Source: Stereum hirsutum FP-91666 SS1
Lineage: Eukaryota; Basidiomycota; Agaricomycetes; Russulales; Stereaceae
Length of the DNA stretch: 64,000 bases
Reading direction: 5' to 3'
Assembly: GCF_000264905.1 (NCBI RefSeq)
Contig: NW_006763145.1
Coordinates: 397,505-461,504, forward strand
The first letter of the stretch is position 1. Each line of letters starts with the position of its first letter. Shown here one piece after another: positions 1 to 64,000 of this stretch. Made by a program: the position numbers and the translations under genes. The notes below the pieces were generated by a model. That model saw only the letters and a program-made list of their open reading frames with translations, ran no database searches and was not told the DNA's origin.

Positions 1-460
1 CAGAGGAACGATAGGCTAAGTAATCGGCTACGAGTTCGTTCCGTGTCAAATCACTTTTCTTGGCTACAAAATTGACTGCAAAGTGCAGTCTGATGCTCTT
101 ACTTCTTTGACGCTAAGAAGTGTGTCACTTATATGCTATGGCCTCGGCCCTTCTGGTTGCTCTCAATCTCTCACACTCGACACGCCTAAAACGCATGTAT
201 GCCATCACCAAGCCGCCACAAGAATTCTGTCTCGGTACATAAGCTATTCACTATTCAGCTCGAGCAGACGTCTGTTTGTCTCCTCCTTTCCGATTCATTT
301 CCCGGAGGAATGGTATGCACGTCCTGTGTTTGTACTTCGTTACTTTCATTTTCTTACTCATCGCACATATCTCAAACTCTAATAGCTCTCAGGCTCAAGC
401 GAGTCAGACTTCGAAGATATTGCATCCACTATTTCATCAGTAGTATCCGTGGATATAGCT
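1..460. other. Intergenic, no gene seen
   Basis: No frame here has homology I recognise, and the open stretches are short and overlapping. It probably holds upstream sequence of the BTB gene that begins at 461. Confidence 0.4.
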
Positions 461-1605
461 ATGCCTACGCAGCCGACCGATCTCACCCTCACGAGCCTCA
501 CCCTCTCTCCGGGTCCAGGAGATGACGATTCTAAGGTCTCTACGGCCGAGTATCCTCAGCATGACAAGTTTTGGTTCGATGCGCGAAGTGTGACGTTCGT
601 GGTATGCCAATCTCTCGTTTCCTGTATCGTAGACTGTCCCGTTTATGCCCTCTCTGATCGTCAATCTCTATGTCAGGTCGAAGGAACAGCCTATTGCCTC
701 CACCGCTATTTGTTCGATCTTCATTCTCCGACATTCTCCAAGACATTCCTCGCAGGTCGCTCCGACTCTACCGAGCCCATTCCCTTGGAAGGCGTCGAGA
801 AAGACCAGTTCGATGCTTTCCTCAGCGTCTTGTATCGCACGTTCGTCCCTTTGAGTTACAAATCCGACTTGCACTGTATCTGACATCATTTTTCCCTTGC
901 GATGCGTCCTCAGCTCCTACACCTCCACCCCGAAGCATAGCGCTACGGCTTGGGCCGCTGTCCTCCATCTCGCCACCCTCTGGGATTTCCCATCCATTCG
1001 CGAGCTCGCGATCGAGTGCTTCACTCCGTCGGCCTCCGACGTCGACAAGGTCGTTCTCGGTCACCGCTATGGCCATGAAGAATGGCTCCTTCCAGGATAT
1101 ACTGGTTTGTGTGGACGGAAGGAACCTCTTACGCGTGAGGAGGGCGCGAAGCTTGGGGTCGATGATGTCGTGGCCATTACTCAAGTCAGAGAGAAAATTC
1201 AATCAGATCTTCTCGCCCTCAAAACGCAGGTCATCAAGATGACACAGACCATCATGTGCGCATGTCGCAATTCATACGATTACGAATTTGACAGCACACA
1301 GACATCTGTAAGCTGCAAGTGCTGCTCGCAAGACCTTGCCCTACCTGCCATTACATCCCCAACCTCTCTTCCCGCAGAGACCGTCACCTCGACGGCACAG
1401 GCTTTAATTCCTTGCCTGCAGTACGTACTTTCATTGTTTTATTTGTCCGTGAACTTACGACTAAGAACTAATCGAAATCAAGGAGCAAAATCAAGGAGAA
1501 AGGCAGGCCCGGGAAGACCAGGCAGTTGCCCAGGGTAAATGGCACTTCGAGCTGAAGGGTGAGCGGTTTGGTCTGAAGTGGCGAGGTTTGCCTGCAGGAA
1601 TATGA
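461..1605 (+). CDS. BTB/POZ domain protein
   Basis: Spliced model: 461-601, 677-840, 914-1424 and 1483-1605, about 312 aa; the exon lengths sum to a whole number of codons. The first exon leads into the BTB fold (DARSVTFVVEGTAYCLHRYLF), followed by the dimerisation-helix region (FLSVLYRTSYTSTPKHSATA) and the WAAVLHLATLWDFPSIRELAI segment that many agaricomycete BTB proteins carry after the fold. BTB domains mediate dimerisation and often Cullin-3 binding; no other domain is visible, so the target is unknown. The ATG at 461 is the first in frame. The last junction is uncertain: a stronger donor (GTACGT at 1421) would give a different C-terminus ending at 1555, about 294 aa. Family call is confident, exact C-terminus is not. 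Confidence 0.82.
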
Positions 1606-1939
1606 GACGGAGAGGCGCGTCGAAATTACGAGCGAGATGACATTCCCATATCACATGTACACAGCGCAGTGCGGCTACATATACTTATCCTTAGCGCACT
1701 ACTTTATGCAAATATCTCCCATCTGCAGATGCCTCGAGAGAAGCAAAATACCTGACCTTTACGAGCCACGACTTGTCGCGCCAGTCTAATACCGATATGT
1801 TCCCTAGAGCTTACATACTCGGTGATTCTGCGTAGGCCTGCTCAGCACGATGCACACACCAGGGTGTCGCATCGAACTCGTCAAACGGAGTCTTTCAACT
1901 AGATATTTAGAGGGCATGCATCTGTTTTTTTTTGTGTGA
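1606..1939. other. Intergenic, no gene seen
   Basis: Contains the 3' flank of the BTB gene. Short open frames on both strands show no recognisable motif. Confidence 0.4.
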
Positions 1940-2460
1940 CGCTTCGTGGACCGCGTTATGATGCGGAAGTCGAGGCTGGAGTTGTTCCTGCAGAATCGCG
2001 CGCATCGCAAGGAATCAGCGAGACAGGACAAAATTTGACCTCAAGCGGAGGAAAGAAGGGTGATGCACCCGTGATAGGTATCATTTCTGAGACTGGATCG
2101 TCTATAACCGACGCTGTCAATAAAGAACGAAGAAAGGACCAAGAGTCAGACCATCTCGAGATACAAGTCCGGATCGACACGCAGCTTGACTGGCTCTGAA
2201 CGCACGAAGACCGGGGACATCGGCCATCCATCACGACCTAAAAGCACAAAGGCCTGCGCACGACGCACGGATAGGAACTCGCATCGTCCACTTCGCAAGC
2301 GAACTGCAGAGCTCCCGAAAGAATATATGTATGCCGAGATTCAAGACTCATGAGCTACTGAGAAGCAGCTCGTCGGGCTGCCGGGTCGAGGTGGCCTAGT
2401 ATAGAAACGGAGGCGTTGAGTGAGGATGACGCGGCATATGCATGATGGTGATCGACACAG

Positions 2461-2690
2461 GTCCTCCTACTACAAAATGAGAAGCCCATTGAGTCGATGA
2501 AGCGTGATGTTTTGGAATGCACGGATCCGTGCTGTGTACTGTGTACTGTGCGCATGATGGACAGATGCTGGATCCTGGCGGTGAATAGGGACAGAGTCCT
2601 CCTAGGTGACAAGCCCGTCGAGTCTATGAAGCGTGATATGTTGGAATGTACGGGTTTTTGCTGTGTACTGCGCGTATGATGAATGAACAG
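2461..2690 (+). repeat. Two-unit tandem repeat, period about 135 bp
   Basis: GTCCTCCTA begins both 2461 and 2596, and each is followed by an aligned stretch containing AAGCCC, GAGTC(G/T)ATGAAGCGTGAT, TTGGAATG and TGCTGTGTACTG. The second unit is shortened after about 2690. Related, more diverged sequence is at 14325-14510 in copy B. Confidence 0.7.
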
Positions 2691-3494
2691 GTCGACGTTG
2701 GTATCGGTTATTAGCATACTATACTGGGAATAAGAGAAAGGGAAAGTAAGCGAGAATGACGCACGAAAATTGCCATACATACAACGTTAACCAGAGTCCA
2801 TGTTGTGATCAGAGATCGTGCGTCCAAAGTGTTGAGTTGGTTTCTTGCCAGCATACGAAGTGTTGGCGAAACAAGGGTTGCATGGACCGTAATCCTCTAT
2901 GCTGAAAATATTCACACAACAAACGTCTTGGAAAGTTCAAGGAGACGCATTCATTCCGCAAATCAAGCTAACTTACGGAAAGACAAAACGAGGCGAAGAG
3001 ATGTTTGTCCCCAAACTACGAGCCCAGCACTCGCCCACGCCGCAACGGAGCACAGGAAACTGACCTCAACTCTATAGAGACGAAACGCACGAGCGTCCTT
3101 TGACCCGCGTACTACGGAACGAAGCACATCGGAAGGACGTGGTTCGTGCGCATGATGTTCCACGACCGTAACAGGTCTCCATACTGAGATTGTACCGACT
3201 GTGAGGAAGGTGGAATGGAGACCTTGACTTGGTCGTGGGGATGGAATGAGAAGTAAAAGCACACGAGAGGTTAACAAGGTGGTTTCAAACAATATCGGAT
3301 TCAGAGTACGTGGACGAGTCGTGGAAGAAAAAAGGCAAGAAGGAAAATGACGGCTCGGCTATATACCCCCGAATTGAATCTCCGCCCGAATTGGGTGCGT
3401 CCTCGTCATTACGCGCTCTTGGCCTGTTCCGTACCAGCGCGATAACCTCTCTCTACTCATTGTCACCCGTATTCTCACCTAATTTTCACCGACG

Positions 3495-3534
3495 ATGGCG
3501 CAGTGGGGACAAGGCCAGGGCCAGGCAGGGTACC
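3495..3534 (+). pseudogene. Truncated 5' end of the intersectin-like gene
   Basis: ATGGCGCAGTGGGGACAAGG and the next 20 bases match the start of the gene at 15314 exactly (MAQWGQGQGQAGY), and then the two sequences part after GGTACC. The copied promoter includes the same CTATATACCCC TATA-like sequence and the same leader. The fragment lacks every domain of the parent and cannot encode a working protein. Confidence 0.85.
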
Positions 3535-5391
3535 CTTTGTCGACGAACCACTTGCACCACGTAGTGACCAGACCATCGCTCCCTGGACAATGAAACGGAC
3601 TCTGAAGATGTGAACACTCTGGCGGTTCGTATTCTGACAGCTTGTACTTGTCGTTCTCGATCCACTCTGGTCTTGGATTTCGCTCATCTGTGGGACTCCA
3701 TTATTTCGGCATAGACCAGTTTTTCATTTGAGGTCGGTGGGACCATCCTGGCAATACCTATTTATAGTTCTTCCTGGGCCTTGTCTGGGTATATCGTGAA
3801 TTCCTCCACTGAGGAGCAACGTTCTTTATCCCCTTCCCCTGTTGCCCACTGACTACCTATCCTCACCCGAAGAGTTTATTCCATGCCATAGGTGACCAAC
3901 ACACCGAGACAATGACTCAGAAAAATTTCCAGCACCCGTGTCTGTCTATGCGCAGTGTGTGTCTCGCTTGGAAGCCATGTTGAATTCGCTCCTCATTTCG
4001 AACGATTCCTTTGACTTGGGCTTCTATGTCCCTGTTTAACCCCATCATCAGGGTAGTCCACGATAACCGTTTAAGCGTGCGTTCAAAGCCGCGTTCAAGA
4101 ACGCAGCGCGGCTTTTGGGCTCAAACGCACGCTTAAACGTCGTTTTAAACGCCATCGTGGACTCCCCTATTAATTCTTACCACTTGGGCCTAGTATTGCC
4201 TACCAGTTTCATTCTACACCTCACGCTCTATCGCAAGAACTTCTCGGAATATGATATAACTCGTCTGCGGTAATTTCTTCGCCGTCAGTGCCTTTTCAGG
4301 GTTTGCTAATGTTTTCTCTCGTTCGTCTCTTTCGTCAGAGATTCAATTGCCACTATTCTAGCCTTTCTTCGCGACCACATAGTCTGCAGTATGACGATTA
4401 TGTATTGCGTGACACAATTTTTGATACGCAGCTGAGATCGATCCAGCAATGCACGGATTGAATCCACACTGGCGTTCAGACTTCTCCCTTGTGACGCATT
4501 TGTCGAATCACTGCTGCTACAGCTTCAAATGTTTATCTCGGCGTCAGTGGGTGACTTTCCGTAGGGGGTTTGTGCACGGTTTAGAGACCTAGAACACAGA
4601 AAAGAGGCTCAGATCGATTTTTGTTTGGCTGAGAGCCTTGTATTTGTGCTTCTGTGCGTCAAGGAACACTTCTAGACTGCTACGGAAAGTCACCCAGTTC
4701 TTCCCTTGTGTTCCAAGAAGCACTAGAACCATCTCCAATACATTTGGTATTGTATGGCCAGATCTTTCTACGGCTGTGCTACATTATTGATGCCTCTCGA
4801 TATATCTCGATAGCAACGCAGAGGACGGCCCACATCCATGTTCGTGCCATAAGTGTTTCGCAATAGCTCCCCTCTGCCGCATCTTTCAGAAGCATTCTAT
4901 GAGATGCCTTCGCAAGTCTTGCGGCAGAGAGATCATAGATTGCTCCGGAGTTCTCCACATAGCCCGACTGTTTGGTTTGGTTAGTTGCTATGTTCAGACC
5001 GAAAAGTTATATTAGGGATTCGATCGAGCACTCTCCTCAAAGAAGGACTTTCCAGAATTCTTGTGGCGTACCCTAGTGCTTATGAACGTTTGAACCCTCA
5101 TCCGTAAAGCTGGGTCGACGTTATATATGAACATTGCGAGTAAGTGCGTTATCCTAGAGGAGTTCTGAGTTCATACTGTGCTTGATCAGGCCAGCGAGGG
5201 GGGTGCTCATAGAACAGCGAAGACTCTTATTTTCTCTCGATCACTCTCGTTCTAAAACCGCTGCGTGGTTCACGGCATGCTGCACCAATGTTTCGTCCAT
5301 ATATGAAGGCGAACTGCACACTGCCATAATACTCCAGCTATCCTTACCCTCAAGTTCCAGGCCTACCAGTAACGGTACATATAATGGTGGC
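3535..5391. other. Intergenic, about 1.85 kb
   Basis: Apart from the hairpin at 4051-4168 I see no gene. The open frames (for example 4654-4866) have no recognisable motif and no supporting splice signals. Confidence 0.4.
4051..4168. mobile_element. Fold-back MITE-like hairpin, about 118 bp
   Basis: A long imperfect palindrome. Paired arms from outside in: AGTCCACGAT with ATCGTGGACT (4055-4064 / 4154-4163), GTTTAAGCGTGCGTT with AACGCACGCTTAAAC, and AAGCCGCG with CGCGGCTT near the centre. Ends are GGGTAGTCC and GGACTCCCC. This is the usual architecture of a miniature inverted-repeat element; no clear target duplication can be assigned. Confidence 0.7.
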
Positions 5392-6648
5392 ATGTCATCC
5401 ATTGTTTTTTTATCCCTCTAATCCTCACTGACACCTTTTCAGACAAGAACCATACTCGTATTCGGCTGTACAGGCTCAGGAAATACAACGAGCATAAAGT
5501 ATCAAGGTGGACCCGCTCACGTCAATCCCGGCGCAGAATCGGACACGAGCACCGTTCATATGTACACCCTCGCCAATGGCGACCGTGCAATCGACATGCC
5601 TGGTCTTCACGACACCCGCGGAATCGATGCAACAGACGACAAGCATAGCGATGAGTCTATTTTACGCGCCCTCCTCAATTTCCTCGCTATTCAGAAGATA
5701 GACACCATACATGGGATCAACTGGCATCTTCAGCCTGCGACTCGAGTTGATGGCCACATCAGATGGGAGGCCAAATTTATCGACGGTCTCGTCGGGAGAG
5801 ACGGGTGGAGAAATGTTATCGTCCTCATCGTCGAGAATCTACGTCCACGTCATGAGCCTCCTATCCGAGCAGCTGTCGAACCCTACACCGATTATGACGC
5901 TCTTCCCGTGAGAGGATGTGTCCTTGACGAAGAGACAGGCTCCTCCCCCAGGTCCATCTCAATGTACGAAGATAATCCTGAGCAGAATGTGGTCACTTTA
6001 GCTGGTTTGCGCATCTCACATTCTCCGATCCAAGTACGCACTAGTTGCTGGTGTTTCCTTCGCTTTGAGTCCTTGTGGCTGACCAGTGATGATTGTTCAC
6101 AGATCTGCATTCTTGACGAAGCATGTGTGGTTTGTCACTCCGTAGGTGACCATCGCACATACGGACGATGTCATCCATCCATCGCTTACAAGCACGCCTC
6201 TGAGGTCATACATTATAATCACTCAGGCCGCCTTCTTCCGCACCCTCACGACCCCGATGATCCGGATCCGTGGAGGAACGCCGCACCTTTTATTGGTGCT
6301 CTCTTTGGGCCTCTTGGAATGGCCGTGGGTCACATTGTGGCGACGACTGGACCCGGAGTGCAATGCAAGAGAGGGGGGTGTAGAACGTTCCGCTCGTCTG
6401 ACGTGTGTTATCAGAGTTGGGAAGGGTGTGGGTGTACTCTGGCCAGTGGGGTAATGCACCCTCAGAGAAGAAAGTGCTACAAACAAAATAACAAAGAGAT
6501 CACATGCGGAGGATGCCATCGACGGACGGATACATGTGAGTGCTTAGCATTCTGTCCACGGTGTCAGCGTCTCCAAGCTGATGCGGACTTCTCGAACCAT
6601 GGCTGTGCGAATGCGTCGGTTGAACACGTTCTGCGCAGGAGGGTGTGA
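5392..6648 (+). CDS. P-loop GTPase-like protein with Cys-rich tail; P-loop lysine missing
   Basis: Model 5392-5403, 5443-6033, 6103-6648, 382 aa. Near the N-terminus TRTILVFGCTGSGNTTS aligns with a Walker A/G1 motif of the AIG1/septin-like kind (GxxGxGK[ST]), followed by DMPGLHDTRG, a G3-like DxxG. The invariant P-loop lysine is replaced by asparagine, so nucleotide binding may be lost. The C-terminal third has a hydrophobic Gly-rich stretch (FIGALFGPLGMAVGHIVA) and many cysteines in pairs (CKRGGC, CGGCHRRTDTCEC, CPRCQ) that could bind zinc. The start is the weak point: it needs a 12-base first exon and a 39-base intron. The second intron (GTACGC...TTCACAG) is convincing. It could be a functional pseudo-GTPase or a decaying gene. 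Confidence 0.6.
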
Positions 6649-7365
6649 TGTCGAGTACTTAGGTCAGTCCGTCAATTTCACTGAATTGCTTGATCAGCGA
6701 TAGCTTACCGTTCATCATCATTGATTATGTTTAGGCCCCCCTCCGCCGTTAAATAAGAGACAACCTGATAGATAGTATACAGTCAGTGATTCTTGACGTG
6801 CCTGGTCAGACACTCCTGCTTCTCTTGATAGAGCGTCGTGTATACAACTTTGCCTGTCACTTTGTCACTTTACATATATAATTGGTCACATATACAGTGT
6901 CTGTGATGGTTCATAGTTGCGTTCGAGTATTCTTCGGAGTCCATAATTCAGATGGGTGCTTGCATGTTGACAGAAATCCGAAAACATCGGACAAGGAGGG
7001 CGGGAACTTATCAAGGCGCCATTTGAAGTGTTCTGAGCCGTATTAAGCCTTTTTCAATGTAACAGATTCTTTGAGGTCTCGAGTAAGTTCATGTGTATCA
7101 CCGTTCTTCCGACGCAAATGAGCTCATTTCACCGGGTGCCCGAGAAAACCCTTGAATGAGGCGAGTCATGTGTCCGGGAAGCGGAATCCATCATGCATAC
7201 CTTCATCACTCGTTCGTCTTCTTCTGTCTTCCAAAAAAGTGTATATTGTGACTCTGCATATACAGCCATTTGATCGGAGGGACGAATCTTTCCAATTGCA
7301 AGAGGACGCTTTCGCTCGAGAAAAAAACACATCCGTGTAGAGGAGAACCATTGTCGGCCACACAT
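6649..7365. other. Intergenic
   Basis: Holds the 3' flank of the GTPase-like gene. Overlapping short frames on both strands around 7129-7371 show no motif. Confidence 0.35.
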
Positions 7366-8967
7366 CAGCAAGACCGCACGCGTCTATCAGGTCTAGGAAT
7401 AGAACGCCTAGACCATTCAGACCGTGCCACCTGTCTCTAAGGAACCCGTTGACAGAAATTTGACCAGACCCATGGCTCTTCCGCTAGAGTAGCCATAGAG
7501 CTTTCAAGAGCTCTCCTCAGGTCGTTGACGTTCCTCAGAGCTTGATCGACAATTCACAGTGCTTCACGACGCGAGGTTTTCGAAGCTTCAAATAAATCAA
7601 TGTATTTGGGAGATAGTATACCATGGCAAGAACTACAACTCGGATGTACACGTGTCTCAGCACATATCGCAATACAGTACAATCGCCTTCAGTCCGTGTA
7701 CTCGTCTGTGCTCGCGACGCGTCGCCACATCAATATCAGTACCTCACCTTCGCACTCGCACCCTGACAGCATTAACTAACCCTGCACTATAGCTAGGTAT
7801 GCGCATACACCGCCAAAACCTGGATATTGAACGATCGACCTCAGGAAACCTATACGAAGACTGCCGAAAGGTTATTTTCACAGCTGGGAGACGGAGGACA
7901 TAAGTCAGCGAGCGCATCGAACAGCGAATCACACGGGTATAAAGGAATGGCGGTAAGAAGAACATACCGATAACTTATGAGCCCCGGCCAGGTTCTATGA
8001 TTAATGGATATTTGTAAGTATTATAAGTAGCAGAGCGGAAGAAGAGCTGGGGTTGACCGTGTGCACACACCTTGTAGAGAACCGTCAAGGTAGTTCGCAA
8101 ACGGCTAGGGAGAGGGGGAAGATGGGTGTTAGACGCGTCATGACCCGTCAAAATAGGAACGGTGTAGTGCGCCGGCATTAGCAGGTGGGGGCAGGACGGG
8201 GAAAGTGGGAAGCTGGCGAAGGGATGTTGTTGAAATCTTAGCATACTATCAAGTACGTCCGCCCCGTCCTCGCGGGGTGCCTCTTCACACCGCGGGAGCA
8301 AAGAAGCAAACAAAAATGCGAGAAATGAACCGATTGGACAATGAGCTGTGTTCACTGAGGGGCGTTTCGAGGAGATTGCTCGACGTGTTCACGCAAAGAG
8401 CGAGTCAAGGGCATCATGGAGGGACGGAAAGAAGCGAGATGCAAAAATCACACTGTCCGCCAAGTATCAACAGACCCACGTGCTGTTTAGGGCAGGCATT
8501 TGGGGAGACACGGTTGTCCGTTTCTGACCTGTTCTGTCCAAACGCTCTTGCGTTCTCCCGCATTATCACCTCCATCAAGCATTCACGGTTTATTTTCGCT
8601 GTCAGACTGAGCGGCCCTTCCGTTCGACTTGTCTCTGCCGCAATCATCACTGGGTCCTGTCCAGTCTGTATTTTACTCACATGCACATATTGTCCCGGGT
8701 CTGCCACAGTAGGGAAGAGTGTGAGGAGGTGGTAGTAGCACCACTGCATCCTCATAAAGTACTTCTGCATAAAGAGAAAGAGTTGAGCATCCAACTCGTC
8801 CTCTAACCTGCGAGTCAGATGAATACCGAGCACTACGATGGTCTATCGTACCAGCTCAACCTCTATCGAGTCTGCAAGACCTCGTGAGGTCTAAGCGCGA
8901 AGAGCAATCAGACCATCTAGACCGATTTAGAGCGTGAGAGGGGCGCTAGGGTAATGCGGTCTTGCTG
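7366..8967. mobile_element. Predicted non-autonomous CACTA/Plavaka-like element, 1.6 kb
   Basis: Termini are a 13-bp perfect inverted repeat, CAGCAAGACCGCA, at 7366-7378 and 8955-8967 (reverse complement). Each end is immediately flanked by AT. Both subterminal regions hold several GGTCTAG/CTAGACC-type hexamers (7400-7430; 8885-8930), the kind of short repeated sites CACTA-type elements carry. The length and lack of a transposase suggest an internally deleted element mobilised in trans. The same terminus (one mismatch) occurs alone at 61928. The AT flank and CAG start match the complete Plavaka element at 42098. Confidence 0.55.
8414..8818 (-). CDS. Possible coding fragment inside the predicted element
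   Basis: An open minus-strand frame starts after a good acceptor (TGACTCGCAG) and reads EDELDAQLFLFMQKYF... then AAETSRTEGPLSLTAKINRE and CLMEVIMRENARAFGQ, which looks more protein-like than the frames around it. No homolog is recognised, no start codon or partner exon can be assigned, and it ends at 8414. It may be a captured or decayed host exon. Confidence 0.25.
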   Translation of the reverse strand: MTRRLEDELDAQLFLFMQKYFMRMQWCYYHLLTLFPTVADPGQYVHVSKIQTGQDPVMIAAETSRTEGPLSLTAKINRECLMEVIMRENARAFGQNRSETDNRVSPNACPKQHVGLLILGGQCDFCISLLSVPP

Positions 8968-9598
8968 ATGCACTTCCCGCCGATTATGTTCAATTTTTTT
9001 TTTTTGCTTTCATATCCGTAAGCCTCGCGGAAAACATGAGATACTATTCATAGCACAGAAGGATATTCTCGTCGCTTTCTCTGCCCAAGTTCGTCAGTTT
9101 CAGGCCAACCTTTGCAACTACTCAATACCACTTGTCTACACAGCCGAGAACTGCAGCAATGCTTGAGAGAGAGCACGGCACTGCCAATACTGCTTCCAAT
9201 GCTTTGTCAAGCCCTTTTTAATTGCTTCTTTATCCGTTTCCCATTTAGCATGACAGAAGTAAATTCTGAGACCCAAGCCGGAAATTACTGGTCGCCAGCT
9301 GCTTGCGGTGTATGTACCCGGGCCCCGGTCTTCGTGACAAGCAAGCTCCCTTGTGATTTGTAAACATATGATCGTGCCCAGCTTTTTAAGCCTAAGTGGC
9401 GTGTTACATATGCGTGTATGCATGCTTGAACCACGCCTTCAGCAGCCTATGTACCCTGTCCCTAGGCCTGTCCTCACATACCGCACTTTTGGCCCCGCTC
9501 CCACAGGTCATTGTTGTACCATCCACTCAACCTTGTCCAAGTCTTGTCACCCCTCACACTGCCTTCTTCCCCTTGTCCACCTTCGATTGTACAGTGAT

Positions 9599-12500
9599 AT
9601 GGCGGACAATGCGCCTCAATCAAGTCTGCAGTCAACGTGAGCACTGGTCGTTTCTCTCCGATTCTATGGCCTTTGAAGTCTCCTGCTGTTCGGAAAGCGG
9701 CGAGTCGACCACGCTTGGCACACCCATCGATCAGCAGCAGCATATGATGGAAAATATCCTCAAACAGCAAAAGAAGATGATGGATGAAATTCTGAATAAG
9801 CAGAATGAGATGGCGGACGCCATTCTCAATAGACAAAGTGAAATGATGGAGCGCCAAATCAAATCAATCGGTAGAGATTTTACTGGTATGCTTGTCTGAA
9901 TTGCTAAACACTTACAATCTTCCAGAGAAACTCTCGAATAACAGTATGTCATTGTTTAATCCTCGAGCGATAGCTCGATATCAGGCTCGTTGAATTTCTA
10001 TCAGCTGATATATCTCAAATACAACGCCCACAGCACAGCAGCCTCCGCGAATTTACTATGCCAAGGAGACTAACGGCTGGACTCCTGTCTTGTCGAACAT
10101 TGCCAGAAGCAGTAGCATTAAACCTGAATTGGAATCTTGGAAGGACACATTGGATACCCTACTGATCTTTGTCAGGCTTTTTGCATTACTCACGACATCC
10201 GCTTTGTCTCACCTTATCTTTCCAGATTGCTCTTTTTTCTGCCATTGTGACTTCATTTCTGGTTCCGGCATTGGCGGGGCTCTCGCAGGACCCTGCAGAG
10301 CGTACGAACGAACTGGTTTCTAACCTTACAGAAGTCATCATCCAGCTCAGCCAGGGGCAGACATCTTCATTGGATTTCCCGGAATCGATCCCGTTCAACC
10401 CAAACCCTGGTGTTATTCGACAAGTTGTCTTCTGGACGCTTTCTCTCTTGACAAGTGTAAGTTGTGTCTTCTCTTTGATAAATAATAATATCTTCCACTT
10501 TTCACCGCAAATTTCTAGGTCTCCATCGCATCCCTAGCTGTCATCCAACGGACCTATCCCGCTTCCATAGCTCGAGTCTCCCGCGAGACAACTGAAGCTC
10601 ACAACAAGCTAATCATGATGCTCGTTCGATGGACGGAATCAACCCGTCTCCTTAAACCTGCCGTTGACGCATTGCCGTACATCTTGATCATTGCTGTGGT
10701 TCTCTTTATTGCTGGCCTCCTGAACACCGTATTCGCGAGCGCTTTTGCGCTATCACCTATCCCAAAGCCCGTGTTCGCCGCCGGCGTCATATCTTCTGTT
10801 ATCGTGGGCTTCTGCGGTGCTGCGATCATCCAAACCATCTTCTTTGGCCTCGCTCCAGTCCAAATGCGATTTCTGTACCCGGTATATATCTGGGATACCA
10901 TTAGTAAATGGTATGACACGGCCAGAGCTGCCGCTTCGTGGCAAAACTTCCAACGCATGTTGCGGTACATACCAAAAATCTATAGGCGTCACCAGTTATC
11001 TACACCGACGGAGACTATGGTACTGGAGGCCTACCATACTATGCTTGTGAACACATACGACCACCATGATACAGCCAAGATCGCAGGCTCTTTATGGGGC
11101 ATAATTCAGCCCACCGTACTGCAATCAAAGCATACGGAAAAGGTCACCCAAATCATCGTTGACCTTCTTTTGCCAGAATATGGCGAAAAGGCCAATTCAA
11201 CGTGTGCATTTACGATCATAAAATATTACAGTACGTTTTATTCTACCTATGACTATTCTCCAGGAATATATAGCTCACTGTTCAAAACACTGTTGATTTT
11301 TACCTTAGGGTACCTAGACCCGAATGACCAACACTTCTCCCTCCTACAACGTCAGAGGGCCAGAATAATCAAAGCACTATGCACTGCACTCGAGACCGAT
11401 TACAATGAATACCCGCGTCGTGAAGCCTCAGAGAGATTGTGGACTTCCCCATACATGGAGGCTCTGGCCACCATTCATCTCCTAGAGAGCTCAGAGGATA
11501 ATTGCCATGATGCACCCTGTATGCTTTTACTTTTCGCTGAGCTAGGTTCTGGGTTAGAGACAGAACTCCGTCAAGTCCAAGCTCTAGCAGCGAGCAGCCT
11601 GTTTTATACTCAGTGTGTGGTAGCAGGGGTCCCTCAAAACCCTTCAGGAGACCCACTCTCAGGAAACCCACTCTCTGTCCTATTTGGGTCTATGGGTGAC
11701 CTTCGAAGTCATCCGATCTTCAAGAATCGCCAAAACATGATTGCCCTGATAGATTCCTGGAATGCCTATAGAGATATGACAGACAGTGCCCAATTGACGG
11801 ACATCGACACTGCCCTTCGAGAATTATGTCGATGTCTCTCTCGTCGTGGATTGCAGGTGTTCGCCGAAGCAGCACTTGAACAGGCACAAAAGTTCAGGAC
11901 CAATGAACCTCTCGTGACACAACTGCTTGATGCCGTCGCCCTCTTCCGTCTGAGAGAAACCGATCCTGACCCTAGGTCTTACTCAGATATCGTCTCCCGA
12001 GTAATCTCTCTCGCCGAAGACGTCCTCGGTGCACCCACAGCTATGTCCTCCGAGCTGCGGGAGGGCATCATAGCAGTTGTCCAAAACATGGCCCACCGAT
12101 TAGAAGACAAGGCGGCTTGGGCTAGAGAGACTACGACACAAGACCAAGAGGCTTGGGTAAAGGAGCCTATGGCAAAAGTGACTTCGGCTGATGGGGAAGT
12201 GACCAGGAATACGGTGGTTGAAGGGGTGAAATCTGCTAAATGGGCCAGAGTGATTTTGGCTGACGTCACGAGAGCCAAAGCAATTTTGAAGGATCTGCCC
12301 AAGGCCGAAGCGATTCTCGCTGATGCGAAAAGAAGGCTGGAGCAACTGACCGTGCCTGACTCGAATTCACAAAGGGGACATCTGCAGGAGGACGTTCACG
12401 CAGTAAATGAACAGGCCAGAAGAGCTATTCTCGCAGCCTTTCCAGCAACGCCTGTACCACCAGCTCCTGCTCAAACAACACCTGAGCAAGCGGTGGCCGT

Positions 12501-12648
12501 TCCAGCCACGTCTGGATCCTCAACATCTGCGCCAGCAGCACCTGCACCGGCAGCCCATACACCAGCAGGGGCTGCACCGGCGGGGCCTGCACCGGCAGAA
12601 CCTACACCAGCAGCCCTTGCATCAGCAGCGCCGGATGAACATGCCTGA
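9599..12648 (+). CDS. DUF6535-type membrane protein
   Basis: Six exons: 9599-9636, 9698-9885, 9926-9943, 10034-10170, 10226-10456, 10519-12648; 913 aa, in phase throughout. An N-terminal Met/Gln-rich coiled-coil stretch (MMENILKQQKKMMDEILNK) precedes the DUF6535 core: SWKDTLDTLLIFIALFSAIV with TSFLVPALAGL, then VVFWTLSLLTSVSIASLAVI and ALPYILIIAVVLFIAGLLNT, giving about four hydrophobic membrane segments. A long soluble region follows, and the C-terminus is a Pro/Ala-rich repeat (PAPAAHTPAGAAPAGPAPAE). The domain is abundant in agaricomycetes and has no established function. Two introns are unusual (40 nt at 9886; donor GTCAGG at 10171), so the small third exon is less certain. Confidence 0.8.
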
Positions 12649-12799
12649 GGAAGGTACGCAGGAGTTCTTTGTAATACTTAACATCTCGCTGTCGCTAACG
12701 AGTCGCCACCATGAAAGACGCAGACGATAGACCCCCCGAACACATTCCACCTCGTGCATCCGGAATTGTAGATTCGAGCAGGGCGAAATAGTTGGGCAT

Positions 12800-12974
12800 C
12801 GAAACGTAAACGCACCGACTCGGAGAAGTGTACAATTTTGTAGGATTAGTTTGGGCAGGACGGGTTTTCTTGGATTGGGTAAAGCGAAACGTCAAAGAAA
12901 CGGCTCGGAGAAGTGTACGATTGGGTATTATGGTCTGTTCTGTCAGGACGTGTTTTTTTCTTGGATTGGGAAAG
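12800..12974 (+). repeat. Imperfect tandem repeat, two units of 85-90 bp
   Basis: CGAAACGT begins 12800 and 12885. Each unit contains CTCGGAGAAGTGTAC and a run to CTTGGATTGGG(T/A)AAAG. The sequence between these anchors has diverged. Confidence 0.65.
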
Positions 12975-13096
12975 GATGCTGTTGTATGCATATAGGAGGC
13001 GAGACGAGGAAGTCTAGTATCCGCCAATGGATGTGCTGTTACGAGATATCACGAGGGATGGGGTTGATGGGCTTTGCCAGACGGCATTGAACATCA

Positions 13097-13500
13097 TCAG
13101 CCCTCAAGCAGGCCAGTCGGACTGTATCCACGACGATGCCAAAGGACGAAGTCTAACGAACTTCAAAGACGACTTTAGACTATGCTGATTCCCGTCGACC
13201 CTCATCGGAGCTCAGAAGACCCTGCGTAAAGCATTGGCAGCCGAGTCCCTGAGGTTCAACATGCCCCAATAGATCGTATCGTCAAACTACACCGAGCATC
13301 GTCAGCCCTCGAGTCTAAGATAGTCAGACCAGACCGAGTTCGAGCTCGCGACAATCGGTTCGTGACAACACCAGAAGACGACGTTCAGGGACCGTTTCAG
13401 ACCATGCTGATTCTCGTCGAGCATTGTCCGAGTTTGGGAAACACAGTGTATGTACAGCACTCGCAGCCGTGCCACTTCATCCGAAAGAAACGGAAACCAG
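13097..13500 (+). repeat. Imperfect direct repeat, period about 205 bp
   Basis: TCAGCCCTC begins 13097 and 13302. Aligned landmarks follow in both units: AGTCTAA, AGACGAC, TTTCAGACCATGCTGATT versus TTTAGACTATGCTGATT, and CGTCGA. The divergence is high and frames are broken, so this looks like old duplicated non-coding or decayed sequence. The rest of 12975-13800 shows no gene. Confidence 0.5.
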
Positions 13501-13799
13501 AGCTCGGAAACGAACATCAGTATTAGGAGCTTTTCGTTCGTTCGTCGAGATATACGAACTATCCGTAAATCATTGTGAACCCTGAAGACGCATCGCGTTG
13601 CTCAAGGTCCTGATTACGACTCGAAAAGTACGCCTGAAGCAGGGTGTATGATGGACGAGGAGACTTCAGAACAACGCTTGTGGCGAGATGCCGAGGTTCG
13701 AAAGTGGTCCCAAAGTATGCGATGCAACTCAAGCGCGATACGACTACGGGCGTCGCAGCACTGTACGGTGTGGCCCACATCAGGACATTGCCACTGCTG

Positions 13800-15353
13800 A
13801 GCTTGACAAAAGAATTCACTGTATGACGGTTCGTGGTTCGCGGTATGCTTCGCGGGTTGCAATTGCTTTTGGCCCGAGGAAGAGTAATGCACCCGTGGTG
13901 GGAATCATGTCTGGGGCTGGGTTGTCCGTAGACGATGATGTCAACGAACGGCGAAGAGTCAAATCACCTCAGAGTCCAAGCTCGGCTCCAAATCCAAGTT
14001 AGGGTCCCAGTCCTTGACTCAGTCATCGACGAGTGGATCAGCTAGCGCTGAAATCGTAGACGACGGAGACATGAGCCACTAGTCGTGGTCTCAAACGCTC
14101 AAAGGTCTGCGCATCACCGGCACTGTCACGACTACATACAAACAGCACTTCCTGTCTCGCAGCGTCCACTTCACAGGCTGACTCGACTAGAAGAGATCTA
14201 TGGAGGTTCGGACTTACCGAGTTTCATGAGTTACATAGAGGGGCTGGCCGATCAATGGGTCGAGTTAGTGCAGTCCGGGAACTCGAACGGAGGCGGTGGA
14301 GGAAGAATGTTGCGGAATAGAAATGTCGCCCGTCGAGTCGATGAAGCGAGATGTCTTGGAGTGCACAGTTTGTGCTGTGTACTGTGTACTGCGTGTATGA
14401 TGGATAGATGGTGGATAACGGCGGGTGAATAAGGACAGAGTCTTCCTAGGTGAGAAGCCCATTAGTCGGTGAAGCTTGATGTTTTGGACGGGTCTGCTGT
14501 GTACTAACTGCGCGCATTGATGATGGGTGGGGGAAAGTTAGGATCAGGTATCAGTGCATTTTACTGGGGATAAACGAAAAGGAAAGGTAGGCAAGAATGA
14601 CGTACGAGAAAAGGTCGAACATACGACCGGAGTCGCTGGGATTGGAGATCGTGTGTTCAAAAGATCGAGTTGATATATTGCCAGCACACGAGGTGCTGGC
14701 GAAACAAGTCTTGCATAGAATATAATACTCTACGCTGAAAAGTTCCATACAACAAACGCCTTGCAAGGACTAAGAAAGCATCTATTCCGCAAATCAAGCT
14801 ACGGAAAGACAAACTGAGAAGAGAGAAGAGATGTATGTCCCCAAACTACGAGCCCAGCACTCACCCCATGCCCAAAGGAGGACAGGAAACTGAGCTCAAC
14901 TCTATAGAGACGATACGCACGAGCGTCCTTTGACCCGCGTACTTCGGAACGAAGCACATCGGAAGGACGTGGTTCGTGCGCATAATGTTCCACGACCGTA
15001 ACAGGTCTCCATACTGAGATTGTACCAACCGTGAGGAAGGTGGGATGGAGACCTTGACTGGGTCGTGGGGATGCAGCGAGAAATAAAGAATACGAGAGGT
15101 TCACAAGTGGGTTCAAAACAATATGGGATTGAGGGTACGTGGACGAGTGGAAGAAAAAAAGGGAAATGACGGCTCGGCTATATACCCCCGAATTGAATCT
15201 CCGCCCGAACTGGATGCGTCCCCGTCATTACGCGCTCTTGGCCTGTTCCGTACCAGCGCGATAACCGTCTTCTACTCATTGTCACCCGTATTTTCACCTA
15301 ATTTTCACCGACGATGGCGCAGTGGGGACAAGGCCAGGGCCAGGCAGGGTACC
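13800..15353 (+). repeat. Segmental duplication, copy B, containing the intersectin promoter
   Basis: Partner of 1940-3534, with the same order of shared blocks. This copy continues into the full intersectin-like gene, so it is likely the parental locus. The block at about 14830-15065 is nearly identical to 3005-3240 and also resembles the inverted copy at 56845-57150. Confidence 0.85.
15176..15190 (+). promoter_or_regulatory. TATA-like sequence of the intersectin-like gene
   Basis: GGCTATATACCCCC lies about 130 bases before the ATG at 15314 and is preserved in the duplicated copy near 3355. Position and sequence fit a TATA element, but no transcript start is known. Confidence 0.45.
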
Positions 15354-18300
15354 AATACCCAATGCAGACCGGCTTCCCCGGCCAAAACCCGTCGTTCCAA
15401 CAGCCCCAACAGACAGGCTTTCCAGGCCTGCAAGCGCAACCGACAGGCTTCCCCGGCCAACGACCGCCTTTCCAACAACCTCAGCAGACCGGATTTCCAG
15501 GATTGCAGCCCCAGCAGACCGGCTTCCCCGGCATGGCCGGAGGCTACGCGCAACAGCAGCGCCCGCCTCCGCCGCCGGTCCCGCCTCTCCCCTCGAGCGG
15601 ATTTCTCGGCGCTCAGCAGCAGCAGCAGGCCCAGAGCCGATTCATGTCGCCTTCGCCGTCTGGGATTATGCCCCAGCAGACCGGGTTCCCTGGTGCTGGA
15701 GGCATGGGCGGTGGAGGGCTGCAGCCTTTGGTTCCCCAGATCACGGGCTTCGTCGACCCGAGGCTGCAGATGATGGCGAGCACGTTCTTGCCCGCGAACG
15801 CCTCCGCGCCGTACAACCCCGCTGGCGCGCCACAGCTGCTTCAGCCCCAGCAGCAGCTCGGCGGGCTCTCGCTCCAGCAGAGCTTTCAGCAGCACAATCA
15901 GGAGGTCAAGGGCACCAGTGCGCCGAGGGTGCCGTGGGCGCTGTCCCAGGGCGAGAAGAAGAGCTATGATAAGATATTTAGGGCTTGGGACGCGGCGGGG
16001 ACGGGCTTTATTGATGGGAGCACCGCGATTGAGGTCTTTGGACAGAGTGGGCTGGATAAGAATGATCTCGCGAGGATTTGGTGAGTTTCTTTGCTTGTTC
16101 AAGGCTCTGCCGCGTCTATACGCCACCACGCAAGCGTATGCCCCTGTCGACCGATATTCCGTCTCCTGCGTTTCTACTTTACGCGTTTGCGGTCTCTGGG
16201 ACTTGTCCCACGCCACATCATCCTGAGTCTCGCCATCAATGGTGTAGCCTCTACCACAAACATCCATATTTCTATCTTCAACCATTTTGTCCTCATCATA
16301 CATCGCTCATGACTGACCACCACCTTGTTCCACAGGACACTCGCCGACGGAGACAACCGCGGTAAACTCAACATGGCCGAATTCCACGTCGCCATGGGTT
16401 TGATCTACAGAAGTAATTATTCTCTCATTTCTTTACGCGCACGTCTCCCCATCCATCAACTCTTCATCAAGTGAACTTTGCCCCATTCGCACCCATCTAC
16501 CCACCCACCCACCCATCCGTCCATCTATCCACTCATATCTCTGCATCCGTCCGCCCACCCTTCTCCCTGATCCAAAACAACTAACAATCCCTCTTCACCC
16601 AACCTCCCGACCCTAGAACTCAACGGCAACGAAATCCCCGACACCCTCCCCCCCGAGCTCATCCCCCCCTCGCACCGCGACCTCGACACCTCCGTCGACT
16701 TCCTCAAAGGCCTCCTCAAAAACGACGCCACAGCCCGCGCACGCTCCCCCTCCGCGCTCGACCCCTCCATCCCCATCTCGCGCCTCAAAGAACGTTCCTT
16801 CAACTCTTCTGGTGCACCAGGCGCCGGCTCGCGCCAAGACGCCACGGTGTATAAACATAGGGAGGATGATGCGCCGCCGGGGGGGTATTATACGCCCCGG
16901 AGTAGGCATTTGGATCGCAGTGCGGTGAGGACGGATAGGGAGAGGGAGGGAGGAGGGGGAAGGGGCGATTTGGAGGAGATGAAGAGGGCGTTGGAGGGGA
17001 CTGCGAAGATGCTTGATCGGGCTGGAGAGGAGTCACGGAATCGGACGGAGGAGGACGAGAAGCTGGATAGGGAGATGGAGGATTTGAGGTATCGCGTGAA
17101 GCGGGTGCAGGAGGATTTGGAGTATGCGGCGAGGAGTGGACGGAAGGGGGCGAGGGAGGACGAGGAGAGGAGGAGGTTGGAGAGGGAGTTGATGGGGTTG
17201 TTGTATGAGAGGATTCCGGAGGTGGAGAGGAAGATTGAGGAGAGGGAGGTGAAGAGGGAGAGGGAGAAGAGGGAGTGGGACCGTGAGAGGGATAGGAGGA
17301 ATGACAGGTTTGGGAGGTATGATGATCGCGACCGCGACCGCGATTACCCCAGCTATTCGTCGTCCTCGAGGAACGAGGACAGACCGCGGTACGACCGCTA
17401 TGAGCGAGACAGAGACAGGGACTCTCCCTATGACCGTGACCGCGACCGCGACCGTGGATACGACAGAGACCGCGATCGTGACCGTGACGCTCCCTCAACC
17501 CGTTCCCCACCCCCCGCCCCACCCGCTCCCTCTCTCTCCTCAATCTCCAAACCTCCCCCCGCCCCACCCGCGCCCTCCTCCGCCCCGCCCCTCCGCTCTA
17601 CCACGCCCTCCAACAAAGCCATGACCCCCGAAGAGCGCAAGGCCTTCATCCGCGCCGAGGCCCAACGGCGGATGGAAGAACGCATGGCCGCTCTCGGGCT
17701 CCCCGTTCCCAACGCTGCAAGCTCACCGCGCGTAGACACGAGTGTGGAGGATAGGTTGGCGAGCGAGAAGAGGGAGGCGGAGGAGAAGGCGAAGGAGGCG
17801 GAGAAGGCGGCGGAGGAGAGGGAGAGAGCGAGGAGGGAGAGGTTGGAAGGTGAAAAGGCGATCAAGGAGGGCAGGTCGCCTTCCTCTACTGCACCGACTC
17901 CGCCTGTGAGTGCGGTTGGGAAGGCGGCGCCTCCTCCGCCTGTTAAGCCGAGGGCTCCGGCGCCACCGCCACCGAGGAAGAGCGCGCTCGTGAATCGGGG
18001 GGCTCCGGCGCCTTCGCCTGTGGCACCTACTCCGCCCGCTGCTGCTGCACCTACTCCTCCAGCGCCGGCTCCTGTCAAACAAGAAGATCCGGAAGAAGTA
18101 GCTTTCCGTGCGCGTGAGGAACGGCTCAGGAAACAGAGAGAAGAGCGGCTCGCACGTCAACGACAGCTCGAGGCCGAAGAAGCGGAAGAGGCTCGACGTG
18201 AACAACAAGAAGCCGAAGAAGCGGCCCGACGAGCTCAGGTGGACGAGAAAGCGGAAGAACAGAGGAGGATCAAGGAGGAGAGGGAGGCGAAGATCAGACA

Positions 18301-21300
18301 GATGGAGGAGGAGGAGGCGGAGGAGGCGAGGAGGGCGGAGGAGGAGTTTCAGAGGAGGAAGGAGGCGAGGTCGAGGGCTTCGACGCCTAAGCCTCCGAGT
18401 TCTGCTCCTCCTGCTGCGGCTGCTGGTGTGGCTTCCCCGCCGCCACCGCCGCCTCCTCCACCCCCGCCGGTTATGGCGAGCCCACCGTCGGAGAAGGGAA
18501 AGAATAATCCGTTCAATCGGCTTGGTGGTGGTGCTGCCGCCGCCCCCGCGGCACCCACTCCCCCGGCTCTGAACGGTTCGAGCACCAATCCCTTCTTCAA
18601 ATCCAACCCTCCCCCCACTTCATCCGCATCTCCCTCCATCCCCGCGCCCCCGAAATCGCCCGGCCCTCCCCCCGTCAAGACTCCGTACACGACCGCTCCC
18701 GGTGCGGGCGACAGCAGCGACGACGACTGGGGCGACGTGCGCGAGAAGGACGACGACGAGAGTTCGGACGATGAGCTGGACTCGAGCAGGGATACGAGGA
18801 ATAAACTCGCGCAGCAGTTGTTCGGGAGCATCTTACCGCCCGCGAGGCCTCAGTCCGCTGCTCCTGGTGGTGGTGGTGGTGGTGGAAACGCGAGCACGCC
18901 AAAGCAGCCGTCGACGCCTGTTGCGCCGACGCCGCCGCCTCCGCCTCCGAGCGCGCCTCCTGCTTTCAATCCCGACATTAGCAGCGGTGGTGGAATTCCG
19001 CCGCCGCCGCCTCCCCCTGCGCCTCCGATGGCCCCAATGGCCCCTCCCCCTCCCATGGCACCTCCCGCTCCCTCAGGACCTGGACCAGCACCAGCCGCCG
19101 CGGGGGGTCGTGGCGCGCTCCTGAGCGCGATACAGGGCGGAGCGAGGTTGAGGAAGGCGGTCACGAATGATCGCAGTGCGGCTCCGGTGGGAGGGAAGGT
19201 TTTGGGCGATGCGGCACCGCCGGAGCATATTAAGGTGAATATACCCGTTGCGCCGCCTTCGCCTCCGCGTGCGCATGTGCCTGTTCCGGATGTTGGGCAG
19301 GGACAGGGAGAGGAGGAGGGGATGGGGATGGGGATGTCGATGTCGAGGGAGACGACGAATTCGACGAATAGGCAGAGTGTGGATTGGTATGCTGGTTTGG
19401 CGGCGGATAATGATCATTCGAGGGCGATGACGAGGGAGACGACGTTGGCGAGTATGAATGAGGAAGAGGAGGAGGGGGATGTGGGGAATGGGCATGCGAA
19501 TGCGGTGCCGCATATTCAGGTCGCGCCGGCGGAGGGTGAGGAGAGCGACCCGTTGGAGGATGTGGATAGGGGTGTGGAGTATAGGGTGAGGTCGTTGTAT
19601 GCATACGAGGGGCAGAGGGCGGAGGATCTATGTGAGTTTTTCTTTTTTCGACTGTCGTGTGCATGAACGCTGACTGTCGTTGTGAATAGCTTTCGGAGAG
19701 AACCTAATTCTGACGGCGCATCCGTCCAAGTCTGGAGGTGATTGGTGGTACGGGACCGTCGTACGCGATGGAAAGTCCGGATTCTTCCCTAAGACATACG
19801 TGCAGTCTGTCGATGTCGGTGCGTAGATGCCTCCAATATCTCCCTCCTTCTGTATCTTGATCTTCGTCTTCCTTTGCAGTGAAAGCCCGCGCCGCGTACT
19901 CATACGCTGGCGCCGGTGATGCCGACGAGCTCCCCTTCGTCGAAGGCGACGTCCTCTCCATCGTGGACCAAAGCGCAGATGACTGGTGGAAGGCGGAACA
20001 AGGCGGAGTGGTCTTCATCGTGCCCGCGGCGTATCTCGAAGTCGTAGAGGGTTAGTTTTGTCAAATACTCATCGTCATCATCCCCATCTTGAGTGCTCCT
20101 GTTCACATTCTTTTATTGGTCGGCTGGGAACACACAGGCTAAAATACGCTCTTTTTTTTTTGTTTCTTTTTCTCCCTCCTCGCTCGCTCCTAATCATCAT
20201 CATCATCTTTCTTGTTTCGAATGAACAATGAATGTTATACCTCGAATACAAAAAATGCGGGATGCTTCCGTTTTTTCACCTCTTTGATTCTGTGCATTGT
20301 GACCCTCAACTTGCTGGACATTTTCAGGTCTCGGAAGCACAAATAATGAGGCCTCCAATACGGTGATTCTCACGGCTAACCCTGACGCACAAGCACCCAA
20401 CAGAGACGCCGTTCCATCCTTTCCTAACCAGGCCATGACAGAGTCCGGGAATGAGCCCGTCTCGAACCATGTCCAGGGTACGGGGTCCTATAGCGACGAT
20501 GAAGAGGACGACGACACGGAGTCGGATTCGGAGTACCACTCGTTCGACGACTCGGATACGGACACCAACGACGCCCATGCTCAGGGGGACGAAGAAAAGC
20601 GTAAGGCCGAGCGCGAGGCGCGGGCTCTCGAGCGGCAGAGGGTGCTGGAAGCCGCAGGTCTAATCGTGAAACAGGACGGTCGGAAACCCCCTCCCAGGCC
20701 CGTGAGACGAAAAGCGCTCTTGGCCACTACACCCGCCAAAACGCACCGCAAACCTCCGGCGCCACCCCAGACTTCCGGTCCTTCGAGCATCCCGCAAGGA
20801 CAAGAAGAAGATTTCGACCGACGGTTGTCGCAGATATCTGCGTCGTCCGAATTTTCTGGTAAGGAATTGCCTCCTGTCCCCGCTCCGGACTCCCCGCGCT
20901 CGCCCGAGGCTGGAGAGGATGCGGGCACTCGTCTGGATGATGCGTATGATCGGTATGAAGCGTTTAAAGCATCCATGGCGGATAGCAATCGCTGGTCTAT
21001 GGCTTCCACCACCACCGATGGCCTCAATGCTGGTGGTAGCGGTCCTAGTACCGTCCCTTCTTCCCCTGCTCCCTCGCTCTCCCTTCAGCCTAGTCGGTCC
21101 CATGACACGACGCTGTCGGCCCATTCGAGGACGGGGAGCGATACGACCTCTCGGTCGTATGGGTCTTCGTTGTTCCATTTGCTAGGGAGGAGCAGGACGC
21201 CTGTAGATGAGGCTGCAGAGAGGAGGACAATGCCGGTGATTTCGGGTCCTATTTTGAACGGGGACTTGACCTCGCCCTCTCGCGAAGGTGCGAACAGCCC

Positions 21301-22969
21301 AGCGTTCGGATCGGTGAGTGCTTTCAATTCGACTTGGAACGACGAGTGGTTGACATTGTATGGTGTAGTCATGGGCCAGCTTGGTCGAGAACTCAGCGCT
21401 GGAAGGTATCCCCACTCGGGAACGGAAGCGTCAGGAGGTGAGTCCGGACGGTTTCATACGGAGGCAATTTCTAAAGATGTTGTTTGACAACCAGGCTATC
21501 TTCGAGTTCATCGCCACGGAATCGGCTTATGTCCGGGATCTGCAGCTCATTGTCGAGCTGTTTTACTCGAGGCTGTTGGATGCCATGGAACACAAGGCTA
21601 TCACGGTTATATTTGCTAACGTGGAGGACATCCTTCTCGTCAACACGGTCAGTAACGGTTTTTTGCGCTAGGGACTTGTGCTAACCATTTGCTCACGAAC
21701 AGGCGTTCTTGAGCTCACTAGAAGAACGACAGAAGAGCTGCAGGTTGTATGTAGACCAGATCGGCGATATTCTATACCAGCACATGCATAATATGGGCGT
21801 TTACGGAGTATGTCTCTCCCACTCTTTGGACGAACGGATGTTAGCCTGACTGGTGACTCTAGGAGTATTGTGTGAACCAGGGCACCGCCGCCAAAGTCCT
21901 GAAGTCGCTACGAGACAGGAAGCCCGAACTCGAAGCCCACCTGAAGGTACGTGCATGACACTTGACAGATATTTCTTCTCAGCTGAAATCGTGGTTTATC
22001 AGCGATTACGGGATGACCCATCCGCTCGTAATCTGGACCTTTCTAGCTATCTCCTCGTACCCAGTGCGCTCTTTGCATTTGTCCCTGTCCATATAACCAC
22101 TGATCCCGAACTGAAGTGCAACGAATAACCCGATATCCGCTCCTCATCAAGCAGGTACGTTTTATGTTATCTCGTTATTCCTCCCTCGGGATTTCTTCTG
22201 ACGTAGGTTGTAAAACTAGATATTGCACTATACCGACTCCGAGAAAGACCGCATCGACACGCAGAACGCACTCACTACAGCCGAAGGTATCCTCAGTCAC
22301 ATCAATGAAGCTATTCGCGAGCAAGAAGGGAAGGAACGACTTAGCGTGATCTCTCAGGACCTATGGATCGGCCAGGGGTTAGTTCACTATGTCTATTCGA
22401 CGTCGGTCCTATTACTCACAGAGGGTGTTTTTAGTCGGTTGGACCTATCCGCGCCGACACGCAACATGGGACACCGGAAGCTTCTGAAAGAGGCTGTTTT
22501 ATGGAAGTCAAAGAGCGGAAGGAAGCTGAGGGCGTTCTTATGTACGGACATCTTGGTCCTTACGGACGAAGGAGCCAAGACGCTTTATCGGATGGTGAGT
22601 CTTATTCTTGACAGCTATGACATTCCGCTGAAGAGCCGTGCAATGAAACTTTCAGCCTATCCCTCTCGCCGAGGTACAAGTTCGCGAAGGACGCGGTATG
22701 TACCCTTTCGTTCCTCTTTTCCTCCATTCATCAACATTCTTCGCAATCAACACCTGCTGACGACCCCTTCTCACCTTATTGCAGACGATCTAACAATCCA
22801 AGTTGGCCTCGCCTATCCCCGTGGTGGCGACAAGATCGTTCTCCGCGCCTCTTCCTCCCGTGAAGCCCACGCCTGGCTCTCCGAGATTGACACTCAGAGT
22901 AAGAAGTGTCGAGATGCAGAGAGAAAGGCGACGATAAAGGCACAGCAAAGAAATTCAAGGCAGTACTAA
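15314..22969 (+). CDS. Intersectin-like endocytic scaffold (EH, coiled coil, WH2, 2 SH3, DH, PH)
   Basis: 16 exons, 2065 aa: 15314-16080, 16336-16412, 16617-19631, 19690-19818, 19880-20050, 20328-21313, 21369-21437, 21495-21647, 21703-21807, 21863-21946, 22003-22063, 22117-22154, 22220-22377, 22435-22594, 22656-22695, 22785-22969. Domains in order: QTGFPG repeats; one EH domain (about 206-300); coiled coils broken by an RDRD run and Pro-rich tracts; WH2 (LLSAIQGGARLRKA, about 1111-1138); SH3 (about 1269-1325, DLSFGENLIL...GDWWYG); SH3 (about 1331-1386, DELPFVEGDVL...DDWWKA); DH (about 1738-1925, ESAYVRDLQLIVE, MQRITRYPLLIKQ); PH to the end. It should link clathrin endocytosis, actin nucleation and Rho/Cdc42 exchange at the plasma membrane, like Cryptococcus Cin1; the front half resembles yeast Pan1. 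If the intron at 20051-20327 is retained, translation stops right after the second SH3. Confidence 0.9.
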
Positions 22970-23799
22970 ACAAGGACGTTTAGGTTGTGATCTAACGAGG
23001 AGACTGATGTAGAGAGCATTAGTGCTACGCATACCCACATTCATTACATCTATTTTTCTCAACCATTATTCACGATTTTTTCTCGATTTATACGGACACA
23101 TGTCTCCAGGAGTCACGATATTTGGACACAGAGACGCAGACATTCTTTCGTTCTCCTTTTTTTTTCTTCATCTTGCTCTTTTATGATATATCTCAAGTAT
23201 CTCATGCGTATTTCTTGGTTAAAACTTTTCGGACTGCATTACCCTCCTTTCTCTCATTTTCATCTACCCGGTCTCACGTCAGCTTGATGGATCCCCTACG
23301 TATACGCACGAACTTTGGAACGAATTGAATTGAATCTAACGATATGCAGACTTCGGCATAGACTACAGGGGTGCAAACAACGGACACGCAGAGGAGAACA
23401 GACACGTCAATACGAAGCTCAGCGAAATACACAGATCAGAATCACAGTGCGTAGAAATACAAAGAAGCAACAGCCAGCGAGCTCTATCCACAGACACGAA
23501 GTCCATCCAGGATGCGACACAGACACAATCCCAGAAACCAGTCCCAATCGGAAAGCTCATGCAAAAGTAACAGCCTAGTGCAAGCGACAACCACCAAGTA
23601 CCGAAGTGAACCAGCAAAGGAAACAGATGTCCGCACCAGAAGCCCAAATAAAGCGGTAATCGCCCAGACAGCCCAGAGTCATCCTTCGAGGTCGACCTGC
23701 CACCATAACGTCGCCCAACAGACCAATTGCATCCATGCGAGGTTCCAGCATTTGAGCAAGCCGCCACTCACCCTTTCCTTGCATACCCAGAAGGTTCAC
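22970..23799. other. Convergent 3' region, no gene seen
   Basis: Lies between the ends of the plus-strand intersectin gene and the minus-strand DUF6697 gene, so it should hold both 3' UTRs. It is T-rich on the left and contains only short open frames. Confidence 0.45.
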
Positions 23800-26700
23800 T
23801 CAAACGCCGCCAGACCCAGGCAGAACATTCTGGTTTCCCTCCATTCCCGCTCCTGACCTGGCACCTCCACCCACACCCATGCCCAACACCATACCGCCCA
23901 TCGGACTAGTCGCACTCAGCATCCCCCTCCCACAACCAGCACCAGCACCAGGTCCACCCGGCGATCCCATTCCCATCCCGACATGCACACCACTCATACT
24001 ATTCCACGGCCCCATCGGGATCTGCGACATCGGACTCGAACTCGGATTCGAATTCGGAAACTGAAGGCCCAATGGGCTAGGAGGCCCTCCTCTAGCACCT
24101 GCGCCCCGTCTGGTGGGTGTATCGATACTCAGGCCAAGGCCAGGACTGAGGTTGAGGTTGAGTCGAAGGTGTGGACTTCGTCCGGGGCTGCGTGAGGGGC
24201 CAGGACTGTGTGCTGCACCTCCTTGACCACCATACGGCCTCCCGCTACCACCAGCACCAGGCATTCCTGGACTCTTCCCCGCTCCCCCCGCCACACTACT
24301 CCCACCGATACCTTGTCCGCTCAGCTCACTGGGTCCAGCGTGGCTAGCATTCTGTCCGAGTTCCTGCAGTTTCTCATAAAGCTCACGATTGAACCCGATG
24401 CATTGTAATCCGACGCAGGCGACCTTCAGCGCGCCACAGGCGTAGAGCTGGGTGACTTCGAAGATGTTCTGCGGGGAGGTATTCTTGCGGGAGGAGATTG
24501 TTTCGCGGATGAGAAGTTGGGTTGTCTATGGGGTATTAATGGTTGTTGTTATATGTCAGTGTATGCACATGACATCGAGCGTGAATCAGAACCAACGGCT
24601 AGGTGGGAAGGCATACCTCGGTAGAGAGCTGCTCGAACTCCTTCGGAGTAAGGTCTGCGAGTCGAAGAGCCGTATACGTTCCGGCGTAATACCATTTTCC
24701 GTCCTTATTGTAGAAACACTCTACAAAGTAACGCAACAATACGTCCTTTAGCATTCAATCCTCCTGACCGAAACCCCCAAGATGACCAAAAGGAGTTGTG
24801 CAAAATGGATACAAGTCTGACTCACCACATCCCCGTCCGCCAGCCATTCTCCCCAATACATCCACCTTCGTCCACCGATGCGCGGTCGTCACCCTTGGAT
24901 TCGTAGTGCACTTGAATACCGGCGTGAGGAAATAACCATGTTCTTCACGGGCAGGACACCACGTCGTCGTCAGTTCTTGGAGGATCCTGTAGTTCTGCAG
25001 CCTATCATGGGGGAGATTAAGACTAAAATCTAGAATGGGGGGGCTGAACGAACGTACAACGGGCGAAGAGGCTGAGTATATGTATAAAAACAGATAATGC
25101 TGGTCAGTACAGGAAGCACATGCGTGGCGGTGGCGCCACGCGACGATGAACTCCAGCACAGGAAACGACAATCAAACGAAACTTACAACACCACTCAACC
25201 ACTCCTGCATCGTCAACGGAGTCGGAACTACAATCGGCCTCAGCACATCACTGGGCACATCTTCCGGCAAAGGCAAAGCCGCTAATATTTCGTGTCTCGC
25301 GGAGATCAGATCTTCTGGCTTCGGGCTCGGTTCTTCAGATGCAAGATGAAAGGAAGTCGCTTCGTCGTAAGGATGGTAAGGCGTGAAGTTTGATGAGGAG
25401 GAGGAGCCGGTGGTGTAGTTGGTGGAAGTGGAGCTGTGGTGGCGAAGGAGATGTGGGGAGAGGTTCGGGGAACGGGTTGGTGACAGGATCTGAGAGGAAT
25501 GTCAGTCACACATACGCGTTGAGTCAGCAAGGGATGATAATCACTTTGTAATCCAGGTCATTCGAGTCCAAGGTTACGACATGTCTTGCATAGGGAGACG
25601 AAATCGGCGTTTCGAGTAACGGAAAAGTATTCGGCGAGAACCCTTGTCCCTTTCGTAAGTTTTGCGAGGGTGAGGCTATCGGCAGGTTGAAATAATCCTG
25701 TCTTTCTTGGACCGAGTTGTGTGCGGTACGGTGACGGCCAGATGCGGATGAGCCCTCTGGCGTTAGGAGCCGAGGGGGAGCCAGGGAGCCAGGAAAGAGC
25801 TACCAGACCACAACCCTGGTCAGAGAGGTTTCCAGGGAGAGAAGAACGATATGATAGCATAGACTGTATCCGCAGCGCAGCATATATTAAAGAGTTTGAC
25901 GAGTGCTGAGAGCCAGCATGCAGAACCAGACATTGACACCAGATGAGCGCACAAGAGAGAAGACCAAAAAGACTAAAACACCAACAAGGCGACTAGAACG
26001 AGAGCATAGCACGATATAACCACCAGAAGCTCACCGTAGACGGGACGGCTTGGTCCTCGTATGCAAGCGGGGGCTGCTCACGGTCGATTTCGGGAATGGC
26101 GCTCTTCTGAGTCCGATCCTTCAACTCCTGAAGTTCAACCTGGAGGCTGGCGATGACGCCCCTTAACCTCTCCACTTCAGTCTGATTGCCCGTCGACTCG
26201 TTCTTGCCGTCACTCCTAAGACCGTCGACCTCTCCACCCCCAGTGTCGTTGTCACACCTCCTTCGGTTGACATCTCCGCCTCTTGCGCCCTTACGAACTG
26301 CACCCCCGTTCAACTCCTCCAGCCTCCCTTCGAGATGTTCCTTTTCGCTACGCAATTCCTCGATGGTGACGGCCTTCTCCCTTACAGATCGACAGGCCAG
26401 TTCAAGGTGATGGACGACGGCATCTCGAGCGGCCAGGGCTTCAGAGACGCACATTTTTTCGTGTTGAATGGTCAGAGCTGTCAAAGGCGCGGATAAAGGG
26501 TCCTGATAATTACACAACATTAGAGCAAGCAGGTCACACGCCGAGACAGACAACGGATAAGTCGGCGGTAAAGAGATTATATGAGGCGGATGGATTGAAA
26601 TAGGGGCCAAGTTGATAAACATACAATAAACGCGCCCCTTGACTCTAAAACCCATTGTTCTCGTTTCCCGGGGAGACCGCCACGATCTGCATCAGATGAA

Positions 26701-26822
26701 CTGCCGCCATTTGGAGAGCCCGGGGGACCGAGGATACCAACGTTGGGCCCCTGATCGTCAAGTGCAGTACCAGTACTGAGTGCCAGATTGGCGAGAATAT
26801 CAAGAGCGCTTTCCATCAACAT
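23800..26822 (-). CDS. Coiled-coil protein with C-terminal DUF6697-type domain
   Basis: Seven exons: 26822-26625, 26502-26035, 25799-25545, 25489-25187, 25071-24826, 24720-24617, 24525-23800. The N-terminal half has a heptad-rich coiled coil (EKAVTIEELRSEKEHLEGRL; ERLRGVIASLQVELQELKDR). The C-terminal domain contains NYRILQELTTTWCPAREEHG, ECFYNKDGKWYYAGTY, and ISSRKNTSPQNIFEVTQLYA with GALKVACVGLQCIGFN, which I recognise as the uncharacterised agaricomycete DUF6697 family. A Gly/Pro-rich tail follows. One problem: joining exon 4 to exon 5 in phase is one base short, at a run of seven G (plus strand 25037-25043). Either the exon 4 donor is a weaker upstream GT, or there is a real or sequencing-error indel. 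ATG at 26822 or 26816. Confidence 0.75.
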
Positions 26823-27338
26823 CCACAGCAAGGCTCAGACAACAAGAAAGCAGATGAAAAGGCTGGAAAACAAGAAAAGAACCGCAAAAAAGTCTCAAAA
26901 AAGTGAAGGGTGAGAGCGAGCGCGTCGACGCGTCGACTGTTTGCAATAACTGGTTTCAAACTCAGTTGAACTCAGCCAAACTCAGCGATCGTGAATGACT
27001 GGGTTCCAACGTGCGCCAATGGCAGCCGGTTGAACGTTGACATTGAACGTTGAAGACCGGTACTCTGTTTACATTGGACTACCAAGGGGGTTCACAGGCC
27101 CACCGTTACCCACGCACAGAGATCTCGGGTGCAGTGCTCCTTTCACGTTCTCACTACAAAAGTAAGTTACAACCATCTTCAGGAAAAAAACTGACAGAAG
27201 ATCCGAAACGGAAAGGCGCACAAGAAATCAAACCAAGACGAAGCTCGTTGATGATGCATTCGATGTAACCATATACATAGCACAAATACACAGGGGGGAA
27301 TAATAATATTGCTCACTATGACTACTAACAGGTGACGG
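26823..27338. other. Intergenic
   Basis: Should contain the DUF6697 gene promoter on the minus strand. It carries an ACTCAG-rich patch near 26955-26990 that recurs upstream of the decayed copy near 30540. No gene is seen. Confidence 0.4.
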
Positions 27339-28955
27339 CTATGCAGTGTATGCTGGTGGCAACGTTGTTCGTCTATCTGTCTGACTTTCTCCAGATCCCT
27401 CAGATGCCCTCGCCACCTTCGAAACATTCGATGGTGACTGGATTTGTATCATCCGAGAGTTACCCGCTTCCCCATTGAACTCTAATCGGATGCCAGCGCC
27501 TTGTTGGGTGTTCTGTGGAACTCTCACAGGCGGTCGTGTAGAGTCGGTGAGGGGGAACGGAGTGACCGAGGTAGTCATGACTAGAACAGCATAATACGTT
27601 GGCAAGCACTCGCTATAAGGGATGACGAGAAGCACAGGTAAGGCCTACCATTTGGAGGAGACTCAGCACCCTGAAGGAATGCACCGTTGAATTGTTGCCT
27701 TCTGGACCTCCGTCTACGTCGCCACAAAAACACTCCGAGCACCAAGAGGACAACGAACGACACAGCACCAATGACGCCCCCCGCGATGACTCCAGATTTA
27801 TTCCGTTGTTTGTTATCATTCGAGGATGGAGCCATGGACGTCGTAGTCGTGGGTTCGGGAGCACTCGTCGAGGGTGTATCTTCCTTCACCGCTGTGGGCG
27901 GAGGAACGAAGACTGTGTCGGATCCTACCAGGACGTAGTCGATGTAGAACGAATTCGCTATCTCCGATGTGATGACCAAGGTGTGGTTTCCCCCGGATGA
28001 GAGAGGGACGGAGATATAGTGCCAATTGAATGCGGGAGAGGGATCGCCAATGTCGACAGGCATGGAGACGTTGATCGGGATACTGCCGTCGATTGTAAAA
28101 GATGCAGGGGGGTCGGAGCTAGCAATTGCCATACCGTAGACGTCTATGGTTGTTCCTATGCACGTCCAATGTTCGAATCTACTTGTCTAAACGAGGGGAT
28201 AGCGAATTTAGGACGTACCGATGAAGTTCAGTGTCATCGACGCCCCCACTGCGACTGCACCCGTAACGCTCCCGTTGTAAGTACCGTCTGTTTGAGTGAA
28301 GGAGTCGTTGAACGACACCCAAGGAGGTGTAGCGACTGCCCAGTCTCCTGACCACGACAAATACGGGCTGGTGTCGTCGATGAAGATACGAGACGTTGTC
28401 GGGTGAGGTATTGTAGAATTCTCGGTAGCCTCGACGATGATATAGTCGAGGAAGAAGTTGGAGAAGAATTCTCCGGTGATCTCGAGGTTGGCTGAATGTG
28501 TCGTATCTTCCAGAGATGTCGCATTGAAGACAGAGATGTGGTGCGACGCGACCCGTCGTGATGTTATAATGTTAGAAGAAGCGTCATCGTCGTCGATGGC
28601 GAAAGTAGCATTGACGGTCTGTGGGTCGGTACTGCCACCAAGCGTACCAAAAGCAAACATGGCCTTTCCTAGGCAGATTTCAATTCTCAATCAACGACGC
28701 GTAGCAGTCGTGCTCACCAGAGAAGCTGAATGTCATGGATGATCCCAAAGTATTTGCCTCAGTTGTCGTAGACATGAACTCTATGTCCACCCCGTCTACG
28801 AGAACACGCTAGTGTCACTAGTTGCATTGCACAGCTCACACTCGCGGATTGCACGTACTATTCTTGGTCCAGCTCCCACTTGTAGGCCCATACGATATAT
28901 TAGGATCCCGGTCGTCTACGATCAGATATGTGACAGACATAAGAGCAATTCTCAT
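27339..28955 (-). CDS. Single-pass membrane protein with two extracellular beta-type modules
   Basis: Exons 28955 (or 28940)-28859, 28795-28718, 28668-28219, 28155-27649, 27580-27339; 457 or 452 aa, all phases consistent. Two similar modules begin with the pattern VDDRDPNISY and IDDTSPYLSW and contain SFSGKAMFAFG and NFIGTTIDVYG, a layout common in agaricomycete membrane proteins with jelly-roll-like ectodomains. Many N-x-S/T sites are present. A Ser/Thr-rich stalk leads to one transmembrane helix (VIAGGVIGAVSFVVLLVLGV) followed by WRRRRRSRR, so the tail is cytoplasmic. The C-terminus has TLPPAYTA, a PPxY motif that could bind WW domains. No signal peptide is obvious at the modelled start, so an upstream exon may be missing. 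Function unknown. Confidence 0.75.
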
Positions 28956-29700
28956 CCAGCGAGAGTGTAGCGAGTAGACGGTGTTACTCTTACAGAGGAC
29001 GGAGATGGTGGTCTTGCAAGAGTGCGGGTGCACCGCTGCGATTTATCTGTGAGACTGTAGATCTTTCGGCGAGCCTTGGTATCCAGGAGCATCCGCGTGG
29101 TTGAGAAGTGATCGGTGTGAGCGCCCGTCTAAGCACTGAATGGGAACGGTCAGTGATCCGACTCTGAGAGCAAATCCAAGTCTTACGAACCGTTTGTAGA
29201 ACTTACATTTGCGTTCGAGTTATAAATATATGAATAGCTTGATTCAATTGCTCCATAGTCTCAGAAAGTAGTGAACACCGGTATTCCGTCGCCTGTTATG
29301 CAAGCCATAAACAATCCATGGAAATAACATGCTGGATGCTGGACACAACGACCGTGCGTTCTTCCATACTCCCAAGCGCTACGCTACCATCATGCATGTG
29401 AGTGTCGGTCTAGTCGGACTATTCCCATAGGTAACATGATCAAAACATGATACGTGACGGTCGGCCGCCGCTCTATGTTAAACATCAAACTAACGATCCC
29501 AGACAGAAATAAAGGATCAAGACACAGACCAAAGGGCAACGCAAGTATAGAGACAGCACCCTGCATCGACTACGTTCGATCGATACCCGGGCGAAAGCTT
29601 TTGGGGAGCAGAATGAGAAATATAGGCAGAAGACCCGCGAGGCCATTCCTTTTGCGGTGGACGGGATATATAACACCGATGTTACGATGGTTCAAAGAAC
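28956..29700. other. Intergenic
   Basis: Upstream flank of the membrane-protein gene. No convincing coding sequence; the open frame at 29454-29762 has no motif. Confidence 0.4.
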
Positions 29701-29739
29701 AAGAAGGTGGGCGAAACGGATGCATGGCGAATCGTACCC

Positions 29740-30560
29740 ACCTCTCTCCAGTCCCCTTCTAGGACATCCAACTTCGTCCATACGCCATTGTCCCTCTCCG
29801 ACTCGGACTATAAGCACTTGAGCACTGGCGTGAGGAAATCTCCGTGTTCTTCTCGGGCAGGGCACCATTCGATTCCTGCATTTCGACCGCAAACTCGCAA
29901 TAACATCCTTCAACCCACTTCCCTCTCACCACTCCCGGATCTGTTCCTTGTGTTGCTCACAAGGCCATCAATCTTGCTAGCAACGATATTTTAGGCTAGC
30001 ATCTCTGGCTCCTGCACTCATACGAATGGCACTACCGCCTAGGCCCTCGAGTCCCCTCTCTAAATCTTCCTTATCCATCCTCGGTCCTTCAATTGTTATA
30101 ACCTTCCACTCACCGGCCGACACGCCAGCTCAAGGCAATGAGTGAAGACATCGTGAGCCGCGACAGCTTCGGAAACGCGTATTTTCTCGGATTAGTGAAA
30201 GCTGGTATTCAGAGCTATGGAAAGCGCAGGTACGAGATCATGGTATTGAATAAGCAGAGTAAACACACGACAGAGGCAGAACAAGCCGGCGAGATATGAA
30301 TCCTTCGTGATGGGCCACTACCTGTTGTCAAGTTTGGTCTACCACCTTCTAGGGACAGTGTTGAGTGCTCGTTTGGCGAGACCGTCAAGAGCGCTTTCAA
30401 TCAACATCGACAAGAAGACCGGCATGACAAGAAATCAGATAGAGATGCAGAGAATACCGAAAATCGTCAAGAATGCGGGAAATGCGTGAAGCAAGACGCG
30501 TCGACAATCACATCCGGCGCATGGGCTGACTGTTTTCGAACTCAGGAGAACTCAGCCATC
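29740..30560 (-). pseudogene. Decayed, internally deleted copy of the DUF6697 gene
   Basis: Minus-strand reading at 29780-29875 gives CPAREEHGDFLTPVLKC, which matches the active gene's CPAREEHGYFLTPVFKC, and the downstream intron is replaced by unrelated sequence. Around 30120-30240 the nucleotide sequence aligns with the coiled-coil exon (CAGTTCAAGG, ACGACGGCATC, GGCTTCGGA/AGAG, GGTCAGAGCT counterparts). At 30385-30410 AAGAGCGCTTTCAATCAACAT matches the start-codon region AAGAGCGCTTTCCATCAACAT. Similarity continues into the ACTCAG-rich upstream patch. Frames are broken and the exons for the middle of the protein are missing. Confidence 0.75.
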
Positions 30561-31708
30561 GGGGCAAATTGCTGAGTTTTAATATGACATCGACCCGCTG
30601 CCGCATTTCTTAAACTCAGTTCCACAGAGGCTGTTGTCATTGTCTGTCGCGCTCTTTCCTACCAGTCAGACATGGATTCAGGGAATGGAGACGTTTAAAA
30701 TTCTGCCTCCCCTCTACTTCTTTCTGGCTCTCGAGGTTGACTCACTCGTACGATTAATGTACGCCGCAGTCGAAGTTCGGCATGCTTTCGAAAAGGTGGT
30801 TTCTTCGACTTCTTCTTTCCTTTCCGTGATAACGCTGCCATTTAGAGGCATCATGCCCTGCTCATCTCGAGCTCGCCCCGGTTTTGTGCCGTCCACATCC
30901 CTCCACATCCCCGCCGTCAAATTCCTGCAATTTCATTTGAAGAGTCGATATTCATTCCCGATTGCGTTGGCAAAGCGACTGCGATCTCTTTCAAAAACCC
31001 GCACAGCCTTCATAACAATCTCGTCTTCTATCAAAATTGCCACTATGTAGATCTGACTTACTGCGACCAAGTGAATGGCCTCCAGCATCGATATCGCCGC
31101 AGGATGCCGCCGGAGGCGTTGCATACATCCCAATCAGCGCACAGCACCAGCACACCTGCAGTTCTGACATGATCTGTGGCGTAGACGGCGAGGTACGCGA
31201 CGATGACTGGATGGCCAGCTCTTCGAATCGACGCCATGGAGTGGAGACGAAGATAGGAGAAGGAGCGCCGGCTTCCGGTTGCTTTCCGCATACTCTTGCA
31301 TTCGCCAATCACCAATTCGGTATCGGTACACTCAACAAACAAACCCTGCTCGAATGTCAAAGTACCTGTATAGCGCTTGAAAGCAGCTGCAGCGATTTTT
31401 AGGTTCTCTTGCCCCTCCCCCAGTGAATTCTTACCATCAGCTAGCTATCATTCTGTGCAATGACAGATGAGCGCACACATATCACGTCTTTTATGAGATA
31501 CCCCAAGGCGAAGTTGAACAAAGTTGTGCTCCATATATATTTCTTCTACATCTCCGTTTAGCTCTCCTATGGAACTCTAACTGGCTCCCTTCGCCCTTCT
31601 TTACGACACAGCCTCTAGGGTTGGTTCTTCTGACTTCTTGAAGCTCTTCGAGCGGTCCTTAACGTCACGTTCTCTTACGGTTTGATTACGGTACGCTCGT
31701 CGTCAGCG
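30561..31708. other. Intergenic, no gene supported
   Basis: Several overlapping open frames on both strands (30634-31050 plus; 30991-31360 minus), none with recognisable motifs or a consistent splice model. Confidence 0.35.
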
Positions 31709-31716
31709 TATAAATA
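31709..31716 (+). promoter_or_regulatory. TATA box of secreted peptide gene 1
   Basis: TATAAATA lies 144 bases before the ATG at 31853 in a CT-rich leader. Position and sequence are typical of a fungal core promoter. Confidence 0.5.
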
Positions 31717-31852
31717 AATCGGCAACGCGACGACCGTCGTGCCTTTCTCAGTGCTTCCTCCCTTTCCCTACCTTTCTGCTGATCTTCATCGCTCGTCGAA
31801 TCGCCTTTACTGCAATACCTGTCCACTCTCTTTCGAAATATCCATATCAAGT

Positions 31853-32607
31853 ATGAAGTTCTTCTCCGCATTTGTTGCGCTTGCGCTCGTTTGCGTGTCC
31901 GGGGTGGTCGCTGCCCCTGTTCCCGCCGGTACGTTTTGCCTTCATCGAGCCACTTGCTCTCAACAACTGAATCAACACTGACCGTACACGTCTCACCCAT
32001 GCTCTAACCGTCATTCACTTGCGCCCGTTCTTCTCACCGTCGCATCCATTCTATAACGATCCGGGACTCGAACATTCTCGAATGGAATGGGCTGGGCGTC
32101 GATATGGTTATGGTCGCGCTTTTGGGGTTGGTCGATTCCTGCAGCTGACGCTATGGTCGTCAAACGGGCTCCAGAGTCTGGGCGGGTCGCTCGACACGGT
32201 GGCGTTGACTCCCGTGCGTCTTTCTCTCCTTGGGTTCAGAGTGATCTGTTTTTGTCTAGTTCTTCGGTTGCACTTTGTAACACGTTTGGGGAATTGTGGA
32301 CATTCTCATTCATCTTCTCAGTGACGCGCTTCCTTTCGCGTTCTTCACTTTCTGCCAGCTATCAATCATCGGCGCATCCTTCGAGGTGCTTGTTCTATGT
32401 CCGCACCTCCATTCAGTTATCTCCATCTCTTCCCCTTTTGTTACTTTGAACCAACTTCCATACCCTTCGCCTTCCGCATGCCTTCAAATCATTCTTCGTC
32501 AATCATGTCCATTTGTCAAAGCAACTCTCGCATCTTCATCGCTGACACTGTATTGCGTGATTCATCTGGCAGGCGAGGACGGGAGCAGCTCGGACAGAGA
32601 TTGGTGA
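31853..32607 (+). CDS. Small secreted peptide precursor with KR processing site (copy 1)
   Basis: Exons 31853-31928, 32145-32213, 32573-32607; 59 aa. An N-terminal signal peptide (MKFFSAFVALALVCVSGVVA) is followed by a short Pro/Ala spacer and VVKRAPESG, where KR is a Kex2-type cleavage site. Cleavage would release about 26 residues ending in SSSDRDW. No cysteines are left in the mature part. The model was found by comparison with the paralog at 35192: both have a phase 1 intron right after the signal peptide, a second phase 1 intron in the mature region, and a tiny last exon ending in DW. Introns are long for this window (216 and 359 nt). It is probably secreted and processed; function unknown. 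The last exon rests on the paralog match alone. Confidence 0.65.
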
Positions 32608-35076
32608 TCACCACACGCACATTCCATTACCTGGCCACCACAGCTCTCAGGAACTCGATAGTTGCCATCCTGCCCGATAGACAACTCCAAGTTGGTTGCG
32701 GCTGTTTGCTCAGTGTGGACATTCCATACGTAGCTGGTGGGAATGTGACAATACGTGTTGTGTCAATGACAACTAGACTTTTGCTTTAACGCGGCTCTCG
32801 TGTTCAACATCCTACCGAGCCTCGTCGTCTGTCATAGACGTTGACACGCCTGCGAGGTAAGTATTTTGCGCCACAACGCCACACTGGGTAAGTCTCCCGG
32901 CATCTGCCGGTGATTTTCCTCCTCTTTCTTCAGACGTTTGCATCCTCCCAAAAATGCCACACATGCATATGCGTCTGGTCTGCACTGAGATCATTGGTGC
33001 AAGGCACTGTAGGCTACCTTGGGTTTGTCATATGCTTTTCACACTGTGATTCTTCGAGCATCATTAGGGCATCCTCTCGCGAGGCAGCTACCTTCCCCAG
33101 GCTCTCCCTCGTGCAACTTGAAGCTGGCCTTTTTGCTTTCTCTACTTGGGTGATACACAAGCTGGCCCGCCTACCAGCTTTTGCACGTGCTCTAGTCTGC
33201 TCTTCGTCCGAGGATACATTCCAACTCTTACGTTCTCGAGAAAGTGCCGCAAGTGATACCTCCTTTCCGTCAGAGAAAGTCTAATCGTGGTCGATGATCT
33301 TCGTCAGTGGTCTCATCAATTTTTGAACGGTATGCATATCGGAGTATCATAATGGTTGTGAGAATGTTCATGTTCTCGATGGCCCAGACGTCAGGCCCTT
33401 CCATCTATGGTTGCATGATACACGATGCGATATCATCGATTCGGAAGGCGCTTTATACTTTCCAGTGTGACCCACTTTCTGACGTTCTATCTATTGATTT
33501 TTCTGATCAGGGTCTTTACAAGGAGCTTTTGTACACCAGGGGAAAGAGGCATTTCATCATCGTCGTAGGCGTTGTCGGAAGCGTTGGCCTATGCACCCTC
33601 GCGCGTAGTAACCCCCGCCGAACGACCAGCAGCCTCCTCTCACTTGTTTTGAGCCTACGCACACGTATCTGAAGTGTAAGTGTCCTCCGCAGATCATCCA
33701 TCGTAATTCTCGCAATCTTCAGGTGGAAACCTTTAGGGATCACCTCTGATAAGCCTTCCGGAATCTCGCTCATTCCATCGGCGTCCATATCGCGCAAAGC
33801 TTAAACTCTCCGAACGACGATCCGAGATGCCCTCCATACATCCATCCATCTTCTCTTCGTCGTATTCATCCCAACTGCTGTCTTTTCACCCATCGTTCTT
33901 CTTCGCCACCCATCGCAAATCTTCCTTTTCGTCTCACCCGTGGGTCCACCTACCGGACTATCAACCCATCCGTCCATCTGCCTTACCACTCCCTCTATCT
34001 GCTTCCGAAAGTGGCGCGAGATATCAGCACACCTTGCCCTCCTCCCCTGCCAAATGACGAAATGCACAGATGTCGACACGTTCGCAACTTCGTCCAGCCG
34101 CAGGCCGATCCGGCCTCGGATCGATGGAGTTTCCTTCCGAGTCCGCAGCCCGGGTTTTCCAAGAGCTCGAATTGAAATGTATGTTATACGAGGCTGTGCG
34201 GTGTCAACGCAAAGGATATCGTATTTGTTCCGGCGCTCCGATGCTCAAGCTTTGCAATTTGTCTGGATCTTATCTCGAGCTTCGGCTTGGAACAGATGGA
34301 AGGAAGGAAGGTCTGGGTCTTTGTCTGTGGTTCAGAAAGGATGCTTGGACTGTAACGCTTGGACTGTGAAGCTTTGGCTTCGGAAGCACGTCGTTGACTT
34401 TGCTCTCCTTCGTATTCTCTGTACAAGCCCGAACTGAAGGGGGTCAGCTCTTCGGATACATTTAATTATTCCAAGCCTTGGAAATAAATCCGTACGACGT
34501 GCCAAGGTTCCTGCGTGGCCGTAAAGAGGACATGAACTTGAATTCCTTGGGACTCGATTTATAGCGTGCCTCCTTTCCCGATCACGATAATGAAGCCTGG
34601 ACTGGCCATCGTATGATAGCTCTCCTGTGACAATTGGCTGTTCTAAGATGCGACGGTGTCGTCGACGATGAACGTGCTTGGACGTGCGATGGTGCTGGAG
34701 GCTCGCCTATCGCCAGGAGTGATGTTGCACATCCTCACTCCCGTATAAAATATTCTGATTAGACTACACCAGCAAAGTAGATCATGTTGTCCACGAAAGA
34801 GAACAGACTTGACTTTGAATGCGACGAGTCGAATGGCGAACAGCTGAAAAGGCGTCTTCCGAACGCTACCGCCGAAATGCTCCGATTCCGGAATTGTTCC
34901 TGGAAGTTCCTGGCCTCTTTGTATGAGCTGCTCGAGGCGACACATGTCGCGAGTGGAAGCCAAATTCCCCGTGGGCGGGGGCCTGTCTTCTGGTGCCGAT
35001 TGTGTCTGAATCGGAGCCCGAGCAGGCAAATTCTTCCCGGCCAGGGGCAGGAAGGAGCGGGACATGCTATCGCACT
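32608..35076. other. Intergenic between the two peptide genes
   Basis: About 2.5 kb. The open frames (32910-33284, 33307-33672, 33940-34437 plus; 34643-35311 minus) have no recognisable domain or splice support. No third peptide copy was found by eye. Confidence 0.35.
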
Positions 35077-35084
35077 TTATATAA
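35077..35084 (+). promoter_or_regulatory. TATA box of secreted peptide gene 2
   Basis: TTATATAA lies 115 bases before the ATG at 35192, with a CT-rich leader (CTCCCACCATTC, TCCTTCTGCTCCC) between. Confidence 0.5.
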
Positions 35085-35191
35085 CGCAGTCGATATAAGC
35101 CCGCGGCCGCCAGTCCCTGTGCGCGCTCCGCTCCCACCATTCTTTCCCCCCTCCTTCTGCTCCCAGCACCTCCTCCACACTGTAAGAGACG

Positions 35192-35758
35192 ATGAAGTTC
35201 ATCTCGACCGTCCTTGCGCTCGTCTTTGCGTTTGCTTCTGTCGCGGTCGCTTCGCCTACGCCCGGTACGTCGCTTTTCGTCTATCATATTTCTGTGATTT
35301 TTGCTCTGCACTTCATGATGACGATCCTGATCAAAACTTATTCCTACACATCTTCACCTCCTCCCATCAATAAACGTACTTCAACAATGACTCAACTCCG
35401 CTCGATTGACGCCCATCGGAATCCAAACCAACAACGACTTTGTCGACAACCCGACTCCGACCGAATTCGACTTTGTCGACGAATCGAACGGACTAATTGG
35501 GGATGGGCATGGACATTTCGGGTTTCGTCTTATACCCAATAGCTAACGCTTTCATCGTCAAGCGGGAGCCAGTGGCTGAGGCTGCTGTTAACGTCGTCGG
35601 ACGTGAGTACATTCTCCTCCAAGTCTTTACACTGGCTCGCTGTCGCGCCTGCTGCGTTTGAGGCTGCCCTTTCCGTAAATATGGCTGACCGACTCTGGCC
35701 CGTTTGTGTTTGTATCGTAGGCTCCGACGGCGGAAACAGTGGCAACCACGACTGGTAG
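35192..35758 (+). CDS. Small secreted peptide precursor with KR processing site (copy 2)
   Basis: Exons 35192-35264, 35543-35602, 35721-35758; 56 aa. Signal peptide MKFISTVLALVFAFASVAVA, then SPTPANAFIVKREPVAEAA with a KR Kex2-type site, and a C-terminus GGNSGNHDW before TAG. Cleavage at KR would give about 24 residues with no cysteine. Donors GTACGT and GTGAGT and acceptors AATAG and CGTAG are all canonical, and both introns are phase 1 as in copy 1. Shared with copy 1: signal peptide, VKR, a G/S/N-rich stretch and the terminal Asp-Trp. It is likely a secreted, processed peptide (signal, effector or structural); nothing in the sequence decides which. Confidence 0.75.
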
Positions 35759-37646
35759 ACTTCCGCTACGACCCGCCCACCCATGCTGTCTACCCGCTCG
35801 ACCATCTCCCATCAAACCCGTCATCACCGTTTTTTTGTCGATCTATCGATTTGTTTGTTCCTGAACTCTTTCTGCTTGCTGTTTGCTGCTGGGACTTGAA
35901 CGTTGAACAAAGAGGGAGGTGGGAGGTGGGAGGTGGTAGGGTGAGGTAGGGCTGGCTCTGCGGATGGAGGTACGTCTCGTATGTTCGTTTCTGTACATTC
36001 TTCACCTAACCGCTCTGTTCTACTGTGTCGGTAGACTGTGTTGGCTGCTGGATCAATGGTGCTGTGTGTGTTTTGCTGTCGACGAGTCGGCGTCTGTATG
36101 TTGTGTGTGGTGTGTGCGTGTGTGCCTGGGCATATCCTTATCTCCTTCCTTCTATTCTTCGGGGTTTTCAAGTTCCAGTTTCCAAATACCATTCTCGATT
36201 CAACATCCACTCTCTCACTCTCTCACTCTCCTCCCTCTCACCGCTACCGCCGCCAACGCCGTCATCATCGGCCATGTGTGTGCGCGTGTGTGCGTGCGTG
36301 TGCTGCCAGCTCTTCCATGGGCGCCACACGAATCTCCGCTGTGAAAACGCACGACGTCATCATCATGTAGCATGAGCAGCAGCATGCCAGCTCAGCGCTC
36401 GACCCGAAAGTCGAAACCCTTGTCGAAGCTTCTGGTTCTGAATCCCTGGCCGTCGGCCTGATCATGGATCATGAGTTCCATATGTAGATTAAGTATTGGG
36501 CGCGACGCTTTATCCGGTCCGGGTCACGGTATCACGAGCCTGGTTCTTTTCTCAATCGTTCCGATGCTTCGAAAGGTTCTTATTTTCCCCTGAGATCGAC
36601 TTTGGAAGACTTTGGACGACTTTGCCTTGCCTCGAGGATCGCCCAAGACGGGATGTTTTATGTTCCTGGTCCGCTGCGGTGGCCTTGTATGAGCACTATC
36701 TTATCCTCTTGACAGATATGACGCGTTGACGCCTTTGCTGCTGGAAGAGGATGTGGGCGGCGAACGCACATGTCGGATATCTATTTTTGTCCACGACATG
36801 CCATGTACGTTCTAAGAAAAAAGGAAAAGAAGAAACGGTGAGGGAGGGAGGGAAAATCCAGACGTGGGATGGGAATTCGAATCCTTTCATCCAGAGTAAT
36901 ACTCCAACTCGAGCTCATGATCACGATCCTGTCCGAGGTTTATCTCCTCTCTGTCTTATTGCAGCTCGCATGATGCGTTTGGGGAGCGAGCTGGGATCAT
37001 TAGGATGGTACGGATATAGGACAAGGCGTCGAGACGAGGTTGGAGAGCTCTTCCTACATACATTGAATACCCTCCGGGACATTCCAATTTCGGTCACACT
37101 CACAGTTAGGGTTACGGCGAGGAAGGCGTCAGTTGAATTGAAATGAGACGGTGTGCGCTGTTAGGCGTCATTTGGATCCCAAATTACATTTCCTCCCATG
37201 GTCTTGCCATAAACAGTTCACGGAAAGTATCCAAAGATACGCGTCACGGTTAAGGGTCCGAGTATACAGACGACAGTAGTGTTAATGTTCAAGGGCATAT
37301 GTATTTATACAGATGGAGGCTGTTGTCTATAAGAATAGGGATGGACATCGTTCCAACCCTCGTCGTTCGCCGTTAACCCATGCACGCGCATGGATTACAA
37401 CCTTCCATGACCCTACCTTATGATGCTGTTCGACCGTTAAGGTGAAGTCCCGGAGTCATCGTAGCAAGGTGACGTGCTTCGAACTGAAGATGAGGAACGG
37501 TGGTGACTCGCCTTGGAGTTCAGAAGAAGGAGACGAGGTGAGTTGACGGAGAAAGAACACGGCGACTCTTCAGAACGTTCGGAGTCAGACGAACGACTCG
37601 CCTGACGTGCGTGGACGACTAGGCAGTGAGCTGAATCCGTTAACAG
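35759..37646. other. Intergenic, about 1.9 kb
   Basis: Contains a TG-rich simple repeat at about 36270-36303 and a CTCTCACT run near 36210-36240. Overlapping open frames have low-complexity, Cys/Val-rich translations and are not supported as genes. Confidence 0.4.
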
Positions 37647-38069
37647 CTACATCCGAGTTCCCAACCTCCTGCGTCCTGAGTATAGAATGTGTGAAGGTGG
37701 AACAAGACCTCGAGTGGACGGAGATATTAACAGCCATGCGGTAAAAGTCAGAAAACGAGAAAGCGCATATGGCAGCCTTTCAGTCATCATTGGGACAAGC
37801 TGTACAGTAGCTCCACGGCCATAAGGATGCACAACGGATATGTCCCAAAGCAAACGAATGGAGGCCGAGATGAACATGACTCGTTCAAATAAATCTGGTC
37901 TCTGGTTTTTCACGGTACGGGGGGGGAGCCAGACATGGACAGTGGCGGGGCCGTACCGGTGTTGGTCGCAATATTCCACCAAGTAATGCTTGAGTAGAAC
38001 AATAGGTTTGCGAACGAGCCCGGTGGTGCGAGCAGCAAGCTCGAGCACGCCCTCATTCAAAAGGTCAAC
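37647..38069 (-). CDS. Hypothetical exon or gene fragment
   Basis: A 141-codon frame that opens right after a plausible acceptor (TTCAATGACAG) and runs to TAG. It reads VDLLNEGVLELAARTTGLVR, then VLLKHYLVEYCDQHRYGPAT and VHVWLPPRTVKNQRPDLFER, which looks like real protein, but I recognise no family. No upstream exon or start is found in 38070-38340. It may be a lone exon of a decayed gene. Confidence 0.3.
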   Translation of the reverse strand, partial: VDLLNEGVLELAARTTGLVRKPIVLLKHYLVEYCDQHRYGPATVHVWLPPRTVKNQRPDLFERVMFISASIRLLWDISVVHPYGRGATVQLVPMMTERLPYALSRFLTFTAWLLISPSTRGLVPPSHILYSGRRRLGTRM

Positions 38070-38536
38070 CTGTCATTGAACCGATTTATAGCGGAAGCCC
38101 GGTGTTTTCCGCAACTCCTACCGTGTACAGGACCGGAGACGTGGATCATTGCAGGATCAACAGAGCTGGGACATACTAGTGATATTGGTATATTCCGGAG
38201 AGCATATGGCATACTCGTCTCTTCCTGGGGGAAAGATGGACATCATAATAATATTGTTGTTTGTGAGTAACGAGAGAACAGGACAATCTGAAGAAAGCAA
38301 TTTACGAGTGAGTGGAATATCTGAGAGATCGTATATTAATTCATACCAATAATATGAGGCTCAGGCCTCCCAGAAACACAGTAATACCCATGCACCGAAA
38401 CCATTTCAACGGCGCCACCGCCACATCCACGCCTCTTCCCCTCCACCACCATCATGTTTCCACTTAATGCGTCAACACAGCCCGGACTTAACTTTCACAT
38501 TCCCGCTAAAGTTGAGACCCCATACTTAACACCGCT
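38070..38536. other. Intergenic
   Basis: No gene seen. The right part is the 3' flank of the F-box-like gene. Confidence 0.4.
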
Positions 38537-40655
38537 TTAAGCCCCATACTCAACTCCCCACATATCCTCAACTCTCACACCTCTCCTTCCCAACTCTCGA
38601 CACCACTCGCCATCCCCTTCACCTTCATAATTCGACCCGAGACCCATCTCTTTCCTCCCTCTCAACCACGCACACCAATGTTTCTCCAAGATTCGTACCA
38701 CCGTCAATCCACCACCAACCCCATCATTGAGGCCGTCAGCTGTCGACCCGTTCGGAGTCGCAGCGTTGGTTCCCGAGCGCAGGAAACGGGGGACAGAGCT
38801 GGAGTGAATCTGGAAAGCCGAACGCCCAGATAAAACGCGAAAAATGCTCTCCCAAACCACCTTCCTCCGTTCCTCGTCAAGCACAGACGCGGACCGTCTC
38901 TCACCCCTCTTCCTCCCACTCTCGTTCATATCCTCCGCCTCGCCATCCCAGCCGTCCTCCTCCTCGCATGGGCCACTCCATTCCATCCTGAACCCGAGAT
39001 ACCTAACCCCCACCGGCAACTTCTCACTAAGGAACCCATAATCACCCATACTCCACACCCGCTCCGGAACATCGAGCACGACCTTCGTCAGTGCGGGACA
39101 GTATTCCCCAATCAACTCCAACGTCGGTGCGAGAGCGGGCGGGTCGACGACGTAGAGGTAGACGGTTTGTAAAAGCGGACCTTGGATGGAGAGGAAGTGG
39201 GGGAGGAAAGGGAGGAGGTGTATTTGGGCGGAGAGGACGCGGAGGGAGATGGATGTTAGGTTAGGGTAGGGATGATGGAGCTGGTGCGTTGGGTTATGGA
39301 GTGACGAGGACGGTGACGGTGAGGAAGGCGAAGACTGGATGCCCGAGCTAACGTTGGTGGTCGGACTGCATTTATGCCATACAGGCAGCACAGCACAATG
39401 CCTCAGCTCGGACGCCGACGCCGATCCCGCCTCAACCTCGTCTCCGTCCGCCATTCCCTTCCCAGCGCCAAAATCGCAGAGCAAGCAGAAATCGACGAAC
39501 AAATTCCAGCCCCCCATGCCACTCTCGAAAGTCCTCAATTTTCCTTTCCCATTAGCCAGGTACCTCAAAATCCCCCAATACGTCTCTTTGTCCGGCTGAA
39601 GCACCCACTCCGAATCTGCTCTCCAGCTCAGTCGTTCCAACGATTTGCTCAGCGAAACTAGTGTGTGGGTTGGGATGTGGAGGGATGGGCATCGGATGGA
39701 GGAGTAGGATGAATATTGGGGGTGGATCTGAACGGGGATGGACGTTGGCGTGTCGTCTGATGGGAAAGTCAGTAGATGTGGCGGTGGCGAGACGGAGGCG
39801 GAGATGGTCAAAATCTTTAGGTGGGGCAGGAGATTCAGGAGGAGTGGGAGTGGATGTAGTTCGGTGGAGTTTGAATGGGAGTCGGAGAGCGGGAGAACGT
39901 CAGGCATGCACAGATCGAGACGGTGGGTCCACCAGCCTAGTGGCGGTGTGGTTGTCGAGGCTGATGTCAGGCTCGGGCTTCGTATTGATGTTGGTGAATT
40001 CATCGAGGTCGAGGATGGGCTCCAACTATTATTGTTATTGTGGTGTTGCTGCGACTTGCTTAACGTGTGATAAACAAGGAAGAGATCCCGGAAGCGTCGG
40101 AGGTAAATGCAATCGTAGAGGATGGGCAATGCGAGGTCGTGCCATTTATGCGATACGAGAATGATATGCCATTTGGTACTGATGGAGCCCTCGATCCTAC
40201 GTTGTTCATTGGTCGGGTCTGAGATGGGAGTTTGACCTGGATTACGCAGATCCCGACGCCACAACGTCAAAGCGAAGAGTGGTCAGTCGGGAGGTTCGCG
40301 CAAAGTAAAATGACAGGAGGAAGTTGAAAGAAAGAGGTGGGTCACAATGAACTAAAGAAGTGGTGACTTGCAGAGATTTGAAAGACGCACCGGATACAGA
40401 GTTATCAAACGGATCTCCCACGTCAACGCTCCATACGTCCGATACGGTGGTTGCGAATTGGAATATTCGGAACCACAATTCGGATGGGAGGTCGTAGGAT
40501 GCTTGGATGGGGCTAGAAGTAGGGCCAGATTCGGATTCGAATGGACGCTCCCTGTCATTGTTTGACGATGGGGGCGAGAACGAGGGTATGAGGGACATCG
40601 ATAGGTTCGTCGAGGGTGTCTGTGACATGCTGGTAGTGGTAGTGACTATAGCCAT
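38537..40655 (-). CDS. F-box-like protein
   Basis: Two exons: 40655-40391 and 40236-38537, 654 aa, phase consistent with a phase 1 donor GTGCGT and an acceptor ATCCAG; a second acceptor 18 bases on (ATCTCAG) is also possible. YDLPSELWFRIFQFATTVSD is an F-box-like motif (LPxELWxxIF). After the intron, ILVSHKWHDLALPILYDCIY is the segment that follows the F-box in many agaricomycete F-box proteins. The rest has no clear repeats apart from Ser/Pro-rich low-complexity parts. F-box proteins recruit targets to SCF ubiquitin ligases; the target is unknown. The two open frames look shifted relative to each other, but the intron accounts for that. Confidence 0.75.
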
Positions 40656-41330
40656 ACGTCAGTTGAGAGCTTGCTAAGATTAAGGGCAAATTCTTTGAAT
40701 GAAGTCACGAACAGGAGATTAGGAGTCGAAGGAATGAGCGTGCAATAGTGTTTAAAGAGTAAGGTGGCTGGTGCGTACGACGTATGTGTTTCGTGAAGGG
40801 CGGATGCAACGATCAGGGGTGATATTGAGCTCGAGATCCCTCTCCAAATGTCCTATGAGTAAATGTGTGGAGGCCAGGGTCCAGTCAGACAAGGATTTGG
40901 TGTAGACACAGTTCAACTGGTGAACGAGATCGTTTCAGTACGTGGGGTTTGACAATATTAATGTCGCATTGGAGACATATCTTTACCTGATATGAGCCTG
41001 TGTTTCTACAATACGCGTTTCATGCCTTTCGAATCCAATGCCATGGTCGCTGCTGTCTTCCTGGTACTGCTGTACAAATAGGGGCCTCGGAAACGCGACC
41101 GTCGACGTCAAGTCGACGTGCCAGTGGACGCGCGTCTGACATCGCGTGTTCCGGGACGCGCCGACTCTCGTAATACCCGGCCCGTCCGGCCATTCTTCCT
41201 TCTCGTTAACGGTCAGACTTTTAAGTACTGTGCATTCTCTTTTTGTTGTCACTCAGTTGATGAGTGCACGTATTTTAGCGATTTATTCACTTCAACATTT
41301 AATGAGTGCATCGTGTTGGAAAGAAGTTTT
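40656..41330. other. Intergenic
   Basis: Upstream flank of the F-box-like gene. No gene seen. Confidence 0.4.
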
Positions 41331-41649
41331 GGAACACTTCAAAGGCGTTGTCAATTTGGTGGGCTTCTCGATATCCGGAAGTTCTCCAAATAATAGACGG
41401 AGAGCAAAATACGTCCCAAGAAAAAACGGGCACGGTGAGTACACTGGCCAGGGGGGATGCTCGAACCAAAGACCATCGCGAACAAAGTTTAAGGAACACC
41501 TCAAAGATTTATCGGCTCGGTGGACCTGTCCCTCAACAGTGTCCGGAAGGCCTCAAAAACAATAAACCACGAGTAAAATGTATACCAAAACTAATAGTTC
41601 CAGACAACCTGGCCAACGTGGGGATCGAACCCAAGACCTTCGCGTTATT
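41331..41649. repeat. Tandem duplication of about 160 bp overlapping the tRNA-Ile 3' half
   Basis: Unit A (41331-41492) and unit B (41493-41649) both begin GGAACAC(T/C)TCAAAG. They share CGG(C/T)-type and CCGGAAG landmarks, an AA-rich centre (GAGCAAAATACGTCCCAAG versus GAGTAAAATGTATACCAAA), and a terminal CTGGCC...GATC/GCTCGAACC stretch. Unit B ends inside the intact tRNA gene; unit A ends in a truncated version of it. Confidence 0.65.
41445..41480 (-). pseudogene. tRNA-Ile 3'-half relic
   Basis: TGGCCAGGGGGGATGCTCGA and the following CCAAAGACCATCGCG parallel the T-arm and acceptor 3' strand of the intact tRNA at 41610. The anticodon arm, D-arm and 5' acceptor strand are missing. Confidence 0.6.
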
Positions 41650-41683
41650 AGCACGACGCTCTAACCAGCTGAGCTAGTCGGCC
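41610..41683 (-). tRNA. tRNA-Ile (anticodon AAT)
   Basis: 74 nt on the minus strand. Acceptor strands GGCCGAC and GTTGGCC pair, discriminator A. D-arm with A-box TAGCTCAGCTGG, anticodon loop CTAATAA (anticodon AAT), and T-arm with B-box GGTTCGATCC. No intron. All four stems form. Confidence 0.93.
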
Positions 41684-41888
41684 GATACAAGAGGAACTCA
41701 TTGCGGGAGATAAAATCCCCCGTCCTTCCCTGTTCTTCCCTTCTAACTCCAAATTTCAAGTTCCCGTCATAGCTCGGCTGATGTTCTCCACAACGCCCTC
41801 GGTTACTACTAGAAAGATGTCTTATTTTGAGTTGATTTCATGTGCGTCAAGTTCAAAGCAGCTATAACTACCTACAAATAAGTAGTAC

Positions 41889-42095
41889 TCACTGCTTGCT
41901 CACTGGAGTACTGTTAGGTTCAGGTTCAGCGGATTCCAATTCATTCCACTCCTCTTCTGTGGCATCCTGAAGCGATTCGTAGTACACCGCCAGTGTCAAT
42001 TGCCATTCACCTTTCCCACGATGTTGTAAGCCCAAGATGACGAGATGTCCCTCCCGTAGTTTATCCTTCACGGACGTCACGGTGTTTTCTCCTCC
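41889..42095 (-). pseudogene. 3' part of a host gene split by the Plavaka transposon
   Basis: Reads GGENTVTSVKDKLREGHLVI, then GLQHRGKGEWQLTLAVYYES and a Glu-rich end ...NSTPVSKQ before TGA at 41889. It has no start or splice acceptor of its own. It continues exactly in frame from the exon fragment at 48748-48875 if the element 42098-48745 and one AT are removed. The joined gene (50065 to 41889) would encode 430 aa. Confidence 0.75.
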
Positions 42096-42097
42096 AT

Positions 42098-42119
42098 CAG
42101 AACTCTTGGAGATTCCTGA
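42098..42119 (+). repeat. Left terminal inverted repeat of the Plavaka element
   Basis: 22 bp identical to the reverse complement of 48724-48745. Preceded by AT at 42096-42097. Confidence 0.88.
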
Positions 42120-42240
42120 GCCGTCCTGAGCCGTCCTGAGTCGCCCTGGTGGCTGTCCCGTTGGTGCTTCCGCCGGCTCAGGGTGTCGTCAGGCTCTCTC
42201 AGGAGCGTCAGGAGCGTCAGGGCGAGGCTCTCTCGGATAA
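42120..42240. repeat. Left subterminal repeat arm
   Basis: Successive GTCCTGAGCC, TCCTGAGTC, CTCAGG, GTCAGG and GAGCGTCAGG motifs in both orientations. CACTA-type elements carry such clusters as transposase or accessory-protein binding sites; binding here is inferred. Confidence 0.6.
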
Positions 42241-42301
42241 GACCTCTGATAAGCCTTTGGATAAGTTAATTAGATTATCAATTGGAGTTATGTATACAAA
42301 G

Positions 42302-45300
42302 CTACGCTGGGCCACACTCGTGCATATGGTAATCGCTGTATCGATTCAAGTAGAAAGAATCAAAGGCTTCGTGTGAGAAAGAATGGTCAAAGTCAATAGG
42401 TAAAAAGCCCTCCCCTGTAACTCCAATAAGGTGACACGAACGGAAAACAGCGTCTAAAGAAATGATATCAAGTGTACGACGGCCAGCGTCGTCTACCTCT
42501 GGTTCCAAAATCCACATCCCCGTCACGGCATCCGGGTGGTCATCTACAGGAAGAAACCATTCGACAAGAGCAGAAGGATATCCAATATCGTCAAGCGTTA
42601 ATCGGATAAAGCGGACCACCCGCGCCACTAATAACCCACCCATGGTGTCATCCTCGCCACCAACCTGAACGAGCATGGTATCGCGCCGCTCATATTGCCC
42701 ATACCATGACTGATTACACCTGATCACCTCTGCATGCATACCCCAAGGTCCTGCCTCCTCGCTTGGAGCATAAAACGCAGTGCGTGCACATTTGAAGATC
42801 CCAATTTTCGTGAACTTTGAAATGAAGGGAAGGTCGTCAATGTCGGCGTCAGCGGCGGGAAGATCATCGTCGGGGTAAATCTGCGAATAGAGGTGGCGCC
42901 GAAGAAGGAGCCAGAGATCATCTAGCGGTCGATTAAGCTCAGCAGCAAGATCTTCGATATCCACGCTCCGAGCTTCCAAATCATGCCTTGTCAGAACTGC
43001 GATGGCCCATCAGGACAGATAAATAGATAGACATACCTGGCCTATTCGCTAGCGATACAACCAGCGCGGAGTACGGACCTGCCTCATCAGCAACGTCCCG
43101 ATCATCCTCACCATCCAGATCCGCAAGGAGCTGGCCATGCACCGTGACGGGAAGCATACCGCGTCGCCCATACTCTGCTCGTGCAGCGGCCAATTTCGCC
43201 AAGCGGGTATTGGTCTGAAGAATTTGGATGAGGGGCTCATCCTTGTTCGACCCGCGCCATGGATCTTTGACAGCCGTGATGTGCTTCGACTCTGTAATAG
43301 ACGAACAGAGGCCGTATGGGGAGCCGAATAATGTGATACCGTACACGTAGTGGAGCAAAGCATGTTGACGCGGGAGCGCGAAATCAGCGCGGACTCCGGT
43401 TTCGATGAAGATGGAACGTAGGTCGAGAAAGCGGTCGAGAGTCTCCTTCATAATCGCGAGGCATTTTGTGTCGTGAGATGTGCGACGGGCCATGTAGCAG
43501 AAGTCCATGAACGTGGCGATTGCTTGTACCATCTTGTCTGGAACATGGCCGCGGATCACGGGTATAAAGACCTGTTTACACGCTGTGAGATTCCTAGCGC
43601 TGAAAATAGATAAAGTAAGACCAACCCTCATAAGTGCCTTAGTATCATCGCCGGTCCACCTCTCATAGTTTCGGCCTTCTGCAAATCGTCGAATTCCCGG
43701 GAACGTGGGGACTGAAGAAACCCTAGGAGAGAAAAAGTAAGCGTGAGCATTGAAGAACAGATGGACGCTGTACAAGGACTCGGATCGACGTACTTCCGGT
43801 CAATATCGTCCATGATACGTTCGGCATCCGCATACCCGTGTTCGCTCTCGATATACTGATGCACCCAAGCAACAAGGTGATCTTTAAATGTTCCTTTGAT
43901 CATTTGATGTAGGAGGTCGGGTGATAGGAGCTTGTGGATGTCGGCGCGGGGAAAGTGATCGGTGAAAGGCTAACGTCGCCGCCGTGAGCACAAATAAATA
44001 AAAAAGACAGAAGAATGCAGAAAAGAGGACGTACAGTGACGCCCGCGACAATCCCAAATGCATCCCATAAGATGCCAGCATCATGCGCGAATGCATCCCG
44101 TGCAGCAGCCCGATGCTCGCGAGACCGCGGACAGCCAGCGCCGTTGAGCGGTGGTCGTTCAAGGCATCTATTAACGAAGCACTTCAGTACCTGATACAAA
44201 TTGGAACGGTCAAAGGGAGAGTTACTTTGGGCACCAGCCTTGGACGATACCCGCAAGATCCACTTGCTCCGGATAATCTGCAATGAATGGACCAATACTA
44301 AAAATGATACGGCGATAGTGGCCATCACAGCACCTCAAGACAATCGGGCGGGACATCGCATCTTTCAGCGGCGAGAGAATGCGTGCGATGGCGGCATGAT
44401 AAAGTCGCTTCTTGAAGAGGCGAAATTCCGCCGTGTCGCTCTCTCCTCTAGCCGCTAGCCATGTGTACAGAATGTGAGATGGGGTGGAAACGAAGAAATG
44501 AAAGGAACGTACTTTTCGGGACAGCCAGAAAGGCTAACGGCACAACGGCTTCCCCATGTGCCCTACGCACATCGTTCCACACATTACCCACGGATGCATA
44601 CAGCGGATGGAACTCTTGGTTACCGGTAGCGACGGAGACAACCGTCTTGTCCGCCCCAAGAATGATCGGGACAAGCATTGGGCCATGTGTGGCGGGGTCC
44701 GTTGCGACCTTGTCCTGGTGCTGACTGTAAGCTTTCGATCGAAGATGGAATCAAAGAAACGTACACATTCGTCCCATGCCCACTGGCCAGACATAAAATT
44801 CGAGTAACGACGGTTTTGAGGAGTGGTGAACCTGGAAACAGGTAGAAAACCAGATGAACAAATGAGTCAACGATGGTTAAATGGTTACTCACTCCTGATA
44901 TGCCTTGTAGTCCCACCTCTTCGCGAACTCCGAACTCGAAACCATGTTTGTAAATACAGTTCGAGGATCGCGAGCATGTATAACGAACGTCCGTCGCTTC
45001 CAGGATGGTGAATCGGCGGCGACGGGGCCCGTGTAACGAATGGCAAAAGTGTGCCATGTTGTTTCGCCGTACGGAATGGCGTCGATGAACTCCAGAAAGT
45101 GGTCGTGGTCGTCGAAGATCGCGGGGTCGTCGTTACCGTCGATTTCATTCTTCTCACGCCAGATGCGGAGGAGAGTGTTGATGTCGTCAATGGAAGTCTT
45201 CTTCTTCTCAAATTTGAGCTCACAGAACTCAAATGAGGGTTTGTCGGGGTAAGGTGCCCAGTTAGGCCTCAAATCTTCTGCGGGTGGGGCGGTGCCCGGT

Positions 45301-45529
45301 GGTAGAAATACACCGTCAGCATTGCAGGGAAGTGCTTAGAATCAAATGTGTTAGAATGAGGTCGCCAGATATGAGTATTGGCTGACTGCTCACCATTGAT
45401 GAGCGGGTGTGAAAAGATTGTTGATTGGGGTGGATTCGGCTTCGGGTGGCGGTGATAACGAACGTTATGGGATGCGAAAGACCGCCGAGTAGGATAAGAG
45501 GAAGAACAGAAACGACAGTGAAATCCCAT
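42302..45529 (-). CDS. Plavaka-family transposase
   Basis: A multi-exon gene (about ten exons). It starts with a C2H2-like zinc finger (FHCRFCSSSYPTRRSFASHN), joins through GTGAGC...CTAAG to LPCNADGVFLPPGTAPPAED, and then reads FVIHARDPRTVFTNMV, RRYSNFMSGQWAWDEC, LVPIILGADKTVVSVATGNQ, LYASVGNVWNDVRRAH, PFIADYPEQVDLAGIVQGWC, FGSPYGLCSSITESKHITAV and a C-terminus near FYLNRYSDYHMHECGP. These blocks are the hallmark order of Plavaka (EnSpm/CACTA-like) transposases, which cut at the terminal repeats using an RNase H-fold DDE core. All junctions I could place are in phase and no stop interrupts the model. Some introns are very short (36-45 nt, near 44750 and 43035), so a few boundaries are approximate. 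The divergent neighbour starts at 45768. Confidence 0.88.
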
Positions 45530-45767
45530 GTTTGGAGCGGGAAGCGAAGGGTGTATCGAACAGTGTGGTAGTGGTTCACGGTAACGGTGACAAGCCTGTA
45601 TGATACTGTCAATATGCTCGAGGGGTGGCCATCGCGGAGTTGGAAGTGCGATCCGTGGCGGCGTTATCTATACAGGCAGTCAAAATAAGGTTTACGCTTT
45701 TGCACAAGGAGACGGGGACTTCAATGGCAAAGACGTACCTGGATACTCTCTTTTCGGATGAAACACC
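45530..45767. promoter_or_regulatory. Divergent promoter region of the transposon
   Basis: 238 bases separate the start codons of the minus-strand transposase and the plus-strand second gene, so both promoters must lie here. No clear TATA box is seen. Confidence 0.45.
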
Positions 45768-48416
45768 ATGTCTGATCGTCTTCAGTCTCTGCGTCCTACA
45801 CCTCGCACGGCTCACGAATCTGCTCCCTCTGATGAACCTTCCACAAAGTCCTCTACTCATCGTGTCGGTCGCAAACGTGGCGTATCCCAAGTCGAACCCC
45901 CAAAGTCCAATAATCAGCCCAATTCTACAACATCGAGTACAAACGTCAAAAAAGCACGCACTGCGAAGACGAATGACTTAGACGCACCTGGAACGCATAC
46001 TAGTCAGCCCACCAATCCCAGCAAACGCACTCGTCCGTCAAATAACGAACATCCCGCATTGAGGCCTGGTATATTGACGAAGCTACATGAGACGAGAGAG
46101 GAGATAACCGCTCGCACTGCAGGCAGGCGAGCTGAAGACAAGGCAAAGAGGGAAGCTAGGAAGGCAGAGGAGGCAGAGAAGCGAGAGAGGGAGGAAGACG
46201 GGAAGGCGAAAATTGCGGCGGCGATGAATGCGAGCGAGCAGGAGTTGAAGGACCAGGAGGAGATAAACAAGGTTCCGTTCGGTGGGAACGTCGACGTTCC
46301 AGCGTTTAACGGCGGATTTGACGCTCGCTCCGTGCGAAAGGATTCCGCAAATGCTCGGAACGTGAGTTTCTTCGTTGTCTGTTTTTGACACGCATACATC
46401 TTACCTCCCCGACGACAACTTCAGTCTCCTCTGACCGCCACTGAAAAGAAGAAAGCACGTACCCATGAGTTTCTTTCCGACATTTCAGAGTATCGACAGA
46501 AGGGGAAGGGTGCCGTTGCGCCTAGCACTCGACCGTGAGTCTTTCTCATTGCTAGCGTGTCGTGTCTTGTTCTGAACACCTTCAATACTAGCTCCACGCC
46601 GACAGCTCGTCCTCGCACCGCTCCATCAGTGACGACCCAGCCGAAGAAGACTCTCAATGGTGACTGGCTCTCAAAGATAAAACCACTCCAGTACGACAAC
46701 CACCTAGGTGCGGCATCTCCATCGACTAGTAAGAAAGCCTCGACGAGCAAAGCCAAAGGAAAGCGGGCGGCGAAGGGAGCGACAGTGGACTCGGATATTG
46801 AAGATGACGAGTCAGATGCCCTGAAGGAGAAGGAGATGGGGATCGAGAATGAGATGCTGGAGAAGTTTGACAGGGACGCTGCTGGACTCGGTCAGGTGCG
46901 TCGACTATCACATTCGACTTCACTCCTTCGAGTAATCCCGTTTGTTTCTAGTTCCAGGTAGACATCTTTGACGTTAACAATGATACCTTGAAACCCAAGA
47001 TTGAGCCTAAGCACAAGAAGGAGAAGACCAACCGTCGTCCGAAATCTGTGGTGCCCCCGAAGAAGTCTCGCGGTTTTGAGACCATGGAGGAGTGGGCTCG
47101 AGACAATTGGTGGGTCCTGAGGGGAACCATTTGTCACAGATATGGTGAGGATAGTCGACCCTTCAAGCTCGGAGATGGCAGAGATTGTCGATTCGCCCGC
47201 GATGTCGAGGTCACAGTCCATGTCGCGGTACCTAGTGAAGCAGACTACGAGGTTGTTTCAACAAGCGACAAGGTCTATGGCCGAGTATGTCTATTCAGCT
47301 CTCCTTTTATGAGACGTGGCCCACCTTGTTGTCCTTGCTCGCTTACATACTACGATGTTGGTTGTAGTTGCGCCAGGGGATCTACGAGTGGCGTGACGAC
47401 TTCTACAACACCGCGGTGAAACTCGTCGACCAAAAACTGACGCCGTTGCAGAAGAAGCTGGGTGTCGAGAGAATGGAGGACTGGGTTCGAAGAGCACTGT
47501 CGGCAAATGATGGAGCGGCATACTGGTCTACCCCTGGTACTGAGGTGAGTCCAAGCCCCGAGGCGTCGAGACGCGTGATACCCACTTGTGTCTTTGCTCG
47601 CATAGACTACACCGGCGCGAGGATCCCTCCGCTCTGAGTATATTGTGGCAGCGTTCGCCACTCACCTCAAAAATATCAAACACTCTGCTCGAGAGCCAGA
47701 GCAGTATCCAACCGGGGCCTTAGCCCTGTCTTGTGCTGCTGTGAGTACACTAGCATTGACTCTTCGGGCCACTCGCAACTGACATCAAACAGGTTCAACG
47801 TTGTTTCGAAGCTTGGTTACCCGGGGTGCCACCTAAAAGCTACCCTCCATTCACCGAGGTGAACGTATCCAGCTTGGTCGAGGACTACGCTACTGGACCA
47901 TCCATTCAAGCTCTTGTTGACAAGCCCCATCGCTTTGACGATCTAATAAAGGCAGCCTTTGAGAAGCTCGATACCCCCGAACCATCTTCCAAATCAGTCT
48001 CCGCTCGAAACAAGGCATCTACCCACAAGGCCGCCGTCGTTATCGAACCAAGTAGCGAGCCAGAGCACGATGAACAGGACATGGAAGAGGACGAGGAGGG
48101 TTTGACGAATAATGGAGAGGCCGATGACAACGGTGATGTGCTCGTGAACGATAGTGAGGATATTGGCAAGGAGAGAAAGGACATGGGTGGCGACGAGATT
48201 GTGATGAAGGCAGAGGATTTTGGTGACGAGTACGTGTTCGGAGATGACTTCCATGATGACGGCGAGAATTTTGGTGGGCCGACGGGTGAGAGTACATTGT
48301 CTCTCGAGGTTGATGGACTCGAAATCATCTCACTGCCAGCGACTCGTAGCGGTTCTTTGGAGCCACAAGAATCTCGAGGACCGTCGTCCCCCTCATCATT
48401 TCTTTCTATTGATTAA
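45768..48416 (+). CDS. Second gene of the Plavaka element (accessory or cargo protein)
   Basis: Seven exons: 45768-46361, 46425-46534, 46592-46895, 46952-47284, 47368-47544, 47606-47740, 47793-48416; 758 aa, all in phase. The N-terminus is Ser/Thr/Pro-rich and basic (GRKRGVSQ, KRTRPSNNE), followed by a charged helix (KAKREARKAEEAEKRERE). A central folded part contains TMEEWARDNWWVLRGT and QGIYEWRDDFYNTAVKLVDQ, then SEYIVAAFATHLKNI and PTGALALSCAAVQRCFEAW. A long acidic tail follows. I recall similar proteins recurring in agaricomycete genomes but know no function. Its location between the transposon termini suggests a TnpA-like DNA-binding role or cargo; that is inference. Confidence 0.78.
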
Positions 48417-48609
48417 ACCCTCGTACATGTTTATATCCTCATTCTCGACTGTACACGGCCCTTTAAGCCTCACTTGTATTCCTCAAATGTTCTGATTGTC
48501 CTCTCTATTCTACTCCCCTCCCTTGTCTCGCAACCCCCACAATGCACTCGGAATCATTGGAATTTATGTAAATAATTTAATAGATAGAATTTATGTTGTC
48601 TCCGATAAG

Positions 48610-48723
48610 TGGCAGGCCGCCCTGACCGCCCTGACCGGTCCTGAGCAACCTGACGCGGGAATACTCGGAACTGGCTGCTTCGCCCAGGACGCGTCAGGAT
48701 CTATCAGGACACGTCAGGGCGGT
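48610..48723. repeat. Right subterminal repeat arm
   Basis: CGCCCTGACCGCCCTGACCG, GTCCTGAGC, CGTCAGG and ACGTCAGGGCGG motifs mirror the left arm in inverted orientation. An AT-rich stretch (48560-48600) follows toward the interior. Confidence 0.6.
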
Positions 48724-50065
48724 TCAGGAATCTCCAAGAGTTCTGATGTCCGTGGTGCTGGCCGAGCCAGAGACTCTTGATCCTGGGTTTTAAAACGCTT
48801 TCTAGGAATTCGCGGAAGGAGTTTCTCTGATCGTATTGATCGTGATCAAAACCAAATGAAAACTCCGTGAGCGGTCTGAGCATAGACAGCAGGCTCAAGC
48901 TTGCCGCTCACCAAGATAGTTTTACGCCATGCGCTCAGTTTTTCGCTCAGTTTTTCGGCAAGCTCACCGCGCCGAATGTTGTACTGGACGATAGGAACAT
49001 CGAAACTTTGCTGTCCAACACCAAGGTCGAGGCCCGGCTCAGGCTTTTGATTAAAACATCATTTAGTCAACTGAGCCACCATAACCCGAAGAATCTCTTA
49101 CCTGGATGTGAACAGTGATACCCCAACTTCTACCGGACTTGGTGGCAATTTTCTTGAGGCTATGCTTTGGCCAGTTGACATTTGCATTCCAGTCCCGCAA
49201 CGTTTCGAGTAAATGTCTTTTCCACCACCGGTGATCGCTCACAAAGAAACCTTCTACATACTTAGTCTCATAGTGTGCGCCTGCTACTCTTCCTTGGATC
49301 TTATGTTGAAAGCAGATTGCATCCGGGTCCTCTGGGGTAGGAAAAGGCGAGGGAGCACCTCGGTCCTGGGCTATAATCATAATATGGCGGTGTCTCATTG
49401 GGTTGTCGTGTCTGTCGTAAACCTCATATGCGATCACAGTGTCACTACTGGATCCCGCAGAGGAAGCGGAATTCGAACGGTCTCTGCTGGTATTGCTATG
49501 CGGTGGTGACGATGGCATGTGGGGAATGAGTTGATTGGAAGAGCCTGTACTACTGCTTCGCCGGGCATACGTCCCAGGGATGTGCTGTGTGGCAGGAAAA
49601 GCTGCGCCCCACCCTCCTTGAGACGCGTGAGGGTGAGGGGACTGTTGGTAAGGCATCACCGGAGGACTGCCTGGGTATGGTCCAATATGATGTACGTTGT
49701 ACCTGGCATCTGCTATCGGATTGCTCGAGTTGGATCCGGGAGAATGAACTACTGCTCCACTAAGACTCGGAGAAGAGAAAAATCTGGGCGAAGCACTGTA
49801 AATAATGCCGTAGGGTGTAGCCGGAGTAGACGGAATCCATTCATTGTTTCGCAATGGGTACTCGGTGTGGGGCGTTTTCGGAGATGACGGTCCATTCGCG
49901 AAGGCAGGCAACGGCACAGTGTTCCTATTGGAGGATTGGAAAGGGGGATACTGATGGGATATGTCAGCAGTGAATAACTATGCGTTCACAAGCGTCATTA
50001 TGGGGGCTTGAGCTTACTGTAGGAGTGTGTGTGGGAAACGAATATGGTACGCTTCGCTGAGCCAT
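48704..50065 (-). pseudogene. Host gene, 5' part, truncated by the transposon
   Basis: Exons 50065-50018, 49950-49102, 49043-48985 and 48875-48748, then the frame runs into the right terminal repeat and stops at 48704 (375 aa). The N-terminal half is Ser/Pro-rich; the folded part reads YEVYDRHDNPMRHRHIMIIA, FFVSDHRWWKRHLLETLRDW and NWPKHSLKKIATKSGRSWGI, then PLTEFSFGFDHDQYDQRNSF and ESVLKPRIKSLWLGQHHGH. I recognise no family. The interrupted exon resumes at 42095 in the same frame. The third intron uses GTACAA...CTCAG (109 nt); without it the frame would stop at 48846. Lost from the current product: 68 C-terminal residues, replaced by about 13 from the transposon end. Confidence 0.72.
48724..48745 (-). 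repeat. Right terminal inverted repeat of the Plavaka element
   Basis: Perfect 22-bp inverted match to 42098-42119, followed by AT at 48746-48747. Confidence 0.88.
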
Positions 50066-52512
50066 GAGTCAGAGAAGTTCGGGTGCACAGGAGTGGTTGA
50101 GGAAGGTTTTGTAGTGATATGGGTCCAATGGAGGGCTGTTCAGCGACGAGGTGAGTGAAGGGACTGGTTAAGAAGTTTACAGCCCTTATATATACGAGTG
50201 ACACGCCTATAATACTGTTAGAATACACAGCACGCCAGGTTCGCTGTCTCCTGTCCTCTTCACGTCGAGATCAATAGATAGATATATGGGATTGTACAGC
50301 AGCGAGGGACCTCCTCGATAGTCAGCGGAGACTATGGGGAGAGAACTCGCTCCTTGTCTGGCGCTTTCCACTGTTCTCGAGTTATTGTTCTACGCAGGGC
50401 TCGTAGCAGAGAATGCCAGGTGTGGCCCACACGCTGGCGAGGACAATGACTTATGACAGTAGCCACAGCGATATAATAGGACGGAACGGCAGAACAGGCT
50501 CTGTTCTGCTTGACAGTAGGGTCCAGAAACGCCGAGATCTTGCGCCCTCGATGCGCCTGTTATACAATGGGCTTCGGCAGACAGCACTTTTACTCGATAA
50601 GATATTAAGCAGGAAGGGTGCTATTGCGGGCGCCTGAGATGTCGCAGAAGCATTTCGCAGAATAGTAGGAGCGGCGGCCACCGTCTGCCTACGTCGAGCG
50701 AGCTAAATATATACGGAACAGAACGAAGGCCGATACTATGCGTTAAATCGCGATTTTGGGTTAGATTCTAGGATGGACAGACAAAACGGTTTCCGACCCG
50801 ATGTCCGGGTGGTGCGAAATCCAAGAAACTGGACCACAGACGGCGTCGTAACCGTCAAGAAACGTTACTCTAAACTCCCCTACTAAGTAGAGCTTGAGAA
50901 CATTTGCAGCCTCGAAGAAGGAAGTTCCACAACCAATCAAGGGGCGGATCAATGATGAACTCAAAACAAAGAATTTTCAGCAGCGAATTGAGTACGGGGC
51001 AAGACCTATTGTTTGGTCTTTACATTCATCGTCTGTTCTTCTCGGATTGAGAGGTGTGATTGTCTGGTGCGTATACACGGAGAGATAGATTGTATCAAGG
51101 CGCGTTTTAGGTGTGGTCCTCTGCTTTATGGCATCTGCTTATTTAGACAGACGTGTGTTGCATCGAGCGATTGTGCCCTCACTGACCTTATTGTACAATG
51201 GATGTTTACTGAGTGGACACGACCAATAAGCTGACAAACAGAGTGTGAGTGAATACGCCGCGCCTCTCTGAATAAATAGACTCATAATGAGAGGCTCACA
51301 ATAACATGCGAGTACCGAATCTACGGACATGGTCCTAAGAGCAGAGCAGCCTGAGGAGCGAGCATTGTCCAGATGTAGTGGAAGTGTGGGAGGTCTTTCG
51401 TCGGTTCAGTTTCGGAGATAAAAAATCTATTATGTTAGGGGTTTGAACGGAGCATGGTTCGTCAACCTTAGGCGTTGAAGTATCTGAAGTGGAAGAGGAT
51501 GAAAGCTGAGGTGCAGTCTGCCGAGTAATTTGCGTCCGAGCAACCTCTGAGTCAGAGAAGGGACGACAACGGATACGCAAAAAAGTTAAAGTTATGGCCA
51601 TTACAGGTAAGCAGCTTGACAGAGAGAAGAGATGTGCGATGATGGCTTTAGGAGAGTTGCTTCATCCGTCGCGGTTTCTTACTCACCGAAGAGTCGAAGG
51701 CAACCAATAGATTCAGCCCGGTCCGAGGGACAAAACGCGTGTCACGTGCCCGTTCGGGTTTAGCGCGCTAATCTGGATTCGGTCGCGACTCCGCGCTCCT
51801 GTTCTTCTTGCTCTTGCTCCTCATCGGCAGAGACATCGTTTTCTTCTTGCTATCGCTATATTGTATCCTCGTCAGCGGCGTCTCCTATCTGCTTCTCATT
51901 TTATCTTCATAAAGCAGGTGGGCGACAAACATCGCTCCGTCGAAATCGCCCTTCAAGTTCACCGCCTAAGGAGACGTGAAGCACTCGAATCGTCCCGGAG
52001 TCGAAAGTGGAGGATCGTATACAGTGGGTTTTCATCTTTCTTGTCCCAAGGAGGATTTTACAGGAAAATAGAATGCGATAGACTCGGCGTAGAGCACATA
52101 TCGTATGCGACGTGATCTTGTGTTTTATTGTCGACGGGATCAGAGGCTCGTTTCACGATATCCTGTGCTCAATGTCGTTCCAGTGGACGATATGACCATA
52201 ATGGACACGTTTCAGCCTCATAAGCCTTCTGACTTTGCGTGGACAGCTGTGCTATACTATTCCACTGTCCGCAGGTGGCGGAACGAATTGCTGGTCCATG
52301 CACTCATACAGAAGGAATAGAGCTACTATCCTAATAATTTGTCGCGTTGTCTCACCATAACGTCGTCACCTACAAGTTCTGTCTACGGTCTTCTGTTCGT
52401 CATGGTCTTCTCGCTTTTAGGTCACACATACAGTCCATATTACTCACATCTCGCTCTGCTCTACACAGAAGTCCAAACTCCACATATTCACCGTCACTCG
52501 TAACCATCAGCA
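50066..52512. other. Intergenic, about 2.4 kb
   Basis: Divergent upstream regions of the genes at 50065 (minus) and 52513 (plus). A minus-strand frame at 51335-51601 is Ser/Thr-rich without motif. CT-rich leader sequence precedes 52513. No gene is supported. Confidence 0.4.
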
Positions 52513-55500
52513 ATGTCTACCTCACTCTACACCCCAATATTTCCCACATCCGAAGCCATCTCTGCCAAGTTAGAATCTCTACAGGAACCCAGACCGAAGG
52601 CGTCGCCGACTAACCGCAAACTCCCAGACTCCATCGGCGTAGCTCGTACTCGAGCTCGGACTCGCAACGCAAACACCGTGAACGGCAACGCCTCTCTCCA
52701 TACCTCTACATCTTCCACCACCATATCCACTGCCACATCATCCTCCAGATCCTCCTCGAACAGCGCCAAACTGGCATCTTCACATACATCCTCTGCTCTC
52801 AAAACCCCCTCCACCTCCAAAGCTGCTTCCAATCGCCCTTCGACCTCGAAGACAAAACCAACGCCGAATGCAAAGAAACAGAAACGTCACCATTACGGAA
52901 GCAAGCTTCGCAAGATGCACCTCGCACTCTCTCAACTCCCGCACGAACTTGCACCTCCTTCGCCTACGCAGTCTTACGCCTCTCTTCCTCTGCCCCTTGT
53001 CAACGGCCGTAGTAACGGCCCCGTTCCGCTTGCGGGCGATTCGTCGTCGATACCGGGGTTACCACTCGCTCCTCGAACTCCTAAGACCAACGACACTCGG
53101 GCCAACAACACGAAAGAGGGCACCATAACCCCAGACACGACCGGCGACAACAGAGTAGATCCAAAGTACGTTGAGGACCTCACGCGCAAAATCCGCCACG
53201 CGATTCGTCAAGCGAATGATGACCCCACGTCGGCGAAATGGACACATGTACATGCGCTGGTCAGGATGGGATGTACGACTGGGAGGTGGTTGGGTGTTAC
53301 AGGGGGGTTGACGTCGGCTGGGAGGGATAGGGCTGGTCCGATGCTGTATGAGCAGGAGGAGGAAGAGGCAGGAGAGGGGGAGGAGGAAGGAGAAGGACCG
53401 AAGCGGACAAAATGGCTGCTTGCGGAGACGGAGGAGGAATGGGAGGAGTGGGAGAAGCAGAGAGAGGAGGAGAGGAAGAGGAGGGATGCGAAGGGTAAAG
53501 GGAAGGCCAGCGCTTTTCCTTCTCTTCCGTCTGCTCCGGCTTCGGCCCTTGGGCCTGCTGGGACTGTTATATTGGCTGGTGGCGCAAGTAGAGGAAAGAT
53601 AAAACAGGGCGACGATGCGAAGGGGAAGAGCAAGAAGACCGACGAGGCATCTACGGTGGCGAAGAAAACCCCGGCAGTACGTCCGGCCGCGACCGCTACG
53701 ACTGGCTCGACTTCCACTATAGTCAACCCGAAGACCTCCGTCAAGGCGACTATGAAGCCGAGGTCGTCCGCCACCGCCACAACTGCCACCACCAGCATTA
53801 TCACCGGCGATACATCATCCACTACTCGTCCTCAAGCTACAAGCACTTCCGTGACCTCAGCAACCACAGCCTACCCATTTACCTCTATACTCACTAGCCC
53901 TCTCGCATCTCGTACTGAGTCCGTTCCCGCAAATGGTCTCGCCCCAGTCGCGGCTGCAGCGACCGTTACTCCAGCTCCAGCTCAACCTGCCCAAACCACA
54001 GACGAGACACCAGCACCAGCACCAGTACCTGTACCTCTGTTACCTCCAGCGAGCTCCCAGGCGGACGATATATTTGGCGTGCCGTCTACATCTCAACGCA
54101 TCCGTGCCGAAGTCGGACGATGGAAGAGTTCCCTGACTGTCCAGCAGCAGAAGAAAATGGACGAGATCGTACGAACAAACGCGGTGTCCGGGGAAGTCTT
54201 ACAAGTCACAGAAGAAGAGATGGTGTCCAGTTCGCAGTCACAGCCGCAATCCCAGGATCCACAACCACAGGCGCAGGCGCAGGGCAAGAAGCAGAGTCCG
54301 CTGGAGTTCGCGGTGAGGAAGCAGGGCGCTGTGGCTAATGCTGTGGGTAACAAGAAGGACGGGAACAAGGATAAGGTCAAGGTTGTGGGGAAGGCGTCGA
54401 GGTTCTTCGATGCTAATGACGTTGGTCCGGTTGCTGGTGCTGCGGCAGGCAGCAGTGCTGGTAGGGATGCACATGCAGGGGACAAAGAGGCGGAGAAGGA
54501 AGTGGAGAAGGAGCTCCATGCCGAGGCGCATGACGAGACTCCGGATAAGAGCGAGGGCAAAGCGAAGGAAGTAGAGCCTGAAGTCGAGGACGAGGCGCAG
54601 GCACAGGCGGAGGAGGCGGAGGTTGAAGCTGAAACTCAGACCGACGATGCGACCGATGCTCCCAAAGTGAGCAGCATTTATGATGTGCCCGAGGTACGTC
54701 CTACTTTTCTCGACGCCCATTCATGCACCGCTTTCGGCTCAAACTATATCGAAACCTCATACCGCGAAACTCACTTGGATTCTTCCACGCAGACATTCAT
54801 TCCGCCTTCATTCTCGTCAGACTCGATTCTCCCCTCTACTCCGGCTAATCGCGTTGCAGTGCAACCCACCGAGGAGCCAAAGACAAAGCCACCACCAATC
54901 GCGCCCGTGCCCGACGTTCTGGCAGGTCTAGAAGGCGAGTTGGAGAAGGACGGTGTCGTCTATCCAGCTACACAACCTTCTCAGGCTCAGCATGCAAATG
55001 ACCTTGAAGAGGTCGACGAACATGATGAACGGGTCGCGAGAGCGAAAAAGCGAGCCCGATCCTCCATCCTCGAGTCCCCGTCCAAACGATCTCGATTATC
55101 TCCCGATTCGCCCTCGGAGGACGAATCGTCTTCGATAAACGGCCATGGTGGACGAGAAGACAACAGGATGGGAACGTCTTTAGCTACGTCGGAGGTTGAG
55201 CCTGATGTTACTGGCGAGCAGGCTGAGGGTGAAGGAGCACTGGAGGGCGCTATGGATACTCAGGATTCGACGCCACCTGGTCTAGGGCTCGTGGAGAAGA
55301 AGGACAAAGGGAAGGCGAGGGAAACGAAGTCAAATGGGATCAGTCTTTTTGGTGGTCAGGGACCTGCCATCCACGACCCTCAGCCACTCGCACCTCAACC
55401 TCTCGCTCTCCATGCACCTCAACCGACGCGCCCCCATGCTGCTTCGTCACATCAACTGTCTCCCGAACCTTCCGATCCCGAAGGCAATCTAAAAAATCAC

Positions 55501-56394
55501 GTTCAAGAACGTCCGCACACTCCACCACCGCGTCCACCAACTCGCGTCCTCGGCGCTGCAGCTTCTCCCTTCTCCATCACTACCGTTCCGCTTGGTGCGC
55601 CTCTCACCCCGTCAAGGCCCCCAAAAGTGTTGCATCTGCTTGCTTCGAGCAGGACATCGCGGCCCCGCCCAAGGCCCCCTAGCCGACATGGTAACCGTAC
55701 TCCTGGTCCTGCAGCCAAAGACAAGGAGGGCGAATGCGACGAACTTCCTCGCTTCGGTGTTGATACCGACAGACCAAGGACACCTGATAGGTCCCAGTCT
55801 GCTATATTCTCCTCCCCTGCGAGTGGCTCGACTGTCTCGACTGCGTCTCCGAATCTTCGTCGCGGCGCGAATATGTACATGGGTGGGCCTGAGTCGCCTC
55901 TCAGAGAGCGGGGACGACGATTTACGAGCAGTCTCAATTTCGAGACGTCTCCTCCTCGGCTGGGATCAGGTGCGCCACTCGGTGCGACGGGAAGCGGATT
56001 GCTGAAGGATGTCATGCCCGCGAGCGATTTCACGAGCTTGAGTGGCGTGTTCGACCCACAGATGGTCAGCACTCAGCAACGTCGAAATGGCGAAAGCGGT
56101 GACATCTTCCCGAAGAGGAGAGCATTTGCTGGTATGGGAGAAAGTCAGAGTTTACCTCCGAGTCAAGAGCCTTCGCAGGATTATGGCTTCAGTCAGAGTC
56201 AGGGGTACGGTCTCGGAGGCATGGGGTATAGTTCGCAGTTTGATGTCGAGGGTGGTGTGGCAGAGACGAGCGTGGTACTGGAGAGGGATGTGGATTATGG
56301 AGCGTGGCTGAGGGAGAGTCCGGATTTGCCGGATGAGAAGTCGGTGAATGAGGAGAAGGAGGTGGAGGAGCAGGTTGATATGGAGTTGGCTTGA
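52513..56394 (+). CDS. Large, mostly disordered protein with basic and acidic tracts
   Basis: A single 1293-codon frame from ATG (AGCAATGTCTACC) to TGA. A small structured-looking part near residues 215-300 reads EDLTRKIRHAIRQANDDPTS and THVHALVRMGCTTGRWLGVT, followed by an acidic/WEEWEKQREEERKRR helix. Another is DDIFGVPSTSQRIRAEVGRW near 520-560. The rest is Ser/Thr/Pro/Ala-rich, with Gln repeats, a Glu-rich stretch and KKRARS...PSKRSRLS, a likely nuclear localisation signal. The C-terminal part has phosphosite-like SP/TP repeats (PPRPPTRV, TPSRPPK, TPDRSQSAI). It could be a nuclear or chromatin regulator; no family is recognised. A GTACGT at 54693 leaves open an in-frame intron. Confidence 0.75.
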   Translation: MSTSLYTPIFPTSEAISAKLESLQEPRPKASPTNRKLPDSIGVARTRARTRNANTVNGNASLHTSTSSTTISTATSSSRSSSNSAKLASSHTSSALKTPSTSKAASNRPSTSKTKPTPNAKKQKRHHYGSKLRKMHLALSQLPHELAPPSPTQSYASLPLPLVNGRSNGPVPLAGDSSSIPGLPLAPRTPKTNDTRANNTKEGTITPDTTGDNRVDPKYVEDLTRKIRHAIRQANDDPTSAKWTHVHALVRMGCTTGRWLGVTGGLTSAGRDRAGPMLYEQEEEEAGEGEEEGEGPKRTKWLLAETEEEWEEWEKQREEERKRRDAKGKGKASAFPSLPSAPASALGPAGTVILAGGASRGKIKQGDDAKGKSKKTDEASTVAKKTPAVRPAATATTGSTSTIVNPKTSVKATMKPRSSATATTATTSIITGDTSSTTRPQATSTSVTSATTAYPFTSILTSPLASRTESVPANGLAPVAAAATVTPAPAQPAQTTDETPAPAPVPVPLLPPASSQADDIFGVPSTSQRIRAEVGRWKSSLTVQQQKKMDEIVRTNAVSGEVLQVTEEEMVSSSQSQPQSQDPQPQAQAQGKKQSPLEFAVRKQGAVANAVGNKKDGNKDKVKVVGKASRFFDANDVGPVAGAAAGSSAGRDAHAGDKEAEKEVEKELHAEAHDETPDKSEGKAKEVEPEVEDEAQAQAEEAEVEAETQTDDATDAPKVSSIYDVPEVRPTFLDAHSCTAFGSNYIETSYRETHLDSSTQTFIPPSFSSDSILPSTPANRVAVQPTEEPKTKPPPIAPVPDVLAGLEGELEKDGVVYPATQPSQAQHANDLEEVDEHDERVARAKKRARSSILESPSKRSRLSPDSPSEDESSSINGHGGREDNRMGTSLATSEVEPDVTGEQAEGEGALEGAMDTQDSTPPGLGLVEKKDKGKARETKSNGISLFGGQGPAIHDPQPLAPQPLALHAPQPTRPHAASSHQLSPEPSDPEGNLKNHVQERPHTPPPRPPTRVLGAAASPFSITTVPLGAPLTPSRPPKVLHLLASSRTSRPRPRPPSRHGNRTPGPAAKDKEGECDELPRFGVDTDRPRTPDRSQSAIFSSPASGSTVSTASPNLRRGANMYMGGPESPLRERGRRFTSSLNFETSPPRLGSGAPLGATGSGLLKDVMPASDFTSLSGVFDPQMVSTQQRRNGESGDIFPKRRAFAGMGESQSLPPSQEPSQDYGFSQSQGYGLGGMGYSSQFDVEGGVAETSVVLERDVDYGAWLRESPDLPDEKSVNEEKEVEEQVDMELA

Positions 56395-56844
56395 AATTAT
56401 GTGAATCGATTATACGTATCCTAGATATGTATCGCCTAGTGTGTACGCCTGTAAGGTTGGTTAGTACGTTATGGCTATAATGTATGAGTCTGAATCTCTA
56501 GCCTGCAAATGCCCTGATCAGAGTTAGCAGATTCGTCTGATTCATGATTAGCCCTGCGCGTTTGTGGCGGTAAACCGACGCCACACGAATCAGTATGTGC
56601 CGGCAAAACCCGCGAGGATAAATCGCAAAATTTTCTCTGGTTTCTGGTCGTTGAACCTCTCCACCGTTTACAACTAGCTCAAACATGTGCACATATCTTA
56701 CCTCTTGAACGTATGTCACCTGAGTCTCGTGTGGCTTCTATGCCTGTCAGTACAGCATCGAATTATCGCTGCTTTATGCCCGATTTCGAATGCGAGAGCT
56801 GAACGTTGCTGCCCTTTCGACGTATCTTCTATATCTCGAGTTCG
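56395..56844. other. Intergenic
   Basis: 3' flank of the large gene. No gene seen. Confidence 0.4.
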
Positions 56845-57150
56845 AACCCACGACCAAGTCAAGGTCTCCATCCCACCTTCTTTCGTGGTCGGTATCTTCA
56901 GTTTGGAGATCTGTTACGGTCGTGGAATATTATGCTCGCGAATTTGCCCTTCCGATGTGCTTCGTTCCGAAGTGCTCGGGCCCAAGGGTGCCCGTGGCAG
57001 AGTCTTCACAGAGTTGAGGTCAGTTCGTGTTCCATCTATTTGGCGCATATATGAGTGCTGGGCTCGTAGTTTGGGGACATACATAACTTCTTTTTCCTTG
57101 CTTTCTTTTTGAATTAAAGATATTTGTTTTTGTGTTGTTGTATGGAGCTT
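56845..57150 (-). repeat. Third, inverted copy of the dispersed repeat found upstream of the intersectin gene
   Basis: On the minus strand GTCCCCAAACTACGAGCCCA, then a GAGTACGGAACGAAGCACAT-like stretch and CATAATATTCCACGACCGTA follow the same order as 14840-15065 and 3015-3240. It ends at CTTGACTTGGTCGTGGGTTC, so it lacks the intersectin TATA region and start. Hence the block is a dispersed repeat and not specific to that gene. 57151-57467 shows no gene. Confidence 0.7.
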
Positions 57151-57467
57151 GCTCGGTTTTCAAGTAGCTTGCATGTATGGATCCCTTTCCTACTTCGATT
57201 CGCAATGCGTGATGGCCGTCGTATACGGAAGTGTAAGTGATGCAAGCTATCGCAATAATCACCATCGCTGGTTGAGTGGCCACACAGGGCCACACGCATC
57301 AGACAAGCAAGCCCACGGCAATTGCCGTTGGCGTGTGTCAACATGTCGGTTTGGTTCGTTTTGCTACTTGTACTCCAACCTCCACTAACGTCCACCGCAG
57401 AGCGCAACCGCAACCGCGGCCTACTTCTAAATATCTCTACAGGCTTCGACTTCTTCTTCACATCGGT

Positions 57468-58514
57468 ATGAATGCAGACACATCATTCGCAGAGTTTATC
57501 CAAACCAGAGGCTTGGTGAGCACCGAGCTACCAAGGCAAGCAATGCATGCGATCAAACGAGAGATGTTTCATGGCTGTCGAAAGTGTAGAAAGCATTCGC
57601 GGGAAAGTCACGGCGATCTTCTCATTTTCGGCCCCATGCGAAGCCCTGGCTCGTGCGACGAGTGTATCGGTGAGGGGGAAAAGTTGCGACGGTGCAAATC
57701 CTGCATGTTTGTTTACTACTGTGTAAGTCCGAGTCCAGCGTCCAACTGGCCAATCTTTCGCAGCTGACCCAATTGTATGCGGGTTGGGTTACCACGAATT
57801 GTAACAGAGTAAAGAGTGTCAGAGGGCTGACTGGAAATCGCATAAGGAGGGGTGCAAATACGCTATCGATACCAACAATGCTCTGATGGAGCGTCATGGA
57901 GCCGATATGGTAGAGCGATACAGATCTTTCATGAAGTGGTGTGACCAGACCAGGATAGCGATCAACTATACTGGAATGCTTGCCTTGAAGACTCGTACTC
58001 CGTCGACCCAAATAGGTAAGCCCATATTTTTCTGACTATACCCACATCTTATCCGAGTTATGGAGCTGGTCTATTCCTGACTAGTATGCCGATTTCCATA
58101 GATACGCATGCTTTTGTCGTCGCTGTTGATACATCCATCGAAGATACCACTATCGGCGACTCGACCTCACTCATCACTACTTCGTCTTCCCAGACTATTA
58201 CTCTGCCGAAATTCAGTCGCAAGATACGATGGGCAGAGTCTGTACCTTTTGACGAAGCACTTGACGAATATCTCCCCTGGTACGAAGACGAAGCTCGAGA
58301 ACTCTTCAAAACCATGCAACCTACCACCTGTGGTCCTGATGCCAAATTCTTGCGTATCCTGATCCTCGACGACAGTCTTCCGGAGCCGACGTCAACTCAC
58401 GATCGCCCAGCTGTTGTCAAACCGGAACACACGGCCGGAGCACCAGCCAACGCGACTGACGAAGCGATATGGCGACCGTTTTTGGACTTTGCGGTTGAAG
58501 CGGTTGAACACTGA
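57468..58514 (+). CDS. MYND-type zinc-finger protein
   Basis: Exons 57468-57722, 57808-58015, 58102-58514; 291 aa. The MYND finger spans the first junction: CDECIGEGEKLRRCKSCMFV, YYC|SKECQRADWKSHKEGCK, with the full C-x2-C...C-x2-C...C-x3-C...H-x3-C set. Near the end of exon 2 LALKTRTPSTQI joins DTHAFVVAVDTSIED, a layout typical of the many small agaricomycete MYND proteins. The C-terminal region is acidic and has no further domain. MYND fingers mediate protein contacts, often with proline-rich partners; the partner is unknown. Splice sites are canonical. Confidence 0.85.
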
Positions 58515-58986
58515 GCGTGGGATAAAAGTCGTCAGAATGTTTTTGTGATGGTACGCCCACTTTGCTTCATCTTGACCATTTCGGCGCGTGAATGATATAA
58601 TCTCAATTCAGTGCTCTGTTAGCTGTGTGTCGAATGATAGTAATTGCTGTATCTTCTATGTGTACTCTATCGTCTTGCTATCGACTACCCATTGTTTTGA
58701 TCCTCATGAATCCTGGAACGAAAGCTCGTGTTTATGGTCTGACTTACGTGACGCCTTCCAAGTCGGCTCTCTTTTATCGTCGAAATCTTTCGGTGGAACA
58801 GTAGGAAGGCACACGGCTTGGTTTAATGATTAAAGGTATTCGAGAGCAACCCCACATCCGGTACGGCTCAACGTCCACCTTCTTCCCAATTTTCCAATCC
58901 TGACTGATGCGCTTCATGTTTCTCCCACTCTCCTCGCCAACACCATGATTAGTATAGTAAACAGAGGTGGCCCATGTATTTCCGTC
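58515..58986. other. Intergenic
   Basis: Shared 3' region of the MYND gene and the minus-strand gene at 58987. No gene seen. Confidence 0.4.
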
Positions 58987-59328
58987 TTACGCCTCTGATC
59001 GTGCATTCCACTCTCTCATCAAGCAGATAACGTACATATCTCCCGGTATCTCACACCAATGGGTCCACATCTCACGAGCACTATCTCCTATCGAAAGATT
59101 TGCCAGCGACATCTCAGCCTGTGATCCGAAGAAAACACGGTTATCAGCTTGTTGAGACCAAAAGTAGATCTCCGTGCTTACCTCGATCTCTGCAGTTATT
59201 CCGCACCCTATCTCCAAGCACCTGAACTTGGCTCCCTGCTCTTGAACAAGTCGTCCGTCTGGCCCCTTCTGGGTGCCATCCAATACGGCAGAGATGACTC
59301 TGAACCACTGTTGCTTCTCGCTCGCCAT
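58987..59328 (-). CDS. Small hypothetical protein
   Basis: Exons 59328-59182 and 59118-58987 with a canonical 63-nt intron (GTAAGC...CACAG); 92 aa. Reads MASEKQQWFRVISAVLDGTQ, then EQGAKFRCLEIGCGITAEIE and EMSLANLSIGDSAREMWTHW. No family recognised. The C-terminal exon could be spliced further (GTACGT at about 59032), so the end is uncertain. A competing frame (59208-59450, Ser/Pro-rich) overlaps exon 1. Confidence 0.45.
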   Translation of the reverse strand: MASEKQQWFRVISAVLDGTQKGPDGRLVQEQGAKFRCLEIGCGITAEIEVSTEIYFWSQQADNRVFFGSQAEMSLANLSIGDSAREMWTHWCEIPGDMYVICLMREWNARSEA

Positions 59329-59573
59329 GACGCAGCATCGTCAGATCCTCGACGGTTCGGTGGACGATACAATGGTGGCGATGGTGGTGGGGACATGCTG
59401 GTGAGTGATCCTAATGAACTACCGTACGTCGATGTTGATGTGTTGCTCATTTTTCGTGCTGGTATGTAAGTGTTGCGCTTCTTCCTTTCAGCTTCAAATC
59501 AGAAAGGATGTCGTTCAACCCAACAGAGAAGTCAGCGACAATCACATCGAGCGTCAACAGCCAAGGGACCAAT

Positions 59574-60998
59574 CTACTCACTGTCAATACCTCGCTGATC
59601 ATCTCTTTCGATTTTGTACGGCAACAGCGCAAGACACAATCTTCTCATGTGTTCCTCCATAGCCCTGCACTGAGACTCCCATATCGGCTCAAACAACTTC
59701 AGCAGAGCTGCATGTTCACCTTTGTACAAGGCGTCGGCATCGGCATACTCTGGAAGAAGCTTCATAGGCTTCGCAGGCCCTGTCGTCCCTTGATCCTCCT
59801 CTACCTCTTCGCCGTCACTATCTCCGCCAGATCCCTCTCCTTGAGAATTCTCGCCCTCTTGAGATGCTCTTAAAACGAACCCAGCCTCGGTTTCTGCGAG
59901 CCTTCTCTTGATCCAACCGAGTACGTCCCGCGCTCGCTGTTTATACTTGTCGATATTAGCGGCCTCACTGTTCCCGACTCCTTTGTCGCCGTCGCCAATT
60001 CTTCGTCTGTATCCCTGGCAAACAAGGTAACAAGACGACCTCGTCGAGTGTAACAGCTTGCCCTTCAACGCCGTCACACTCTCAAACGCTCTTCTCAACA
60101 CCCCGATAATTTCGAGAATCCACGAAAATGTCTTAGTATTGCAGACCATAACGCACGATCCTCCGGGCCTGGTGTTCGTCAAGACGATATAGAGTTGTGA
60201 GAGTGTGAGTTGGGCGCGACGCAGAAACGGGATACGGCCTTCGAGGGTGGGAAATGCTCCTGCAATGACGAGGTCATACCCTTCGTGTCTTGTGCCTAGC
60301 CCAGTGCCCAGTGTGTCCGAGTGGTCCTTGAGATTTATCCATGGCTCCTTCCCTTCATTGATACAACCCTCCACAAACTCGTTTATATCACCGAACTTCA
60401 TTTCATAGTTACGACTTCTCAATGCCCTCGCATCCCAGACCCTATTCTCATCTGGTCTCGTATATGTCGCTCTCGCGTCCGGCAGTGTGACGCCTAAGCC
60501 ACCACGATAGAGAGGGTTGTTGTCGATGAGCCAGGAAGAAAATCCTCCGGGCGAGAACCCGAGGTCGAGGAACATTTTGACTTTGTCATCGCCGAAGGGG
60601 TGATTTGGGAGCTGCTCGTTTATATCGGAGAATGCTCTGGAGAAGGAGAGGAGGTTAAAGCTACGCTGGGTGGCGGCAGTAGTTCTCGAAGACTCTGAAG
60701 GGGGTGCATCTTCTGGTTTGGAAGAGGCTGGGTCTGGGCTGACAGCTGTTGGGGATATTGGCGATGAAGGCTTCTGGTCAGACGAGTAGTTGGCTCTGGC
60801 AGTTTTGAAGTGCGCGTCTACATTCTCGTCTCGTCCGTACAAAACCTTCATGCAACGCATCTTGGCGTAGACGGGAGAGTCACGGAAGAAATGTTGCTCG
60901 AAAGGTCGTCTAGTAGCCCCTCTCGTAGCTCTGGCAATGACATCCGAGTCGAAGCCTGGGATAGCCATCGAGAACTCGCTAGGAACCTGGAACGGCAT
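59574..60998 (-). CDS. FtsJ/RrmJ-like methyltransferase-fold protein
   Basis: One exon, 474 aa. MFLDLGFSPGGFSSWLI matches the SAM-binding motif I of FtsJ-type methyltransferases (DLxxxPGGW), and YDLVIAGAF with a following LTLSQLYIVLTNTRPGGSCV segment fits the motif IV and beta-6 region. SSCYLVCQGYR resembles the SSExYLVCxGF end of the fold. The canonical K-D-K-E catalytic set is not obvious: the residue after GGSCVMV is Cys, and motif IV reads DLVIAGAF where DLVxSDxA would be expected. The enzyme may act on another RNA or have lost activity. The C-terminal 130 residues are acidic then helical. Plus-strand frames across it are shadows. Confidence 0.75.
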   Translation of the reverse strand: MPFQVPSEFSMAIPGFDSDVIARATRGATRRPFEQHFFRDSPVYAKMRCMKVLYGRDENVDAHFKTARANYSSDQKPSSPISPTAVSPDPASSKPEDAPPSESSRTTAATQRSFNLLSFSRAFSDINEQLPNHPFGDDKVKMFLDLGFSPGGFSSWLIDNNPLYRGGLGVTLPDARATYTRPDENRVWDARALRSRNYEMKFGDINEFVEGCINEGKEPWINLKDHSDTLGTGLGTRHEGYDLVIAGAFPTLEGRIPFLRRAQLTLSQLYIVLTNTRPGGSCVMVCNTKTFSWILEIIGVLRRAFESVTALKGKLLHSTRSSCYLVCQGYRRRIGDGDKGVGNSEAANIDKYKQRARDVLGWIKRRLAETEAGFVLRASQEGENSQGEGSGGDSDGEEVEEDQGTTGPAKPMKLLPEYADADALYKGEHAALLKLFEPIWESQCRAMEEHMRRLCLALLPYKIERDDQRGIDSE

Positions 60999-61400
60999 GC
61001 GTGAGCGGGTGGAGGAGACGAGGAGGAGACGTGAGCCTTTCAGCTAGTAGGGTAGATGTTATTTGGGTGGCGCTATGCTTAATCTCGATTATCAACTCTA
61101 TGTGAAAATCTGGAGAGTCCGTGGGGCAGGGCGCTTCCAATCATGATGCGGACTTTGCGCCATCCAGAATGGACGCCAATACCGGTGTGGTGATACGCGA
61201 TGTGTGCGTTTAAATACAGAAAGCGATGAACAAAGGTTATATCGCTATGAGTCGTCAGCATGAGAACCAGTATTAGCATGGACACCCAGTTTAAGGTCAA
61301 AAAGAATTCTGCAAGTTTGAATCCTCCGGAGACGATAGGCAATCCATGCAGCGATCGAGACAATTTACAAAAGTATTTCGAGTAGAGGTAAGAAGACTCA
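60999..61400. other. Intergenic
   Basis: Upstream flank of the FtsJ-like gene and 3' flank of the tRNA. No gene seen. Confidence 0.4.
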
Positions 61401-61482
61401 AGGCGCCACCAGGGCTCGAACCTGGGTTACAGGAAATCACGTGAATCAGAATCCTGTGTACTAACCACTATACGATGGCGCC
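61401..61482 (-). tRNA. tRNA-Gln (anticodon CTG) with a 10-nt intron
   Basis: 82 nt. Acceptor stem GGCGCCA/TGGCGCC is perfect. Anticodon stem CAGGA/TCCTG closes a loop TTCTGAT after removal of a 10-nt insertion (TTCACGTGAT) one base 3' of the anticodon, the standard eukaryotic tRNA intron position. The B-box is GGTTCGAGCC. Confidence 0.88.
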
Positions 61483-61609
61483 GTGCGAACCTCGTGAAAC
61501 TTTCAGCTATCACAGTTTGTTGCACTCACCCACACCTCACGCTGAAAGCTGAAATGCACGCTGAAATTGCACAAAAAACTCAGGCAAAATGGCAAAAACA
61601 CTGGGTCGA

Positions 61610-61710
61610 AGGCGCTACCAGGGTTCGAACCTGGGTTACAGGAAGTTTACCGAGCTGGAATACAGCTCGAGATCAAAATCCTGTGTACTAAACCGCTATA
61701 CGATAGTGCC
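61610..61710 (-). tRNA. tRNA-Gln-like (anticodon TTG) with a 28-nt intron; possibly degenerate
   Basis: 101 nt, related to the neighbour at 61401. Anticodon stem CAGGA/TCCTG, loop TTTTGAT, anticodon TTG. The 28-nt intron contains its own hairpin (CGAGCTG/CAGCTCG). The acceptor stem GGCACTA/TAGCGCC has an A-C mismatch at pair 4, and the D-loop has one extra T relative to its neighbour, so function is uncertain. The B-box GGTTCGAACC is intact. Confidence 0.75.
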
Positions 61711-62953
61711 ATGCCCAAATTTCCAACCAGGTCAATACCACCAGGAATCCCAGTGAGCCGGCCTTTCAAGCTGCATCACCGAAGCTTATTCTCTTCACAT
61801 TCTCTCGTCTTTATCCATCGACCCATATTCCGCGAAAAATATTTCACTATGGCCGATGTAGCCTGATGTAGCACTCATGTGTGCTGAGTACATATACTGT
61901 ATTTCTCTGACTGGCAGCTCTGTCCATCAGCAAGACTGCATCTGTCTAAACCTAACTTTTCGGTCTATTTCGGTCTATTCCTTCTTTTCGCTCTATACCC
62001 GTGGGCGTCTGTAGGATCTGGTAGATATTTCGGGCTTCGGTAGTCGCTGAAGCTCGGATAGAGTGCTGTAAGCACCGTTCCCCACCAATGCTCCAGTTCG
62101 AGGTGCTTCAGGGTGCTTCAGGGTGCACAACACTGCTTGGCACTGCTAATTATGACTGTATGTCTAGAGTATAGGTATACTAGGTACAGGATTCGATATA
62201 CAAGCAATCTACAGTGTTCGAAGACACGGAAACCGAGTGAGTACTTTACGGGGAAACCTTCGTGAGCTCACCTCCTGTGACTGACTCTCATCCGACCTTC
62301 TGGCTGTCACTAGCCCACAACGGAGCTTTGTGGAAGCCATACGCGACGCAGCAGTGTCTAAAGAGGTCTAAAGTCGAAGTAGATATAATTCGGCAAAACA
62401 AATGGAAGAGTTAAAGTACGCGGCTATAAAACACACTCACATGTCCAGGCACATATCTTCCATTCCTCTAGGACTCTGCTCGTGTTCAGACGGCTCTCCA
62501 GCCTATGCGAATACGGTGTATTGTGTTGTTGTGCTGAGGCGGACAAAGGGATCGAGGACGTAGTGGACACATCGCGGAAGAGAGAACGCAAAAGAACGCG
62601 CGAGCGCGATCGCGGGCAAGGCCTGCCCTAAATCACCACGTGAGCTCGTTGACCGTTGATTGCTCTCACAGGCCCCGGGACGCTTCACCAGAGGTCTCCC
62701 GGCCAAAACCCCTCAAATCGGGGGTCAAATATCCAATTTTTTTCGCCCACACAAGGGGTCAAATATCCAAAAGTCGGGAAGGCTTGTCACATATCTGAAT
62801 TTTGTTATGAGGTGTCACAGCTTATGTCACGGATCTGTGGCCCGAATGCGACTGGGTCTTTATTATACAGGAGAAATGGTGAAACAATTTATGAACAACT
62901 ATGGATAGACAGCTCTATGCTACATGAGAGAGAATGGATATCCGGTGATCTTT
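61711..62953. other. Intergenic
   Basis: Holds a lone transposon-like terminus at 61928 and a 16-base direct repeat GGGGTCAAATATCCAA-like at 62721 and 62755. The plus frame 62656-63033 has no motif and overlaps the next gene antisense. Confidence 0.4.
61928..61940 (+). repeat. Lone terminus similar to the element at 7366
   Basis: CAGCAAGACTGCA preceded by AT, one mismatch from the 13-bp inverted repeat of 7366-8967 and followed by TCGGTCTATTTCGGTCTATT-type repeats. No matching right end is seen up to 64000. Confidence 0.4.
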
Positions 62954-63015
62954 CTATTTTCCGTCCTTCGACCGAGCCGGAATCTTCAATGTCAGTGGCT
63001 TATCCAAGGCCTTCT

Positions 63016-64000
63016 TCACCACCGGCTTCGTGAATGCTCGCCTCGCCACCTTGATGCAACGACGGGTTTGAGCACTGATCGAAGCGGATCGGCATCGAGA
63101 GTCTTAAAGATGTGCGGCCCGAGATTGTACAAGAGTGAGGAGCCTTTACCATGTGTATGAAGCTCAAAAGACCTGTAATGGCAGGAGAACTCTGGTGGCT
63201 CATCTTCAGAATCTTCGCTGTCGGAATCATCGTCGTAGACGCCCTGAGACTGAGCAGTCCACGGACATTTGTTAGATCACAAGCAGACATGTAGATGTAG
63301 ACATTGGCAGAAAACACTTACAAGACTCAAAGGAAGATAGACACGGAGAGAGAGATAGGATAGGTCACTAGCTTTGTCCACCGTATCCACGGAACAATGT
63401 CGACCTGACCCTTTTGTGTAGAGGTCAAGAACCTCGCCGATAAAGAAGCGGCCTCCACCCTTCCACTTGTTGCGCATGATGACGAAGCATTTCTTCTTTA
63501 GCAGATTGACGCTGTTAATATTCTTGGCCTGAATATTTGGGATGGTGAGCCCGCACAAGCAACTTCCTTTCTCGGACGCAACCCGCGCGTTGGCTCTCGG
63601 CCGCTTCCGACGTGCCGCCGCGCTCTCGACTTCGCACAATCGCTCGACTTTGCCACAATTTCGCCTCGGCCGCTCACTCTAGTTTCTTTGTATTGTTACC
63701 TATCTACTCTTGCTCTCGTGTTCTACCTGTATAAATCTGGGAAATAATAATATATGTAATCTAATCCTTTGAATACGACTGGTGCCTCTTCGTGGCTCCC
63801 TTCTCCGGTGATGGGGGCTCTAATGCGGCGCGTTTGAGCCGAAGTCGTTCCGTGTTGGACAGCTTTGGGCCACTGTGGCAACCCTCTGTACTGCTGCTAG
63901 TCATACTCTGGGTCTCCTTTGCGAGAGGGAATACCGGCGTGCTCTGAACAGGCTTTGCTGGTAATGCTGAGGCTGAGGCTGAGGCTCCGGACCCGACGTC
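63016..64000 (-). pseudogene. Partial gene of a recurrent agaricomycete family, frameshifted near its end
   Basis: Runs off the window at 64000. Likely exons: >64000-63777, 63676-63322, 63249-63016. Reads LSNTERLRLKRAALEPPSPE, then NCGKVERLCEVESAAARRKR, LLKKKCFVIMRNKWKGGGRF, FIGEVLDLYTKGSGRHCSVD and ASDLSYLSLRVYLPLSL, a run I recall from many copy-rich agaricomycete proteins of unknown function. After an acidic linker it reads ELHTHGKGSSLLYNLGPHIF and LKPVVASRWR, and then shifts frame at a duplicated CTCGC (63037-63046) and stops at 63016. The older frame continues as AFTKPVVKKALDKPLTLKIP to a stop at 62954. The first intron (63676-63777) is uncertain; if it is not used, 63761-64000 is the separate 3' end of another gene. 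Confidence 0.55.

Follow-up and report, generated by a model that had tools for sequence, protein, structure and literature searches.

CACTA elements combine subterminal repeats with a two-gene layout. In the Agaricomycotina, the closest described system is PlavakaB, for which the available part of the published account gives CATCA..TGATG ends and target duplications of 2 or 3 bp (PMC12730594). One published basidiomycete transposon insertion was, like the one reported here, shown by an unoccupied allele; as far as the accessible text of that report goes, it differs in that an intact transposase gene is absent, the duplication is 9 bp, and the element is neither called Plavaka nor placed in an exon. 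For Marasmius oreades, the available portion of a further study describes one Plavaka-related deletion, which was not an excision (PMC9674265).

We analysed a 64,000-nt stretch of Stereum hirsutum FP-91666 SS1 (NW_006763145.1, 397,505-461,504; hereafter the window), part of an assembly of 45.98 Mb in 38 contigs. A complete Plavaka transposon is located within the last exon of a host gene, and this gene is disrupted (Table 1). Almost certainly, an intact gene encoding 428 aa received a PlavakaB element at a TC in its last exon; the TC was duplicated, and the genes of the element are still open. The insertion is of an ordinary kind yet very clean, combining a complete element, exact ends, a duplication and an unoccupied relative. 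It can therefore serve well to mark recent activity of Plavaka, and it provides a naturally truncated member of an unknown gene family.

Table 1 Features of the occupied locus, in window coordinates.
Feature	Position	Strand	Basis
PlavakaB-type DNA transposon, 6,654 bp	42095..48748		inverted repeats, unoccupied relative P0002, ends of other copies, transposase
Left terminal inverted repeat, begins CATCAGAACTCTTGGAGATTCC	42095..42139	+	sequence
Right terminal inverted repeat, ends ..GGAATCTCCAAGAGTTCTGATG on + strand	48704..48748	-	sequence
TC target site duplication, left copy	42093..42094		sequence and other pairs of ends
TC target site duplication, right copy	48749..48750		sequence and other pairs of ends
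Host gene, 5' part, residues 1-361	48749..50065	-	exons 50018-50065, 49102-49950, 48985-49043, 48749-48875
Host gene, 3' part, last 67 residues and stop	41889..42094	-	junction sequence and P0002
14 element codons and TGA stop, read by occupied host gene	48704..48748	-	sequence; TGA 48704-48706
Transposase gene, 10-exon model, 897 aa	42302..45529	-	frames and conservation; predicted splice sites
Transposase exons 1-5	45394-45529, 44893-45334, 44765-44831, 44513-44720, 44226-44454	-	predicted
Transposase exons 6-10	44035-44167, 43794-43969, 43626-43722, 43037-43571, 42302-42972	-	predicted
Second gene, 7-exon model, 758 aa	45768..48416	+	predicted splice sites; sub-threshold DUF6532
Second-gene exons	45768-46361, 46425-46534, 46592-46895, 46952-47284, 47368-47544, 47606-47740, 47793-48416	+	predicted
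Subterminal CCTGA/TCAGG words, 8	42095..42294		outer 200 bp, word count
Subterminal CCTGA/TCAGG words, 8	48549..48748		outer 200 bp, word count

The terminal inverted repeats comprise 45-nt arms that are 89% complementary, with the outermost 25 bases identical, and the element terminates in CATCAG..CTGATG. A sequence-only reading of this locus had described a complete Plavaka in a host exon whose frame could be restored by deletion, and was right about the insertion, the disruption and the open frame. Its ends (42098-48745, CAGAACTC..GAGTTCTG) and its AT target duplication were misplaced: the arms extend to CATCAG at 42095 and CTGATG at 48748, the AT belongs to the inverted repeat, and TC lies directly outside both arms. 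With the latter ends, the joined host coding sequence is 1,287 nt (428 aa and a stop) rather than the 1293 nt and 431 codons given previously. Restoration of the frame had been taken to fix the ends, but models duplicating AT and TC, six bases apart, are both in frame. In the 3' flank, one of the three frames stays open through 67 codons (the other two stop after 4 and 9), and because this frame fits either set of ends, 6 nt apart, the frame argument is weak. A restored reading frame alone cannot fix transposon ends. The two models read differently across the junction, as QHHGHGGENTV (430 aa) with AT and QHHGGENTV (428 aa) with TC, and predict different unoccupied sites on the host strand (CACCACGGACATGGAGGAG and CACCACGGAGGAGAAAAC, respectively).

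Both flanks of the element are parts of one minus-strand gene, and P0002, a protein of the relative, runs through both. The three predicted host introns (49951-50017, 49044-49101 and 48876-48984) were placed correctly in the earlier reading, each being bounded by GT..AG. The family of this gene is not known to Pfam, again as that reading had it; at E values up to 1, the sole match was DUF6348 (E 0.044, 14.2 bits, under the cut-off of 27.7). A transcript initiated at the host promoter would run through 14 element codons, one more than the approximately 13 replacement residues proposed before, and reach a stop in the terminal repeat. The predicted product of the occupied gene is 375 aa, i.e. 361 host and 14 element residues with the last 67 host residues lost, and host function has presumably been lost with them. 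A search of the assembly at E ≤ 1 recovered only four exon pieces from the same locus, and neither a paralog nor another allele of the host gene.

To find relatives, the peptide of the AT model was used as the query, chosen so as not to favour TC. This returned one protein, P0002 (112 aa), of three candidates. The junction in P0002 reads QHHGGENTV; two residues are missing relative to the AT-model peptide, the TC-model protein aligns without a gap, and 107/109 residues were identical to the host exon, aligned through the junction. The gene of the relative is thus unbroken at the site occupied here. A homolog stopping at the junction had been named as the outcome that would count against an insertion; P0002, the sole homolog found there, continues across. 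The start codon of P0002, an ATG, falls within the final bases of intron 3; its first residues are read from this intron, so the underlying sequence is genomic or unspliced. The 5' part of the host protein, used as the query, returned only P0001 (1,805 candidates; 263/272 residues identical), whose end reads into intron 2, like the frame in the window itself. The ORFs P0001 and P0002 lie on separate contigs (longest 3,128 and 1,437 bases), possibly from separate organisms, and were the only host homologs found by searches at E ≤ 0.001 and E ≤ 1 in a collection that is possibly poor in fungal genes. The predicted structure of P0002 (mean pLDDT 52.1) was left unused.

We further investigated the terminus of the element across the assembly. 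The pattern CATCAGAACTCTTGGAGAT, allowing up to 3 mismatches, gave 42 matches versus 8 for the pattern read backward. Twenty-six of these were paired by hand into 13 facing pairs, leaving out 16 (one unpaired end on contig C14 and 15 three-mismatch matches). An identical dinucleotide was found directly outside CATCAG in 9/13 pairs (TC, GG, TA, TG, GA, CC, AT, AG and TG; P = 8e-9 at 1/16), whereas unmatched left/right combinations of ends agreed in 8/156. A 3-bp duplication was also considered and rejected, as no pair (0/13) had an identical trinucleotide. The four remaining pairs were TG/AA (C1), TT/GA (C4), TA/AC (C5) and CC/GG (C7), and the ends on C5 and C7, which are 7.9 and 15.4 kb apart, may be mispaired. 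As the copies were chosen by a pattern containing CATCAG, the evidence lies in the varying duplication and not in the common CATCAG.

Elements sharing this terminus were located on contigs C1, C2, C4, C5, C6, C7, C8, C13, C14 and C18 (ends L030-L052). In 9 of the 13 hand-made pairs the ends were 1.9-3.2 kb apart, and within the 1,519 bases inside each end, similarity to the window element was confined to the outer ~150 bases. Non-autonomous copies had a longest stop-to-stop frame of 247 codons (9 ends, 1,519 bases each). L038/L044 and L040/L050 shared 99.3-99.9% identity across about 1,520 bases and so have probably moved recently. Aligned over 6,929 columns, the copy on C18 (L027) showed 69% identity with the window element. 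Another, distinct Plavaka element, complete at 5.0 kb (L058:2911-7942; ends CATCAGCAAAACCC.., GA duplication) was found via its transposase, not the terminus pattern, and also begins CATCAG.

These data bear directly on the placement of the ends. An element bounded by CAG/CTG, with AT duplicated and a host protein of 430 aa, would preserve the host frame equally, and AT does adjoin both ends so defined, but this placement is scarcely credible: P0002 does not have its extra HG, AT would have to be duplicated at all 13 paired places, and chance would have to account for a second matching dinucleotide, three bases outward, in 9/13. The PlavakaB ends in the available text of PMC12730594 also disagree with it. 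Incorrect joining of the flanks and element during assembly is very improbable too, given intact repeats with a matching duplication at both ends, flanks that form one gene in the relative, and the presence of the host gene at one assembly locus only.

A different possibility is that the occupied gene is alive, with either the 375-aa product or splicing that removes the element being functional and the element being tolerated as a new 3' end. Indeed, the frame is open over the 361 codons upstream, and an open frame runs from the left repeat into the 3' flank (99 codons stop-to-stop, 41889-42188), such that an acceptor inside the element could rejoin the two. However, this would demand a 6.65-kb intron compared with 44-109 nt for the modelled introns, and 65/67 of the lost residues are the same in P0002; we regard a living gene as unlikely. 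Under the favoured reading, i.e. insertion of a PlavakaB element into an intact gene, the element would have jumped into the TC dinucleotide and TC would have been duplicated in the process. Most simply, this happened after the split from the close relative, exact excision from the relative instead of later insertion here being the less simple course of events. Movement would be by cut-and-paste, judging from the kind of element (CACTA/EnSpm-related), and the element may still be mobile.

The element carries an open transposase gene and a divergently transcribed second gene, also open, and the two stand head to head. Both models were made by hand, replacing an automatic model that was wrong in places. 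The spliced transposase model is devoid of internal stops; its 54-nt intron at 43572-43625 is in frame and open, and hence uncertain. The protein matched PF18759 over the full profile (positions 1-325 of 325, E 3.2e-113, 378.7 bits), identifying the element as a Plavaka. Like the PlavakaB of Agaricomycotina in the available part of PMC12730594, it combines a Plavaka transposase with CATCA..TGATG termini and a 2-bp duplication, the latter apparent from TC here, the 9/13 pairs and the unoccupied relative. Of the motifs that the same text uses as a criterion, an H motif and D/D/E among them, CPKC was seen by eye in the 897-aa model. In contrast to the PlavakaB described there, no TET/JBP match was found in the scanned frames and models of the window element, and that account, as far as it is available, makes no mention of a second gene that is divergently transcribed and matches DUF6532 below the threshold. 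Comparison of the window and C18 copies gave 85% identity for the transposase over 895/897 codons (dN 0.087, dS 2.4). These values are rough, as dS is saturated and some of the matched segments extend into C18 introns.

The second protein fell below the Pfam cut-off for DUF6532 (24 bits), scoring 19.9 bits as the whole 758-aa protein and 22.9 as a core piece. This was also the case for the C18 copy (17.0) and the core piece from a further Plavaka locus, L062 (23.8), both taken from automatic gene models. The seven-exon model of the C18 second gene has an open frame of 777 aa, and its protein was 60% identical to that of the window over 757/758 codons (dN 0.29, dS 1.5, both rough). This suggests that purifying selection acted on both element proteins as the copies diverged. 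In L062, the second gene is divergently placed beside a Plavaka transposase, and its product shared 27% identity with the window protein across 343 columns. By tblastn with the window protein, a relative was detected in 2 of 11 Plavaka loci (L027 and L062, among L027 and L058-L067, 10 kb each), and none in the complete element of L058.

Searching the assembly for DUF6532 itself returned seven places (two C5 pieces merged; one of the seven below the cut-off), and missed the second genes of the window, C18 and L062, whose single exons are too weak. In relation to 21 hand-merged Plavaka places, 3/7 DUF6532 places were within 8 kb and 4/7 within 15 kb (P = 1.5e-5 and 1.3e-6, a coverage estimate that assumes an even spread and is overstated if transposons cluster), and 5/7 were within 20 kb. 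Two of the seven, both on C8, were on a contig with no Plavaka match, and most Plavaka places had no nearby DUF6532 place. Among the four places within 15 kb, three had genes diverging as in the window, and the pair on C12 ran the same way. In the literature searched, DUF6532 is named in a single paper, in one list with Plavaka (PMC8955403), and no paper mentions the two together with a transposase or an accessory role.

CCTGA/TCAGG words numbered 8 in the whole 6,254-bp interior versus 8 in each outer 200 bp, where successive words of a run are spaced by 9 to 11 bp. This subterminal array is a plausible candidate binding array. Overall, the element resembles CACTA/EnSpm in its CA..TG ends, short duplication, dense subterminal repeats and two genes. 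Given its sub-threshold resemblance to DUF6532 and the DUF6532 places near some Plavaka transposases, the second protein may be an accessory protein. We judge it slightly short of an even chance that a divergently transcribed gene of the DUF6532 kind belongs regularly to one Plavaka branch, its product binding the CCTGA repeats like the CACTA second protein. If so, the uncharacterised Pfam domain DUF6532 would represent an accessory protein of transposons, and were the second gene a general Plavaka partner, this domain would gain a role. This possible link makes the second gene a more interesting part of the locus than the insertion.

Several other features were observed in the window. A tRNA-Ile (AAT) gene lies on the minus strand at 41610-41683, ~200 bp downstream of the host gene stop, and a tRNA-Gln (CTG) gene, also on the minus strand, at 61401-61482. 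The block from 15001 to 20000 is GC-rich (0.56-0.65 per kb versus about 0.50 in its surroundings) and contains a 939-codon frame, proline-rich and with charged coiled-coil stretches, which we take to be reminiscent of a Pan1-like protein.
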